Assembly: GCF_000016325.1 (NCBI RefSeq)
Contig: NC_009436.1
Span: 2,790,001 to 2,854,000 of the forward strand
From: Enterobacter sp. 638
GTDB lineage: Bacteria > Pseudomonadota > Gammaproteobacteria > Enterobacterales > Enterobacteriaceae
Direction: 5' to 3'
DNA length: 64,000 nt
Positions 1 to 64,000 of this stretch are shown here, piece by piece (within the stretch, counting starts at the first letter, position 1; every line of letters begins with the position of its first letter). The position numbers and the translations under genes were made by a program. Below the pieces are notes generated by a model. It was given only the letters and a program-made list of their open reading frames with translations, searched no databases and was not told the DNA's origin.

Positions 1-567
1 TTTGAAGATTACGTAGGTATGGGACGGGCAGAGTTTACTGATAACGCACTCAGCAACCGTGTCCCCCCAGTGGCGGATCGGCGTGTCACAATCGTCCATG
101 CAGGTCATCCAGGTTGCGTCCGTTGACGCTGGCATGTTCACCTGCCAGTAGTAGCGCCATTCCGTCGAGTAAGTCGCATCGGTACATGACGACGTGCACT
201 TAAAGGGGCCTTTGTTGTAGCGGGTTATTGTGGCCCCTGGCTTTCCCAGCGCAGCCAGTTGCCTGAGATAAAAGTCTTCGTTAATGCCACCCGCAAGGTT
301 TACCTTTGCGTCCAGTCGCTGTTGCCGCTGGCGCAGTGTTTGCGTTCCGACCGGAATACACTCATCCGGCAGGCCGCAGCACGTCTCCCAGCGGTTTATC
401 AGTTCGGTTGTTGTTCTGGGGTCGATCTCCAGCATGAGGTCGTCGCCCCGCTGATGCACTCTCAGTAACGACGGTGCAGCCCCCTTAATTGCGGCATCAT
501 CACTTGACCATGCGGGACCGGGAGGGAGCAGCGCCCCGAGCAGGTGAATATAATCATCTTCCGTCAC
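1..567 (-). CDS. Mu gp48-like (YmfQ/DUF2313) tail protein, partial
   Basis: The reading frame starts at a GTG that overlaps the TGA of the baseplate J gene and stays open for 189 codons to the window edge, so the 3' end is missing. It begins [20 protein letters not shown] and contains the [20 protein letters not shown]-type segment typical of YmfQ/gp48 proteins. These sit at the edge of the baseplate between gp47 and the tail fibre. No ATG is available in frame near the start, so GTG is chosen. Gene order after gp47 supports the call. Confidence 0.85.
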
Positions 568-1622
568 GCCCACGTGATCACCCCCAGCACCGCCAGCTCA
601 TTCTTCGCAATCGTCGTGTCCCCTGCCGGGAAGATAAGCTTATGGCTGTGTTCACCAGCTGCAATTGAAATAGCTTCATTGATGCGCGAGAGTTCCAGCG
701 TCCCTTCAGGGTAGCCGTCACGAAGGAGAAATGAACGGAGCTCAGCTTCAACAGCAGAACGTGTCGCAGGGTTGTCAGGATTTAAATCAATGGTGAAATT
801 AATGATCTTAGCGGTGGCCTTGAAGACATAAAGGTCGGAACCCGCCACAGGCGCAAGAGGTTCAATATGAGCCTGCGCAGCCGTAACAGTTGCATCATCC
901 AGAATCGGATTGATCAGATCGCTACTGGCCACCAGCACACCTACCGTACCCGTTCCCATCCAGTGACGGTAAGTCCAGGCGCGGGTAATGCCAGCGACCT
1001 CTTTCGCCCAGACAACATAATCACCATCTGCACCGCCCTGCGGCGTCCAGTAGTAGCGCTCCAGAACACGTGCGCGCCAGACCTCAAGATCTTCAGCATC
1101 AAATCCGCCGACAAGCGTGTCAGCCTGGCCGCCCGAAGGCAGGCCGTTAACAGGCGTTACCAGTGAAAGAAGAATGCCATCGTCAGTGTTACCGACAGCG
1201 CCCGTGACATTGCAGGAAACAGGGACTCGCAGCACACCTCCCGCACTGGTGGTGTCTTCAAGAGCGATGTATTGAACAAGATCATCGCGTTGGATAACTG
1301 CCCCGGCAGTCACCGTGAGATTGTTTGCCACACCGTCCCAGCGTATAAAGCCTGCGGCTTCGATAGCCGGTTTACGCGGGCAGCGCTTCATTGCTCCGTG
1401 GCGAACCAGCCAGGACTCATCGCATAAGTCCGGCAGCAGGTTCATCGCCAGATAATCGATATAGCCGTAAACCGTGTGCAGGGCTCCGGCATAGACCTTA
1501 GCCCTGACATCTTCATCCATCCGGCGAAGTTCATCGTTGATATCCAGGCGAGCAAACAGGTCTGTGCGGATCATGCTGATGTTTTCGGCCAGCGTGGGCC
1601 GCTGAAATTCACTGTCCGCCAT
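564..1622 (-). CDS. Baseplate J-like protein (Mu gp47 family)
   Basis: A 352-residue protein of the baseplate J/gp47 family, which forms the wedge of a contractile-tail baseplate. The N-terminal half has the typical pattern of a short helical region followed by beta-rich sequence with APVAGSDL and [14 protein letters not shown] motifs near the C-terminus. Length fits the family (about 350). Its start overlaps the end of the gp46 gene by 14 bases and its stop overlaps the start of the gp48-like gene, as expected for a translationally coupled baseplate operon. Confidence 0.9.
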
Positions 1623-2037
1623 GAGTGATCGCGCTCCATAAGTCGTTAAAGGATAAAGTCACAGGGCCGTCACGGTGCCAGAGCACGATGTGATTACCGA
1701 GTTCATTGATGCCGGTGCGCTGAATATCGATGTCGATACGTGAAACCACTCCATCGTCGAGCATCCACTGCAGCGCATCGCGCAGATAAGTACGCACCGT
1801 ATTTACCAGCGCGTTTGTCAGTTTGCTTCGCTGTAACATCCACAGCTTTGAGCCGTAGCGGTCGTTTACCACCACAGGCCAGGTGTCACCCCACCAGCCC
1901 ATAGGCACATCAGCGTTGTCATCAGGATCGGCGCGGCGGTGAGTAAACAGGGAAATCACCACGGCGCGGGTGAGCGGGTCGAGCGGTGAACTGGCGCTGA
2001 CCTGCTGGCCGTTTACCGTTAGCCAGAGTTCCATCAT
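1609..2037 (-). CDS. Baseplate protein gp46 (Mu W-like)
   Basis: A 142-residue protein similar to the Mu gp46/GPW family. It is a small baseplate wedge subunit related to T4 gp25 and probably helps start sheath assembly. The segment LTRAVVISLFTHRRA near residues 22 to 36 and the NELGNHIVLW region fit the family. Its start ATG overlaps the stop of the gp45-like spike gene (ATGA type), and position between gp45 and gp47 homologues matches Mu. Confidence 0.85.
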   Translation of the reverse strand: MMELWLTVNGQQVSASSPLDPLTRAVVISLFTHRRADPDDNADVPMGWWGDTWPVVVNDRYGSKLWMLQRSKLTNALVNTVRTYLRDALQWMLDDGVVSRIDIDIQRTGINELGNHIVLWHRDGPVTLSFNDLWSAITHGGQ

Positions 2038-2576
2038 GCCTCCATCGGTGTATCAGGCGTGTCAGTGATGTTTCCGTTCTCTTTGTGTTTGTGCCCGTTG
2101 TAGGCAATTCGCATTGCCGCCATTGTCTGGCCCGAAGAGTCACACAGGTCTTTAATCTGCCCGGTTGACTCAATCGGCATCTCGAACCGCGCTTTCGGGG
2201 CATTTTTAAACGTAATGATTTTTCCTCCCCCATCCACCACAATTCCGGTGCGCGTCAGCGTGACTGACTGACCGAGATCGTCGTAAATAGCCACCTCACC
2301 GGTTTTGAGTCCCTTCATCCGGTAACGTCTGTCGGCAACGGCTATCGCGACGGCATGAGAGCGATCGCCATCAGGAAACAAAATAATGGCTTCCGCACCC
2401 GACTGAGCGCGGGACGTAAACCCGTAGGGTTCAAGATGCTCAATTCCGGCTTTCTTCTGCCCTGCCAGCAGCTCAACATCTACCGTCTGGCATTTACTGG
2501 CCGCATTGATGCTCTTCACGACCGCACGACCAATGAGGCTAAGCACCTGGCGCTGAAGGTTCTGCATCGTTCCCAT
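2034..2576 (-). CDS. Baseplate central spike protein (Mu gp45 family)
   Basis: A 180-residue protein of the Mu gp45 baseplate assembly family. These trimeric proteins have an N-terminal OB fold and a C-terminal beta-helix that forms the membrane-piercing tip. The HxH motif in NGHKHKEN near residue 163 is the type that binds iron in contractile-tail spikes. The repeated GxVVDGGGK segment fits the beta-helix. Upstream is the gpP-like hub gene, whose stop overlaps this start. A second in-frame ATG three codons later could be the true start. Confidence 0.88.
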   Translation of the reverse strand: MGTMQNLQRQVLSLIGRAVVKSINAASKCQTVDVELLAGQKKAGIEHLEPYGFTSRAQSGAEAIILFPDGDRSHAVAIAVADRRYRMKGLKTGEVAIYDDLGQSVTLTRTGIVVDGGGKIITFKNAPKARFEMPIESTGQIKDLCDSSGQTMAAMRIAYNGHKHKENGNITDTPDTPMEA

Positions 2577-3655
2577 CAGAATGGGTCCTCCTTCACTTTG
2601 CGTTTTTTCCCGCCCTTCGCTTTCTCGTCTTCCGGCTCCGGAAGGTAGGCATCAGGCGGTCCTACACGCAGCTCTGTCAGCGTACCGTTATTGTCTTTGG
2701 TAAATGAAACTTCAGAGATAAGCATTTCACGGTTATTGAAACCGCAAACCGGATCGTAAACGATGACGCGCTGATTGGGCTGCCACAACGTCCCGTCACC
2801 CTGCCGCCAGCCCCATACGGTGTAAGTGGTTTCATCAGTGCGCGCCGCGCGCTGTCGGGCTTCAAACTCGGCACGCGCTATACAGCTCGCACCGGTAGCC
2901 TGCCCTGTTTGCTGAACCGCCATCGGGCGATAGCGGCCAATCGAGGCGTCAGTGGTTTTAGCCCGTAACGCCGTGGTGGTGGCCGCGCCAAAATCGTCGT
3001 CGTTCCCGGCGCGCTGGCCGGAAACCTGGTACGTTGAAAAACGCTCGCGAATGCTCTTTTCGGTATCGCAGGAGAGGATATTTTGCCCCAGCACCAGCGC
3101 GGTATGCACGCGGGTGCTGCCGATGCCGCCAATAACCAGCCGTCCTTTTGGATCGTCATAGGCCAGCGCCTGCTGCTGACCGAGCATTTTGTTCAGTACC
3201 TCAATAACAGTTTCGCCGTGGTCAGGCTGAACGCCGGGGATGGTTGCTGCTGGTGCGCCGGAATTGATGACCGAAATACCAAAAGGCTTTGCCAGCGCTG
3301 ATGCCACCTGAACCAGTGACTGCCCGTTGAACTGGGTAGGCTCTGCAGCACAGTCGATAAGGTCAGCGGTCAGGCTTCGACCGCTAATGCCGGTACTGAC
3401 AGAACGCGCATCGTATCGGACAGGCGTCGCCTCCACCCATCCGGTGACAACAAGATCATCACCAATCAGCACCTCAACCTTGTCGCCGTTTTTGACGCGG
3501 GGTTGCAGTGATGCAGAACCATCACCACCAGGCCATTCACGGGTAATTTCCACACTGAAATCCCGCGCCAGTCGTTCAATGCCTGCGCCAATACGCACCG
3601 ACGTCCAGCCGCCCCACTCGCGACCGTTAACCCTGAGCGTTACGTTATCGTTCAT
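2576..3655 (-). CDS. Baseplate hub protein (Mu gpP/gp44 family)
   Basis: A 359-residue protein resembling Mu gpP, the hub related to T4 gp27 and phage lambda tail tip proteins. The N-terminus (VTLRVNGREWGGWTSVRIGAG) and the later SGRSLTADLIDCAAEP motif are typical of the family. The lysine-rich C-terminus is probably flexible. It lies between the DNA circularisation protein gene and the spike gene, exactly as in Mu, and overlaps both by a few bases. Confidence 0.88.
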   Translation of the reverse strand: MNDNVTLRVNGREWGGWTSVRIGAGIERLARDFSVEITREWPGGDGSASLQPRVKNGDKVEVLIGDDLVVTGWVEATPVRYDARSVSTGISGRSLTADLIDCAAEPTQFNGQSLVQVASALAKPFGISVINSGAPAATIPGVQPDHGETVIEVLNKMLGQQQALAYDDPKGRLVIGGIGSTRVHTALVLGQNILSCDTEKSIRERFSTYQVSGQRAGNDDDFGAATTTALRAKTTDASIGRYRPMAVQQTGQATGASCIARAEFEARQRAARTDETTYTVWGWRQGDGTLWQPNQRVIVYDPVCGFNNREMLISEVSFTKDNNGTLTELRVGPPDAYLPEPEDEKAKGGKKRKVKEDPF

Positions 3656-4953
3656 CGTACGGGAACCCTCAGTGGTGACACCGGAACAAAGCCGGGATGA
3701 GCCACGGCGTTACGCCTGACAATGTCGGATTCACGCGACGCGTCATCAAACCAGTTGGCGGCCAGCACCAGCGCAGGCAACACGTCATCCGGTGTGCGCT
3801 CAACCGTTTTTTGTGTCTGTACCAGGCGAGTTTTAATGTCGTTGTTGAGATCGGACTTCACCCGGCGAAGCGCCAGAAACAGACGGTCATCCGTTGTTCG
3901 GGATAACTCTTTATCGATGGCGGTGTTCAGCGTGTCACGGATATCCACCAGCTCATCCCATGAAGGAACATCGACAGAGGCTGTTTCGTCCGGGGCATTA
4001 TTCAGCGCAGGGTGCGTCACACTCGGCCAGCCAACGGCCTGCTGAGAGACATTCCGTGATGGCGTTGAAGCTGTGGGTAAATTGGTGACGGTATAAGCCG
4101 CTTCGCTGATGGCGGTGGTTCTGATCGCGCTGGAAACAACATTGCTCTGCTGCGTGCGGTTACGGGTCGACTTGCTGTCCGTTTTCCAGACGCCACGAGG
4201 GGCAAGGTCACTCCCTAGTGTGATGCCGGAGAAATTCTTGATCATGGTGTAGAGGTCGCTGGCATTCCCGGAGAGACGGTTTCCCGCACGCCACATCGTC
4301 TGCAATTGCTCAATGAAGCCTTTGCCCGATGAAGGCGGTGGCAGCAAAACAGAAATATCGCCCTGCAGTAATCTGGCTGCTGCGGAAATACCCGAATCCA
4401 CCATCGCCATTTTGTCCGAGACATAACCGAGCATGCCTTTCGCATCATCGATCACACCGTTCTGGACAAAATCCGGCATGCCTTCCATGCCAAACTGGTC
4501 AAAGTTATCGCTGATACAGTCATCTAAAGCGGAGCAGGACGATACCAGCGTATTCGCCGTGGCCGCGCCAGCAGTGGGATAGGAAAGCTCACCCGCTTCG
4601 ACGAACAGCAGATCAAAGCGCACCATGCGCCCTTCACTGCTCGTCGTGCCGACTTTAATCTCACCATTTACACAAACGCTTAACTCGCCATAGGTCGGGT
4701 GAATAAGCGTTCCTGGCCCCGGTTTATTGAGTGCTTCAATCAGCCTGTCACGCTGTTCGAAACAGTCATCACCGACAACATAGGCGGTGATGTCTGGTCG
4801 GAAGGTGACCTTGCCGAGATCCTCAGTGTAGGGTTTGTCGCGGTTCGGATACTCGTGCGTTTCAACGCGACGACCAACTGGCGCACCTTCACTTTCGACC
4901 TTAAACGGTACGCCACGGAATGACGCATCCTGAAGCCTGTCTTTCCACGTCAT
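3652..4953 (-). CDS. DNA circularisation protein (Mu gpN-like)
   Basis: A 433-residue protein with the DNA_circ_N domain: MTWKDRLQDASFRGVPFKVE at the start and RRVETHEYPNRDKPYTEDLG soon after. In Mu the gpN protein belongs to the baseplate hub and was named for a proposed role in circularising injected DNA. I choose the ATG at 4953, not the upstream ATG at 4968, because GGGTGAAGC just before it is a good ribosome site and the domain begins there. A hairpin with a T-run ends about 16 bases upstream, so expression may be separated from the tape measure gene. Confidence 0.85.
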   Translation of the reverse strand: MTWKDRLQDASFRGVPFKVESEGAPVGRRVETHEYPNRDKPYTEDLGKVTFRPDITAYVVGDDCFEQRDRLIEALNKPGPGTLIHPTYGELSVCVNGEIKVGTTSSEGRMVRFDLLFVEAGELSYPTAGAATANTLVSSCSALDDCISDNFDQFGMEGMPDFVQNGVIDDAKGMLGYVSDKMAMVDSGISAAARLLQGDISVLLPPPSSGKGFIEQLQTMWRAGNRLSGNASDLYTMIKNFSGITLGSDLAPRGVWKTDSKSTRNRTQQSNVVSSAIRTTAISEAAYTVTNLPTASTPSRNVSQQAVGWPSVTHPALNNAPDETASVDVPSWDELVDIRDTLNTAIDKELSRTTDDRLFLALRRVKSDLNNDIKTRLVQTQKTVERTPDDVLPALVLAANWFDDASRESDIVRRNAVAHPGFVPVSPLRVPVR

Positions 4954-4969
4954 AGTTGCTTCACCCATT

Positions 4970-4991
4970 AAAAAACCCGCCGAAGCGGGTT
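4970..4991 (-). terminator. Rho-independent terminator between tape measure and DNA circularisation genes
   Basis: On the minus strand a six-base stem ACCCGC/GCGGGT with loop TTCG is followed by a run of T, and the plus strand has a matching T-rich flank, so it may work both ways. It lies inside the tail operon, so it would only partly stop late transcripts unless antitermination occurs. Confidence 0.75.
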
Positions 4992-5016
4992 GCTTTTTTA
5001 TTTCATCAATTAACCA

Positions 5017-6807
5017 TCAACCGCCCATACCAGTACGCCCTATCCGGGTATAACCAACATCGTGGTTAACATCGATGCCTGATGCTTTCGTATCGGTCAC
5101 TCTCATTCCAGGCGGTGCGTCCTTAAACTGAACAGTTAGCGTTCCCTGCGGCTGCGACTGCCCACTCTGTTTAATCTGGTATGGGTTATAACCAGAACTC
5201 GCAACGCCAGCGCCATAAGCCCCGTATCCACCCGCGCCCCACTGTGCAGCGTTCGCGGCAGCGACAGTCTCACTTGCTCCATCGGTAAACCATTCAATGA
5301 TAGGTTTGAGTTTTTCCCACATATCCTGGAACCACTTAACCACTGGCCCCCAGTTATTAATAATGAGTCCGAGCGGTGTCCATCCAAACACGGTCTTGAA
5401 CAACTCCCATCCCATTGTGAAATAAGGCGAGACGGTATCCCAGAACGATTTGAAATAAGGACCCACGGCATCCCAGTTAGAAATAATCAGGCCTGCCGCC
5501 AGCGCGATCCCCGTAAGGATCATCCCAAGCGGAGTCATTGCCGCCAGCCTGCTGGCAAGGGTGATAGCCTGACCGACACCCATGATGCTCAGCTTCAGTA
5601 CGGCCAGACCCGCCACCAGACCCGCTACGCTGCGAATAACGCGTGGGTTTTGATCAGCAAAGTTCGTGAAACGCTCACCCAAATCACCGAGCCATATCGT
5701 CAAATTTTTGGTATCACCTGAAAATGCACTACCGATAGCGGCGAGGCCGTTGGTCGCAGTGCCCGTCATGGCTTCCCAGAGGTTGGTCAGCGTGCCGAGC
5801 TGTGCTTCAACACGCTTATTCAGGCTGGCCTGCTGGTTCATTTTCTGCTGAACCTGGTCGTAACCATCCTTGCCTTTGTCGATCAGGGCATTCACCACTT
5901 GCAGGGTTTCGGCATCATCACCAAACAACTCTTTAAGTACACCGGTTCGTTTAACGTCGGTGAGTTTTCGCAGTTTGGAAAGCTGCTTGAAGAGATTATC
6001 CAGTCCGCCAAAACTCCCTTTCCCGTCAGTAAAATCGAGGTTTACTCCAAGCTTTTGCCGCTCAAGAACTTTGTTTACCCCGTTAACTTTTTTGACATTA
6101 AGACCCGACTGGATAACTTTTCGCATGGCATTACCGGCTGACTCGCCCTGCATACCCATCTGATCCATCATGACGCTGATCGGTGCGAGTCCCTGCGCGG
6201 CCTTTAAACCATCCTTATTAACCATCTTCAGAACGGAACTGGTTTTAGTGAAGAACGACAGCATATTGGTGTCGTCAACACCAAGATAGAACGCCTTCTG
6301 GATGGTATCGAAGAGGCCCATCATGTCATCGGATGCCGTACCTGTAGCATCCTGCATTTTCGCCGCGAACTCAGCCGCCGCTTCAGGCGTCTTTTTAAGT
6401 TGCACTGCCAGGTAAGCCGTTGCTTTACCCACACCACCAAGGATGTTTTCTGCCGGAATACCCTGGCGGACCAGCATCTGCATCATGTTCTGAAAGTCAG
6501 CAGTAGTGCCGGGTAACTGATTGCCAAGACCAACAGCAAGTTTATTGATGTTCTCGAACGTTTTGCCAACTTCCCCGTTAGCCTGCATCATCGCGACTTT
6601 CAGCCCTGTCGCCGCGTTCTCCTGGTCTGCGTAGGCTTTCAGGGATATTGTCAGCCCCGCAGCCAGACCACCCGCCAGCGCAAGCCCTCCTTTCGCCGCT
6701 TCTTCGGTCTGGCGTTTGAAGCCACGAATGTTTTTCTGCATCCGTGACAAAGCAGGAGAAAGCTTATCAACGCCGGTAATGAGCGCTTTCAGTTCAAACT
6801 CAGCCAT
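5017..6807 (-). CDS. Tail tape measure protein
   Basis: A 596-residue protein with tape measure features: an N-terminal coiled region (LSPALSRMQKNIRGFKRQTEEA), a TP901-type core with the ATGTASDDMMGL motif, and central hydrophobic stretches around residues 390 to 450. It sets tail length and is ejected during infection. Its start overlaps by 8 bases the end of the frameshifted extension of the upstream chaperone gene, the arrangement conserved across tailed phages. The C-terminus is rich in Gly and Gln. Confidence 0.9.
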   Translation of the reverse strand: MAEFELKALITGVDKLSPALSRMQKNIRGFKRQTEEAAKGGLALAGGLAAGLTISLKAYADQENAATGLKVAMMQANGEVGKTFENINKLAVGLGNQLPGTTADFQNMMQMLVRQGIPAENILGGVGKATAYLAVQLKKTPEAAAEFAAKMQDATGTASDDMMGLFDTIQKAFYLGVDDTNMLSFFTKTSSVLKMVNKDGLKAAQGLAPISVMMDQMGMQGESAGNAMRKVIQSGLNVKKVNGVNKVLERQKLGVNLDFTDGKGSFGGLDNLFKQLSKLRKLTDVKRTGVLKELFGDDAETLQVVNALIDKGKDGYDQVQQKMNQQASLNKRVEAQLGTLTNLWEAMTGTATNGLAAIGSAFSGDTKNLTIWLGDLGERFTNFADQNPRVIRSVAGLVAGLAVLKLSIMGVGQAITLASRLAAMTPLGMILTGIALAAGLIISNWDAVGPYFKSFWDTVSPYFTMGWELFKTVFGWTPLGLIINNWGPVVKWFQDMWEKLKPIIEWFTDGASETVAAANAAQWGAGGYGAYGAGVASSGYNPYQIKQSGQSQPQGTLTVQFKDAPPGMRVTDTKASGIDVNHDVGYTRIGRTGMGG

Positions 6808-7218
6808 TGCCCCGCTTCTCCTGCTCTATTCTGTTTGCCTGACTGACCAGTAATGGGATTTCACTGATCGGCATATTCAGCAATTCAAAAGGATTAATGC
6901 GCCAGTAACTGGCGCAATCGAAATAGCGGTCGGTAAGATACTCCGCCGTTAACTCTGGAGGAAAAAACCCGCCACCAGCCAGCCGGCAGAATTGAGATCA
7001 GCAGGAGACATCTGGTCAACTGTGCTCAACGGCACGCTTGCCAGTTTCACGATGTACTTCGCAATAATATGCGCCTGCAGTTTGATCGACTCGTCCTGGT
7101 TCATCTGATAGGGATAACCCAGCTCACGAACGTCTTTACCTGTCGGCTCGTTAAATTCCAGAACGCGGACCGTTTCACCATGCGCGGTGACCGGGTGTTG
7201 CAGTTCAAGCTCTTTCAT
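6800..7218 (-). CDS. Frameshifted tail assembly chaperone (gp41-gp42 type fusion)
   Basis: A second product is predicted from a -1 ribosomal frameshift in the gp41-like gene. GGGTTTTTTC lies at 6970 to 6961, and both GGGTTTT and TTTTTTC are canonical X-XXY-YYZ slippery heptamers in the correct frame. After slipping, the ribosome leaves the 89-residue frame after codon 86 and adds 53 residues, starting PPELTAEYLTDRYFDCASYW and ending NRIEQEKRGNG just inside the tape measure start. A conserved G/GT-type frameshift is known for this gene pair; Mu itself uses -2. Slippage here is inferred from sequence only. Confidence 0.8.
6949..7218 (-). CDS. Tail assembly chaperone, short form (Mu gp41/Y-like)
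   Basis: An 89-residue protein of the Phage_TAC_7 type (LELQHPVTAHGETVRVLEF at the start, AHIIAKYIVKLASVP mid-protein). Short and frameshifted forms bind the tape measure protein during tail assembly. The gene lies between the tail tube and tape measure genes, as expected. The TAA stop is reached only when the ribosome does not slip at 6970 to 6961. Confidence 0.87.
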   Translation of the reverse strand: MKELELQHPVTAHGETVRVLEFNEPTGKDVRELGYPYQMNQDESIKLQAHIIAKYIVKLASVPLSTVDQMSPADLNSAGWLVAGFFLQS

Positions 7219-7574
7219 TACTGGTAATCCCCTTCTTCACCGTGGAATTCAAGATCTGTCGTGCCTTCTTCAGCGTTATGATTTGCTTCACCGTGTAGCC
7301 AGGCAGACGACAACACATAGACCTGACCATTCGCCAGTTCTGAAGTAATTGTCATCTGATCTGATGTGGTGATTTTGCTGATTGGAAAATCCTTAGGAAC
7401 TTTGAAGGTGCCTTTGGTGTATGGCGCACGGTGAGTCTCTTTACGATCCACGGAACCATCCAGGCCAATGATGTCATCATTAACCGTCTTGTTCATCGGC
7501 ACCTCAATGCCACCGGTCAGCGAGAGCTGCTGACCGTCAATTTTGAAATAACAGGTACCACCAATACGCGCCAT
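7218..7574 (-). CDS. Tail tube protein (Mu gpM-like)
   Basis: A 118-residue tail tube protein of the Mu gpM family (ARIGGTCYFKIDGQQLSLTGG at the start, then GLDGSVDRKETHRAPYTKG and AEEGTTDLEFHGEEG near the end). It forms the inner tube inside the contractile sheath. Its ATG overlaps the sheath gene stop and its own stop touches the chaperone start, so sheath, tube and chaperone are translationally coupled. Confidence 0.9.
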   Translation of the reverse strand: MARIGGTCYFKIDGQQLSLTGGIEVPMNKTVNDDIIGLDGSVDRKETHRAPYTKGTFKVPKDFPISKITTSDQMTITSELANGQVYVLSSAWLHGEANHNAEEGTTDLEFHGEEGDYQ

Positions 7575-9067
7575 TATGCGGACTCCTCTTGGTACTGAAG
7601 ACGGAACTGATTAAGCAGTGCAAAGACGCGCAGCTGGTTAACGTAATCAGGCGGGTAAAGCACGTTGATACGTGACGGGTCGTTTACGTCTCGCTCTACG
7701 ATCAGGTGCTGCTTAAACAGATCGTAGTTTTCGACGATGCCAGCACGTTCCATCTGGCGGTAAGTGGCCAGAAGCTCACCCTTGATCACCGCAGGCGTCA
7801 CAATGGCCTGACCTGGGCCAAAGCGCGTTCCATCATCCGCCAGTTTGTGGCGACCATACTTACTGGTAATCACCGTTTTCAGACGGCGCAGCACGTAAGC
7901 ACTGGTATGCAGCGTCTCGCTGTCGAGATAGCTGTTATCCGCAACGCCATACGCATTCTTTTTATAGGTGGTGATATCGCGCTGCACACGCAAAACGCCG
8001 CCCTCGGCATACGCGGTCGCAATACCGTGCGTCAGCAGTGACTGCTGCTCGGAGCGAATAAAGCGCTTGCCCGTTGGCGGCGGGAGCATGCCCGTCAACT
8101 CACCCGTTTGTGTCGGGCGCGCCGGGTCGATACGCAGGAACACTGCTGCGCGAGCCGTTCGACTGGCGGCCAGCTCATCCGGGTTCGACTGAACCGTTTT
8201 TTCGTAACCTGCCAGCGTGACGTGCGGATCGTTGAACATGTCGCCCACGGTGATCAGGTCGCTGACAGCAGCAATTTTTGCCGTGTAGACGTGGCCGTAA
8301 ATCTGGCGTAACCAGCTCCAGCGCCCGCTGGTATCATTCATTTCCAGCGTGAAGGTGTTCATGGACGCGGTGTCGTTGAACGGGTGACCGATATAGTCGA
8401 AAGGCTCGTCACCCATCGCAGCAATCGTGCCCGTCAGCAATGGCGCGCCAGCACCCGCCACACCAGATGCAATGGCGATCAGCACGCCAGCCGGGAGTTT
8501 TTCGCCACCGCTGAAACCGTAATAGTTCAGCGCAATAGGAATGTCGTTCGCCCAGGTGCCTTTATGGCGCGATGTAAGCGTGACGACACCTGCTGCCGAT
8601 GCAGCGGTAAATGGCGTCTGTCCGTCAGCAGTGATGGCAGCAGAGATAGCGGATGCAACGGCTGTAACGTCGTCGCCCGTTGTCACACTGGCCTGAATAC
8701 GACGGCGGCCAATATACAGGCTGACAACGCCAGACTCCGTTGCCGACCCAGTAACGGTCAGGGTAAACGTTGCGGCCGTCCCGGTGTCAGGAACCGCAAC
8801 CACCCACAGTTCGCCAAAGGGATCGACGAGACGATAGGCTTCAACCATGCGCGCCAGCTGACTGCCAGCGCCACACTGCTGAATGGCGTAATCCTTTGAT
8901 GGCATGAAAACCAGCTGGTTAGTCGCAATAGCTGCGCCAGTGTTTACATGACCAATCAGTAACGAAGGGGCGCTGGTCTGCGCCGTATTCGCCGCGCTGT
9001 TATCCATCTCGGCATAAAACAGCGGGACGCGAAGATCAGACGGAATAGTATTCATGGAGACGGTCAT
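7574..9067 (-). CDS. Tail sheath protein (Mu gpL-like)
   Basis: A 497-residue contractile tail sheath protein of the Mu gpL type, close to the family length. Typical segments include SDLRVPLFYAEMDNS near the start, YIGHPFNDTASMNTF in the middle and VRRLKTVITSKYGRHKLADD-like sequence in the C-terminal half, which packs on the tube. The start at 9067 has AAGGTGAG eight bases upstream and overlaps the previous stop; MNTIPSDL four codons later is an alternative. This gene marks the phage as a myovirus. Confidence 0.92.
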   Translation of the reverse strand: MTVSMNTIPSDLRVPLFYAEMDNSAANTAQTSAPSLLIGHVNTGAAIATNQLVFMPSKDYAIQQCGAGSQLARMVEAYRLVDPFGELWVVAVPDTGTAATFTLTVTGSATESGVVSLYIGRRRIQASVTTGDDVTAVASAISAAITADGQTPFTAASAAGVVTLTSRHKGTWANDIPIALNYYGFSGGEKLPAGVLIAIASGVAGAGAPLLTGTIAAMGDEPFDYIGHPFNDTASMNTFTLEMNDTSGRWSWLRQIYGHVYTAKIAAVSDLITVGDMFNDPHVTLAGYEKTVQSNPDELAASRTARAAVFLRIDPARPTQTGELTGMLPPPTGKRFIRSEQQSLLTHGIATAYAEGGVLRVQRDITTYKKNAYGVADNSYLDSETLHTSAYVLRRLKTVITSKYGRHKLADDGTRFGPGQAIVTPAVIKGELLATYRQMERAGIVENYDLFKQHLIVERDVNDPSRINVLYPPDYVNQLRVFALLNQFRLQYQEESA

Positions 9068-9246
9068 TTAGTGCTCACCTTCTTGTCCGGTGCTGCGCCC
9101 TGAGATGGCTTCACCACCTCAATATCCCCGTCGTTTTCACGACGGTACCAGTACTGGCTTGGTTCAACATTTCGCCCTGTTGCAGGCAAAAGGTCGCCCC
9201 GGGCAGGATCATGAACTGACCGCCCGTCTTTGGGTTTCACAAACAT
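9064..9246 (-). CDS. DUF2635 protein (Mu gp38-like)
   Basis: A 60-residue protein starting MFVKPKDGRSVHDPARGDLL, the signature of DUF2635, which sits between the tail terminator and sheath genes in Mu-like tails. Function is unknown in the family. It has a good ribosome site (GAGGAACACC before the ATG), and its stop overlaps the sheath start. Small size and order support the call. Confidence 0.85.
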   Translation of the reverse strand: MFVKPKDGRSVHDPARGDLLPATGRNVEPSQYWYRRENDGDIEVVKPSQGAAPDKKVSTK

Positions 9247-9254
9247 GGTGTTCC

Positions 9255-9815
9255 TCAGGAAGGAAGGTTTATTTCCAGGTGGTGCTCGATGTTGCCGTCA
9301 GGCCCATGACCGGGATCGATAAAGTCCACGTCAATGGCCAACGTTTTGAAATCATCCAGGTCCTGCAGTTCGTCCTGCTGGCGGGTGTCGTCTTCAGAGA
9401 GTTCGGTGACAACAGAAAAATCGAACTGATAACTCAGTTCGTGACGATTCACATCGAGCAGCGTGCCGCCTGTATAGGTGATGGGATTGCCGCGCTCTTC
9501 CGGGTTCCAGCCGAGCAGCGCCTTAAACAACATCTGCCGCACATCGTGAACCACATCGTATGAAGCAAACTGACCCCGCTCGTCACGCCCGTTACTGACA
9601 AATACGATGACCGAAAAGCCCTCGGTCAAATTCTGCCAGTAATCTGTCTGGCTTTTCTGTTCGCCTGGTGAATCATCGCCAGGAACAACATAAGCAGACG
9701 GCAGTCGCATCTTCCCGACCTCGGGTAAATCTTTAAACTGTGCAGCACCGGCCACGCGATTTTCAAAAATAACGCATCGGGCACGCAGTGCAGCGATGAT
9801 GGGGGTGAGTTTCAT
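9255..9815 (-). CDS. Tail terminator (Mu gp37/K-like)
   Basis: A 186-residue protein resembling gp37-type tail terminators, which cap the tail tube and sheath and join them to the head. The N-terminus (MKLTPIIAALRARCVIFENR) and the FSVIVFVSNGRDERG segment match the family, and the C-terminal part is acidic. Its ATG overlaps the upstream stop in an ATGA junction. Position just before gp38 and the sheath agrees with Mu and SfV-like phages. Confidence 0.8.
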   Translation of the reverse strand: MKLTPIIAALRARCVIFENRVAGAAQFKDLPEVGKMRLPSAYVVPGDDSPGEQKSQTDYWQNLTEGFSVIVFVSNGRDERGQFASYDVVHDVRQMLFKALLGWNPEERGNPITYTGGTLLDVNRHELSYQFDFSVVTELSEDDTRQQDELQDLDDFKTLAIDVDFIDPGHGPDGNIEHHLEINLPS

Positions 9816-10318
9816 CAGCGTCGTTTTTCCGGTTTGAGAGACAGTCGTAATTCACGCGCCAGGTAATAGCGTGTCCACGGGCTGTTTTTGTTGAGCGTTT
9901 CAGTCATGAAGTTACTGCGCGGAGCCAGCCGCCAGCCACTTCCCCCTGACGCCCCGCGATGATGACTGCGGCGGCGCTTAGCGCCACCACGGACGCCGTA
10001 AAACAGATATGCCGGGTAGAAATCACCCGAAATCAACCGGTTCCCCTGCCCGTTTCGCTGGTTCGGCGCGATGCGCGTCATGAAACCAGGTCGATTCTTG
10101 CTGGCTCTCGGCACCATGTAGCCGATGGATTTCGCCAGGCGACCGCTCTGGTACCCCGGATTTTCACCGGGTTCAGAACGCCCGCGCCGCATCACCAGTC
10201 GGCGCGCATCGCGCATGTGTCGCTGGCCGATATGGATAAACGCTCGCCGGACGCGTGCCCGGTTAAAGCGCATCTCTTTCGGCTGCTGAAAATCAACGTG
10301 AAAAAAGGGAGTCGCCAT
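9815..10318 (-). CDS. Head-tail connector (HK97 gp10-like), probable
   Basis: A 167-residue, very basic protein (rich in Arg, with RRLVMRRGRSEPGENPGYQSG and a Gly/Arg/His-rich segment near residue 120). Position between head closure and tail terminator genes suggests a gp10/HK97 neck or tail completion protein. I choose the ATG at 10318 because GGAGG lies eight bases upstream; the ATG at 10324 is only two bases from that site. The gene overlaps the upstream head closure gene by 26 bases. The family call is from context and composition. Confidence 0.6.
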   Translation of the reverse strand: MATPFFHVDFQQPKEMRFNRARVRRAFIHIGQRHMRDARRLVMRRGRSEPGENPGYQSGRLAKSIGYMVPRASKNRPGFMTRIAPNQRNGQGNRLISGDFYPAYLFYGVRGGAKRRRSHHRGASGGSGWRLAPRSNFMTETLNKNSPWTRYYLARELRLSLKPEKRR

Positions 10319-10706
10319 TACCATTGCCTCCGGTAGCTGCTGTCTCAACGCCCAGATCCGTACACTCAAGAAGCAGGAAGCGCCGCTTACTGTTCAGGTC
10401 ACGCGCCCGCTTAACGCGGTACACCTCATCACCGTTCACCACCTCAAAATCAGACGTGATGTTGCTGCGCCAGCGAAGAGTGATGTAGTGAGTGATCGCA
10501 TTGTCGGTCTGCGCTGTTTCCTGGTAAGTGGTTGCGCTGGTCTGCACTATCTTTGCCCAGGCATAGAATGAAACCGGGTACTCAGGTTCGGTACCATAAT
10601 CAGCCGTAGGAACATCCACCCTTTTACGCAGCTGTACCCGCTTATCCAGTTCGCCGGGATCGGGAAGTAAATAGGTCGCGCTGGTTTGCGCCTGCCGGAG
10701 TTTCAT
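10293..10706 (-). CDS. Head closure / head-tail adaptor protein
   Basis: A 137-residue protein with head-tail adaptor features: LPDPGELDKRVQLRKRVD near the start and YRVKRARDLNSKRRFLLLEC in the C-terminal half, like SPP1 gp16 and HK97 gp7-type stoppers. It would close the connector after DNA packaging. ATG overlaps the preceding connector gene stop by four bases. Order (capsid, gp6-like adaptor, this gene) supports the call. Confidence 0.78.
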   Translation of the reverse strand: MKLRQAQTSATYLLPDPGELDKRVQLRKRVDVPTADYGTEPEYPVSFYAWAKIVQTSATTYQETAQTDNAITHYITLRWRSNITSDFEVVNGDEVYRVKRARDLNSKRRFLLLECTDLGVETAATGGNGNGDSLFSR

Positions 10707-11020
10707 AGCGGGATAAACCGATAGGGGCCAATAAGCCAGTTATATGACTGCGGCATTTCCGTCTTTTCAACCTCAGAGACTGACGAGCGATTCTCATAGA
10801 AATGAGTGGCCAGCAGCAGCATCCCCATTCGTATGTCATCCGTCATGACCAGACCATCAGGATCGTCACCGGGTACACTTGTTTCATACAGAGTACGATT
10901 CAGGAATGTCACCGTTCGGGCCTCGACGGCACTGCCAATCATATTCAGCAGCTCGTCTTCTTCGGTATAATCATCCTCCAGCCGTAGCTGTCGCTTAATT
11001 TCACTCAGTTCAAGCAGCAT
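10703..11020 (-). CDS. Head-tail connector adaptor (HK97 gp6-like)
   Basis: A 105-residue protein with the gp6-like adaptor pattern: LSEIKRQLRLEDDYTEEDEL at the N-terminus, then a helical segment and GMLLLATHFYENR. HK97 gp6 forms a ring below the portal. It is the first gene after the capsid and a terminator-like hairpin, and it overlaps the head closure gene in an ATGA junction. Confidence 0.85.
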   Translation of the reverse strand: MLLELSEIKRQLRLEDDYTEEDELLNMIGSAVEARTVTFLNRTLYETSVPGDDPDGLVMTDDIRMGMLLLATHFYENRSSVSEVEKTEMPQSYNWLIGPYRFIPL

Positions 11021-11052
11021 AAGAATCCTTATGCCCGCCAGATAGCGGGCAT

Positions 11053-11071
11053 AAAAAAACCGCTATCGCGG
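11053..11071 (-). terminator. Hairpin with T-run after the capsid gene
   Basis: On the minus strand CCGC-GATA-GCGG is followed by seven T. A second hairpin (ATGCCCGC/GCGGGCAT) follows toward the gp6-like gene. This can lower transcription downstream of the highly expressed capsid gene, giving fewer connector than capsid transcripts. Confidence 0.65.
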
Positions 11072-11093
11072 CGTTGTTAATCAACATTGCTTA

Positions 11094-12323
11094 TTATGCT
11101 GGCTTGCCCACCAGCGCTTTGATGGCTGCAGTATCTTCCAGAACGCAATCGAAGCGATGGAATGCCAGGAACGCGGTCTGATCATATTCCGCGTAACGCT
11201 CTACCAGACGTTTCAGTGTCATGTAGGCAACGCGACGGACAATGAAGCGATCAAAATCACCCAGGAAGGCGAATTTTTTACCCGCCGCAATACCATCAAT
11301 CGCCTGATCAATGACGTAAGGAATGTTAAGGATCGTGGCTGGAGTACCGCCGACTACGTCAGGGAGCCAGAGCGGACGCTTCTGGTCATCGACCATCTCT
11401 TCAATAACCTGAAGAGTTGAATCGTTGAACGCCCAGCGGAATTTTGGCCCACTGCGATACGCCGGATCGATCGCATGTTTCAGCTTATTCATTTCCTGCC
11501 AGGTGAACGCAGCTGCAGCAGCCGTGTTTACCGTTCCGGTTACGGAAGCAACCAGGCCTTTTGGCTGTACCGGTGCGCCTGCCCCGGTGCCCTGCACCAG
11601 ATATTTAGCTTCACCCCGACCAATACGCTGACCGATACGCGATGCAAGATATGCTTCAATATCCACGCCGCTGTCCTGTAGCAGCTCGTTAGAAACTTTG
11701 ATGATTTTGGATGACAGCTTTTTAGCACCCAGGACGGCGGTGCCGAACGTCACATCTTCATCGGTGGTTTCTGTGTTTTCACCCAACAGTTCGCCCTCTT
11801 CCGCCGTGCCATCTGACGTTGACCAGGTGATATCCTGGCCGGTTGAGGTATTGAGGATTTGAGCAACGCTGGCGATACCACCATAGGCTTTCATGGAGTC
11901 GACAATTTTATTCAGCATTTGTGTTGGTACGGTGTAGCCACCCTTCGCATCAGGTGACGTTCCCTGAGCACGCAACTCTTTTACAGCCTGGCGCTCTTCC
12001 GCACTCAGCTCGCTGAAGCCGTGGCGAAGGAAGCGATCAAATGCGGCAGCGCGACGTTCACCTGCTTTCGCATCGGGGTTCGCAGGGTCGTTATTCTGCT
12101 GATGACGATTTTCCTTTTCATTTTCGTCAACGTAGTCCTGATCCTGACGGCGCAGCTCGTCTTCACGGGCAATGCGCACATCAAGCGCGTCCAGCTCCGA
12201 CTTTGCAGCATTCCACTGAGTGCGCTGCTCTTCAGTCCATGTCGTATCGCCAATTTTATCGTTCAGTGCGCGCATATCAGTGGCGATGGTGTTACGTTTT
12301 TGCTTCAGTTCGTGCAATTTCAT
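11094..12323 (-). CDS. Major capsid protein (HK97 gp5 family)
   Basis: A 409-residue HK97-fold capsid protein. Residues 1 to about 100 form the coiled scaffold-like delta domain (MKLHELKQKRNTIATDMRAL), expected to be removed by the upstream protease. The mature shell domain includes GGYTVPTQMLNKIVDSMKA and the FKLVERYAEYDQTAF-type C-terminal segment (here MTLKRLVERYAEYDQTAFL). Length is typical. It follows the protease gene by nine bases. Confidence 0.93.
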   Translation of the reverse strand: MKLHELKQKRNTIATDMRALNDKIGDTTWTEEQRTQWNAAKSELDALDVRIAREDELRRQDQDYVDENEKENRHQQNNDPANPDAKAGERRAAAFDRFLRHGFSELSAEERQAVKELRAQGTSPDAKGGYTVPTQMLNKIVDSMKAYGGIASVAQILNTSTGQDITWSTSDGTAEEGELLGENTETTDEDVTFGTAVLGAKKLSSKIIKVSNELLQDSGVDIEAYLASRIGQRIGRGEAKYLVQGTGAGAPVQPKGLVASVTGTVNTAAAAAFTWQEMNKLKHAIDPAYRSGPKFRWAFNDSTLQVIEEMVDDQKRPLWLPDVVGGTPATILNIPYVIDQAIDGIAAGKKFAFLGDFDRFIVRRVAYMTLKRLVERYAEYDQTAFLAFHRFDCVLEDTAAIKALVGKPA

Positions 12324-12332
12324 GGTTTTTCC

Positions 12333-12932
12333 TTACGCGTTAAGAAGAGTCAGCAGGCGCTCGCGCCCGATACGTTGATTAATGGCTTGCGCCAGCGCGC
12401 CGCTGTCGCGCGCTTCCTGCCAGGCTTTCATGGAACGAATGCCAGAATCCGCCTCCTGATAAGCCGGATATGTCACCGGGCTGACATCAAACAGGCGTGA
12501 AAAACGGTTTATCTCACGGATGACAATGCCTTCGTCATCCTGGTACCAGTTTTCACCGTCGTGTGCGATACGGAAGGCAAACGAGGATTGAGTGATATCG
12601 CCGCGCTTCATCGGTTCCAGCACCAGATCACGAATGGTTTGCGTGTCGGGAGCTACGATGTCATAGCGAAGCCCTTTATCATCGACACTCACGGTCAACG
12701 TGCCGGAAGCACTGCGACCCAGAATGAAGTTGGGATCGTGGTTAAACAGGCCGCGAATATCATCACCCAGCACATCATCGAATGCGCCTGGCTTGATGAT
12801 TTCACGGAATCCCCAGAGCGGTTCTGATCGGCTGTTGAAAACCGACCCGTAACCGATAATGTGCGTGGGCTGTTCCCCCTGCTGTTCGGCACGGACTTCA
12901 CCGCTATAACAGCGAGTCTCGCGTTCACTCAT
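12333..12932 (-). CDS. Prohead protease (HK97 gp4 family, peptidase S78)
   Basis: A 199-residue serine protease that matures the prohead by cutting the capsid delta domain. Features are GYGSVFNSRSEPLWGFREII near the start, the catalytic His in LFNHDPNFILGR, and a Ser in GDITQSSFAFRI. The start at 12932 overlaps the portal stop (ATGAGTGA) and gives a normal family length; an upstream in-frame start at 12989 would add unrelated residues encoded within the portal gene. Confidence 0.9.
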   Translation of the reverse strand: MSERETRCYSGEVRAEQQGEQPTHIIGYGSVFNSRSEPLWGFREIIKPGAFDDVLGDDIRGLFNHDPNFILGRSASGTLTVSVDDKGLRYDIVAPDTQTIRDLVLEPMKRGDITQSSFAFRIAHDGENWYQDDEGIVIREINRFSRLFDVSPVTYPAYQEADSGIRSMKAWQEARDSGALAQAINQRIGRERLLTLLNA

Positions 12933-14151
12933 CGGTTTTTTCCTCTTCGGTTTTTGGTTTCTTAAAGTCATCCGCTGGGTTAGCGGCATTCACGCTGACA
13001 AGCATTTCATCCAGACCGTCAACCGGATTCATGTCTTCGAAAGCGCGGGCTTCATTGCGACTCATCCAGCCATCAGTAATGGCGAAGTGATAGAACTGGG
13101 CGCGTTCCTGCGGCGTACCGCGCAAAAGGCCAGTCAGGTTAAAACGGACGTAATAGCCAGCAGCCAGCTCGGCGCGGGTAAACAGGCGGCGGTTAAGCTC
13201 CTGCTCCCAGTTCGTCACCCAGGGCATCATCGAGTAGCGGACAAACTGAATGGCCTGCTGCGTGATATTGCTAAAGGTGGCTTTTTCGAGGTCGTTAATC
13301 ATGTGTGCCGGCACGTTAAAAATACCGGCGATCATGGAACGGTTGAGTTTTGACATGTCGATGATCTGGGCATCAACAGGAGACACAGTCAGCGCTTTGT
13401 AATCAAGGTCAGCTGGTAGCAGCAGGGTTTTGTTTTCCTGGCTACGTAATGCCTGTGACGCTTTTTGCCACTGCTCTTTCAGCCAACCCCAGCTTTCTCT
13501 CTGAAGTGGGGTTTTAACTGAAATTATCCCGGCTGGGCGCGCATTACCGCTGAAAAAACTCTCCGTGTATTTCTGTCCGCTCATCCCCAGGCCGATTGTC
13601 TCGGCGTGCTGCATGATGGGACTTAGCCCCATTTTCTGATTGTTACCCAGCGCGCGGATATGAATCATATCCTCAGGACTAATAGCGAAAGCACCCTCTT
13701 CGTTGTACAAGCCGTAGGTATACCGACCACCGGTATTAATCAGGGTCGTTTCCCATGGCATACAGCAATCAAGACCTGTCACCTCACCGCGGCGGCTGCG
13801 CTTTACCCAGGTGTAGCCATTACCCCAGCCAAGGATGTGACGCTGTTTCAGCTCACGCCATTTGTAGCTGGTTTGCCAGGTGTTCGGCTCGTCGTGAACC
13901 AGGTAAAACGCAGGATGATCCCGCGCTGGTTCAACCTTGCCGTTGTGCTTACGCATTACATGCAGTGGCATCTGAGCAAGATTTGAAGAAATGACATAGA
14001 TACAGGCGTAGACTGCTGCCAGTTTCATAGCCGTTTCAGGACTGACATATACATCGGACTTGAAGATCCCGTCCGTATCGACCGAGTCGCCAGTTATAGG
14101 TGTAGAGGGATTTTCAAGCGACTCACTTCGGTAAAAGGCATCAAATAACAT
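12925..14151 (-). CDS. Portal protein (HK97 family)
   Basis: A 408-residue portal protein, the dodecameric DNA channel at the capsid vertex. The sequence YACIYVISSNLAQMPLHVMR near residues 45 to 65, the KATFSNITQQAIQFVRYSMM segment and the conserved ATDGWMSRNEARAFEDMNPV-like end (here AITDGWMSRNEARAFEDM) are typical. The ATG at 14151 has AAGGGGGAAGC before it and is preferred to a TTG at 14169. It overlaps the small membrane protein gene by 11 bases. Confidence 0.92.
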   Translation of the reverse strand: MLFDAFYRSESLENPSTPITGDSVDTDGIFKSDVYVSPETAMKLAAVYACIYVISSNLAQMPLHVMRKHNGKVEPARDHPAFYLVHDEPNTWQTSYKWRELKQRHILGWGNGYTWVKRSRRGEVTGLDCCMPWETTLINTGGRYTYGLYNEEGAFAISPEDMIHIRALGNNQKMGLSPIMQHAETIGLGMSGQKYTESFFSGNARPAGIISVKTPLQRESWGWLKEQWQKASQALRSQENKTLLLPADLDYKALTVSPVDAQIIDMSKLNRSMIAGIFNVPAHMINDLEKATFSNITQQAIQFVRYSMMPWVTNWEQELNRRLFTRAELAAGYYVRFNLTGLLRGTPQERAQFYHFAITDGWMSRNEARAFEDMNPVDGLDEMLVSVNAANPADDFKKPKTEEEKTDE

Positions 14152-14302
14152 GCTTCCCCCTTCTGGCAATGGCCAGTGCGCCCGCCAGCATCAGGCCACC
14201 TGAAAACATCAGCGCCGGGGCCAACCCAAACTGAAGGTAAAACCCAGCCGTGAGCAGACCGTAACCGGCCAGCCCGATTACATCGGTGATGAGTGATTTC
14301 AT
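14141..14302 (-). CDS. Small membrane protein between terminase and portal
   Basis: A 53-residue ORF starting [20 protein letters not shown] and ending [10 protein letters not shown]. It has two hydrophobic stretches (about residues 8 to 25 and 28 to 46) and a basic C-terminus. Its ATG overlaps the terminase large subunit stop in an ATGA junction and its end overlaps the portal start, so it looks translated within the packaging operon. Similar small ORFs occur at this spot in related phages; function is unknown to me. Confidence 0.65.
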
Positions 14303-16020
14303 AGAATTAATAGTTCTTCGTCTGGATCCATGGAAGAAAGGAAATCTTTGGGCTCGTTCAACATAGCTCGACCTATAGCCATCATTAGAGCGACTGCTCC
14401 GTCGATTTTATTCTCAGCACCTTCTTTAGTAGGGCGGACAATGTCATCGCTTCCTGGAACATATTTTCCAACAACATTATTGATACACCAGGTCATAACC
14501 GGATTGCCGTCATGATGAAAGCGCCCGGCAGCCATTGCAGCTTCAAGCTCTCTCATTGGATCCGACATATTGGTGTAGTTTTGAGTAATTGTTATCGGTG
14601 TCAGCCCTTCATCAGCAAGGGAATGTGAAATACTGGTTGCGCCATGTGGATCTATAGGACAACTAATTACTTTAACGACAGTGTTACGCCCAACGATGTG
14701 TTCAAAAATATAGCGATAATCCACTTCAGCACCATCAGTCGCTATCAGATGGCCCATATTTACGAATTTCTGATAGCGGTCTACGGTTCGCTTTATTTCT
14801 GGATCAGAAGAAAAAACCGTATCCTCTGGTACCCAAAAAGTTGCACCAACACAGTAATAGTGCTTTTTACCGTCAATCTCTCTCATGAAAAGAGGGCAAA
14901 CACAGTTCAGGTCCAGTTTCGATGCTAAGTCGATCCCGAGATAACACTCCTCACCGGAAAATTGGTCGAAGGACAAAGAAGTGTCAGCGGACGCTTTCCA
15001 CTTCTCAAGATTGTAATAAGCCGACTTTGCCGATACCCAAAGATTAAAGTGTTTTGTTTTGATCTTGTTGGTCTGGGATGGAACATCAATTCCTAAACGT
15101 TGCTGCGCCAGCAAATAATCATATTCAACAGACACCCCAACGTTTGGGTTGGATTTGATAATGGCTTCAGGTTTTGTCCAGTCATCGTCATCATCTAGCG
15201 TATAAATAATGCCAAAAAGCTCATCATTCGGCAGTATGCCATCAAGCATTTCGACAACCTGTTTACGCTTGTCATAGCATGGAGATTCAAGGTTAAATCC
15301 TGATGTAGTTATTATCCATGCAAGAGGCTGAGCGCGCGCCCCCATGCCTGTAGTCATGGTCGTATAAAGAGCATCGGTCAGGTGCTCATGATATTCATCA
15401 ATTAATGCACATGACGGGGAATCACCATCACCCGGATCACCAATAATGGGTTCAAAGACTGAGCCATCAGGCCTGGTAAGTTTTTTTGCCCATGGCTTAA
15501 TCTGAAATCGCTTACGAAGGTCTGGTAATTTCTGCGCCATCATCAGCGCAGGTTTAAATACTTTCCACGCCTGACGTTCTGTCGTTGCGCCGCAGTATAC
15601 TTCCGCACCGAATTCATCATCAGCGCAAAACATATAGGTACCCACTCCGGCTGCGAACAGTGATTTACCGTTTTTCCTGGGTACTTCCGTATATGCCTCA
15701 CGGAACCGCCGCATTTTATTTTTTTTCTTCAACCATCCAAATACCATGCAAAATATAAATTGCTGCCATGGCTCAAGGTTGATACGTAATTTTGCACGTG
15801 CCCAGCGCCCACTAGTGTGGGGTAGTTTTTGAATAAATCGGCAAGCACGTTCCGCTTTATCTTTATCAAAGCGGTATGCCCAGTTTTTATCTTTTGATTT
15901 TTCCAGATCATCAAAATGACGCTGGCATGCTGCAATAACAAAACGACAAGCGGGGATTTTTCCGCTAATTACCTCCCTCGCGTATTGCTGGGCGGCATTT
16001 ACGTTCGGGTAAGAGGCCAT
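14299..16020 (-). CDS. Terminase large subunit
   Basis: A 573-residue terminase large subunit of the HK97/Terminase_1 type that powers DNA packaging and cuts genomic ends. The Walker A-like site is [13 protein letters not shown] near residue 110, Walker B is [10 protein letters not shown] near residue 210, and the C-terminal nuclease domain contains [15 protein letters not shown]. The ATG at 16020 is chosen over TTG at 16026. The small subunit gene ends three bases upstream. This stretch is more AT-rich than the capsid genes, suggesting separate ancestry. Confidence 0.93.
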
Positions 16021-16022
16021 AA

Positions 16023-16481
16023 TCAAAACTCATCGAATTCATTCCCTTCATCCTCATCACCACCGCCGCCACCGGTCATTCGTTGGCGACTGAGTGGGTC
16101 CAGGCCAAGAAGTGAACCTAAACGCGCCAGTTGAGAAATGCTGTCATTTCTTACGTTGATAGCTGGATGTTTTTTTAACCCACCTGTACCGCCAAGGTCC
16201 GCAATGCCCATATTTTCTAAATCTGTTTTTGCGAGATTTGATACAACCTTGTCGGCAATAACCATATAGTGGAATGAGTTGCAATATGCCAGGAGAAGGG
16301 GGGCATCCTCCAGTTCGAAGTTACCGCGTTCGATCAGAATTTTGCTTTGGGTTTTCCACATTCGAATTGCTATATCACTCAACAATTCGTCCGGAGGAGA
16401 AATTCTTGTAAGACTGCTTTTCTTTTTGGAGGGTAAATTCTGTTTCCGGCCACCTCCGGAGGCACGCAAACCAGTTCCCAT
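16023..16481 (-). CDS. Terminase small subunit (P27 family)
   Basis: A 152-residue P27-type small terminase that recognises the packaging site. The start ([20 protein letters not shown]) and the [20 protein letters not shown] helix fit the family, and the C-terminus is acidic and Gly-rich ([16 protein letters not shown]). It lies directly upstream of the large subunit gene. Confidence 0.85.
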
Positions 16482-16680
16482 TCGCCAGGCTCCAATTGTT
16501 AAATATTTTCGAAAAAAAGATCCTTATTTCGCGCGTATAAAAATACGACGAGGCGGGCAGTCCGGAAGGCAGGGGGCTGCAGAGATTTGACCTCCCCCCG
16601 CCCCTGGTTGATACAAATGATATTTATTCTCATTTGAGGTGAGGTATTGCCTCACCTCTGCATAACATTGCCAATCATTC
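16482..16680. other. Intergenic region between HNH nuclease and terminase, candidate cos region
   Basis: About 200 bases without a gene. It has a C/G-rich stretch (CCTCCCCCCGCCCC near 16591 to 16604) and an 8-bp palindromic hairpin AGGTGAGG-TATTG-CCTCACCT at 16637 to 16657. In HK97-like phages the cohesive-end site usually lies between the HNH nuclease and small terminase genes, so this is the likely cos. I cannot define the cut points. Confidence 0.4.
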
Positions 16681-17031
16681 TCATTTACACCCTTCTTTCC
16701 CGGTCTTCGTGGCGTGGCATGACCAGCACAGGCTCTGGAGGTTGCTGTCGGCATCAGTGCCGCCCTGAGCCTTTGGTATGATGTGGTCAACACAGGAGGC
16801 CTGCTTCACGATGCCTCTCTTCATGTGGTCCTGACAAAGCCCGCTGTCTCGCTTCAAAATACGCTCGCGGATTATCTCCCATTTGGTCCCATATCCGCGC
16901 TGATGTCTTGTCTGGCCAGGCTTGTATTGCTTCCACCCTTCGCCTTTATGTGATTCGCAGTAACCTGACGGATCTATGGTCGTTGAGCGGCAGCCACGTA
17001 CCCGGCAAGCTTTTGGTGTTCGTGGAGGCAT
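16681..17031 (-). CDS. HNH endonuclease (HK97 gp74-like)
   Basis: A 116-residue HNH nuclease. Zinc-binding cysteine pairs flank the core, and the motif CVDHIIPKAQGGTDADSNLQ followed by LCWSCHATKTGKEG gives the H-N-H residues. In HK97-like phages this protein works with the terminase to cut cos ends. It is the first gene of the packaging group, about 200 bases before the small terminase. Confidence 0.9.
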   Translation of the reverse strand: MPPRTPKACRVRGCRSTTIDPSGYCESHKGEGWKQYKPGQTRHQRGYGTKWEIIRERILKRDSGLCQDHMKRGIVKQASCVDHIIPKAQGGTDADSNLQSLCWSCHATKTGKEGCK

Positions 17032-17071
17032 GTGGAATATCTCAATTGTTTAGTGTTTGCAAAGCACAAAT

Positions 17072-17103
17072 AAATAACCACCCGCGAATGCGGGTGGTTA
17101 TTT
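17072..17103. terminator. Bidirectional terminator upstream of HNH gene
   Basis: A perfect 14-bp stem (AAATAACCACCCGC and its complement, loop GAAT) with T-rich flanks on both strands. It separates the accessory gene at 17143 from the packaging and head operon, so late transcripts from the lysis side must pass it, which implies antitermination. Confidence 0.85.
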
Positions 17104-17142
17104 ATTTGGAAATGAGTACTGGGTTTAGTTCTTAATGGTTTT

Positions 17143-17529
17143 TTAACTAAATTTTATATTAGAAATAATTGCTGAAACCTTACTTTCCAGGACAGCTCTT
17201 TCACTTTTTTTCTTTCTTTCTGCATCTGCTTCTGCGTGCAATTCGTCGTCGTATTCTTTGTTTACCTCTTCAAGGATCGACATAAGTAACTCCGATACAA
17301 ATGATAGACCACGCTCCCCTTCAAGTTTCGCCTCAGCTTGAATCATGGTTGTGTCTGGTAGGCTCAAAGGAGTCTTCGTAAAATACCGTGCTCTATATGA
17401 ATTCATTGCCTCAGTAAATTTTTGTCTCCATTTCTCATCGGGTACACCATTCAATATAAAACAGAACATCCCACCTTCATTGTTGTAATCTGACTCACTC
17501 TGATCTATGCACGTAATTTTATAACCCAT
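17143..17529 (-). CDS. Hypothetical protein, 128 aa
   Basis: A small acidic soluble protein beginning MGYKITCIDQSESDYNNEGG. I do not recognise a domain. Residues 85 to 115 are charged and likely helical (EVNKEYDDELHAEADAERKK). It has an excellent ribosome site (AAGGAGG, seven bases before the ATG), which supports real expression. It lies between the lipoprotein gene and the terminator upstream of the packaging genes, a usual site for accessory cargo. AT-rich composition suggests recent acquisition. Confidence 0.7.
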   Translation of the reverse strand: MGYKITCIDQSESDYNNEGGMFCFILNGVPDEKWRQKFTEAMNSYRARYFTKTPLSLPDTTMIQAEAKLEGERGLSFVSELLMSILEEVNKEYDDELHAEADAERKKKSERAVLESKVSAIISNIKFS

Positions 17530-17636
17530 ATATCCTCCTTGTCAGTAGAGACTGCAGGCTACGCCTACGGTTTATCTTACTAAGAATTATCGCAAGCACT
17601 CAGTGTATGCCTGATGTAATGCCTATAACGTCACAT

Positions 17637-17981
17637 CTATCTCAGGAAGAGATTTGCTGCATATTCGCCGTCGACAAAGACATCACATTCTTTCGCGTCA
17701 CGGGAAAACTTACAGCGCGTCATAATTTTTTGACCTCTGTAGGTGCCATGATAAACGTTTGTATAGCTTTGGCTGAAAGCAGCCGAGAGGCTTTTATCCT
17801 GGTTAAGGATTGTGTCATCAACAACCAAAACGTCATTCACCCACAACTTCAACATGCCATTGGGTATATTGGCGCTAATGAGCATCTGCTCACCATTAGA
17901 AGAGCGATAAGGTTGGTGTGCAGAATAGTTGGTACACCCGGTAAGCAAAAGCGTTACAAACAAAGCTGTTATGAGTCTCAT
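17637..17981 (-). CDS. Small lipoprotein, 114 aa
   Basis: The N-terminus MRLITALFVTLLLTGCTNYS is a clear lipoprotein signal with lipobox LLTG-C, cleavage before Cys16. The rest (about 99 residues) is predicted periplasmic and beta-rich, with two further Cys. Asn/Tyr after Cys argue for an outer membrane location. It is a prophage accessory gene of unknown role; envelope lipoproteins at such sites often alter the host surface or exclude other phages, which is only a suggestion here. Confidence 0.75.
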   Translation of the reverse strand: MRLITALFVTLLLTGCTNYSAHQPYRSSNGEQMLISANIPNGMLKLWVNDVLVVDDTILNQDKSLSAAFSQSYTNVYHGTYRGQKIMTRCKFSRDAKECDVFVDGEYAANLFLR

Positions 17982-18129
17982 GTAAACCTTAACCTAAGTT
18001 AAATTATTGATTGCTAGACATTTACTAACTGTTAAAACTAAACAATCAGGTTCTGGTTGTACACATTAATATTGTTGATATTCAAGATTTTTGCGATCAT
18101 CGTTCGAGCTAAACTTCCAGCCATCGCCT

Positions 18130-18201
18130 TTAGACGGTATACCGTTCCTGGACTGGATTGATCCTTATGCCTGAATCATCATCCAGAACTGTAATTCTCA
18201 T
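18130..18201 (-). CDS. Short ORF (23 aa) behind a C4-like RNA
   Basis: MRITVLDDDSGIRINPVQER plus three residues, then TAA. It starts seven bases after AAGGAAACGCCC, a plausible ribosome site, and directly follows the C4-like structure. In the +1 frame the sequence stays open to 18066 and reads KGDGWKFSSNDDRKNLEYQQ near its end, which looks protein-like, so this may be a frameshifted remnant of a longer gene. I do not recognise it. Confidence 0.4.
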   Translation of the reverse strand: MRITVLDDDSGIRINPVQERYTV

Positions 18202-18220
18202 GGGCGTTTCCTTTTAGGTG

Positions 18221-18285
18221 TGAGCCAGCCGCACGGTAATGCCGACCGAGAGGTAAACGCTACCTAACGGCATTACCCAGGCTCA
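18221..18285 (-). ncRNA. C4-like antisense RNA structure upstream of short ORF
   Basis: A three-part fold: outer stem TGAGCC/GGCTCA, middle 10-bp perfect stem GGTAATGCCG/CGGCATTACC, inner hairpin AGGTA/TACCT. On the minus strand it is followed by CTAAAAGGAAACGCCCATG. The element before the Rha gene has the same layout (GAGCC outer stem, GCCG inner stem, CTAAAAGG before the start). C4-type RNAs of P1 and of prophages repress antirepressor translation through such structures. Assignment is by resemblance. Confidence 0.5.
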
Positions 18286-18384
18286 CTACTGAAAGACTCT
18301 CGTCATTGGGCGCGCGCGAAGCGCATAAAAAAGCCACCAGTAGATACTCGTGACTTTGTTGAAATTATTATTGAAATAACTTTT

Positions 18385-19074
18385 CTACTCTATAAGATTC
18401 GTTTTGGATGTTGTATCTACTAATTCGAAATTACCATTTCCGATTTTCTTATAGAAAAATTTAAGTTCATAACCTACACCAAGGATGCTGTCAAATGTAA
18501 GATGAACTTCAAAATACTCAGGTAACTCTGTATGGAGAACTAAGTTTTCTGGCAATTGAATAGGAGCAATTACAGTTCTAAACTCGTATGAGTCATAAAT
18601 TCCGAATTTAGGATAAAAACAAATTTTAAAATTTCTTGCCTCACGACTATTACTATATACAGACCAGAAATAAGTATATGTTATATTATTATAGTTATGG
18701 AAACCCAACCTAGATGCCATATGGAATTCAGGTTTTGTTTCAGCAGCTTTCAGGCGAAACTGCTCTATGCTTCGCTTAGTCTCATGAGAAAGCTGTTCTT
18801 TCGATATGAGCACCATTTGCTGATATTGCTCAACTGCATTCCTTAACTCTTCAGCTTGAAGATTTAGAGCATAGGTGTTTTGTTGTAATTCCTTCTGCTG
18901 TTGGACATACCCTAATACAAGCCATAAAAAGGCGACCGGGGAAAAGGCACCTGCCAAAAAATCCCCCAATTCATTCCAACTACTCATTACACTCAGACTT
19001 AAATTATCGATTACAAGAAACAATGATAGAAAATAAGAAATTGTTAAGAAAACCCCAAGAAAAAATAGTTTCAT
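18385..19074 (-). CDS. Accessory membrane protein, two TM helices and coiled coil
   Basis: A 229-residue protein. Helix one spans about residues 3 to 24, helix two about 38 to 56, with the conserved-looking NELGDFLAGAFSPVAFLWLV between them. A Gln-rich coiled coil follows (residues 58 to 110), then a beta-rich C-terminal domain. The WNELGDFLAG-type motif recurs in uncharacterised phage and island proteins. The gene is AT-rich compared with neighbours and stands alone, as expected for a lysogeny cargo gene. A role in exclusion or abortive infection is possible but unproven. Confidence 0.7.
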   Translation of the reverse strand: MKLFFLGVFLTISYFLSLFLVIDNLSLSVMSSWNELGDFLAGAFSPVAFLWLVLGYVQQQKELQQNTYALNLQAEELRNAVEQYQQMVLISKEQLSHETKRSIEQFRLKAAETKPEFHMASRLGFHNYNNITYTYFWSVYSNSREARNFKICFYPKFGIYDSYEFRTVIAPIQLPENLVLHTELPEYFEVHLTFDSILGVGYELKFFYKKIGNGNFELVDTTSKTNLIE

Positions 19075-19260
19075 GCTGCATCCTCTCTCTTTTTATGAGC
19101 ATTAAACTATTAATTCGCACTTACCGTCAATTGCATTATTTATGAATCAGTTAGTTGCATCTTGTGAACTAGATCCGTTAAAAGTTTCAATCTTTTGGCT
19201 CGAAGCCATTAACCAGTTAGACAATAGGGTTTTCTCATTTACAATGGTAAATGATGCATT

Positions 19261-19307
19261 TTATCCCCTTGCGAGGATATTTTTAATTTATCCCCGCTAG
19301 GGGATAA
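19261..19307. promoter_or_regulatory. Tandem palindromic operator-like sites
   Basis: A perfect palindrome TTATCCCCGCTAGGGGATAA lies at 19288 to 19307. A degenerate copy, TTATCCCCTTGCGAGGATA, lies 27 bases upstream at 19261. Two related dyads in a 277-base gene-free gap between the membrane protein and Rha genes look like repressor binding sites. The binding protein is unknown. Confidence 0.45.
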
Positions 19308-19351
19308 CCATTATCAAGCCCACCCGAAGATGAGCTTTGTAATGGCCGCTG

Positions 19352-19870
19352 TTAGTTGATGAGCAGATCTGGCTGAGTTACCTGCATGATGTGATCATGC
19401 TCCAATGCCAGCACGCGCTTTTCTTTCTTGCGATCATTCATCAACCGGCTGCCGATCGTTCCCTTCAGCTTTGAGCGAGTCTCTTTGATGGCGTAGCGAT
19501 GCTGCATCTCTTCACCCATAGCCATGCGACGACTGAGTTGATCGGCCATCCAGTTGAATGCCGCAATGTATGTTTCTTTTATGGCAGCAGCAGCTTGCCC
19601 AGTGAATCCCATAATCAGAAACATGCAGCCATCTCGTGTGATATTCACCATTGGCTGTACATCGCCATTTTTATCAATGAAATCAGTGGGCTTAAAATTC
19701 AGCCGCTTAAAATCATCTGAGCATTGCAGATTCCTAATGGCTTGAAGCACGTTCTTATGCTTCTTCCCAAAATAGTCTGCAACCCTTACGGATGTTGTAA
19801 CCAACTCCCCGCTGGTCACGGTCACCATTTCACGGAAGTCGAAGGCAGGAATAACTGACGGATTATTCAT
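19352..19870 (-). CDS. Rha family phage regulatory protein (antirepressor type)
   Basis: A 172-residue protein with the pRha domain: LVTTSVRVADYFGKKHKNVL, the TDFIDKNGDVQPMVNITRDG core and FTGQAAAAIKETYIAAFNWM. Rha proteins interfere with growth of some phages and resemble N-terminal domains of antirepressors. The ATG at 19870 is chosen because a C4-like RNA and AAAAGGT lie just upstream; the ORF extends further but through the RNA. The C-terminal part is basic and coiled. Confidence 0.85.
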   Translation of the reverse strand: MNNPSVIPAFDFREMVTVTSGELVTTSVRVADYFGKKHKNVLQAIRNLQCSDDFKRLNFKPTDFIDKNGDVQPMVNITRDGCMFLIMGFTGQAAAAIKETYIAAFNWMADQLSRRMAMGEEMQHRYAIKETRSKLKGTIGSRLMNDRKKEKRVLALEHDHIMQVTQPDLLIN

Positions 19871-19887
19871 AGCGTCTTTACCTTTTA

Positions 19888-19967
19888 GAAAGATGAGCCT
19901 GTTCGCACAGAAAAGCCGCCCCGAGATGGTCGCCACCATATACGGCAGTTCTCAGGCTCAGCTTTCT
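19888..19967 (-). ncRNA. C4 antisense RNA upstream of Rha gene
   Basis: On the minus strand the outer stem is TGAGCCTG/CAGGCTCA, extended past one mismatch by AGAAAG/CTTTCT. Inside are GCCG/CGGC and a hairpin ATGGT-CGCC-ACCAT, giving a branched fold. It ends 17 bases before the Rha start. This matches the size, shape and location of C4 RNAs, which are processed from the leader and pair near the ribosome site to block the antirepressor message. Confidence 0.65.
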
Positions 19968-20055
19968 GAAAGGCTCGGGATAGTTATGCGCTGCGACACG
20001 CAGTGTTAAAAATTGGGTGGAGGAATTACAGAAAATTCGCCAGAGGGAACAAAAT

Positions 20056-20085
20056 AAAAAAGCCCCGCTATTGCGAGGCTCTGGT
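20056..20085 (-). terminator. Terminator between lysis cassette and Rha leader
   Basis: Minus strand: AGCCTCGC-AATA-GCGGGGCT followed by TTTTTTATTTT. It would stop leftward transcripts from the lysis genes before the C4/Rha region, together with the stronger hairpin at 20146 to 20173. Confidence 0.7.
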
Positions 20086-20145
20086 TTCTTTGCCAACAAT
20101 CGGCTACTGCGGTATGTCCGCTCTAAACATCATGGTTAATTTGTT

Positions 20146-20173
20146 AAAAAAAAAGCCGCTCGGACAGAGCGGC
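20146..20173 (-). terminator. Strong terminator downstream of lysis genes
   Basis: Minus strand: GCCGCTC and GAGCGGC arms, loop TGTCC, then a run of about nine T. It is the strongest minus-strand terminator signal between Rz and the Rha leader. Confidence 0.8.
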
Positions 20174-20241
20174 AAAACAATTACCAGGGAATAAGATGAA
20201 GTATAGATATCAGAACTATAGCTGGCTAATTGTTTAGCATA

Positions 20242-20375
20242 TTAAACTAAGATAATTCCGAGAGTATATATCGGAGATTATTAGCAGACTCACTGTCGTA
20301 ACGAAATGTGCATTTTATTCAGCAATTGCAACCCTCAGGAGAAGATCGGATTTCCCTCTCCTGAGGGATTTTTTA
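20242..20375 (+). ncRNA. Candidate small RNA opposing the lysis operon
   Basis: A plus-strand terminator (CCTCAGGAGA/TCTCCTGAGG, then ATTTTTTATC) lies at 20333 to 20375 with no plus-strand gene before it. Upstream is a possible promoter, TTAAAC at 20242 and TATATA at 20265 with a 17-base spacer. Together they would give an RNA of about 100 bases, ending a few bases inside the 3' end of the Rz gene on the opposite strand. Small RNAs near prophage lysis genes are known, but this one is predicted only. Confidence 0.35.
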
Positions 20376-20834
20376 TCTCAAACACTGCTCACGCACATAA
20401 GACTGCAGTCCCGTCAGTTGCTTGGTGACGGTTTCAATTCGCTCTCTGAGGGTGAAATAATCCCGTTCAGCGGAGTCAGTAAGTCGGGGGCTTGTTGCAT
20501 CATCCAAGCCGGTGGCACTGGCCGTTCTGTTTGTTGCGCATCTGGCGTTGACGCGCAACCCACACTTACCAGAGCTAACGCAACGCTGCAGATCATAAAG
20601 CTGCTTTTTCGCATCAGCTAAGTCCTTTGTGTATTTGGCATCCAGCGCGGCAACATCGCGCTGCCGGGTTGTCATATCAGTGATGGTGGCGTTTGCCAGA
20701 TTCAGCGCCGTAGTTTTCTGATCGCGTTGCTTCTTGTATTCGGTGGCGTTGCCGCGGTAGTGGTTAATCGCCCATGTCATCGATATCAGCAGGCAAATGA
20801 CAACAGCGCAGATGATTGCAGTAAGGCGGCTCAT
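20373..20834 (-). CDS. Rz inner-membrane spanin
   Basis: A 153-residue i-spanin: short cytoplasmic start, one transmembrane helix at about residues 5 to 23 ([20 protein letters not shown]), then a periplasmic coiled coil. It pairs with the lipoprotein Rz1, encoded in a shifted frame inside this gene, to fuse the inner and outer membranes in the last step of lysis. Its start overlaps the endolysin stop by four bases. Confidence 0.9.
20414..20614 (-). CDS. Rz1 outer-membrane spanin lipoprotein, nested in Rz
   Basis: A 66-residue lipoprotein read in another frame wholly inside Rz. The signal [20 protein letters not shown] ends in a lipobox, and the mature chain is Pro-rich ([15 protein letters not shown]), as usual for o-spanins. 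Nesting inside Rz is the classic lambdoid arrangement and confirms the lysis cassette. Confidence 0.88.
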
Positions 20835-21367
20835 TTATCCAGCTCCCAGCACGTCAGTGCGCTTTCCTGGTCACGGCGTTCGACCTGACCATAACAGCCG
20901 TTCTTCTGGCCTTTGGTCAGTCGGCAGTCTCGGCCACCATCTTTAATCCACCAGCGAATTGCTTCGCATGCGCCTTCACGGTCGCCAGCGTTAATGCGCT
21001 GATAGAACGTCGACGGGTAGCATTTACCGGGGCCGATGTTGTAAGGACAAAACGATGCGATGCCAACTTTCTGCGGTTCAGTGAGCGGCACTTTGATATT
21101 TCGGTCCACCCATGCAAGCGCCTTGTCGCGCTCGATGGCATTCACTTTCTTGCACTGCGCCTCAGTAGCTCGCTGGCCTTTGATGACCGACTTGCCATCA
21201 ATGACAGTCACACCGTGGCACAATGACCAGACACCGCCAGGATCGACGACAGCAACGAGCGCATTACCTTCTTTCTCACTAATGAACTGATCAAACAAAA
21301 TCGGCGCTGATGCACCAGCAGCAACCAGGGAGATCATTGCAGCGCTAAGCTTCGCTCTGTTTCCCAT
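20831..21367 (-). CDS. SAR endolysin (YdfQ-like lysozyme, GH24)
   Basis: A 178-residue phage lysozyme close in sequence to YdfQ of the E. coli Qin prophage. The N-terminal Ala/Ser/Gly-rich segment (about residues 7 to 29) is a signal-arrest-release domain that tethers the inactive enzyme until the pinholin depolarises the membrane. The catalytic pattern E33, eight residues, D42, five residues would put Thr at 48, but here it is Ser (GGVWSLC). The ATG at 21367 overlaps the holin stop; the extra GTG at 21370 is not preferred. Confidence 0.9.
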
Positions 21368-21582
21368 CACTCACCTCGCGCAGCTTTACGCCGATCTTCT
21401 TTGATTTTGAAATAAAGATTTGTCAGGTACGTAAGCAAGCCGAAAAGCAGGCTTCCCAACACACCAATTGCCGCCCATTGAGATGGACTGACTTTATCTA
21501 GCACCTGGAACATCCAGAACCCGGCGTTTCCTGCAGATGCGCCATAGGCAATGCCTGTCGTTAGTTTGTCCATTCGGTACAT
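21367..21582 (-). CDS. Pinholin (phage 21 S family)
   Basis: A 71-residue class II holin. It matches S21 pinholins closely in layout: MYRMDK with two start codons three residues apart (full and 68-residue forms), a first helix with small residues ([16 protein letters not shown]), and a second helix ([23 protein letters not shown]) followed by a charged tail. The longer form would act as antiholin. It pairs with the SAR endolysin just downstream, with overlapping stop and start. Confidence 0.92.
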
Positions 21583-21706
21583 GCTCTCACCTCGCTAAGT
21601 TGCGGGTGCTATGTGTTTTTGGGGAAAGCGCCAGCACATGCCACGGCACGTTATCTATGGATGAAAGTGATTGCTGGATGGATGGCGCTAAATCTGATGA
21701 ACAAAA

Positions 21707-21750
21707 CACAACATAAATGTTGTGCTTTTAATCTTCTGTGTTATTATAAT
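21707..21750 (+). promoter_or_regulatory. hicAB promoter with overlapping palindrome
   Basis: A near-perfect dyad CACAACAT-AA-ATGTTGTG at 21707 to 21724 overlaps the expected -35 region, and TATAAT lies at 21745 to 21750, 28 bases before the hicA GTG. HicB proteins with DNA-binding C-termini repress their own promoters, so this is the likely HicB operator. Confidence 0.65.
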
Positions 21751-21777
21751 TACATCAACAACAAACAGGAGGATTCA

Positions 21778-21960
21778 GTGAAATACAGCGAGTTCCTTCG
21801 CTGGTTAAAGTCCCAAGGAGTCACGATTGAAAATGCCAGAGGTGGTGGTAGCCACCGGAAAGCAACAATCAACGGAAGGAAATCAATATTCCCCTTCCAC
21901 GGCTCAAAGGAGATACCAGAGGGAACAAGAAAATCGATAATCAAGGATCTGGGGCTTTAG
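21778..21960 (+). CDS. hicA: HicA mRNA interferase toxin
   Basis: A 60-residue toxin with the double-stranded RNA-binding-like HicA fold. It starts at GTG with AGGAGG just upstream (VKYSEFLRWLKSQGVTIENA) and keeps the catalytic His in ARGGGSHRKAT. HicA cleaves mRNA and slows growth unless bound by HicB, encoded 48 bases downstream. It runs against the flanking lysis and late genes, so the module is an independent insertion that may stabilise the prophage. Confidence 0.9.
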   Translation: MKYSEFLRWLKSQGVTIENARGGGSHRKATINGRKSIFPFHGSKEIPEGTRKSIIKDLGL

Positions 21961-22008
21961 GCCCCACCCTTTTCGACACTGAGTCCTATTAACGAAAAGA
22001 GGTTTTAT

Positions 22009-22440
22009 ATGTTCAGATATTCCGCATCAGTTTCTTTTGACAACGATGCAGGTCAGTACGAGATTAGTTTTCGAGACTTCGAGAACCTGCATTCTGTTGC
22101 ATTCAACGAAGACGATATCGAGCTCGAAGCGCGAGACGCTTTAACAGCAATGGTTGGCGAACTGATTGATTCGCGCATACCAATACCAGAACCAACGACA
22201 GCTCAGGAGGGTGAGATTGTTATTCACCTTCCCGTTCTGACATGTCTCAAAGCAGCTCTTCACAATGCGATGATCAGCACCGGTACGCGTAAGGCAGATT
22301 TGGCAAGAAAGCTTAATCAGAAAGGCCCGCAAATTGACCGCTTGTTGGATGTTAGCCACGCATCAAAAGTCGAGACGCTGGAGCAAGCCTTATATCTCCT
22401 GGGATATGAGGTTTCAGTGTCTGTTGTGAGAGTTAATTAA
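22009..22440 (+). CDS. hicB: HicB antitoxin
   Basis: A 143-residue antitoxin. The N-terminal part (FRYSASVSFDNDAGQYEISF) is the degenerate RNase H-like HicB domain that blocks HicA. The C-terminal part (TGTRKADLARKLNQKGPQID) is a helix-turn-helix for binding its own promoter. GAGG-type ribosome site precedes the ATG. Toxin-first order is typical of hicAB. Confidence 0.9.
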   Translation: MFRYSASVSFDNDAGQYEISFRDFENLHSVAFNEDDIELEARDALTAMVGELIDSRIPIPEPTTAQEGEIVIHLPVLTCLKAALHNAMISTGTRKADLARKLNQKGPQIDRLLDVSHASKVETLEQALYLLGYEVSVSVVRVN

Positions 22441-22565
22441 ATCACATAGACACAGAGCCGTTGACGGATCAGCGGCTCAAATACACCGCCAACTTACCCG
22501 GTGCCAGTAACAGGATCGGACATTTAGCCCCCTCTTATTGCTGTTAGTCCTCTCAGAATGAGGGG

Positions 22566-22590
22566 AAAAAAAATGCCGCCCGAAGGCAGC
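22566..22590 (-). terminator. Terminator downstream of the TPR/HEPN operon
   Basis: Minus strand: GCTGCC-TTCG-GGCGGC followed by A and eight T. A weaker hairpin TGCCA-AGA-TGGCA with seven T lies closer to the gene, near 22665 to 22682. Both would end transcripts of the 22698 to 23860 operon. Confidence 0.8.
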
Positions 22591-22697
22591 CTGTTAAAGT
22601 TCTTTAAATCAATCCAAATTCAGTGGTTGCTAATCAATGTGATATCACTGAATTTTCGGATACAAAAAAATGCCATCTTGGCAGGTTTAAAATTTAA

Positions 22698-23096
22698 TTA
22701 GTCTAGAGATGGCGGGTATACGGCTTCGTAAGTAACTTTAATTTGATTCATTGCTTCTTTAGCTGTATTAAGCGCTGATTCAGCATCTGACTTGAACATG
22801 TCACGAGTGAGTTTATAGTCAGCCCATTTGCGTTGAACATGCAGACCATGAAGAAACGCTCCAATCCGCCTAAGCTCAGCTTTATCGAAAGGTTCCTTTT
22901 TGGCCCTAGACTCACTCATCAGGTACTTACGAACCTCTTCATGTGAGTCTGTGACATAACAGTGTTCTAGTTTACTACAAATTTCATGGTAAACGCCGTA
23001 ATAGGCTCGCCCCACTGTGTTTCTAAAACCAATTTCGTCATCGAAATCGAGACACTTTTCAGCGAAGTTAATAAAATCATGCCCACCGACACTCAT
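22698..23096 (-). CDS. HEPN-like protein, candidate RNase effector
   Basis: A 132-residue, mainly helical protein. The segment FRNTVGRAYYGVYHEICSKL matches the SRAYYAxFH-type signature of HEPN domains, with R30 and H37 in the R-x(4-6)-H spacing of HEPN ribonucleases. The C-terminal half is helical and charged. Its ATG overlaps the stop of the upstream TPR-like gene (ATGA), so the two are co-translated. HEPN proteins in two-gene operons are often toxins or defence effectors. RNase activity here is inferred from the motif alone. Confidence 0.6.
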   Translation of the reverse strand: MSVGGHDFINFAEKCLDFDDEIGFRNTVGRAYYGVYHEICSKLEHCYVTDSHEEVRKYLMSESRAKKEPFDKAELRRIGAFLHGLHVQRKWADYKLTRDMFKSDAESALNTAKEAMNQIKVTYEAVYPPSLD

Positions 23097-23860
23097 AGCT
23101 CCATTCCTTTCGACTGTGTGCTCTTAAACCAAGAGGTAAACGGACGATCTATGTAAGCATCCTCAGTAAGCAAATTTATCAGCTCAATGTTGATAGTAGT
23201 GAGCGTTTTAGCATCATCTGTCTCAGCAAAAAGGATTATAGCGTTATCATAGCCACCGCTGAGGAAGTACTCGACGCCAACACAATTCACGCCATGATTG
23301 TTTGCAATTTTCTCGGCAGAATCACATAGACGCTCAATCTCAGATGAGGTTAATTTTGTTGCTTCCTTGAAGCTCGAAATTGTCTCAACCATATCTGCTC
23401 CTTCCCGTTCAATTTTTTCACGTTCCTCGCCATCAAGTAACGCTTTCATCATAACGGTGTACTTTTTCACCAACCTTTCACTACCCATGCAGCAAGCTGC
23501 AGCTCTTGCTTGCTTTCTGATTCGTTGTGTGCAAAACACCTCTACAAGACGAAACACTTCTTGTTTATGAAACAGGTTATGGGCTGATCCACTCAAATAG
23601 CCTAAATAGTTCCCAGCAACAATTGCAGAATTTTCCCCTGAAACAGCTATTGCCTCGTTAAACCACCGAACTGCGTCATCATGTCTATCGAGCGCCACCA
23701 TGAGCCATGCCGTCAGATACGAGCGCGAGTCGTTAGGTAAGGCACTGATATCTCGCTTGATATCAGATAACTCAGGCTCCTTGAGAGGAGTACGCGATTC
23801 TATATAAGATAGCAGTGTATCAACCAACTCTTGGTGCTTAGTCTGAGTTTGAGCCTGCAT
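23093..23860 (-). CDS. TPR-like helical protein, partner of HEPN gene
   Basis: A 255-residue protein with helical repeats resembling tetratricopeptides (residues 45 to 110: SRSYLTAWLMVALDRHDDAV, then WFNEAIAVSG). The C-terminal region contains a charged helix and NIELINLLTEDAYIDRPF. I know no named family. It precedes and overlaps the HEPN-like gene, so it is probably the sensor or antitoxin partner. The operon lies between the Q-like gene and hicAB, a usual cargo spot in lambdoid phages. Confidence 0.6.
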   Translation of the reverse strand: MQAQTQTKHQELVDTLLSYIESRTPLKEPELSDIKRDISALPNDSRSYLTAWLMVALDRHDDAVRWFNEAIAVSGENSAIVAGNYLGYLSGSAHNLFHKQEVFRLVEVFCTQRIRKQARAAACCMGSERLVKKYTVMMKALLDGEEREKIEREGADMVETISSFKEATKLTSSEIERLCDSAEKIANNHGVNCVGVEYFLSGGYDNAIILFAETDDAKTLTTINIELINLLTEDAYIDRPFTSWFKSTQSKGMEL

Positions 23861-24221
23861 TTATGAATTTACTCTTTGAAATTGATGCGTTTTTATTTTT
23901 TTAATTGTAATTCACATCTGTGAATCTGAGCGGATGATTCTAACAGTTAACAGCTTGTTGTCACGGGAAACCAAGAAAAAATTGTAAAAAGTGTAGTCGT
24001 TAAATAGGTCTTTACACCTACTTATAATAACGGAGCCGCTATGCACATTTTCATTCTTTACTGCCTCCATAGCTGCGGAACAAAAGTCATGGTGGCATGT
24101 GCTTGATTGAGGTTGAGGAGATCCATTCAAACCAATATCGTAATGAGAAAACCCGCACTGATGGCGGGTTTCTTTTTGTTCTGATGCTCAGTTCGCTTTA
24201 ACGTCCCGAGCCTACCACAAT
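23861..24221. other. Region between Q-like gene and TPR/HEPN operon
   Basis: A hairpin AAACCCGC-ACTGATG-GCGGGTTT at 24149 to 24171 is followed on the plus strand by CTTTTT; on the minus strand the T-run is weaker (TTTTCTC). Placed just after the Q-like gene, it could be the late-promoter terminator on which Q-type proteins act. A weak minus-strand ORF of up to 72 codons (23912 to 24130, TTG start) is listed separately. The 50 bases before the TPR gene are very AT-rich and probably hold its promoter. Confidence 0.5.
23912..24130 (-). CDS. Possible small protein, 52 to 72 aa
   Basis: An open frame ending FYNFFLVSRDNKLLTVRIIR plus five residues. The full ORF needs a TTG start; an internal ATG at 24070 would give 52 residues (MEAVKNENVHSGSVIISRCK at its start). 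No good ribosome site is visible. The composition is protein-like, but I do not recognise it, and it may be chance or the remnant of a leader ORF. Confidence 0.3.
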   Translation of the reverse strand: MNGSPQPQSSTCHHDFCSAAMEAVKNENVHSGSVIISRCKDLFNDYTFYNFFLVSRDNKLLTVRIIRSDSQM

Positions 24222-24800
24222 TTAAGCACTTTGTTGCTCACTTGGCAACTTAAATCTGTCGCTATTTGTGCCGAACGCATCACAAATTGGCACGTACAGG
24301 ATCGATTCTGCCAGACTTAACCAGGTATCTATGCGACGACGACAAGTGATTATTGTCCAGTCAGGGTGTTTGGCCTGAAGTTCATTAGCCATCTGGAGTT
24401 TGCTCTTGCGCAGGCGGTGACGATCAACAATCACGCCATAGAGAGAGCGGTAATCATCATTCATCAGCACTGAGGCAATGACGCCATCAATTTTCAGTCC
24501 TTCATCGTCAGAGCAGAACGCCAAGCCGCTTTTATTTTTACTGTTGAGGATCTCATTGAAGAACGCTTCCAGCTCAGGTTTCTTGATACCAGCTTTCTTC
24601 ATACGGCGCAGCGCTTCATTGATCGCCGTCTTGGTGATTTTCCCGGATGCAAGGAGCGTGTTGAACATGTTCCCGCCAGAACCACCGCCGATGTATGACC
24701 AGCGGCCCCACATGCGCAATTTGCCCTGAATCCAGATGCTTTCAAGTGTACGAAGGCGAACCAATTCGCCGGATTTGCCAACTTCAGAAGGGTTAATCAT
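24222..24800 (-). CDS. DUF1133 protein, Q-like late antiterminator candidate
   Basis: A 192-residue DUF1133 protein: SIWIQGKLRMWGRWSYIGGG near residues 21 to 40 and the WLSLAESILYVPICDAFG end are typical. DUF1133 genes take the place of Q at the end of lambdoid early operons and are annotated as late antitermination regulators. Next to it lie a terminator-like hairpin and the lysis and late genes in the same direction, which need readthrough of at least five terminators. The function is by position and family. Confidence 0.8.
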   Translation of the reverse strand: MINPSEVGKSGELVRLRTLESIWIQGKLRMWGRWSYIGGGSGGNMFNTLLASGKITKTAINEALRRMKKAGIKKPELEAFFNEILNSKNKSGLAFCSDDEGLKIDGVIASVLMNDDYRSLYGVIVDRHRLRKSKLQMANELQAKHPDWTIITCRRRIDTWLSLAESILYVPICDAFGTNSDRFKLPSEQQSA

Positions 24801-24812
24801 TATGCGTCTCCA

Positions 24813-25802
24813 CTACGCCAGTACGCCGATTGCCAGCGCACGATCAATAAACCGAAACAGCAGCGTTAACTGGTCGCCGTATTTCGCTTCGAATGCCACA
24901 GGATCAGCGTGCAACTCGTCGTGATGCTCTCTGCACAGAGGTATCACAAACAGGTCGTGCGCCTTCGTACCCATTCCACCCTGCCCGTGACCAATCAGGT
25001 GGTGGGGATCGTCTGCCTGTTGATTACAGCAGACACACGGCTGAGCTTTAACCCAACGCGTGTATTTATCGTTTACCCAGCGGTTCCGCTTGGGTCTTAG
25101 CAGGAAGGATTCCGGTGATTCTGGATTCACCTTCACTGAAACTATCTTTTTAACTTTCTCCTGTAACAGCTGTGTAGCAGGAACGCGCGGGGCAATATCG
25201 CTCTCGCGCATCACTGACCTGATAGCTTCGGGCTCAATTCTTAGCGCTTTGGTTGCTACTGATTCCGGTATCAGGTCAGCCAGATCGTTCTTCACCATCC
25301 ACCAGCAAAACTCTGGCAGTGTGAGAACGTGGTCATCGTTGAAGCCCAGTTGACCGTTCACAGTCCATATCAGCCAGGATACCAGGTTTTTACGGGCAAT
25401 ACCTTCAAGCTGAACAGTGGAATGATCACGAATCTGGTTATCACATCCGTAGCACAGTCGGATGCTGCCTGGCTGGTGGCGCATGATTGTATAATCATTC
25501 GCGTGCCAGTCGTTGTGTGGCCACTGGCATTCGAATTTACGCTCAAGCCAGGCATCAAGACACGGTAATCCACCAGCACGCTGAATAACCCGCTCATGCT
25601 CAAATATCGGGTGCATACTGACATCATCTGTAAGTGACTGATATGCAGCAGGGATAACGCCGGAAGGTAAATCAGCCATCGCCTCACCCGGCGTTTCGAT
25701 GACTACCCTTCCCTGACGAAATAGCCAAAGCAGCTCACTACCTGGTCGGAATAAAACAACCCCGGAGATGGGAGCAATTTCAGGTGTCAGTAAAGCTCTC
25801 AC
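24813..25802 (-). CDS. DUF968 protein with C-terminal HNH-type nuclease domain
   Basis: A 329-residue protein. Residues 85 to 250 match the DUF968 region (YTIMRHQPGSIRLCYGCDNQ; LPEFCWWMVKNDLADLIPES). Residues 255 to 329 hold a zinc-binding nuclease motif like that of P1 Ref: CVCCNQQADDPHHLIGHG, then LCREHHDELHADP. Such proteins occur just before ninG or Q in lambdoid phages and are thought to act in recombination. The start is GTG at 25802, overlapping the end of a remnant frame. Confidence 0.85.
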   Translation of the reverse strand: MRALLTPEIAPISGVVLFRPGSELLWLFRQGRVVIETPGEAMADLPSGVIPAAYQSLTDDVSMHPIFEHERVIQRAGGLPCLDAWLERKFECQWPHNDWHANDYTIMRHQPGSIRLCYGCDNQIRDHSTVQLEGIARKNLVSWLIWTVNGQLGFNDDHVLTLPEFCWWMVKNDLADLIPESVATKALRIEPEAIRSVMRESDIAPRVPATQLLQEKVKKIVSVKVNPESPESFLLRPKRNRWVNDKYTRWVKAQPCVCCNQQADDPHHLIGHGQGGMGTKAHDLFVIPLCREHHDELHADPVAFEAKYGDQLTLLFRFIDRALAIGVLA

Positions 25803-25839
25803 GCTTCAAGCTCCTTCGCTGGTTCATATTTGCAGATCG

Positions 25840-25977
25840 TTATCTCAACGCGGCCAGGCGCTTGATGTCGATCAGCTTCATGGTTTCGTAATGGTCTTCT
25901 GCCGCACCATTGCTGCAGGTGTTGCTGTATTCCCAAGGCGGATCGGCGTAAATCAGAGAGTATTTGGCCTGACTCAT
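25840..25977 (-). pseudogene. Truncated DNA N-6-adenine methyltransferase
   Basis: A 45-codon frame with the start of a phage Dam-type or MT-A70-like methyltransferase: SLIYADPPWEYSNTCSNGAA and ETMKLIDI. The DPPW catalytic motif is present but the frame stops soon after, so about three quarters of the enzyme is missing. Just beyond, another frame reads GRVEITICKYEPAKELEA and ends at the DUF968 start, which looks like the tail of a second gene. An internal deletion joining two genes explains this. Its ATG overlaps the replication gene stop. Confidence 0.75.
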
Positions 25978-26894
25978 GATTTAGCTCCTCTGAAACCAGC
26001 AGGTATCGCTTTGTCTGGAGCGCTAAAGCTCATCAGGTCAGTGGCTTTACGCTGCCCTTCCCAGTCCTGACGTTTTGGCCGACCCTTGCTGTCCCAGCGG
26101 GATGCGCTTTGCAAATATGATTCGAATTTCTTTGGTCCAAACAGCGTTTCAGGCCGCATGTACTGATACTGGTCGTCGTTACCGCTCCAGTGCTCATGCT
26201 TCAGGTCGATTACCAGTTTCAGGTCGTCAACGCTGTAACCATCCCGCAGGCGTCCCCGGATGTTCTCCAGAGAGGTTTTTGATTTCTGATAGCGTGAGCC
26301 ACTGACCTGGTTGAGATGGGTTAACACCAGAATTGCGTTGTCAGTGATCAACACTTCAGGGTCTGGTTGCGACGCAACCGGACAAATAGGGGTTTTATTC
26401 TCTGTAGTACTCTCTGTTGTATTCTCTGTAAGAACATCAGGCCATTTTGACCTTATGACAGCAGTTCGTTTTGACCCGTTGGAGCGGTTCACTTTGACCT
26501 TCTCCATGAGGTCATTTTGACCTGATGGAAGAGTGCAATTTGACCCCTTCGATTTGGTCACTTTGACCTCATCTAAAAGCTCGCTTTCGTAGTTGATCGT
26601 GTAGTAGTTCGTCATGTCGCGTTGAGACTTGTTTAGCTGCTCAATTTTGAGCACGCCAAGGTTCTTCAGGCGGGTGAACGTGCGCTTCAGCGTTGACTCT
26701 GACCAGAAAGGGAACTGCTCCAGCCATTGCTCGTTCGTGTTGTAAATCCAGCGCACGCCGTCACGCTCCAGTCCGGAGGTGGTTTCTTTCAGCCAGTAAT
26801 TAATCTGCTGCAAAGCAATCGCCTCGTTCAGGCCAATGCTGTATGCGAGGTCAGGGTTTATTACTATTGGCCGGGAGGGCATCAACAGGCTCAT
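25974..26894 (-). CDS. Phage replication initiator (O-like)
   Basis: A 306-residue replication protein. The N-terminal winged-helix part (LAYSIGLNEAIALQQINYWL; SESTLKRTFTRLKNLGVLKI) is followed by a low-complexity linker coded by the iterons and a C-terminal domain (YQKSKTSLENIRGRLRDGYS; RPETLFGPKKFESYLQ) of the conserved phage replication type. No helicase loader gene follows; the next gene is a methyltransferase remnant. It should bind the internal iterons to start replication, as O does in lambda. Confidence 0.85.
   Translation of the reverse strand: MSLLMPSRPIVINPDLAYSIGLNEAIALQQINYWLKETTSGLERDGVRWIYNTNEQWLEQFPFWSESTLKRTFTRLKNLGVLKIEQLNKSQRDMTNYYTINYESELLDEVKVTKSKGSNCTLPSGQNDLMEKVKVNRSNGSKRTAVIRSKWPDVLTENTTESTTENKTPICPVASQPDPEVLITDNAILVLTHLNQVSGSRYQKSKTSLENIRGRLRDGYSVDDLKLVIDLKHEHWSGNDDQYQYMRPETLFGPKKFESYLQSASRWDSKGRPKRQDWEGQRKATDLMSFSAPDKAIPAGFRGAKS
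26443..26570. repeat. Replication origin: six 23-bp-spaced iterons inside the O-like gene
   Basis: The core N-TTTGACC occurs at 26445, 26469, 26492, 26515, 26538 and 26561 (plus strand), with spacing 24, 23, 23, 23, 23. Most copies read CANTTTGACC. Because 23 is not a multiple of three, the repeat is selected in DNA and not in protein. Placement in the linker part of the initiator gene is the lambdoid ori design. Confidence 0.85.
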
Positions 26895-27063
26895 GGTCGT
26901 CCTTTAACTCTGTAAATTTACGCTGGAATTGCTCAAGAGGGCTGAAGCACTCATGATCGTACCCTTCGCGAAGGTATATAACGCGTCGAGTCTGTGACTC
27001 CCATCGGATGACATGGACTGGGATGCCTCGTCGATCTTTGAAGTGCCTGTTAATTTCAGCCAT
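26851..27063 (-). CDS. DUF4222 small protein
   Basis: A 70-residue protein with the DUF4222 pattern RRGIPVHVIRWESQTRRVIY and REGYDHECFSPLEQFQRKF. These small proteins of unknown role lie at the start of lambdoid replication modules. It overlaps the replication gene by 44 bases and is itself overlapped by the end of the 112-residue ORF upstream in another frame. Confidence 0.78.
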   Translation of the reverse strand: MAEINRHFKDRRGIPVHVIRWESQTRRVIYLREGYDHECFSPLEQFQRKFTELKDDHEPVDALPANSNKP

Positions 27064-27242
27064 TCTTCACGCCCCTTCTCGTTCATCAGAGCAAACGCCT
27101 CTACCATCGGGCCAAAAGCCTGGTAGTTGTTCTCTTCAGCCTGAGTGGTTAATCTCTCCACATAGCCGAACGGGGCATCTTTCCCCACCAGCGGCAGGCA
27201 GCGGAATTGCTTAGCTGGTCTGAATCGGTTTATTATGTTCAT
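26904..27242 (-). CDS. Hypothetical protein, 112 aa
   Basis: Starts MNIINRFRPAKQFRCLPLVG, with GGAG ten bases before the ATG. Residues 1 to 65 look globular (TTQAEENNYQAFGPMVEAFA; EKGREEWLKLTG). The last 50 residues are Ser-rich and are coded in a frame that overlaps DUF4222, so the C-terminus may be unselected. It lies after the CII-like gene in the early-right operon. I do not recognise a family. Confidence 0.6.
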   Translation of the reverse strand: MNIINRFRPAKQFRCLPLVGKDAPFGYVERLTTQAEENNYQAFGPMVEAFALMNEKGREEWLKLTGTSKIDEASQSMSSDGSHRLDALYTFAKGTIMSASALLSNSSVNLQS

Positions 27243-27305
27243 GCGTTTAGTTTCTCCACTGAATACGACACGCCAAGACGCCAGGGGCCTGCACGCCCGC
27301 TGGCG

Positions 27306-27776
27306 TCACTTCTTTTCAATCTTCTTACGGCTGAATAACGCGACAATGGCGCGAATCTCTTCTTCACGCGCAGCCAGGTGACGGCGGTGATGTTCGTGAA
27401 TCTCATCGGCTTCATGCTTTTCGATAACCCCATCTTCCAGCGCCTTCTGAATAATTTGATCAACCTGTCCGCGAGCTGCTGCCGTTCTCATGGCGCGAGT
27501 AAACAAGTCCACGCGGTCCAAATCTTCGAGATGAGGCACATCCACCAGCAGAGCACCGCGACGCCGAGCGAAGTAATCGGCCAGTAGTGACGTGTTGGAA
27601 ATGTCTTCCATCGCTTCCAGCTCGTTTACTTCAAAGAATCGGCAGCCGTTCTTCTCGTAAATGTTGTTGTTGAACTGCGTCACCGACATGCCTATAGCAC
27701 CCGCCATAGCCTCACGGCCTCCTGGGTACGCTTTGCACATCGCTTTAACTACTTCTTTCAGGCTTGGCTCTACCAT
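27306..27776 (-). CDS. YmfL/CII-like regulatory protein
   Basis: A 156-residue protein similar to YmfL of prophage e14. The N-terminal helix-turn-helix (MVEPSLKEVVKAMCKAYPGG; IGMSVTQFNNNIYEKNG) is followed by a charged helical C-terminus. It occupies the CII position, second gene of the early-right operon, and may activate lysogenic promoters. ATG at 27776 has AAAGGAAAATC upstream; the longer frame is not preferred. Confidence 0.82.
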   Translation of the reverse strand: MVEPSLKEVVKAMCKAYPGGREAMAGAIGMSVTQFNNNIYEKNGCRFFEVNELEAMEDISNTSLLADYFARRRGALLVDVPHLEDLDRVDLFTRAMRTAAARGQVDQIIQKALEDGVIEKHEADEIHEHHRRHLAAREEEIRAIVALFSRKKIEKK

Positions 27777-27798
27777 GTTGATTTTCCTTTGGTAGTTA

Positions 27799-28056
27799 TC
27801 AGATGACTGTTTTCGAATTACGATTGCCAAGTCCCGTTACTTCATCTGCTGCTTGGTAACGACTTGGATACAAAATATGTAATTCGCTTATTTCTCCTTT
27901 GAAAAATTTGGCAAGACGTTCTGCCAGTTCAACAGAGGGAACTTGTTCGCTTCTTTCGATGCGACTTAAAGTAGCTGGGTCAACCTGCACGCCGGTTGCT
28001 ACATGCAACAAAGTCATGCCATGCAATTTGCGCAATTTTCTTAACGGTGATTGCAT
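27799..28056 (-). CDS. Cro-like XRE family repressor
   Basis: An 85-residue HTH_XRE protein (LRKLRKLHGMTLLHVATGVQ; VDPATLSRIERSEQVPSVEL). It is divergent from the repressor across a 97-base operator region and is first in the rightward-lambda-type (here leftward) early operon, the Cro position. A strong ribosome site (GAGGAGG) precedes the ATG. Start matches a promoter with TTGCGC and TAACAT boxes. Confidence 0.88.
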   Translation of the reverse strand: MQSPLRKLRKLHGMTLLHVATGVQVDPATLSRIERSEQVPSVELAERLAKFFKGEISELHILYPSRYQAADEVTGLGNRNSKTVI

Positions 28057-28070
28057 AATACCTCCTCTTT

Positions 28071-28147
28071 TTGCGTAATACGCATGTTATGGCAAGTTAG
28101 CGAATTGCGCAAGTTGCTTTGCATGACACGCAAAAACAACATGTAAT
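28071..28147. promoter_or_regulatory. Immunity operator OR with three sites, PR and PRM
   Basis: Three 15-mers fit TTGCG-N5-CGCAA: 28071 to 28085 (TTGCGTAATACGCAT), 28098 to 28112 (TAGCGAATTGCGCAA), 28119 to 28133 (TTGCATGACACGCAA). The leftward promoter for the Cro-like gene has TTGCGC and TAACAT with 17 bases between (28112 down to 28084), covered by two sites. The rightward promoter has TTGCAT at 28119 and TGTAAT at 28142 with 17 bases between, placing transcription start at the repressor ATG. Confidence 0.75.
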
Positions 28148-28153
28148 GGACGC

Positions 28154-28849
28154 ATGAATATTGGATCACGCATACGATATCTTCGCCTGTCGAAGAACAT
28201 GAAAATCGCAGAACTCGCTGAGGCTGTGGGGGTTGATGCTGCAAATATTTCTCGGCTGGAAACGGGAAAACAAAAGCAGTTTTCAGAACAAACACTTAAC
28301 AGACTTGCTCACGCTTTAAGCGTCAGTGTTCCCGACCTATTTATTTCTTTGGAAAATGAGTCTACTGTATATATAGACAGTAAAAACGATTCATCATCCC
28401 GAAAGGAAATTGATGTGTATAGAGTTGAGGTACTTGATGTGAGCGCGAGCGCCGGTACAGGTCATATTCAAGGTAGCGATGTTATCGATGTGATTCACGC
28501 CATCGAATATAACAGCGACCAGGCATTAACTCTGTTTGGAGGAAGGACGTCTTCAGGAGTTAAGGTTATCAACGTTCGTGGTGATAGCATGGCCTCAACC
28601 ATCGAGGCTGGAGACCTTATTTTTGTAGATGTAAACGTTAATGAGTTCGATGGTGATGGTATTTATGTTTTTGGTTTTGATGGGAAAGTGTACGTGAAGC
28701 GCCTACAGATGATTCCTGACCAGTTGCTGGTAATTTCCGATAATCCCAAATATCGTGAGTGGAATATAACTAAAGAAAACGAACATCGATTTTACGTTTA
28801 CGGAAAAGTTTTAATCAGCCAATCTCAGTCCTTCAAACGCCACGGATAA
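28154..28849 (+). CDS. CI-type repressor with LexA-like autocleavage domain
   Basis: A 231-residue repressor. N-terminal HTH (GSRIRYLRLSKNMKIAELAE; DAANISRLETGKQK) and C-terminal S24 peptidase domain with the Ala-Gly type cleavage region (SASAGTGH) and catalytic Ser in NVRGDSMASTIEAGD, plus Lys in DGKVYVKRLQM. RecA-stimulated self-cleavage should induce the prophage after DNA damage. The promoter predicts a leaderless mRNA, as for lambda cI from PRM. Confidence 0.92.
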   Translation: MNIGSRIRYLRLSKNMKIAELAEAVGVDAANISRLETGKQKQFSEQTLNRLAHALSVSVPDLFISLENESTVYIDSKNDSSSRKEIDVYRVEVLDVSASAGTGHIQGSDVIDVIHAIEYNSDQALTLFGGRTSSGVKVINVRGDSMASTIEAGDLIFVDVNVNEFDGDGIYVFGFDGKVYVKRLQMIPDQLLVISDNPKYREWNITKENEHRFYVYGKVLISQSQSFKRHG

Positions 28850-28867
28850 TCAGCTCTCCAGATAAAA

Positions 28868-28892
28868 GGCCTCCTGTTGAGGTCTTTTTTTT
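28868..28892 (+). terminator. Repressor gene terminator
   Basis: GGCCTC-CTGTT-GAGGTC followed by eight T, 18 bases after the repressor stop. It separates repressor transcription from the early-left promoter region. Confidence 0.85.
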
Positions 28893-28902
28893 ATGCCTAC
28901 AT

Positions 28903-28950
28903 TTGCGCAATATGCATTTTATTACTTGCGTTACTCGCAATTAATGATTA
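28903..28950. promoter_or_regulatory. Second operator region (OL) with early-left promoter
   Basis: Two more 15-mers of the same class, TTGCGCAATATGCAT at 28903 and TTGCGTTACTCGCAA at 28926, lie right of the repressor gene. TTGCGT at 28926 followed 16 bases later by TTATCT can serve as a rightward promoter for the early-left operon, repressed by the sites it overlaps. Confidence 0.65.
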
Positions 28951-29963
28951 TCTTGAATTCATCGGTATATGGCACATGTGCCGCAGCGGTCCGGGAATCT
29001 TCCCTTGTTGCATTGGGTTTCCGGGTAGCCGGAATGTGCAAGCCAACGTGAACGACAGTCTGTAGGGATTGACCATCCTGGCAATTCGGTGTGACACCTC
29101 GGAAGAGACGAGGATGCAACCGTGAGAACACTCTTCTGTGGCAAAGGAAACTCCAGAAGACCTTTCTGAACCGATTAGTGTTCTCTCGGTTGTGGTGAAT
29201 GGCGGGGCTGACCGTCAAACGGTTGAGAAAAGATAAGCAGGCGAAATGTTCTAGGCGAACATAAGGACTGATCGAACGCGGATGGAACGGGCGGTTACGA
29301 TATTGAAACACCGCGCCACTGAGCTGGAGTTCAGCACCAGCCACCACAAACGAATTAGAGAAAAACGCGTTGAATCTAACACAAATAATGGTCGCGTCGA
29401 GCTGGTGAGATGCCAGCATACAACATGAAAGCGCACTCCCTATCAACCAGTTGTGGAAGACAGGTGAGCAAACTTAACGGAGTGCGCTTCCAGTTGTGGT
29501 AATTGCGGCTATGCGCTCGTGACGAAGCCAGATCATTCATCTTAATAATGAATTCGATCTTGATAGTGTGACGTCTCCGGGATTGGCTGACCCGGAAGGT
29601 GGAGGCACCACCACCACAACTTGAATCCGTAGTCCCTGTAACAACGATAGCTGTGTGTAGTCTTGGCGGTGGCAGTGAATTTTTTATTTTCCCTTGCTGG
29701 CCACCGCACTTTTTTTCACAACTGAAAGCGCGTTCTGTCCCTTGTCTCTGAGTGCCAGTTCGTTAAATCAACCCCCAAAGCAGAACGCGCTTTCAGTTGT
29801 GTGGAGAAGCTAACCGGCGATGGCAGTCGCCCGTTTCACTAAGTGCCCCACTTCGGGTACTTACTAAAACGAAACCCATGATTTTTCATCGCAATTTTGC
29901 GAGAGATTCGTGCAACCAAAAATCAGCGTCGTGCAGGGCGCAAATATTACGGAGAAACTATCC
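28944..29963 (+). other. Gene-poor, hairpin-rich leader of the early-left operon
   Basis: About 1 kb with no convincing gene. Inverted repeats: 29117-29132/29177-29192 (16 bp, one mismatch), 29429-29439/29479-29489 (11 bp), 29576-29581/29591-29596, 29598-29602/29608-29612, 29666-29673/29700-29707, 29717-29737/29781-29801 (21 bp, perfect), 29816-29820/29827-29831, and 29843 to 29866. The two long ones share the AACTGAAAGCGC-type arm. Short ORFs include MIILNSSVYGTCAAAVRESS (28944 to 29051), MERAVTILKHRATELEFSTS (29282 to 29428) and MKAHSLSTSCGRQVSKLNGV (29425 to 29502). The first resembles small leader ORFs of P4-like elements, from memory. Confidence 0.55.
29717..29801. repeat. Perfect 21-bp inverted repeat with 43-base loop
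   Basis: Arms at 29717 to 29737 and 29781 to 29801 are exact reverse complements (CACAACTGAAAGCGCG...). A diverged relative with the same outer sequence lies at 29420 to 29497. Either would form a very stable RNA hairpin or could be the trace of a small mobile element. Confidence 0.85.
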
Positions 29964-30317
29964 ATGACGAACACACAGAACGTCGAAGAGTTACAACCAC
30001 GCATGACCAGAGAGACGCTTGTTTCTCTTGCCCGTAAAGCAGCAGTTTACCTCCCTACCGCTTCAGCTCAGATCATGAATGAACTGGCCAACCGTCTGGA
30101 CGTAACCAGCGTGGCGTTGTGCGAAGCGATGGAGCAGAGGAAGCAATTAAAAGATTCCCTTTCCAGAATGGTTTTGATGCATGAGCTGATGATGGACAAG
30201 GTAAATCATGCAGCAAGTTTCTATGACGGTAATTGCCTGGCCGAGATGAATGAAGCACCGCTACAGGCTAAGCGCACCCTAATTCATACAAAATCACCGT
30301 CAGAAGGTGAGATGTAA
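29964..30317 (+). CDS. Hypothetical early protein, 117 aa
   Basis: Starts MTNTQNVEELQPRMTRETLV after GGAGAAAC. It is mostly helical (VSLARKAAVYLPTASAQIMN; NELANRLDVTSVALCEAMEQ). Its stop overlaps the ATG of the ParB-like gene by one base, so the two are coupled. Related proteins occur beside ParB-domain genes in enterobacterial prophages; function unknown to me. The upstream frame to 29910 lacks a ribosome site. Confidence 0.7.
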   Translation: MTNTQNVEELQPRMTRETLVSLARKAAVYLPTASAQIMNELANRLDVTSVALCEAMEQRKQLKDSLSRMVLMHELMMDKVNHAASFYDGNCLAEMNEAPLQAKRTLIHTKSPSEGEM

Positions 30318-31351
30318 TGGCTAACTCATTCAAACAGATGACCCGTGACGGGAGCATTAAGCGCACCGATACCGGGATGTTTATCGATCTGGCCGATATC
30401 CACGTTCGCGAAGGTTTCAACAAACGTGAAGACGACGATCGTACCCGCCAGGCTGATGATGACCTGTTCAACTATCTGATGAACGGTGGCTCAGTTCCCC
30501 CGCTGGAAGTTACCGCGCGTGACGAAGGCGGTGTTTGGGTTGTTGAAGGACACCGCCGTCGTCGCTGCTTTGCTCGCTGTGCTGAAGCTGGCAAGCCAGT
30601 AGACCGCATCCACATCATGCCGTTTAACGGCAACGATGTTCAGCGCCTCGCGCGCATCATGACCAGTAACAATCAGCTCCCGCTTTCAGATATGGAGCAG
30701 GCAGCTGTTATCCAGGAACTTCATAACGCGTTTAACCAGACCACCAGCGAGATCGCAAAGCTCGTCAATAAGTCAGTAGCTACGGTCGAGAAGTTGCTGT
30801 TACTGAGCACCGCTAATCATGACGTGCAACGCGAAGTTAAGTCCGGTGCCGTGTCAGTCGATGTCGCCGTTGACCGCGTTCGTGAGTATGGCGAAGACGC
30901 TGGCAAAGTCTTGCAGCACGATAAAGCAGTAGCGGCTGCACAGGGTAAAACGAAAGTTACTCGCAGCTCTATCGCTCCAGAACTCAGCATCAAGAACGCA
31001 CGGCGGTTTGTCGAGCTGATGGCTCAGGCAGCGATCAGTGATGATGGTGTGTTTACTCTCGAAGGTGCAGCCCTGGCTGAAGCCTTATCCATTATTGATG
31101 AGCATAAAGCGATTGCTGAAGCACGCGAAACCTACCGTATGTCACAGCCAATTCCGACCACTGAGATTCGCGGAAAATCCCTTCATGTGATGCTCGACGG
31201 CAAGGATATTGGTCGGGCCTCAATTTATCGCGGTAAAACTGTCTGGCTGGACGTGGGTGATAAAACCATTGTAGCCAGCCAGTCAAAAGCAGTGGCCCAC
31301 TTCGTTAAGCAACACAAACTGCAACAGGAAAGCAATCATGACAGCCAATAA
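30317..31351 (+). CDS. ParB/Srx-fold nuclease or CTPase-like protein
   Basis: A 344-residue protein with a ParB N-terminal domain at about residues 18 to 110, including the GGVWVVEGHRRRRCFARC motif (the GHRR box binds nucleotide in ParB CTPases). A helix-turn-helix-like region follows (LHNAFNQTTSEIAKLVNKSV). No ParA gene is nearby, so plasmid-type partition is unlikely. In phage early operons such proteins may act as DNA-binding regulators or nucleases. Confidence 0.8.
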   Translation: MANSFKQMTRDGSIKRTDTGMFIDLADIHVREGFNKREDDDRTRQADDDLFNYLMNGGSVPPLEVTARDEGGVWVVEGHRRRRCFARCAEAGKPVDRIHIMPFNGNDVQRLARIMTSNNQLPLSDMEQAAVIQELHNAFNQTTSEIAKLVNKSVATVEKLLLLSTANHDVQREVKSGAVSVDVAVDRVREYGEDAGKVLQHDKAVAAAQGKTKVTRSSIAPELSIKNARRFVELMAQAAISDDGVFTLEGAALAEALSIIDEHKAIAEARETYRMSQPIPTTEIRGKSLHVMLDGKDIGRASIYRGKTVWLDVGDKTIVASQSKAVAHFVKQHKLQQESNHDSQ

Positions 31352-31901
31352 ACCAATGACCAGCGAACAGCTAAGCGACCTGATGACGGTTGCAATCAGT
31401 ATGCAGCGCGATAGTGAAAAAGCAGGTGACCGCCCCGCCGCTATGTTCGCGTATGCAGTTCAGGTGGCTGTTCTGGAACTGCGTAAGGTCCGTGCTGATG
31501 TTTTGGCGCTTGCTGTGGAGAATACTGCACTGAAGGAATTTATTGTTAGTGACTGCCATGTCGCCCATTTTGAGCCAGATACTTTCTACGAAGAAGAAGT
31601 TACCCGTTACGTCAGTGCTGATGGCTATGAGCCTGAAACCCCAGCCACATCAGCATTTCTTGCCGAAGTGCGGGCTCAGGCCCACAAAGAAGGCGCTCAC
31701 TTTGTTGCGAACAGGATGCTTGCTGCTTGGGATGCAGGGTTCATTGAGGATACGGCGAAGAACGCTGCTGATATTGCCCGGATGATTCTGACCTCAACTG
31801 AGTTTATGCCTGATGCGCCGGAAGGTGACTTCGATCGGTCGTTCGCTGATGGCGTTCTTGGAGACATCGCCGCCCAGCTTCGCCAGGGTGATGCGGTATG
31901 A
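31338..31901 (+). CDS. Ead/Ea22-like early protein, 187 aa
   Basis: An acidic helical protein (TSEQLSDLMTVAISMQRDSE; ENTALKEFIVSDCHVAHFEP; ARAQAHKEGAHFVANRM-type region). The ALKEF plus C-terminal AEVRAQ...GA pattern resembles Ead/Ea22-like and related early-left proteins. It overlaps the ParB-like gene by 14 bases and the next gene by four. Function is unknown; such genes are accessory and variable. Confidence 0.6.
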   Translation: MTANKPMTSEQLSDLMTVAISMQRDSEKAGDRPAAMFAYAVQVAVLELRKVRADVLALAVENTALKEFIVSDCHVAHFEPDTFYEEEVTRYVSADGYEPETPATSAFLAEVRAQAHKEGAHFVANRMLAAWDAGFIEDTAKNAADIARMILTSTEFMPDAPEGDFDRSFADGVLGDIAAQLRQGDAV

Positions 31902-32329
31902 GCAACATCAACAACCAGGCGCTGCGAGAAGCTGCGGCGAAATTTCGGGAAACATTCGCCGCTCATTGTCAAAACCCTAAGAATTATGACGCACTGGATG
32001 CCTGGGATAAGGCTACCAGCGAATTTGCATCCGTGGTTAATAACGACGAACTCAATATTATTGCGTCACTGCTGGATGAAATGGAAACCGAAGAGGGCTA
32101 TCGAAAAGGCGCATTTCTGGCATGTAGCCGCTGGCACGACAAGTTCAGAGAGGCTGAGGCCAAACTGGAGGCCGCAGAGAAGCACATCGCTGAGCTGGAA
32201 AAGCGTGAGCCTGATTTGTACCTGTGCCGCGTAGTTCGTAATGGTGAAGATGTTTATTCGCCATGCGGTAAGGATTACCCGCGCGGACGAGGTTATTACG
32301 CCGCTGGCATCTCAGTAAAAGGGGAATGA
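31898..32329 (+). CDS. Ead/Ea22-like protein, 143 aa
   Basis: N-terminus SNINNQALREAAAKFRETFA is typical of Ead/Ea22-type proteins, followed by a coiled coil (residues 80 to 105, FREAEAKLEAAEKHIAELEK) and a short C-terminal domain with two Cys. It starts in an ATGA overlap with the upstream gene. The modular head and variable tail are normal for this accessory family. Confidence 0.65.
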   Translation: MSNINNQALREAAAKFRETFAAHCQNPKNYDALDAWDKATSEFASVVNNDELNIIASLLDEMETEEGYRKGAFLACSRWHDKFREAEAKLEAAEKHIAELEKREPDLYLCRVVRNGEDVYSPCGKDYPRGRGYYAAGISVKGE

Positions 32330-32330
32330 C

Positions 32331-32525
32331 ATGAGCGTATTACGTATTAAATGGGCTGGCTATTGCCCCAAATGCGACAGCGATGAGCTGGATGTTCACA
32401 CCGAGAAAGGGACTACCGAATTCCTTTACGCTGGTGACGGCGTTGTTTGCTCAGTGTGCGGAGAAAAAGGCGAGATAGATTGCGAAGATGACCACGCCTT
32501 CGCGGTGTGGGACTGGGAGGACTAA
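32331..32525 (+). CDS. Small zinc-ribbon protein, 64 aa
   Basis: Two CxxC knuckles, CPKC near residue 12 and CSVC near residue 40, form a likely zinc ribbon; the C-terminus is acidic (EIDCEDDHAFAVWDWED). It starts one base after the preceding stop. Such small proteins are frequent in early-left operons; role unknown. Confidence 0.75.
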   Translation: MSVLRIKWAGYCPKCDSDELDVHTEKGTTEFLYAGDGVVCSVCGEKGEIDCEDDHAFAVWDWED

Positions 32526-32551
32526 CCCATGACATTCACCAAAGAGCAGTT

Positions 32552-32821
32552 ATGGCGAGCAAGCTAATTCAACGGCGAACGCGCCGACTTAAATCCGATG
32601 TGGCCTGGTGGATGGCTGAAGCCGCCGACTCGAAGCAAATCGCAATGGAACACGCACTGGAGATCGAGAGGCTACGCGCTCTGGTTATTCGCGTGCCGAT
32701 GCCGGTGATTGTCCCGCGTGATATGGCCCACCAGCTCTATCACACCGAAACAAAAAGATGCCGTACCTGCAATGATGGACTCCGCGGCGGATGCTCATCT
32801 TGCGTATTCAATAAACAGTAA
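32552..32821 (+). CDS. Hypothetical protein with Cys cluster, 89 aa
   Basis: Starts MASKLIQRRTRRLKSDVAWW. A helical, basic N-terminal part is followed by CRTCNDGLRGGCSSC near the end, a possible metal site. The ATG lies within a tiny overlapping ORF (MTFTKEQLWRAS, 32529 to 32567), which may couple translation from the zinc-ribbon gene. The longer frame from 32507 is less likely. Confidence 0.6.
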   Translation: MASKLIQRRTRRLKSDVAWWMAEAADSKQIAMEHALEIERLRALVIRVPMPVIVPRDMAHQLYHTETKRCRTCNDGLRGGCSSCVFNKQ

Positions 32822-32851
32822 CCGGGTGCAGCCGGGAAAAGTGGAGGATTT

Positions 32852-32902
32852 ATGCGTACAGATTTTTTGAAGGGAACAGAAGTGACGGGGGGTGTGAGGT
32901 AG
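32852..32902 (+). CDS. 16-aa leader peptide before excisionase
   Basis: MRTDFLKGTEVTGGVR with GTGGAGG seven bases upstream, stopping two bases before the AlpA-like ATG. The spacing suggests translational coupling. It is too short for any family assignment. Confidence 0.45.
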   Translation: MRTDFLKGTEVTGGVR

Positions 32903-32904
32903 AT

Positions 32905-33096
32905 ATGGCTAACATTGAAATGATTGATGAGAAAGAGGCGATGAGCATGCTTAAGGTATCTTCCAGAGCCACTATCTGGAAATACACCGAATATCATAAT
33001 TTTCCAAAGCCGATCAGAACCCACCCCAAACAGTACCTGAAGTCTGCGGTGGAGAACTGGATTTTAAGTGGCGGAATTAACCGGATATCTTCTTAA
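32905..33096 (+). CDS. AlpA-like excisionase/regulator
   Basis: A 63-residue AlpA-type winged-helix protein (IDEKEAMSMLKVSSRATIWK; FPKPIRTHPKQYLKSAVENW). AlpA proteins act as excisionases or activate integrase genes. It is last in the early-left operon and its 3' end overlaps the oppositely oriented integrase gene by 20 bases, the usual xis/int pairing. Confidence 0.85.
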   Translation: MANIEMIDEKEAMSMLKVSSRATIWKYTEYHNFPKPIRTHPKQYLKSAVENWILSGGINRISS

Positions 33097-34258
33097 TGTG
33101 TTCGAATATCTTTTCTGCGTAAAGCTCATAGGCGGCTTTCTGTTCAGCAATCCAGTCGTGTTTGTTATAGACAGAAAGCACGCCTCCCAGTTCGTGACCC
33201 AGCATCTTCTCTATAACGTGTGGCGCTACCCCTTCCTCAGATAATCTGGTAGCCAATGTCCGCCTGAAGTCGTGCGCAGAAAACTCACCAAAGCCCAGCG
33301 ACGCTTGAATCCTCCCAAGGTATCGGTTAGCTCCGGCGATAGTCATAGACTTCTTCAGATCGGGTCCTGGGAAAAGTACGTTCCCATAAGTCATTTCAGC
33401 TTTTTTAAGTAAATCGTCAGCAGCATCGAATAAAGGTCTGCGGATCATCTTTTTCGTTTTACTCTTGTCAGCCGGAACGACCCACACACCCTCTTCACGG
33501 TCAAATTCATCTTTCACCGACAGTCTGAGCTCGCTGTTTCTTGCCCCGTACAGCATCAACAATTGATGGAGTAATTTGTTAGACGTTGATCCCCTGCTTC
33601 TCTCGATAGCAAGCCAGATTTTAGCTAACTGGTTATAACTAAGCGTAACCTCTCCCACTGAAGACTTAACGCCAACGTCTTTCGGCTGGATCAGCATTAG
33701 CTCTGTTGTGCCAATAAATTGCCGCCTGGAACACCAGCCAATAGCTGATCGCAACTGAACGAGAAGTTGCCTGGCACGTCGGGGATTAATTTTCTCTTCC
33801 TCAGTAAACCTCTCCACCCAGAGCCTAACCGGAATCTCTTCTATAGGCATGCCTGCAAAGGCATCACTCATATGCTTGATCACCGTCGACTTATAGAGGG
33901 CTTTAGTTTTCTCACGAAGGGATGTTTCGACATAGTTTTCCTGCCAGTAATCGAGACACTCTTTTACGGTAGGCTTTTTCTTTGCGCGACCACTTCCGGC
34001 CATCAATCGCGGATCTATTCCTCTGTCGACTGACTCCCTTAAATCTGCAACCATGTTACGAGCTTCACGGATGGTTAACGAAGGGTAGCGCCCAAGCCCA
34101 AGGCGGTGCTGCTTTCCTTCCCATCTGAAACGGAACTGGAAGCTTATAACCCCCTTAGGAGTTATACGAATACCCAGCCCGTCAGAATCTGTAATTTCTG
34201 CTGGACCTGAATATGGTTTACCATAGATAGAACGAAGCTTAGTGTCACTGATAGCCAT
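33077..34258 (-). CDS. int: Tyrosine recombinase integrase (P4/DUF4102 type)
   Basis: A 393-residue integrase. The N-terminal arm-binding DUF4102-type domain (DSDGLGIRITPKGVISFQFR; GLGRYPSLTIREARNM) is followed by a core-binding domain and a catalytic domain with Arg in GARNSELR, HDFRRT, LGH and Tyr in SVYNKHDW. It starts next to the attachment region and is transcribed away from it, so its promoter lies within att. It should integrate at the sbcB 5' end. Confidence 0.93.
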   Translation of the reverse strand: MAISDTKLRSIYGKPYSGPAEITDSDGLGIRITPKGVISFQFRFRWEGKQHRLGLGRYPSLTIREARNMVADLRESVDRGIDPRLMAGSGRAKKKPTVKECLDYWQENYVETSLREKTKALYKSTVIKHMSDAFAGMPIEEIPVRLWVERFTEEEKINPRRARQLLVQLRSAIGWCSRRQFIGTTELMLIQPKDVGVKSSVGEVTLSYNQLAKIWLAIERSRGSTSNKLLHQLLMLYGARNSELRLSVKDEFDREEGVWVVPADKSKTKKMIRRPLFDAADDLLKKAEMTYGNVLFPGPDLKKSMTIAGANRYLGRIQASLGFGEFSAHDFRRTLATRLSEEGVAPHVIEKMLGHELGGVLSVYNKHDWIAEQKAAYELYAEKIFEHIKKISG

Positions 34259-34260
34259 TA

Positions 34261-34431
34261 ATATTTTGTACTCAATAAATTAAGCGTTTATGTACTTATC
34301 CTGTACTCAATATGACATGTACAAACATTAACGACAATATTTCATCGTGTACAAACAAGAGCAATCAAAGGCAATGCATCAGGCATTAACAAGAAAATTC
34401 ATGAGCATAGACAATCAGGCGTGTACATCAG
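34261..34431. promoter_or_regulatory. Attachment region between integrase and sbcB with repeated TGTAC sites
   Basis: TGTAC occurs at 34267, 34291, 34302, 34318, 34348 and 34422. The first and third extend to TGTACTCAAT; the fourth and fifth extend to TGTACAAACA. Paired direct repeats like these are what integrase arm sites look like. The prophage-chromosome junction is expected near 34420 to 34435, at the sbcB start. Confidence 0.65.
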
Positions 34432-35862
34432 GTGACAGACAAAATCGATAGCGTACAACCATCATTCCTCTTCCACGATTACGAAACCTTTGGTACCAGC
34501 CCCTCGCTGGACAGGCCATCGCAGTTTGCGGCGATCCGCACTGACGCTGATTTCACGATCATTGGCGAGCCGGAGGTTTTTTACTGTAAACCTGCCGATG
34601 ATTACCTGCCGCAGCCTGGTGCTGTGATAGTCACAGGTATTACCCCGCAGGAAGCGCGTGAGAAAGGCGTAAACGAAGCGGAATTTGCACGTCGCATTCA
34701 TGCACTTTTTACCGTGCCGAATACCTGCGTGGTGGGCTATAACAATATTCGCTTCGATGATGAAGTGACGCGCAACGTCCTGTACCGCAATTTTTACGAT
34801 CCCTATGCCTGGAGCTGGCAAAACCGTAATTCACGCTGGGATTTACTGGACGTGATGCGCGCCTGCTATGCGCTGCGCCCGGAAGGAATCAACTGGCCAG
34901 AAAATGAAGACGGGCTGCCAAGCTTCCGTCTGGAACATTTGACCCGCGCCAACGGCATTGAACACAGCAATGCGCACGACGCCATGGCGGACGTCTATGC
35001 CACCATCGAGATGGCAAAGCGCGTCAAAACAGCGCAACCCAAACTGTTTGAGTATCTGCTGAGCCACCGCAATAAACAGAAACTGATGACGCTAATTGAC
35101 GTCCCGCAAATGAAACCGCTGGTGCATATTTCCGGTATGTTCGGCGCCTGGCGTGGAAATACCAGTTGGGTCGCTCCGCTGGCGTGGCATCCTGATAACC
35201 GCAACGCGGTGATTATGGTCGATCTGGCCGGAGACATCACTCCGCTGCTTGAGCTGGACAGCGATGCGCTACGCGCGCGTTTATACACGCCTAAAAGTGA
35301 ATTAGGCGAGGACGCGGCGGTGCCGGTTAAGCTGGTGCATATCAATAAATGTCCCGTGCTGGCGCAGGCAAATACGTTGCGCCCGGAAGACGCAGAGCGG
35401 CTGGGGATTAACCGTCAGCAGTGTCTGGATAATCTCAAAGTCCTGCGCGATAACCCGCAGGTTCGCGATAAAGTGGTGGCGATTTTTGCCGAAGCCGAAC
35501 CGTTTGTCCCGTCGGATAATGTTGATGCACAGCTCTACAACGGCTTTTTCAGCGATGCTGATAGAGCCGCAATGAATATCGTTCTGCAAACCGATCCGCG
35601 CAACTTACCTGCTCTGGATATCACGTTTGCGGATAAACGTATTGAGAAGCTGATGTTTAACTATCGGGCGCGTAACTACCCCGGCACGCTGGACGAAAGC
35701 GAGCAGGAACGCTGGTTACAGCATCGCCGCAACGTCTTTACGCCTGAGTATTTACAATGTTATGCGCAAGAACTGGAAATGCTGTTTACGCAGTATGAAG
35801 GTGATGCGGAGAAACAGAATCTGTTGAAAGCGCTGTACCAATACGCACAAGAAATCGTTTAA
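34432..35862 (+). CDS. sbcB: Exodeoxyribonuclease I
   Basis: A 476-residue DEDDh exonuclease that degrades single-stranded DNA 3' to 5' and works in mismatch repair and suppression of RecBC defects. Motif I is FLFHDYETFG, followed by NNIRFDDE and the HNAHDAMADV region (here NAHDAMADVYATIEMA). The rest matches E. coli SbcB closely. The only usable start is GTG at 34432 because a TAG lies in frame at 34408; no good ribosome site is visible. Prophage insertion has replaced everything upstream, so expression may depend on phage DNA. Confidence 0.95.
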   Translation: MTDKIDSVQPSFLFHDYETFGTSPSLDRPSQFAAIRTDADFTIIGEPEVFYCKPADDYLPQPGAVIVTGITPQEAREKGVNEAEFARRIHALFTVPNTCVVGYNNIRFDDEVTRNVLYRNFYDPYAWSWQNRNSRWDLLDVMRACYALRPEGINWPENEDGLPSFRLEHLTRANGIEHSNAHDAMADVYATIEMAKRVKTAQPKLFEYLLSHRNKQKLMTLIDVPQMKPLVHISGMFGAWRGNTSWVAPLAWHPDNRNAVIMVDLAGDITPLLELDSDALRARLYTPKSELGEDAAVPVKLVHINKCPVLAQANTLRPEDAERLGINRQQCLDNLKVLRDNPQVRDKVVAIFAEAEPFVPSDNVDAQLYNGFFSDADRAAMNIVLQTDPRNLPALDITFADKRIEKLMFNYRARNYPGTLDESEQERWLQHRRNVFTPEYLQCYAQELEMLFTQYEGDAEKQNLLKALYQYAQEIV

Positions 35863-35913
35863 ACGTGCCCTTCCTTAGGAGGGGAATTTATAGACTGAGC
35901 CGAATTAGAGGCA

Positions 35914-35949
35914 TAAAAAAACCGGAGACATTGTCCCCGGTTTTTTTAT
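35914..35949. terminator. Bidirectional terminator between sbcB and plaP
   Basis: AAAAAACCGG and CCGGTTTTTT arms surround GAGACATTGTCC, with A- and T-rich sides on both strands. It serves two converging genes. Confidence 0.85.
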
Positions 35950-35962
35950 CAACAGACGCTAA

Positions 35963-37324
35963 TTACTGTGCGATATCTTCGTACTGTGGAACCGGGTTGC
36001 GGAAGCTTTTGGTCACGCAAGCCAGGTAAACCAGACCGATACCACCCCAGATCAGACCCAGAATCATTGAGCTTTCTTCAAGGTTGATCCACAGCGCACC
36101 GACGGTCATTGCGCCACACAGCGGCAGGACCAGGTAGTTAAAGTGGTCTTTCAGCGTTTTGTTGCGCTTCTCACGGATCCAGAACTGCGAGATCACGGAG
36201 AGGTTAACAAAGGTGAACGCCACCAGCGCACCAAAGTTAATCAGCGCCGTTGCTGTGACCAGGTCAAATTTAATCGCCAACAGTGCGATAGCGCCAACCA
36301 GCAGCACGTTCCATGCTGGAGTGCGCCATTTCGGATGAATATAACCAAAGAAGCGCGTTGGGAACACACCGTCGCGGCCCATCACGTACATCAGACGCGA
36401 AACGCCTGCGTGGGCAGCCATACCGGATGCCAGCACGGTAACGCTTGAGAAGATCAGCACGCCCCACTGGAAGGTTTTACCGGCAACGTAGAGCATAATT
36501 TCTGGCTGTGATGCATCCGGATCTTTAAAGCGAGAGATATCCGGGAAATACAGCTGCAGGAAGTAAGACGCACCGATAAAGACCATGCCACCCAAAAGCG
36601 CTGTCAGGAGGATAGCACGAGGGATCACACGCTCAGCGTCTTTGGTCTCTTCAGACAGCGAAGAGATACCGTCAAAGCCCAGGAACGAGAAGCACAGAAT
36701 GGTTGCACCGGTAATCATCGGCACAACGTGTGCGCCTTCAGACCAGAATGGACGGGTGCTGGTCAGCGTACCGGCACCTTCACCGTGCGCGACACCGTAG
36801 ACAATCAGACCGACGATAACCGCCACGATACCCATCTGCAGGATAACGATCAGCGTATTGAAGTTGGCGACGGTCTTAATGCTGCGCAGGTTTGAGATGG
36901 TCATAAAGGCCACCAGCGCAACCACGAAGAGCCACGATGGGACGGAAGGCACCAGCGCTTCGAAGTAAATTTTTGCCAGCAGAATGTTGATCATCGGCAT
37001 GAACAGATAGTCCAGCAGAGATGACCAGCCCACCATAAAGCCAACAGCCGGGCTAATGGATTTCTGAGCATAGGTGTATGCAGAGCCAGCGGACGGGAAA
37101 CGGCGAACCAGTTTACCGTAGCTCAACGCCGTAAAGAGAATAGCGACCAGCGCAAAGGCATATGCCGTTGCGACGTGACCGTCTGTGAGGCCTGAAACGA
37201 TACCAAACGTATCGAACAGCGTCATCGGCTGCATGTAGGCAAGGCCCATCATTACAACCGGAATCAACGTAAGTGTCTTACGTAATTCCACGCGAGAGGT
37301 TTGTGGAGTAGCGTTAAGCGACAT
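35963..37324 (-). CDS. plaP: Putrescine importer PlaP (YeeF)
   Basis: A 453-residue APC-family permease with about 12 membrane helices, matching E. coli PlaP in length and position. Features include [20 protein letters not shown] near residues 75 to 95 and [20 protein letters not shown] near 215 to 235. It is a proton-driven putrescine importer linked to swarming motility. It stands alone and converges with sbcB. Confidence 0.92.
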
Positions 37325-37595
37325 GGTTATTCCCCATTACGGTGAGAGCCAGCGCGTAAGCAAATGATTGCCCCATTTTCTGAATTCCTCAGCGACAACA
37401 ACTGTCGGTTTTTGTAAGTATCTATCCGGTACGAAGCCCGGCCTCTTGGTTTTAAATGGCGTTTGATACATGCAAAAAAAAATAACCGACGCCTTTTATA
37501 TCGTCGATTATTCTAATTTTTTGCAGCGGCGCATTTTGCCCCATCTTTGGGATAAAAGGCAATAGATTCATATACCGATCAGGCTTTTCTTTTTA
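37325..37595. other. Intergenic region between plaP and yeeY
   Basis: 271 bases upstream of plaP and downstream of yeeY. It is AT-rich around 37460 to 37520 and probably holds the plaP promoter. I see no clear operator or small gene. Confidence 0.4.
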
Positions 37596-38525
37596 CTAAC
37601 CACTTGATATACGGCCATCGGGCGAAGTGTAAACGGCAGCGATAGCACTATTTGCTAAAATCTCATCCCGCCACCACGCGCTGGCGAGTCCTGCGGTTTG
37701 CTCATTCCAGCCAACCCACACCGATTCGCTGTGGTTTTGTGCCATCACCTGTTTCTCAACCAGCGCCCCCGTTTCAATAAACCGCTGCGCCAGATAACGC
37801 GGCAGATAACCACACCCCAGACCGCTAATTTGCAGTTCCAGTTTGGTTTTAAAATCAAATACGGTGATTGCCTCCTGATCCTCAAGCAGTTGCGAAGAAA
37901 CGGCGCATTCGGGCAACGAACTGTCCCCGACAACAATCGCCCGACAGCCTTTAATCACGCGTCGTGAGATGGGTTCAGGTTCCTGGGCAAGCGGATGATG
38001 CGGCGCCACGACGAAAACTTGTTCAAGCACGCCCAAACGCGCAAAACCAAATTCGCTCGACTGCGGCGGCTCATGCAGCGCGCCGACGATAATATCCGCC
38101 CGCCCCTGGGTTAACGCTTCCCAGGAACCGCCCAGCACGCCGTTGATAAATTTAAGTCGAGTGACGCTATGGCGTTGATAAAAGGCTTCAATCAACGGCG
38201 CGAGTAGCGAGAAGGGAAACGTGTCATCAACGCCAATCACCAGCTCATTTTCCCAGCCCTGGTGCAGCTTCACGGCCTGTTTTTCCAGCTCGCGTACGGT
38301 GTGAAGAACTTCGCGGCCTTTCTCAAGCAACATTTGTCCGGTACGGGTGAAGCGGGCGCGGTGGCCCGTGCGATCGAGCAGTTGAATATTGAGATCGCTT
38401 TCGAGTTTATGGACGGTATAACTGAGGGCCGAGGGCGTTTTGAAGAGCTTTGCCGACGCGGCGGCAAAGCTTCCCTCTTTTTCGAGCGCATCGAGGATAA
38501 TCAGAACATCCAGCAGCGGTTTCAT
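37596..38525 (-). CDS. yeeY: LysR-type regulator YeeY
   Basis: A 309-residue LysR family regulator. N-terminal winged HTH (ALEKEGSFAAASAKLFKTPS; ALSYTVHKLESDLNIQLLDR) and C-terminal ligand-binding domain (VIGVDDTFPFSLLAPLIEAF). Same length and gene order as E. coli YeeY, upstream of plaP. Its ligand is not known to me; regulation of plaP is possible from position. Confidence 0.88.
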   Translation of the reverse strand: MKPLLDVLIILDALEKEGSFAAASAKLFKTPSALSYTVHKLESDLNIQLLDRTGHRARFTRTGQMLLEKGREVLHTVRELEKQAVKLHQGWENELVIGVDDTFPFSLLAPLIEAFYQRHSVTRLKFINGVLGGSWEALTQGRADIIVGALHEPPQSSEFGFARLGVLEQVFVVAPHHPLAQEPEPISRRVIKGCRAIVVGDSSLPECAVSSQLLEDQEAITVFDFKTKLELQISGLGCGYLPRYLAQRFIETGALVEKQVMAQNHSESVWVGWNEQTAGLASAWWRDEILANSAIAAVYTSPDGRISSG

Positions 38526-38566
38526 GTTCGCCCCCTTGCGGTGTGCGAGCGAATCCGCTGGCGGCG

Positions 38567-39391
38567 TTATTCCATTGGCATCACCAGCGGATCGGGATAT
38601 TGATATTCAAATCCCAGTTCACGACAAATACGATTGCCATCAATCAATTTGCCTTGCCCTTCCCCAGATGCGTCGCGAAATTGCGGCGGCTCAAGCCCAA
38701 GCTGACGGGCCATCACGGGATAAAACGTACTTCGCGCCGGATGAGATGGCGCACATATATTATAGATGTGTCCGCCTTTCGGAGCCTGTAAAAGCAGGGT
38801 AATTGCGCCGATAACGTCCTCAAGATGGACAAGATTGACGCCATGCTGGCCATTCGGTGCCGTTTTTCCGGCAAAAAAGCGTCCTGGATGACGCTCTGGT
38901 CCCACAAGACCGGCGAGACGCAAAATGTCCACCTGCGTACCGGGTAAATTATGCAGCCAGTCTTCCAGCTCTTTCAGCACACGACCGCTAGCCGTGACCG
39001 GTTGACGTTCGGTGCTTTCTTTGACGGTACCTTCGACATCACCATAAACCGACGTCGAGCTGGTGAAAATAATGCGCGGTACATGATGCGCCAGCGCGCT
39101 GTCGACAATTTCCTGCATAGCCCGAAGGTAGAATCCTTCCCCATCTCCGCTGCGACGAGCCGGAAGCGTAATCACCAACGCATCGACATTCATTAGCGTA
39201 TCCAGATCGTCGGCGTCACAGACCAGTTCTGGTTCAAGCCGAAGCTCCACGCTGTCGATTCCCGACATCCGAGCCGCTTCGACCCCGTCCAGCGTCGTTT
39301 TACTGCCGGTCACTTGCCAGCCTCTTGCTGTTAACGACATCGCTAACGGCATGCCGAGCCATCCTAAACCGACAATGGCGATCTTTTTCAT
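38567..39391 (-). CDS. yeeZ: NAD(P)-binding SDR family protein YeeZ
   Basis: A 274-residue extended short-chain dehydrogenase-like protein. The nucleotide-binding motif is VGLGWLGMPLA at the start, then TSSTSVYGD and FAGKTAPNGQHGVNLVHLED. Start at 39391 gives the same length as E. coli YeeZ. It is conserved just upstream of and divergent from the his operon. Substrate unknown. Confidence 0.9.
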   Translation of the reverse strand: MKKIAIVGLGWLGMPLAMSLTARGWQVTGSKTTLDGVEAARMSGIDSVELRLEPELVCDADDLDTLMNVDALVITLPARRSGDGEGFYLRAMQEIVDSALAHHVPRIIFTSSTSVYGDVEGTVKESTERQPVTASGRVLKELEDWLHNLPGTQVDILRLAGLVGPERHPGRFFAGKTAPNGQHGVNLVHLEDVIGAITLLLQAPKGGHIYNICAPSHPARSTFYPVMARQLGLEPPQFRDASGEGQGKLIDGNRICRELGFEYQYPDPLVMPME

Positions 39392-39502
39392 ACGTTCTCT
39401 CCTCGCTTTCACGCGTCTGACTTAAGGCTACGCCAGCGCTGCGGAACTGACAATTCATAGCATCAATATGAAATGAATTAATGATTAAAAAAAGCCCTTG
39501 CG

Positions 39503-39531
39503 TTGAACAGTGAATGTGGTTTACGTTAAAT
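39503..39531 (+). promoter_or_regulatory. his operon promoter
   Basis: TTGAAC at 39503 and TTAAAT at 39526 are separated by 17 bases, which would start transcription near 39538, about 30 bases before the leader peptide, as expected for enterobacterial his operons. Confidence 0.55.
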
Positions 39532-39566
39532 GACATCAGATGCATAAGCATTCAAAGAGAATTTAT

Positions 39567-39617
39567 ATGACACGCGTTCCATTTAAAAACCACCATCATC
39601 ACCATCATCCTGACTAG
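39567..39617 (+). CDS. hisL: his operon leader peptide
   Basis: A 16-residue peptide MTRVPFKNHHHHHHPD with six consecutive His codons, against seven in E. coli. Stalling at these codons when charged tRNA-His is scarce lets the antiterminator form. It is too short for ordinary gene finding but unmistakable. Confidence 0.97.
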   Translation: MTRVPFKNHHHHHHPD

Positions 39618-39680
39618 TCTTTCAGGCGATGTGTGCTGGAAGACATTCAGATCTTCCAGTGGTGCGAGAACGCAAGAGAA

Positions 39681-39716
39681 AGCCCCCGGAAGATGATCTT
39701 CCGGGGGCTTTTTTTT
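39681..39716 (+). terminator. his attenuator terminator
   Basis: A 14-bp perfect stem AGCCCCCGGAAGAT/ATCTTCCGGGGGCT followed by eight T, 63 bases after hisL. Upstream CATTCAGATCTTCCAGTGG can pair with the left arm to form the alternative structure. Confidence 0.95.
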
Positions 39717-39761
39717 GGACCGTATTCAGACAGATTAAAACAAGATAACGAGGACAACAGA

Positions 39762-40661
39762 ATGTTAGACAACACACGTTTACGCATAGCTATTCAAAAA
39801 TCAGGCCGTCTGAGCGACGATTCACGCGAATTACTGGCGCGCTGTGGGATTAAAATCAACCTGCACACTCAGCGTCTCATCGCTCTGGCTGAAAATATGC
39901 CGATTGATATCCTGCGCGTACGTGATGACGACATCCCGGGCCTAGTAATGGACGGCGTGGTTGACCTCGGTATTATCGGCGAAAACGTGCTGGAAGAAGA
40001 GTTACTGACCCGTCGCGCACAGGGTGAAGACCCGCGTTATTTCACTCTGCGCCGTCTGGATTTTGGCGGCTGCCGCCTGTCGCTGGCGATGGCGGTTGAT
40101 GAAGCGTGGGACGGCCCTGCTGCGCTGAACGGCAAGCGTATCGCCACCTCGTACCCTCACCTGCTGAAACGCTATCTTGATCAGAAAGGCGTGCAGTTTA
40201 AATCCTGTCTGTTGAACGGTTCTGTTGAAGTCGCTCCGCGTGCGGGCCTGGCCGACGCCATTTGCGATTTGGTGTCTACTGGTGCAACGCTTGAAGCGAA
40301 CGGCCTACGTGAAGTCGAAGTGATTTATCGCTCCAAAGCCTGTCTGATTCAGCGCGATGGCGAGATGCCGGAAGCGAAGCAACAGCTGATTGACCGCCTG
40401 CTGACCCGTATTCAGGGCGTGATTCAGGCACGCGAATCCAAATACATCATGATGCATGCACCGACCGAGCGCCTGGACGAAGTGATTGCCCTGCTGCCGG
40501 GTGCGGAACGCCCAACCATTCTGCCGCTGGCTGGCGATCAACAACGAGTGGCGATGCACATGGTGAGCAGCGAAACCCTGTTCTGGGAAACCATGGAAAA
40601 ACTGAAAGCGCTGGGTGCAAGCTCCATTCTGGTGCTGCCAATTGAGAAGATGATGGAGTGA
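39762..40661 (+). CDS. hisG: ATP phosphoribosyltransferase
   Basis: A 299-residue long-form HisG, same length as in E. coli. It condenses ATP and PRPP in the first step of histidine synthesis and is feedback-inhibited through its C-terminal domain. Motifs include [32 protein letters not shown] and [14 protein letters not shown]. The ATG at 39762 follows GAGGACAACAG; the longer frame upstream runs through the attenuator. Confidence 0.97.
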
Positions 40662-40666
40662 CCGCC

Positions 40667-46171
<5,505 letters not shown>

Positions 46172-46178
<7 letters not shown>

Positions 46179-46783
46179 CTGAACAACAACAGGCGCAACT
46201 GGACTGGGAAAAAACTGACGGATTATTGCCGGTGGTTGTGCAACATGCGGTTTCTGGCGAAGTACTGATGCTCGGTTACATGAACCAGCAGGCTTTAGCA
46301 CAAACGCTCGACAGCAAGAAAGTGACCTTTTTCTCGCGCACCAAACAGCGTCTTTGGACCAAAGGTGAAAGCTCCGGTAATTTTCTGAACGTGGTCAGTG
46401 TGACACCTGATTGCGATAACGATACGTTGCTGGTGCTGGCTAATCCTGTTGGCCCCACTTGCCATCTGGGGACCAGCAGCTGCTTTGGCGATGCCAGCCA
46501 CCAGTGGCTGTTCCTGTATCAGCTAGAACAACTGCTGGCCGAGCGCAAAACTGCCGATCCAGAGAGTTCATATACTGCGAAACTTTACGCCAGCGGCACC
46601 AAACGTATCGCGCAGAAAGTGGGCGAAGAAGGCGTTGAAACCGCACTGGCGGCAACGGTCAACGACCGCGAAGAGTTAAAAAATGAAGCCTCTGATTTGA
46701 TGTACCACCTGCTCGTCCTGTTGCAGGATCAGGAGATGGATTTGACGGCTGTCATTGAGAATTTGCGCCAGCGACACAAATAA
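46172..46783 (+). CDS. hisI: Phosphoribosyl-AMP cyclohydrolase / phosphoribosyl-ATP pyrophosphatase
   Basis: A 203-residue bifunctional HisIE protein. The N-terminal cyclohydrolase carries [18 protein letters not shown] and zinc ligands (DCDND; GPTCHLG). The C-terminal pyrophosphohydrolase starts about residue 115 with [13 protein letters not shown]. It performs steps 2 and 3 of histidine synthesis and closes the operon. Confidence 0.97.
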
Positions 46784-46784
46784 A

Positions 46785-46816
46785 AAAGACCGGGGAAACC
46801 CGGTCTTTTCTTTTAC
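46785..46816 (+). terminator. his operon terminator
   Basis: AAAAGACCGGG-GAAA-CCCGGTCTTTT followed by CTTTT, right after the hisI stop. The T-rich sides on both strands could also stop wzzB transcripts, which converge here. Confidence 0.9.
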
Positions 46817-46846
46817 GCATTTCTCTTTTTCTCGAGAGAAACTGAC

Positions 46847-47845
46847 TTAATTTTTTGATTTGTAGTTTCGTAATGCGTTCCGCGCCAGCACCACACTTGA
46901 ACCAATAAACCCACCCAGCAGAACAGCTAAAATCAATGCGATTGCTTTCTTCGGGCTATCCTTACGCACCGGAAGGTCCGGCTTCATCACATAGCGGTAG
47001 GCATGGATGGTGCTTTCATCGATTTTTAACTTATCAATGTCAAACAACTTTTGTTTGCTCAGATAATAATCATCTGAGAATATCAAAGGTCGCGTCGCTT
47101 CACGCTGAATCATTGATTGCAGCGCTTCGGTTCCTAACAGGAATAACGTGTCCTGAGTGACATCCTGTGTCTGTTGGATGCGAGGACTGGTGATATTTGC
47201 TGCTTCTGCGTATTTCAATGCTTCCGAAATTTGCTTAATTCGTAGATCTTTCTGCTCCTGAGAAACCTTCTCCTGGTTACTCAGTGTATTGTTCAGCGTA
47301 ATGATCTGTAGTTCGATATTACCCTTCAGGTCGACATAAAGTTCCTTCGCAACTTGCTCATCAACTTTCTGAATATATTGCGTAAAGATTTTTTGTGCCG
47401 ACTCCGCGGTTTCAGCAGTATAGGAAATCTGCAGTGGGTAAGTCTGAGTAACAACGACAGGCTCGATCTTCAGTTTTTCAGGTATATCCTGATTTTCCAG
47501 CGCTCCTGCGAGAGCTGAAAATGCAGCACTAAAACGTTCAAACACGCTAGTCTGTATATCAACCAGACGAGGGGCCGCATTCGCATTTGTTGTTGAACTG
47601 CCATAAACAACGTTCAGCGCATTACTGTAGGTACCAATTTGCGCGGCATCAGGTTGCGTGATAATTGCCGTCGAAGTCCACTGCTCTTTCGCAAAAACCA
47701 GATAGACTCCAGCAACCGCAATGGCTATCGCGACGCAAGTTGCGATTACCCATTTACCACGCCATAGCTGCAACATCAGCTCAATTAAATCAATTTGCTC
47801 TGGGTCATTATTTTGAGTGACCCCGTTATTGTTTTTCTGGGACAT
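46847..47845 (-). CDS. wzzB: O-antigen chain length regulator Wzz
   Basis: A 332-residue polysaccharide co-polymerase. It has two membrane helices, about residues 32 to 52 (WVIATCVAIAIAVAGVYLVF) and 300 to 325 (AIALILAVLLGGFIGSSVVL), around a periplasmic coiled-coil domain, with the Pro-rich motif before the second helix (KPDLPVRKDSPKK). It sets the modal length of O-antigen chains made by Wzy. Start at 47845 (MSQKNNNGVTQ) fits the family better than the longer frame. Confidence 0.93.
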   Translation of the reverse strand: MSQKNNNGVTQNNDPEQIDLIELMLQLWRGKWVIATCVAIAIAVAGVYLVFAKEQWTSTAIITQPDAAQIGTYSNALNVVYGSSTTNANAAPRLVDIQTSVFERFSAAFSALAGALENQDIPEKLKIEPVVVTQTYPLQISYTAETAESAQKIFTQYIQKVDEQVAKELYVDLKGNIELQIITLNNTLSNQEKVSQEQKDLRIKQISEALKYAEAANITSPRIQQTQDVTQDTLFLLGTEALQSMIQREATRPLIFSDDYYLSKQKLFDIDKLKIDESTIHAYRYVMKPDLPVRKDSPKKAIALILAVLLGGFIGSSVVLARNALRNYKSKN

Positions 47846-48035
47846 ACAATCCTTCAACGGTAAAAGCACAAAAAACTATCGGTCTAGTGTATCGTTTGTA
47901 AGAAATTTATCTACAGGAATCCGTTGACTATACGGTTGACTGGCTAAGTTTTGCTAACCACACGCTTAGGGGTATGATGACGCCCAAGGGTTTATGCTAT
48001 GTGAATAGCGGTATATGTTACTACAGAGGATGAAT

Positions 48036-49040
48036 ATGAAATTTCTGGTCACCGGTGCAGCAGGCTTTATCGGCTTCCATGTTAGCGGACGGCTTCTCGA
48101 CGCAGGGCACCAGGTTGTCGGGATTGATAATCTGAATGACTACTATGACGTCAGTCTGAAAGAAGCTCGACTGAATCTGCTGACATCTGAGAACTTCACT
48201 TTCCACAAGCTTGATTTGGCCGATCGTGAAGGGATGGCGAAACTGTTCGCTGATGAGAAATTTGACCGTGTCATTCATCTGGCGGCTCAAGCTGGCGTAC
48301 GTTATTCGCTGGATAATCCGCACGCTTACGCAGATGCTAACCTCATTGGTCATCTGAACGTGCTTGAAGGCTGCCGACATAATCAGGTTCAGCACCTGCT
48401 TTATGCCTCCTCCAGCTCGGTTTATGGTCTTAATCGCAAGATGCCCTTCTCTACCGATGATTCTGTAGACCACCCGGTGTCGCTGTATGCGGCGACCAAA
48501 AAAGCCAACGAATTGATGTCGCACACTTATTCGCATCTTTATAACTTGCCAACGACTGGCCTGCGCTTCTTTACGGTATATGGCCCATGGGGTCGCCCAG
48601 ATATGGCTCTGTTCAAATTTACGAAGGCGATGATCGAAGGCAACAGTATTGATGTCTATAACTACGGCAAGATGAAGCGCGATTTCACCTATATTGATGA
48701 TATTGCCGAAGCCATCATTCGTTTGCAGGATGTTATTCCGCAGGCTGATGCTGAATGGACTGTAGAGACCGGATCGCCGGCTACAAGTTCTGCGCCGTAC
48801 CGCGTCTATAACATCGGCAACAGCTCCCCTGTCGAATTGATGGACTACATCACCGCGCTAGAAGATGCGTTGGGCAAAGAAGCACAGAAAAATATGATGC
48901 CTATTCAGCCAGGTGATGTGCTCGAAACCAGCGCAGATACTAAAGCACTGTTTGATGTGATTGGTTTCAAGCCGCAAACGACCGTGAAAGACGGTGTGAA
49001 GAATTTTGTGGACTGGTATCGCAATTTTTACAACGTGTAA
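48036..49040 (+). CDS. uge: UDP-glucuronate 4-epimerase
   Basis: A 334-residue extended SDR enzyme interconverting UDP-glucuronate and UDP-galacturonate. NAD motif GAAGFIG near residue 8, catalytic SSSSVYG and YAATK. Matches Uge of Klebsiella and Enterobacter in length. It supplies GalA for core or capsule. It lies between wzzB and ugd, the feature that sets this locus apart from E. coli K-12. ATG at 48036 has GAGGA upstream. Confidence 0.92.
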
Positions 49041-49046
49041 TAAAAC

Positions 49047-49075
49047 AAAAAGCCCGGCAATGCCGGGCTTTTTTA
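49047..49075 (+). terminator. uge terminator, bidirectional
   Basis: AAAAAGCCCGGCA/TGCCGGGCTTTTTT directly after uge; the A-rich side also suits the converging ugd transcript. Confidence 0.9.
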
Positions 49076-49093
49076 TACGCTAAACAAAACGAC

Positions 49094-50260
49094 TTAATCG
49101 CTTCCGAAAAGATCGCGTGTATAGACTTTATCCGCGACGTCAGCTAACTCTTCCGCCATACGGTTTGAAATAATCACATCGGCTTCTTTTTTGAAGGCAT
49201 CCAGATCGCGAACGACGCGCGAATGGAAGAATTCATCTTCTTTCATTGCAGGTTCATAAATAATGACCTGAACGCCTTTCGCCTTAATACGCTTCATTAT
49301 CCCTTGAATAGAAGAGGCACGGAAGTTATCCGAACCGCTCTTCATAATCAGGCGGTATACGCCGACCACTTTGGGCTGACGCGCCAGAATAGAATCAGAG
49401 ATAAAATCCTTGCGCGTACGGTTTGCATCAACAATCGCTGAAATGAGATTGTTTGGCACCGCCTGATAGTTCGCCAGCAACTGTTTGGTATCTTTTGGCA
49501 GACAGTAACCACCATATCCGAAGGAAGGATTGTTGTAGTGATTGCCGATACGAGGATCCAGGCAAACACCTTCAATGATCTGTCGGGTATTTAATCCCAG
49601 ACTTTCCGCGTAGCTATCCAGCTCGTTAAAATAAGCCACGCGCATCGCCAGATAAGTATTAGCGAACAGTTTAATCGCCTCGGCTTCAGTCGGATCGGTG
49701 AAGAGTACATCAATGTTTTTCTTAATGGCCCCTTCCTGCAACAGTGCAGCAAAACGCTCAGCGCGCTCAGAACGTTCACCAATGACAATGCGCGATGGAT
49801 GTAGATTGTCATACAACGCTTTGCCCTCACGCAGGAACTCAGGTGAGAAGATGACGTTATCGATGCCCAGTTTTTCTTTGATGGACTGGGTAAAGCCCAC
49901 TGGAATAGTCGATTTGATAATCATCACAGCATGCGGGTTAATCGCAATCACATCTTTGATGACGGCTTCTACACTGGAGGTGTTGAAGTAGTTTGTCTTT
50001 GCATCGTAATCAGTTGGAGTAGCGATAATCACATAATCTGCGCCGCGGTATGCGTCTTCTTTATCGGTCGTAGCACGGAAATTCAGCGGCTTATTCGCGA
50101 GATAATCCTGGATCTCTTTGTCCACAATCGGAGAGATCTTTTGATTAAGCATATCCACTTTAGCCTGGACGATATCCAACGCGACCACTTCATGGTTTTG
50201 CGCAATCAAAATACCGTTTGAAAGACCGACATAGCCTGTACCGGAGATTGTAATTTTCAT
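49094..50260 (-). CDS. ugd: UDP-glucose 6-dehydrogenase
   Basis: A 388-residue enzyme oxidising UDP-glucose to UDP-glucuronate with two NAD. N-terminal Rossmann motif [12 protein letters not shown], catalytic Cys in [14 protein letters not shown] near residue 260. Product feeds Uge, colanic acid and lipid A aminoarabinose. It is followed by a 250-base gap with its promoter. Confidence 0.95.
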
Positions 50261-50458
50261 TCTTTCAACTTCTTCAAGTATGAGTTTCAGGAGGCATTAA
50301 CATCGCCACCACAATAAACAACTGTTGAGGTTTTTACCTCTTATGTTTATCCGCTGTCAAGGCAAAGCCCTTGGAATTAATGTGTGAAAAACAGCATTTT
50401 ATTTTGCAATAACAGTGTGCGAGGGGATAACACAAGGAAATAAGGGCATTAGAGCTAT
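50261..50458. other. Gap between gnd terminator and ugd
   Basis: About 200 bases upstream of ugd with no gene. It likely carries the ugd promoter. I see no further structured element. Confidence 0.4.
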
Positions 50459-50486
50459 AAAAAAGCCCAGAAATTATCTCCGGGCT
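50459..50486 (-). terminator. gnd terminator
   Basis: Minus strand: AGCCCGG and CTGGGCT arms around AGATAATTT, followed by six T. It ends the O-antigen/gnd transcripts. Confidence 0.8.
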
Positions 50487-50512
50487 ATTCTTAGAGGCTC
50501 AATTAAATCAGA

Positions 50513-51919
50513 TTAATCCAGCCACTCGGTGTGGAACACACCTTCTTTATCAGTGCGTTTATACGTGTGTGCACCGAAATAGTCACGCTGCGCCTGAATC
50601 AGGTTGGCTGGCAGCACGGCTGAACGGTAGCTATCATAGTACGCTACAGCGGCAGAGAACGTCGGAACAGGAATGCCGTTCTGAATCGCGTAAGCAACAA
50701 CATCACGCAGCGCTTGCTGATAGTCATCCGCAATCTTTTTGAAGTACGGAGCCAGCAACAAGTTGGCGATGTCCGCATTTTCAGCATAAGCATCGGTGAT
50801 TTTCTGCAGGAACTGAGCGCGAATGATACAGCCCGCACGGAAGATCTTCGCGATCTCACCGTAGTTCAGATCCCAGTTATTCTCGTCAGAGGCTGCGCGC
50901 AGCTGAGAGAAGCCCTGAGCGTAAGAAACCAATTTGCCCAGATACAATGCGCGACGGACTTTCTCGATGAATTCCGCTTTATCACCAGCAGGCTTAGCCT
51001 GCGGGCCAGACAGAACTTTAGATGCCGCAACACGCTGCTCTTTAAGAGAAGAGATGTAACGTGCAAACACAGATTCAGTAATCAGAGACAGTGGCTCACC
51101 CAGATCCAGAGAGCTCTGGCTGGTCCATTTACCGGTGCCTTTGTTCGCTGCTTCATCCAGGATCACATCAACCAAGTAAATACCGTCTTCGTCTTTCTTC
51201 GTGAAGATGTCTTTGGTGATGTCGATCAGATAGCTGCTCAGCTCGCCATTGTTCCACTCAGTGAAAGTCTGCGCCAACTCTTCGTTAGACAGATTCAGGC
51301 CGCCTTTTAACAGCGCATAGGCTTCTGCAATCAGCTGCATGTCGCCGTATTCAATACCGTTGTGAACCATTTTAACGTAATGACCCGCACCGTCAGGACC
51401 AATGTAAGTCACGCACGGTTCGCCATCTTCCGCGACAGCAGCGATTTTCGTCAGGATTGGCGCAACTAATTCATATGCTTCTTTCTGACCGCCAGGCATG
51501 ATGGATGGGCCCTTCAGAGCGCCCTCTTCACCACCGGACACACCGGTACCGATGAAGTTAAAGCCTTCAGCAGACAGTTCGCGATTACGACGGATAGTGT
51601 CGTGGAAGAAGGTGTTGCCGCCATCAATGATGATGTCGCCTTTATCCAGGTACGGTTTCAGGGAATCGATTGCAGCATCTGTGCCCGCGCCCGCCTTCAC
51701 CATTAACAGGATACGACGAGGCGTTTCCAGGGATTCAACAAATTCCTGCACCGTGTAAAAAGGAACAAGTTTCTTGCCAGGATTTTCGGCGATGACTTCT
51801 TCGGTTTTATCGCGGGAGCGGTTGAAAACGGAGACGGTATAACCGCGGCTTTCGATGTTGAGCGCCAGGTTGCGCCCCATCACTGCCATACCGACAACGC
51901 CGATCTGTTGCTTGGACAT
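50513..51919 (-). CDS. gnd: 6-phosphogluconate dehydrogenase, decarboxylating
   Basis: A 468-residue pentose phosphate enzyme converting 6-phosphogluconate to ribulose 5-phosphate and CO2 with NADP reduction. NADP motif [14 protein letters not shown], substrate loop [20 protein letters not shown], catalytic Lys in [14 protein letters not shown]. gnd flanks enterobacterial O-antigen clusters and is often exchanged with them. Confidence 0.97.
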
Positions 51920-52075
51920 TACATACTCCTGTCAGGTGTGGTCACCGCGCTGCATGAGCGCGGTTTGAAATGTGCCTTTGATGTTAACTCAGGTATAGGC
52001 TGAATGAATAGCCTTTGCTGATCTATGTCACACTGAATGCATAATTCAGGACCACCCTTTCGGCAGTATTCAGCA

Positions 52076-53449
52076 TCACTTCCTGAGGAGATCGAGTATT
52101 GCTAATGTTTTCTCTTCCATCAGCGCCGTGTCGGCCCGTGACTCCACGTTAAGACGCACAACGGGTTCCGTATTCGACGAACGCAAATTGAAGCGCCACT
52201 CCGGGAACGCCATGCTGATCCCGTCGGTGTGGTCTATTTCCAGCGCCTGCGGCGCAAAATGCTGCTCCACGCGGGCAATCGCGTCAGCAGGATTTTCCAG
52301 TTTGCTGTTGATCTCGCCACTCGCCGGGAACGCCGCCATTCGGTCACGCACCAGCTCACCCAGCGTCTGGCCTTTCAGACACAGCAGCTCCGTCACCAGC
52401 AGCCACGGGATCATCCCGCTGTCGCAGTAGGCAAAATCGCGGAAGTAGTGGTGAGCACTCATCTCACCGCCGTAGATGGCATCTTCCTGGCGCATACGCT
52501 CTTTGATGAACGCGTGACCGGTTTTCGACATCACCGGCTGGCCGCCTGCGGCGCTCACGACGTCAACCGTGTTCCACGACAGACGCGGATCGTGAATGAT
52601 TTTCGCCCCCGGATTTTTCTCGAGGAACGCTTCAGCCAGCAGACCGACGATGTAATAGCCTTCGATAAACTGGCCTTTCTCGTCGAACAGGAAGCAGCGG
52701 TCGAAATCGCCGTCAAAGGCGATGCCCATGTCCGCACCGTGCTCAATCACCGCGTTGCGGGTATCCGCGCGGCATTCCGGCAGCAGTGGATTCGGGATCC
52801 CGTTCGGGAAATTGCCGTCCGGCGTGTTGTGGACTTTGATAAAGGTGACGGGAACGTTCAGGGCTTTAAAGCGAGCTTCCAGCGCATCAACCACCGGGCC
52901 CGCCGCGCCGTTGCCGGAGTTAATCACCAGCTTCAGCGGTTTGAGATTCTCAACGTTGATGTAGCCGAGCAGATGGTCGATGTACGCTTTGCGCGGGTCG
53001 ATTTGTGTGTAGCTGCCGCGTTTCGCTTCATTGACCGGCGGGAAGTCGTTCGCTTCCGCCAGACGCTGCACGTCACGCAGACCCGTATCACCACTCACCG
53101 GGCGCGCGCCCTCACGCACCAGCTTCATCCCGTTGTAGTCCATCGGGTTATGGCTGGCGGTCACTTCAATCCCGCCGTCAACGCCCAGATGGAAGGTGGC
53201 GAAATAAATCTCTTCGGTTCCGGACAGGCCGATATCCAGCACATCCACGCCTGCGTCCTGCAACCCTTTTGCCAGCGCCAGCTTGAGCGCCTCGCTGGTC
53301 AGGCGCACATCGCCGCCCAGCGCGATTGTTTTGGGTTTTACATATTCGCCGTACGCTCGGCCAATGCGCCACGCGATGTCTTCATTCAGCTCTTCGCCCA
53401 GCTTGCCGCGAATATCGTAGGCTTTAAAACAGGTTAACTTTTCCATCAT
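52076..53449 (-). CDS. manB: Phosphomannomutase
   Basis: A 457-residue alpha-D-phosphohexomutase converting mannose 6-phosphate to mannose 1-phosphate. Active Ser in [14 protein letters not shown], metal loop FDGDFDRC, sugar loop [12 protein letters not shown], phosphate loop near RSSNTEP. Very close to E. coli CpsG. It is clearly more GC-rich than the rest of the O-antigen cluster, suggesting a different origin. Start could be any of several near codons; ATG at 53449 with AAGG upstream is chosen. Confidence 0.93.
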
Positions 53450-53463
53450 TTTCATACCTTGCA

Positions 53464-54891
53464 TCACACTCTTCCATACCGGTCAGCTAACCGAACAATG
53501 TCATCTTCTCCCAGATAAGAACCCGAGCGCACCTCGATCAGCTCCAGAGGGATTTTTCCAGGGTTCTCAAGACAATGTGTTGCTCCAACTGGAATATAGA
53601 TGGATTCATTTTCACCTAATAGCCTACTTTGATCGTTGATCGTGACTTGTGCCGTACCCGCAACCACAATCCAATGTTCAGCACGATGATGGTGCATTTG
53701 TAATGAGATGCCTTCTCCAGGTTTGACGGTAAGACGTTTAACCTGATAGCGCTCGCCAGTATCTATAGAATCATATTTACCCCAGGGACGATAAACTTCA
53801 CGATGCGCATGATGTTCTAAACGCCCTTCAGACTTAATCATTTCAACTATTTTTTTAACGTCTTGAACAGCATTTCGATCGGCAATCAACACTGCATCTT
53901 TAGTTTGCACAACGACTAAATCTTTTACACCAACAGTAGCCAACAGCCCGGATTCTGAATAAAGGAAGCTGTTTTCTGTGTTGCATGACAGCACATCCCC
54001 AGTATTTACATTTCCTTCAGGCGTCTTGCGGCTAATATCCCAAAGAGAGGACCAGGAACCCACATCGCTCCATCCAGCATCCAATGGCACAACCACAGCG
54101 TCCGTGGTTTTTTCCATGACTGCATAATCAACAGATTCATCAGGGCAAGTGATGAAAGCCTCTTGATCAATTCGTATAAAATTAAGATCGGGATTTGTCA
54201 CATTCATGGCTTTCTTACATGCGGCAAGAATGTCAGGACGATATTTATTGAGCTCTTCGAGATAACGATCAGCACGGAACAGGAACATACCGCTGTTCCA
54301 GTAATACTCACCACTAGATACGTAGGATTCTGCTGTTTCCTGATTCGGTTTCTCCACAAATTGTGCAACCTTGTAAGCATTCACTGGCTCACTGTCGCCG
54401 CTAGGATCACCCCTGCGGATATAGCCGTAACCCGTTTCTGGCTTGTTGGGTACTATCCCAAAAGTCACCAACTTGCCTTCCTCAGCAAGCGGAAGTGCTT
54501 TGAGCACCGCCTCACGAAACGCATTTTCATTCTGGATAACATGATCTGCTGCCAGCACAAGCATAATAGGACTAGTATTAGGTTGGCTATTGACAGTGGC
54601 CAACGCAGCAAGAGCGATCGCTGGCGCAGTATTACGCCCAACTGGCTCGAGAATAATATTCTCAGTGAGTTTATTCATCTCACGTAACTGCTCAGCAACG
54701 ATAAAGCGGTGCTGCTCATTGCAGATTACTACAGGGCTTTCGCACTCAATACCGTGCAATCTATTAATTGTTGCTTGTAGCATTGTGAGGTTACCCTCAA
54801 GGCAGAGAAACTGCTTGGGGTAGAGAACTCGTGAAAGTGGCCATAAACGACTGCCGGAACCGCCGGCCATAATAACAGGGAATAATGACAT
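53464..54891 (-). CDS. manC: Mannose-1-phosphate guanylyltransferase / mannose-6-phosphate isomerase
   Basis: A 475-residue bifunctional enzyme making GDP-mannose. N-terminal nucleotidyltransferase motif [12 protein letters not shown] and FVEKPN; C-terminal cupin isomerase with [18 protein letters not shown]. No gmd or fcl follows, so GDP-mannose itself is likely the donor. Start at 54891 ([11 protein letters not shown]) matches the domain start; the GTG at 54903 is an alternative. Confidence 0.93.
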
Positions 54892-54899
54892 GATTGCAC

Positions 54900-56009
54900 T
54901 CACTTTAAACTTGAATACAAGTTAATTATATTTTGAACCATCAACTCTTTAGTAAACATTGTATCAAAACGCGCTTTAGCCCCTTTGCTATAAACATCAC
55001 TTTTGTTAAGGACAGAAATGATTCCATTTGCGAGCGCTTTTGCGTCATTTGGCTCAACAACTATCCCCGTTTCATTGTGTTGGTTGACCCATGCAACACC
55101 ACTTCGAGGGATATTTGTTGATACTAAGGGTTTGGAAAAACTCATGGCTTCGAGTTGAACGACACCAAACGCTTCAGATTCATGGATTGATGGTAGACAG
55201 AAAACATCACAAGCTTTGTAATATGAGGCCAAATCAGAATAATTGATACTGCCGAGAAGGATGACCTTTTCTGACAACTTATTTTCGCTTACTTTTTGCT
55301 TTAACGAATCGATTAATGGACCCGTTCCACCGATGAGGACAACATAGTCATCAGGAAGTTCTTTTGCCGCCTCGATCAGATATTCCATACCTTTATAGTA
55401 AACGAGACGCCCTAATGAAAATACAATCTTTTTATCGTGATACTGAGACCTTATTTTTTGTTCGAGATCTTCATTGAGCGGCATTATATGTGTATCAACA
55501 CCGATTGGAATGCACACAATTTTATTCTGATAAGGCTGCAGTGTTGCTGAGGACTGACCGTAAATAGGGCTAGTAACAATAATATGAGAGCTTCTTTCCA
55601 ATATCCATTTTTGCAATGGCGAAAAGAACATCAATAATTTTTTTTGTTTTACGATGTCACTATGCCAATGCAATACAATTTTGCCTTTAGGTGGAAATAA
55701 AAAAAGCGCCAACACTGCCAATGGATTTGGCAGATGTACATGAATGACATCATAGCTATTTCTAATTTCCCGCCATTTAAAGATCAAAGAAATGGATAGT
55801 GGAGTAGAAAAAAGCTGAGCGAAGATCTTTTCACGAAAAATACTGTAGTGGTGTTTTTCGTCATCTTTTCGTTTTCCTACAGGGTCAACACAGAGCACAT
55901 CAACTTGCTGACCATTACTTTTCGCTATACCTTCGCTGATATCGAATGCTACTTGCTCAATCCCACCGTGAACAGGAGGGTAAAATTTACTGAACTGTAA
56001 AACCTTCAT
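54900..56009 (-). CDS. Glycosyltransferase, GT4 family
   Basis: A 369-residue GT-B retaining transferase. N-terminal acceptor domain begins [20 protein letters not shown], the nucleotide domain holds [20 protein letters not shown] and the EX7E motif in [15 protein letters not shown]. Gene position next to manC suggests a mannosyltransferase of the O-unit. Specificity cannot be read from sequence. Its end overlaps the manC GTG codon. Confidence 0.85.
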
Positions 56010-57065
56010 TCAAATCTTCCTTTCTGAGATTACGTCCAACAGCTTTGATATCACAACGTGCACGTCAAATTGTTCCAGACGGAGATATCCATTGCGAACT
56101 AATGTCGGACTAAGCTCTTCATAATGTTCAATTAACTCACACAGTTTCTCACTGAATTCAGATGCATTTTCAGGATCAAAATAATATGCTGCATCTCCGC
56201 AGACTTCAGGAATACTTGCTCGGTTAGATGCTAATACCGGGCAACCATATTGCATTGCTTCAAGAGGAGGAAGACCAAACCCCTCATAGAGTGAAGGATA
56301 AACAAATAAAAGCGCATCATGGTACTTTTTTTGCAATTCCTCATCAGATAAGTAGCCACAGAAAACTATATTTTCATTCTGAGAATACGATGTTTTTGAA
56401 AAAGCAGAACCCATCCCACCAACAACGACGAGTTTATGATTTTTAATTTCTGAAGAGAGAAAGGCATTAATGACAAATTCAATGTTCTTTCTTGGTTCCA
56501 GGGTTCCGACTAGCAGTATCTCATTTTTAAGTGCTCGCTCAGCGAGTTCCACCTTTTCACATTTCATATCTCTGACAATGGAGTTTCTCAAAACGGTTAC
56601 TTTGTTGGGATCTACCGATAAATATTTTATAATTTCCGTTTTGGAATACTCACTAACAGTGAAAATGCCCCGAGCAAATTTTGATTGAACAGCATAATTG
56701 AGTTTATACATTGCACGATATGCCAAACGAAACCACTTAGGAAACGCATATAAGGACATATCATGGATAGTGAAATAACAATTTTTATAAAATAACGGTG
56801 ATAAACCCGTAAAGCATAGCAGCATTGGATTGCCAATACTCTTCAGGTATCGTGGCAATTCAATTTGCTCCCAAAAATGCCCATTACGACTGCCAATCGA
56901 AAGAATATTGAATTCACTCTTCAATTTACTATCGATCAACTCGGAATTTGGAGTTAAAAAACAAACATCAGGGACATGTTTAACAAGTTCTCGACATAAT
57001 ACTAATGCATATTGTTGCACACCAGTTTTGCGCTGAGTCAAAAATCGGGCATTTATATAAATCAT
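56010..57065 (-). CDS. Glycosyltransferase, GT4 family
   Basis: A 351-residue GT4 enzyme with [20 protein letters not shown] at the start, [19 protein letters not shown] in the second domain and the EX7E motif in [14 protein letters not shown]. This subtype often transfers mannose or rhamnose. It overlaps the end of wzy by four bases and abuts the next GT4 gene. The gene is AT-rich like its O-antigen neighbours. Confidence 0.85.
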
Positions 57066-58330
57066 TTTTCACTCGACATTCTGTAGATATAGCATTGAAA
57101 CAAAAAGAAAGAATAAAATAGAATAAACCTAAACGGCAATGTAAAAAGCATGGATGCTACAATATACATTAGAATGATAAAGTAGTGTTTATTCGATTTG
57201 AGTTTTGCCGATATTATTAGCACACTACAAATAAAAACAAATAACCCAATAACACCGTAACTTAAAATGATAAAACTTAACACATCCTTTGGAGCAAAAC
57301 TTTCAGATGCATTTGGATCTCGCAACGATAAATAAGATAACATTTCATTACAGTTGACATCTACATTTGATAAAGCATTGCAATAGTCTGCTATATAGGG
57401 TTGCAAAGTACTTTTAAACCCATAAATACCGCTACCCAAAGGGTATTCTATAAGATGCCATACACTGACGATAGGAAATCCTAGTCTAGTCACATATGTC
57501 ATCGTTGCGGGATTAGTACTGTGATCGGCTATAAAAGTAAAAAGACCATGATAGCTGAATGCGAGACTAAGAAAAATTAAAATTATGCTGAGCGGTATAA
57601 GTTGATAAGTATAATTGAAAAAACCCTTAATTCTGAAAAGATAAACCAACCCTAACAATAGAGGGATAATTAAAAAAGAAAACTTTGCGCCCGATATATA
57701 GGTTGTAACTGCAAATAATATGATTAACGGAAAACGATATTGCTGACGGGAGAAGAGGACTAGAAGAAACATCAAGCCATAAAAATATCCATTTAAGCTA
57801 GGCTCAGCAAAAGTACCAGCAAAACGAAAGTTTTCATCATATAACCATGCTCCCCCCAGTACTTTTACGTTTAATCCTTGTCTGGCAAGAAAATATAATA
57901 CCATCGACAAGATTAAAAATATCGTTGATATTTTAACTGAGAACTTATAAATATTAAAGTTTAATTCGAGTGGTTTGGCATATCCAAAAATAATGAACCA
58001 CAAACAGACATTTAATAATAAAGCTAAGGTTTTATCGAAATCTTCTCCATGATAAATGGTACCAATAGATCCACCTATCACAAGGAAAAATAAAAAAAAT
58101 CCAATATAGATAATATTTCTATTTGGGATTTTAAATAATATAAAAAGCATCAACACCAAAGCAATCTTAATACCAAAATCAGCAATGCTTGATAAACCTT
58201 TAATCAATCCTATTTGCGAAAAATCAACCCCGCTAAAGAGGGAGTTAACTAATAAAAGAGCAATAAGCGCTTTAATTATAAATGTTGTAGCTAAATTATA
58301 ATATTTTATTTTTGACAGTTCGCTCACCAT
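57062..58330 (-). CDS. wzy: O-antigen polymerase Wzy
   Basis: A 422-residue, very hydrophobic, AT-rich-coded protein with about 11 to 12 predicted helices and a large periplasmic loop near residues 260 to 330, the usual Wzy layout. Sequence similarity in Wzy is low, so the call rests on topology, on being one of two polytopic genes in the cluster, and on the other being a Wzx. ATG at 58330 is used; GTG at 58327 has better spacing from AGAGG. Confidence 0.8.
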   Translation of the reverse strand: MVSELSKIKYYNLATTFIIKALIALLLVNSLFSGVDFSQIGLIKGLSSIADFGIKIALVLMLFILFKIPNRNIIYIGFFLFFLVIGGSIGTIYHGEDFDKTLALLLNVCLWFIIFGYAKPLELNFNIYKFSVKISTIFLILSMVLYFLARQGLNVKVLGGAWLYDENFRFAGTFAEPSLNGYFYGLMFLLVLFSRQQYRFPLIILFAVTTYISGAKFSFLIIPLLLGLVYLFRIKGFFNYTYQLIPLSIILIFLSLAFSYHGLFTFIADHSTNPATMTYVTRLGFPIVSVWHLIEYPLGSGIYGFKSTLQPYIADYCNALSNVDVNCNEMLSYLSLRDPNASESFAPKDVLSFIILSYGVIGLFVFICSVLIISAKLKSNKHYFIILMYIVASMLFTLPFRFILFYSFFLFQCYIYRMSSEK

Positions 58331-58393
58331 CACCTCTTTGCTAAATAATTTTATACATAATGCTCATCATTATGGAGTATTGCCTACGCAGGA

Positions 58394-59287
58394 TTATTTC
58401 TTTAGCGTAAGTCCGTGGGCTATTCCCTTTATAAAGGCTTTATAAATCTTAAAGGGTGTTTTACGGCATAATGGGTAGATAAGGCGTGTTGCAATTGTAA
58501 ACAAGACACTAAGATAACAATATGGCGCTGCAATATTTTTTCTGGCAAAGAATATTCTATTTCGGGTGAGATAATAAGCCCCAAAGAAGCTTAAACCACC
58601 TCCAGTTGATGTACTGACTTTGTGCATAACCAGTGGTTCATTTATAATTCTGACCCTATGCCCAGCCTGATTCGCACGGAAAAGGAAATCCGTATCATCA
58701 TAATAGGCAAAATAGCGGGCATCCATGGTTCCTATTTCTGTAAACACGGACGAGTGAACTAACAGGAAACACGTTGGAGCATAGTCACAAACACTCGGTA
58801 CTTGCTCTTTGATATTTTCGTATTCAGCACCTTCAAAGAGGTGAGGCGCGATGGCTTTGGTTTTGTTAAAAAAAGATCCCGCATACCATACTTTCTTCTC
58901 TGGATAGCTAAAGATAACCGGTGAAACTAATTTGCACTTTTCCTGCTCAGCTAGACAAACTAATTTCTGCAGAGTACACTCATCTTCAAAAATAATGTCA
59001 TTATTCGCCAACAGTATATATTCACAACCATCGATTAAAGCTTGTTGGATCCCTTGATTATTCGCTTGTGCGACACCAACATTATTACCATCATTATTGA
59101 TGTATGTATAATCTATAAGTGTATTTTTAAGTAACTCTTTTGTTAACTTTAGTGACTCCTGATTGGTACTATTATCAACAATATACAAAGCTTTGTTTGG
59201 GTAATTTTGTTTATCAACGCTTGTATAAAAATCAGGTAATACGTCTGGAGAATTAAAGAAAACAGTTACTAGTCCAATCTTTTTCAC
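58394..59287 (-). CDS. Glycosyltransferase, GT2 family (rhamnosyltransferase-like)
   Basis: A 297-residue GT-A inverting transferase: GLVTVFFNSPDVLPDF, NNVGVAQANNQGIQ, the nucleotide site LLANNDI and the YYDDTDFLFRANQAGHRVRI region, as in rhamnosyl and related deoxysugar transferases. GTG at 59287 with GGTGGAAGC upstream is chosen over TTG at 59308. It could use the dTDP-6-deoxyhexose made by the upstream genes. Confidence 0.82.
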   Translation of the reverse strand: MKKIGLVTVFFNSPDVLPDFYTSVDKQNYPNKALYIVDNSTNQESLKLTKELLKNTLIDYTYINNDGNNVGVAQANNQGIQQALIDGCEYILLANNDIIFEDECTLQKLVCLAEQEKCKLVSPVIFSYPEKKVWYAGSFFNKTKAIAPHLFEGAEYENIKEQVPSVCDYAPTCFLLVHSSVFTEIGTMDARYFAYYDDTDFLFRANQAGHRVRIINEPLVMHKVSTSTGGGLSFFGAYYLTRNRIFFARKNIAAPYCYLSVLFTIATRLIYPLCRKTPFKIYKAFIKGIAHGLTLKK

Positions 59288-59304
59288 GCTTCCACCATAG
59301 AAAT

Positions 59305-60762
59305 TCAATAATTATTTAATAAGCTTTTAATATTTCTTAATAGTTTTAAGCTATAAATTATAGCTAAGACAGCACAAACCGACTCTATAACGTAAATGAT
59401 AATCTGCGTAGTACCGTTATCAGATATCAACAATGCCCCTAATCCCGTTGCGATTAAAACAGGGATACCTATGAATGCAATAAAAATTTGATTCGACTTT
59501 GAGACGGCTTCAGCACGAAATTTGCAAGCATAAACACACATGATGAGAACACCTGAAATAAACGTTGAATAAGCAATTCCTACTGCTCCATAGTGGCGAA
59601 CAAAATATACAGACAGCGCAAAGTTGAGTATGCCTTCAACTATCGGTAAGTAAGCTATCGATAGCTGTTCCCCATAGGCAACAAGCATCAATCCGTAAGG
59701 TGCCGCTATCATTCGGATAAGATACGACGTAAGAAGTACAGTAAACATGATATGTAACTTTTCTGCTTGTTCGTATCCCAACCACACGCCAAGAATATGA
59801 ATCGACATAAACCAAGCGATAAAGACGCTCACAAATGTGAACAAAGCAAAAAGTAATACCAGTTTATTGACCAATAATTCTATATGATGATCATTACCAG
59901 CATTATACATTCTAAGCATGGGTTGAATAATCGGATTTATAAGCGCACCTAAGATGCCGACCCCGGTGTTCACAAGCGTCATTAATACTGCAAAGCCTGC
60001 CAACTCAGAAAATGCAAATTTGCCGACAGTAAATGTCCCAATACCTGAAATAAGGAATTGAGCAATATTCCAGATTAGGAGGCCGCTAAAAAAAACAACT
60101 ACAGTTTTAAATATACTTTTATCAAATGTGGTTTTAATTTTTTCATGTCTACTTTTTAATTTATACAAAACAAAAAGTGAAATTTGATTGAAAGCATTAA
60201 TGGCAAAATAGACCCAAGCGATAACGTCTAATCCATAATCGATTACAAAATATATCGCAAAACCCAGTAAAACTTTAAAAATAACATTAACACTTGCTGT
60301 TAAGTCGTTGCGTTCGATTCCTGTAAAATAACCAACAAAAGGTGCTGAGATGTTATTTAAAACAAACGAACCACATATCAAAACAAACACAAGCTTCGTA
60401 TTTGCATCTGTTTCTGACACTTCTGGGAAAAATGAAAAAAAGTACTTCGCCATGACTAATATTAAAGCCATGCATACGAGTCCAAGCAGCGTAACAAAAA
60501 ACAGTGACTGCTGGACTGTTCGTTGTCGCTTTTCTATATCTGAGGAATGAAAAGCAACAAAACGCCCTACTGTCACCTGAATCCCAATGCCAATGATCCC
60601 TATGAATATCCCCACCTGTAGGGTGAGGGACCAGATAGAAAAATCAATTTTGGATAAATTATGTAATAACGCTGGCGAAATAACTATTCCAAGAATTACA
60701 TTAGAAAATCCATTAATAATATTTGAAACTGAGTTTTTGATTAACCTTTTAAAACCGCTCAT
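59305..60762 (-). CDS. wzx: O-unit flippase Wzx
   Basis: A 485-residue polytopic protein of the polysaccharide transporter (MOP) family with about 14 predicted helices. Typical N-terminus FKRLIKNSVSNIINGFSNVI and an internal repeat of the two six-helix halves. It flips undecaprenyl-linked O-units to the periplasm. The ATG overlaps the end region of the reductase gene by stop/start contact. Confidence 0.88.
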   Translation of the reverse strand: MSGFKRLIKNSVSNIINGFSNVILGIVISPALLHNLSKIDFSIWSLTLQVGIFIGIIGIGIQVTVGRFVAFHSSDIEKRQRTVQQSLFFVTLLGLVCMALILVMAKYFFSFFPEVSETDANTKLVFVLICGSFVLNNISAPFVGYFTGIERNDLTASVNVIFKVLLGFAIYFVIDYGLDVIAWVYFAINAFNQISLFVLYKLKSRHEKIKTTFDKSIFKTVVVFFSGLLIWNIAQFLISGIGTFTVGKFAFSELAGFAVLMTLVNTGVGILGALINPIIQPMLRMYNAGNDHHIELLVNKLVLLFALFTFVSVFIAWFMSIHILGVWLGYEQAEKLHIMFTVLLTSYLIRMIAAPYGLMLVAYGEQLSIAYLPIVEGILNFALSVYFVRHYGAVGIAYSTFISGVLIMCVYACKFRAEAVSKSNQIFIAFIGIPVLIATGLGALLISDNGTTQIIIYVIESVCAVLAIIYSLKLLRNIKSLLNNY

Positions 60763-60764
60763 AC

Positions 60765-61589
60765 TTAGTTCGCCAATTCATTTTTATAATTGGCTATCAT
60801 GATCTTCAGGTCGTCCAGCACATTTTGTGGTTTATAGTCAGCATTAATTTTTGATATTTTTTCAATACAAGTTACCGGGAAGTCTTCACGCGGGAAATTC
60901 ACGTTATGCCAATGAATTTCACAGTTCGTTTCATGCTGGATAACATCAGCTATTTGTTTAGCCGTCACATTAAACCCAGCGGCAATATTATATATTCCCT
61001 TACTGAGATGATCGTTATCCACTAGCCAAGTGCATGCTTGTGCAACATCGTTGACTGACACGTAATCTTTCTCATACTCCGGCGCAACATACATATTGAT
61101 TTCGCCATTGTTAATCGCATGTCGGATGATCGACGGCAGAAAAAGCGTACTGCTCAGCGCAAGACCATAAATATTGCTAGGACGAACCACAGTGACTTGT
61201 CGGTCACTCTTTAAGCACAATTCTTCGGATACCAGCTTAGTGAGATTAAATAATCTTCTTTGATCTTTTTGAGTAATAACAAGATCATCTGTTTCATTCG
61301 CGCTATCGTTGTTCATATATACGCGCGTAGATGAAACATAGACCATATTATCGAAACTAGCATGTTGCAGTAATTTCGATAGAAGAAGAGTATTTGCCTC
61401 GAGCACAGCATAATAATTATTGGCACAATCGCCATTTCCCGCGCAGTAGATTACCCTTCCTAAGTGATTTTCAAACAACTCTGATGCGTTACGCTCAGGC
61501 ACATATACTTCATGTCCCTTATGTTCCATTAACGCAACGATGTGAGAACCAACAAAACCTCTGCCACCAATTACCGTGTACTTAGCCAT
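60765..61589 (-). CDS. SDR-type dTDP-sugar reductase/epimerase in place of rmlD
   Basis: A 274-residue extended SDR protein with NAD(P) motif YTVIGGRGFVGSHIVAL and VYVSSTRVYMN. It sits where the reductase of an L-rhamnose pathway belongs, but is not a standard RmlD. A dTDP-6-deoxy-L-talose type reductase (Tll) is one option, since such genes follow rmlB, rmlA and rmlC; an unusual rhamnose enzyme is another. The YxxxK site reads FNLTK (F114, K118), lacking the usual Tyr. Start at 61589 fits the fold. Confidence 0.65.
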   Translation of the reverse strand: MAKYTVIGGRGFVGSHIVALMEHKGHEVYVPERNASELFENHLGRVIYCAGNGDCANNYYAVLEANTLLLSKLLQHASFDNMVYVSSTRVYMNNDSANETDDLVITQKDQRRLFNLTKLVSEELCLKSDRQVTVVRPSNIYGLALSSTLFLPSIIRHAINNGEINMYVAPEYEKDYVSVNDVAQACTWLVDNDHLSKGIYNIAAGFNVTAKQIADVIQHETNCEIHWHNVNFPREDFPVTCIEKISKINADYKPQNVLDDLKIMIANYKNELAN

Positions 61590-62142
61590 TATTCCAACCT
61601 TTAATAATTTGTTCTTTGGTACTGAAGAAATCTGGAAGAGCACAGTCTTTGGCGGAAATGATAGGTTCAATGATTGGCCAGTCAATATTCAAAACCGGAT
61701 CGTTCCAGATAATCCCCCCTTCATCCGAAGGATCATAGTAATCCGTACATTTATACTGGAACGTAGCCGTATCACTTAACACACAGAATCCATGAGCAAA
61801 TCCTGGGGGAATATAGAATTGCTGGAAGTTTTCATCAGAAAGAATGACTGAATGGTACTGACCGAAAGTAGCAGAGTCAGGTCGCAGATCGACTGCAACA
61901 TCGAACACAACACCTTCTGACACAGAAATCAGTTTTCCTTGAGGCTTGTTTTTTTGAAAGTGGAGGCCTCGAAGGACATTCTTTGTTGATTTAGATCGGT
62001 TATCTTGGACGAATTCTGCATTTATATCAAGACTCTGATAGCGGTTTTTCTTGTAGACTTCAAAGAAATATCCACGCTCATCCTTAAATACTTGTGGTTC
62101 GATAATAACTGCATCTTTTAAACGGGTTTCGATAATTTTCAT
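61582..62142 (-). CDS. rmlC: dTDP-4-dehydrorhamnose 3,5-epimerase
   Basis: A 186-residue cupin epimerase. Motifs FKDERGYFFEVYKKNRY, DNRSKSTKNVLRGLHFQ with the catalytic His, and FYIPPGFAHGFCVLS. It makes dTDP-4-keto-L-rhamnose. It overlaps the reductase gene by eight bases. Confidence 0.95.
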   Translation of the reverse strand: MKIIETRLKDAVIIEPQVFKDERGYFFEVYKKNRYQSLDINAEFVQDNRSKSTKNVLRGLHFQKNKPQGKLISVSEGVVFDVAVDLRPDSATFGQYHSVILSDENFQQFYIPPGFAHGFCVLSDTATFQYKCTDYYDPSDEGGIIWNDPVLNIDWPIIEPIISAKDCALPDFFSTKEQIIKGWNNG

Positions 62143-62173
62143 ACGTTAACACAACTTTATTCGTAATAAGGGT

Positions 62174-63049
62174 TTAGTCTTTGGCTAAATGCTGCAAATA
62201 TTTGCCGTATTCATTTTTATTAAGTGCTTTAGCCAACTTCGACAACTGTTTTTTATCAATGAAGCCTTTCCTGAAAGCAATTTCTTCCGGACAAGAAACC
62301 TTCAGTCCCTGGCGCGATTCTATTGTCTGAATAAAATTACCAGCTTCAATCAAACTTTCATGTGTCCCAGTATCAAGCCATGCATATCCTCTGCCCATAA
62401 TCGCTACAGAGAGCTCATTTCGCTCAAGATAAATACGATTGATATCGGTTATTTCCAATTCCCCGCGCGCAGACGGCTTAAGCGTCTTGGCCATTTCAAT
62501 TACTTTATTATCATAGAAATAGAGGCCAGTGACTGCATAATTGCTTTTTGGTTTAAGAGGTTTTTCTTCCAGCGAAAGGGCCTTTCCCGTTTCGTCGAAA
62601 TCAACGACACCATAGCGCTCTGGATCTTTCACATGGTAAGCAAACACGGTTGCACCATTTTCCTGATTCATGGCCATCTCTAGTTCTTTCGGCAAATCAT
62701 GACCGTAGAAAACGTTATCCCCCAAAACGAGTGCACAAGCGTCGGTACCTATAAATTCTTCGCCAATAATGAATGCTTGCGCCAGTCCATCCGGGCTTTC
62801 CTGAACCTTATACTGAATGTTGAGACCCCATTTTTTACCATCACCCAAAAGTTGTTCAAAGCGGGGAGTATCCTGAGGCGTACTTATGATCAAAATGTCA
62901 CGAATACCCGCAAGCATTAATGTACTCAGCGGATAATAGATCATTGGCTTATCATAAATCGGAAGTAGTTGTTTACTTACTGCCATCGTAACTGGGTAAA
63001 GGCGTGTACCAGAACCACCCGCTAAAATAATTCCTTTTCTTGTCGACAT
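62174..63049 (-). CDS. rmlA: Glucose-1-phosphate thymidylyltransferase
   Basis: A 291-residue nucleotidyltransferase making dTDP-glucose. Motifs [34 protein letters not shown] and [10 protein letters not shown]. Length matches E. coli RmlA. The order rmlB-rmlA-rmlC without rmlD between B and A differs from the common rmlBDAC. Confidence 0.96.
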
Positions 63050-63074
63050 GTTTTCTCAGCTTCTTTAGATGGGA

Positions 63075-64000
63075 TTAACGTTGAACGTAATGTTGATTGA
63101 TCCAGTCCTGATAAACACCACTGGTGATGTTTTCTACCCATTCCAGATTATTAAGATACCAAGTGACCGTTTTCTTAATACCGGATTCAAACGTTTCTTC
63201 TGGTTTCCAGCCAAGTTCTCGGGTAATTTTACCCGCATCAATCGCATAGCGTCTGTCGTGTCCAGGCCGGTCAGCGACAAAGGTGATCAATTTGTCATAA
63301 GGTGTTGCTTGTGGCTTGATTTCATCAAGAATCTGACAAATAGTTTGCACTACTTCGATATTTTTTTTCTCATTGTAGCCACCAATATTGTAGGTCTCAC
63401 CTACCTTCCCATTATTAACGACCGCATATAATGCTCTAGCATGATCTTCAACATATAACCAATCACGAATCTGATCACCTTTGCCGTAGATGGGCAATGG
63501 CTTACCTTGTAGAGCATTTAAAATAACTAAAGGAATTAATTTCTCTGGGAAATGATATGGCCCATAGTTATTTGAGCAATTAGTGACTATAACCGGTAAA
63601 TGATATGTCCGGTGCCATGCGCGGACTAAATGGTCGCTAGACGCTTTCGACGCAGAATACGGACTGCTTGGCGCATACGCCGTTTTCTCAGTAAACAAAG
63701 GCAAAGATGCATCATCTTCGCATTCATCAGGGTGTGGAAGATCCCCATACACTTCATCAGTTGAAATATGATGGAATCTAAAATTCTCTTTTTTTTCTGC
63801 TTGCAGCCCAAGCCAATATTTGCGAGCTGCTTCGAGCAGGACGTAAGTCCCAACTATATTAGTTTCAATAAATGCCGCAGGCCCTGATATCGAGCGATCC
63901 ACATGGCTTTCTGCTGCCAAGTGCATTACGGAGTCAGGTTGATGAGTATCGAAAATTCTTTCTAAGGTCTGAGCGTCACAAATGTCCGCTTGTACAAAAG
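63075..64000 (-). CDS. rmlB: dTDP-glucose 4,6-dehydratase, 5' end beyond window
   Basis: The frame is open to the window edge; at least 308 residues are visible. Motifs [28 protein letters not shown], catalytic [19 protein letters not shown] and [15 protein letters not shown]. The missing N-terminus should hold the NAD motif. It is the first gene of the O-antigen cluster after galF in most relatives. Confidence 0.95.

Follow-up and report, generated by a model that had tools for sequence, protein, structure and literature searches.

A prophage-borne gene pair in Enterobacter sp. 638 joins an AF0298-like HEPN protein to a two-domain partner in a candidate toxin-antitoxin-like module

In a prophage region of Enterobacter sp. 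638 (genome G000, 4.68 Mb) we examined a minus-strand cassette in which a partner gene (5') is joined by an ATGA overlap to a HEPN gene (3'). Throughout, "the window" denotes the whole 64,000-nucleotide stretch of DNA that was analysed. Our computational analysis found a HEPN fold, a conserved candidate active site, a two-domain partner, regular pairing of the two genes, a conserved promoter-like site, cargo positions and a strong allele difference within one slot. A sensor or antitoxin combined with an RNase effector is a reasonable model for such a pair. More specifically, it may be a phage-borne, self-contained toxin-antitoxin-like module, with a HEPN RNase that is restrained by the partner and released on infection to guard the lysogen, a reading that we hold with about as much belief as doubt.

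According to this model, the downstream gene would encode an AF0298-like HEPN protein acting as an RNase via H52, R89, D93 and Y94. The upstream gene would encode its controller, whose C-terminal RimP_N-like domain would bind the HEPN protein and keep it inactive, and whose TPR-like repeats would respond to a trigger, in all likelihood a product of an infecting phage. Once freed, the HEPN protein would cut RNA and stop the cell or the infection, so that the lysogen would be protected from rival phages. RNase activity, direct binding, restraint, a phage trigger and a benefit of the pair are what we infer.

The cassette, its cargo sites and its recurrence

A preliminary description had reported two overlapping genes at this locus, and both were recovered as minus-strand open reading frames (Table 1). 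The order on the minus strand is DUF968, a Q-like gene, the partner gene and the HEPN gene, followed by hicAB on the plus strand and then by holin and lysozyme genes on the minus strand. Pfam bore out the Q-like and hicAB neighbours, between which a cargo site had been proposed. The hicAB pair (21787-22440) has the opposite orientation and separates the cassette from the lysis genes. Searches of Pfam, NCBIfam and PADLOC gave nothing above cut-off for either window protein, and the PADLOC-DB 2.0.0 profiles gave 0 families for either at E <= 10; the PHROG families that both proteins match have no known function (phrog_5176 for the HEPN protein, E 1.2e-33; for the partner see Table 1).

Table 1. 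Coordinates of the cassette, its elements and its neighbours in the window
Feature	Position	Strand	Remarks
HicA	21787-21960	+	Pfam
HicB-like	22009-22440	+	Pfam
Further terminator-like hairpin	22575..22590	-	
Terminator-like hairpin after HEPN gene	22671..22683	-	
HEPN gene, 132 aa	22698..23096	-	AF0298-like HEPN-T type; likely RNase effector
R89-Y94 codons	22815..22832	-	R-x3-D-Y form of HEPN Rx4-6H motif; alignment of 64 rows
H52 codon	22941..22943	-	Candidate alternative catalytic histidine; invariant in 64/64 aligned rows; excerpts of PMC3710099
Partner gene, 255 aa	23093..23860	-	ORF; phrog_17809 E 3.6e-55; model pLDDT 91.6, pTM 0.84
C-terminal alpha-beta-beta-alpha-beta domain, RimP_N-like	23120..23347	-	Partner residues 172-247
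TPR-like helical region	23357..23839	-	Partner residues 8-168
Imperfect inverted repeat ATTCACAGATGTGAAT	23910..23925	-	Operator-like (lead only); just past -10
Promoter-like site GTGACA-16-TAGAAT	23937..23964	-	TG before -10; best in scanned stretch, 10/12 matches
DUF1133/Phage_antitermQ (Q-like)	24222-24800	-	Pfam

The cassette also has the AT-rich upstream region and the terminators of its own that had been attributed to it. GC content upstream of the partner gene is 0.38 (23800-24199), and the -35 hexamer and five of the six -10 positions of the promoter-like site are invariant across all seven aligned loci; two terminator-like hairpins were found. Over the scanned stretch there were 10 promoter-like sites (5.9 expected) and 9 terminator-like ones (3.4 expected). 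The operator-like inverted repeat occupies a fixed place, -65 to -67 relative to the ATG, as the best repeat of five of seven near loci, including the window copy (L006), and the best repeat sits elsewhere in L007 and L013; alone it is not significant, with shuffle fractions of 0.18 to 0.62.

Comparison of the window copy with seven prophage loci (L007-L013) revealed one shared block, 70-73% identical. It starts 111-121 bases ahead of the partner gene, a little upstream of the promoter-like site, and stops 13-43 bases short of the HEPN stop codon. The block has no adjoining match, and short matches were found elsewhere. Cargo sites lie downstream of Q (window, L007, L008, L014) and downstream of a DNA methyltransferase gene (L009). 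At L013 the cassette follows a gene with weak Ren likeness (E 3.3e-5), and at L012 it separates terminase from portal. Further copies stand two genes 5' of a tape measure gene, between P2 B-like and A genes, and, at L003, L004 and L021, within a cluster of baseplate genes.

In the baseplate slot, L003 and L004 (two genomes of one genus) have neighbours that are 97.2% (upstream), 75.0% (first downstream) and 94.9% (second downstream) identical, whereas their partners are only 20.5% and their HEPN proteins 28.8% identical. Relative to these two, L021 shows 61-74% identity in the neighbours and 22-37% in the pair. Within this fixed slot, alleles of one system have either been swapped or diverged very fast; the difference makes specificity directly testable. 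The Enterobacter sp. 638 genome itself carries, in another prophage, a second and very distant copy in a baseplate gene cluster (G000:C2:907134-908289; L004, L068), with a HEPN protein 24-26% identical.

The two genes had been expected to co-occur elsewhere, and they do. Ten IMG/VR loci were found with the HEPN protein (one being the window's own prophage, and L009 and L010 being near copies), and in all ten a partner of 253-261 aa lies directly upstream, overlapping by 1-4 bases. Three named phages carry the HEPN gene (Klebsiella phages ST405-OXA48phi1.3 and Chronis, and Vibrio phage 10N.286.54.E4_PE001), each with a partner-sized gene just upstream, which the profile recognises in both of the two tested. 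Searches with the window partner protein alone retrieved two IMG/VR loci and no match in named phages, suggesting that the partner diverges fast or varies.

Among cellular genomes, the HEPN gene was present in 3/60 close relatives (window genome counted), in 8/369 genomes of the class at E 1e-8 and in 32/398 of the phylum at E 1e-5; megablast against E. coli genomes retrieved no close DNA match. The upstream gene at 14 named-genome loci (L018 and L002 being the same contig) was large (236-293 aa) in 10, small (101-138 aa) in 3 and of another kind (184 aa) in 1, and at six further class loci it was large in 2, small in 3 and other (173 aa) in 1. Pair loci were classed partly by HMM and partly by size and eye. 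The 29 phylum loci fetched besides the window comprised 13 with an HMM-recognised partner (E 0.002 or better), 4 with another upstream gene of 224-259 aa, 8 with a solo gene of 89-120 aa, 1 with an MNT gene, 2 with a gene of 188-194 aa and 1 with none. The MNT gene (L050; PF18765 E 5.4e-12), of the kind that serves as antitoxin in HEPN-MNT systems, precedes a HEPN of the same clade.

Several loci depart from the common layout. At L049, L053-L056, L058, L059, L061 and L067, HEPN is preceded by a protein of 89-120 aa that in most cases has a DxDGD-like motif, and loci with such a protein look like a minimal two-gene relative that lacks the TPR repeats. Two partner-HEPN pairs stand in tandem at L078 (G240:C414), and at L028:2284-3948 HEPN is preceded by two genes, the one of 184 aa and another farther upstream, possibly a three-gene version. 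Genes beside a distant copy at L022:8909-11277 (minus strand) resemble an OLD/Rad50-like ATPase by eye, a possible defence context.

Tree distances of partner and HEPN are correlated over 31 pairs (Mantel r 0.76, 0/2000 permutations), and remain so over 25 pairs without six near relatives (r 0.57, 0/2000), common descent adding to r. Approached from the partner side, the profile matches 126/398 genomes at E 1e-6, many through TPR stretches only. HEPN adjoins in 14 of 30 partner-profile loci, including all 13 fetched with at least 148 bits; the other 16 have no HEPN gene within about 1.5 kb, so that partner-like proteins also occur alone. For these solitary TPR plus C-terminal-domain proteins (L084-L086, L088-L100), a few genera show several profile matches per genome.

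Partner-first order, overlapping or touching genes and a conserved promoter-like site are usual in toxin-antitoxin modules. Together with the co-divergence and the MNT-paired relative, these features argue for a toxin-antitoxin-like pair. The same biochemistry would serve an addiction or stability module whose role is to keep the prophage and not to fight phages, a reading that we consider unlikely though still to be reckoned with. The partner-first operon with its own promoter-like site agrees with it, as does hicAB, a known toxin-antitoxin pair, adjoining the cassette; but the strong difference of the pair in one slot, despite neighbours up to 97% identical, fits specificity against rivals better, and among 72,556 plasmid records tblastn found no counterpart of the window HEPN at E 1e-5.

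The HEPN protein and its candidate active site

The predicted HEPN fold was supported: the window protein forms the helical bundle of the HEPN superfamily, with helices at residues 21-42 and 72-94 and a short one at 52-60 that starts with H52, and 7 of 22 relatives match PF05168 at E <= 0.1 (best 4.1e-6). The Rx4-6H motif is absent at the end of helix 3, its H being replaced by D (60) or E (4) in the 64 aligned rows, from which L030 was excluded as its HEPN frame ends early. The form found here is R-x3-D-Y, with R89 in 63/64 rows, D93 in 60/64 (E in the other four) and Y94 in 64/64. Variation in the Rx4-6H motif occurs within the superfamily, according to excerpts of PMC3710099.

The preliminary description had named R30 and H37 as the HEPN signature. 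Both residues are present, in the string GRAYYGVYH, but the HEPN motif is R89-x3-D93-Y94 with H52. R30 is kept in 51/64 rows and H37 in 55/64, fewer than for those four residues, and among solved structures 9xbd has Y in place of H37 and 2hsb has T in place of R30. Conservation thus rules out R30-x6-H37 as the catalytic motif.

With the canonical H of Rx4-6H lost, the HEPN domain could be catalytically dead, and the pair would then be an RNA- or protein-binding regulator for phage gene control or a host function. Probably inactive HEPN domains have been described, for example part of MtlR (excerpts of PMC3710099). However, 64 divergent rows show almost no variation at H52, R89 and Y94, which is the pattern of an active site, and we regard a dead domain as improbable.

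The solved HEPN chains PDB 9xbc and 9xbd differ at the Tyr of R-x3-D-Y, which 9xbd keeps and 9xbc replaces with F, a hint that this residue is under test by others; no paper on these entries was found in the literature searched.

The partner protein

The first gene had been described as TPR-like, and profiles and the structural model point to repeats of that kind, but the description was incomplete: the N-terminal TPR-like helical repeats are followed by a C-terminal alpha-beta-beta-alpha-beta domain. This domain superposes on the RimP_N fold (2.5 A over 78 residues). It is the part common to the large partners and the solo partners of distant relatives, and is the probable HEPN-partner core. 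In hhalign comparisons with RimP_N, the C-terminal domains gave E 0.008 and a set of 10 solo partners E 0.0014, each above 60/60 shuffles; for a set of 8 solo partners the score (19.96) fell below that of the best shuffle (21.13).

A C-terminal-domain profile, built without the solo partners of L063 and L065, was searched against 1893 ORFs and ranked these two (E 0.0035 and E 0.022) directly below the TPR-bearing proteins. Eight DxDGDP-type solo partners scored 14.9 (E 0.052) against the C-terminal domains and 16.5 (E 0.024) in reverse, the shuffles having a mean of 6.6, sd 1.3 and a best of 11.6 of 40. These sequence scores suggest that the DxDGDP-type solo partners are related to the C-terminal domains but do not prove it, because the single-profile search places them at E 3.6 at best. 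Against the large partners, the small ones of three distant loci gave no signal, and the only match of solo partners among solved structures was a designed-looking chain (E 0.7).

A degenerate MNT was rejected as the origin of the partner core. The order of elements is alike by eye, but hhalign against an MNT profile (7 sequences passing a motif filter, from 20 loci) stayed within shuffle range, both for solo partners (10.3; shuffled mean 10.7, best 18.0 of 40) and for C-terminal domains (10.9; shuffled mean 8.5, best 12.8 of 40). No nucleotidyltransferase family was found in the window partner at E <= 10, nor in its relatives among the matches listed (25 of 29 families).

The RimP likeness allows a ribosome-targeting role, but that the partner is a targeting subunit, its RimP_N-like domain guiding the HEPN nuclease to the small ribosomal subunit or structured RNA with activity needing both proteins, is scarcely probable, given RimP_N profile E values of only 0.0014 to 0.008 and weak Foldseek rows for the same part that include proteins with other roles (YiiP/ZnT, EngA).

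Relation to known systems

The window HEPN is of the AF0298-like HEPN-T type (PF05168, UPF0332; PDB 2hsb), here with a TPR-like and RimP_N-like partner, and is therefore not a new effector class; ribonuclease activity of that family has been predicted in print. By description in excerpts of PMC3710099, AbiV, the lactococcal abortive infection HEPN, shares the alternative conserved histidine, and its table entry gives no operon partner. LA2681 and AbiU2, also compared by description, have TPR or Sel1 operon neighbours, much as the window HEPN lies beside a repeat-protein gene; per that table they keep Rx4-6H, which the window HEPN lacks. With its overlapping genes and TPR-like partner, the window pair resembles the LA2681 type in its operon layout of a HEPN gene with a TPR gene.

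In HEPN-MNT (type VII toxin-antitoxin) systems the partner is an MNT nucleotidyltransferase (GSx10DxD) and the toxin motif is RX4HXY, whereas the window partner has no such match, its type of C-terminal domain is no nearer to MNT than shuffles reach, and the window HEPN has R-x3-D-Y. Phage tail proteins trigger Tha of Staphylococcus aureus, likewise a HEPN effector carried by a prophage, but Tha is a single 301-aa protein with R-x4-H (excerpts of PMC11087260), unlike the two genes and different motif here.

For the toxin-antitoxin-like module, a role in lysogen defence is argued by its placing in phage cargo slots, its alleles in the baseplate slot, the alternative histidine common with AbiV and the precedent of Tha. 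A bolder extension, to which we give only limited credence, is that these form an unnamed class of phage-carried anti-phage weapons: an alternative-site HEPN RNase would be held by a two-domain sensor, with TPR repeats that read the invader and a RimP_N-like domain that locks the nuclease or aims it at the ribosome, and related prophages would swap alleles at fixed cargo sites and thereby stop different rivals; minimal versions would have a RimP_N-like antitoxin only.

If the defence reading is true, a recurrent prophage cassette, whose proteins in the window escape the Pfam, NCBIfam and PADLOC profiles, joins the HEPN weapons. It would also offer a compact two-gene test case for the alternative active site of AF0298-like proteins, a proposal printed in 2013 and with no test in the literature searched, and would introduce a RimP_N-like domain not met there among HEPN partners.

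That literature, with preprints and supplements outside its scope, held no named system for the pair, including in the excerpts of PMC3710099, PMC11087260, PMC11586414, PMC2701414, PMC9122126 and PMC13092281. The partner architecture and its combination with HEPN have no PADLOC 2.0.0 match and were not met in these sources. DefensePredictor reported four HEPN systems, of which these excerpts describe DS-11, and a match to the pair among the four is conceivable (excerpts of PMC13092281). With the RimP N-terminal domain the partner's C-terminal domain has its fold in common; the second RimP domain is absent, and the partner domain is joined to TPR-like repeats or stands alone, paired with HEPN.
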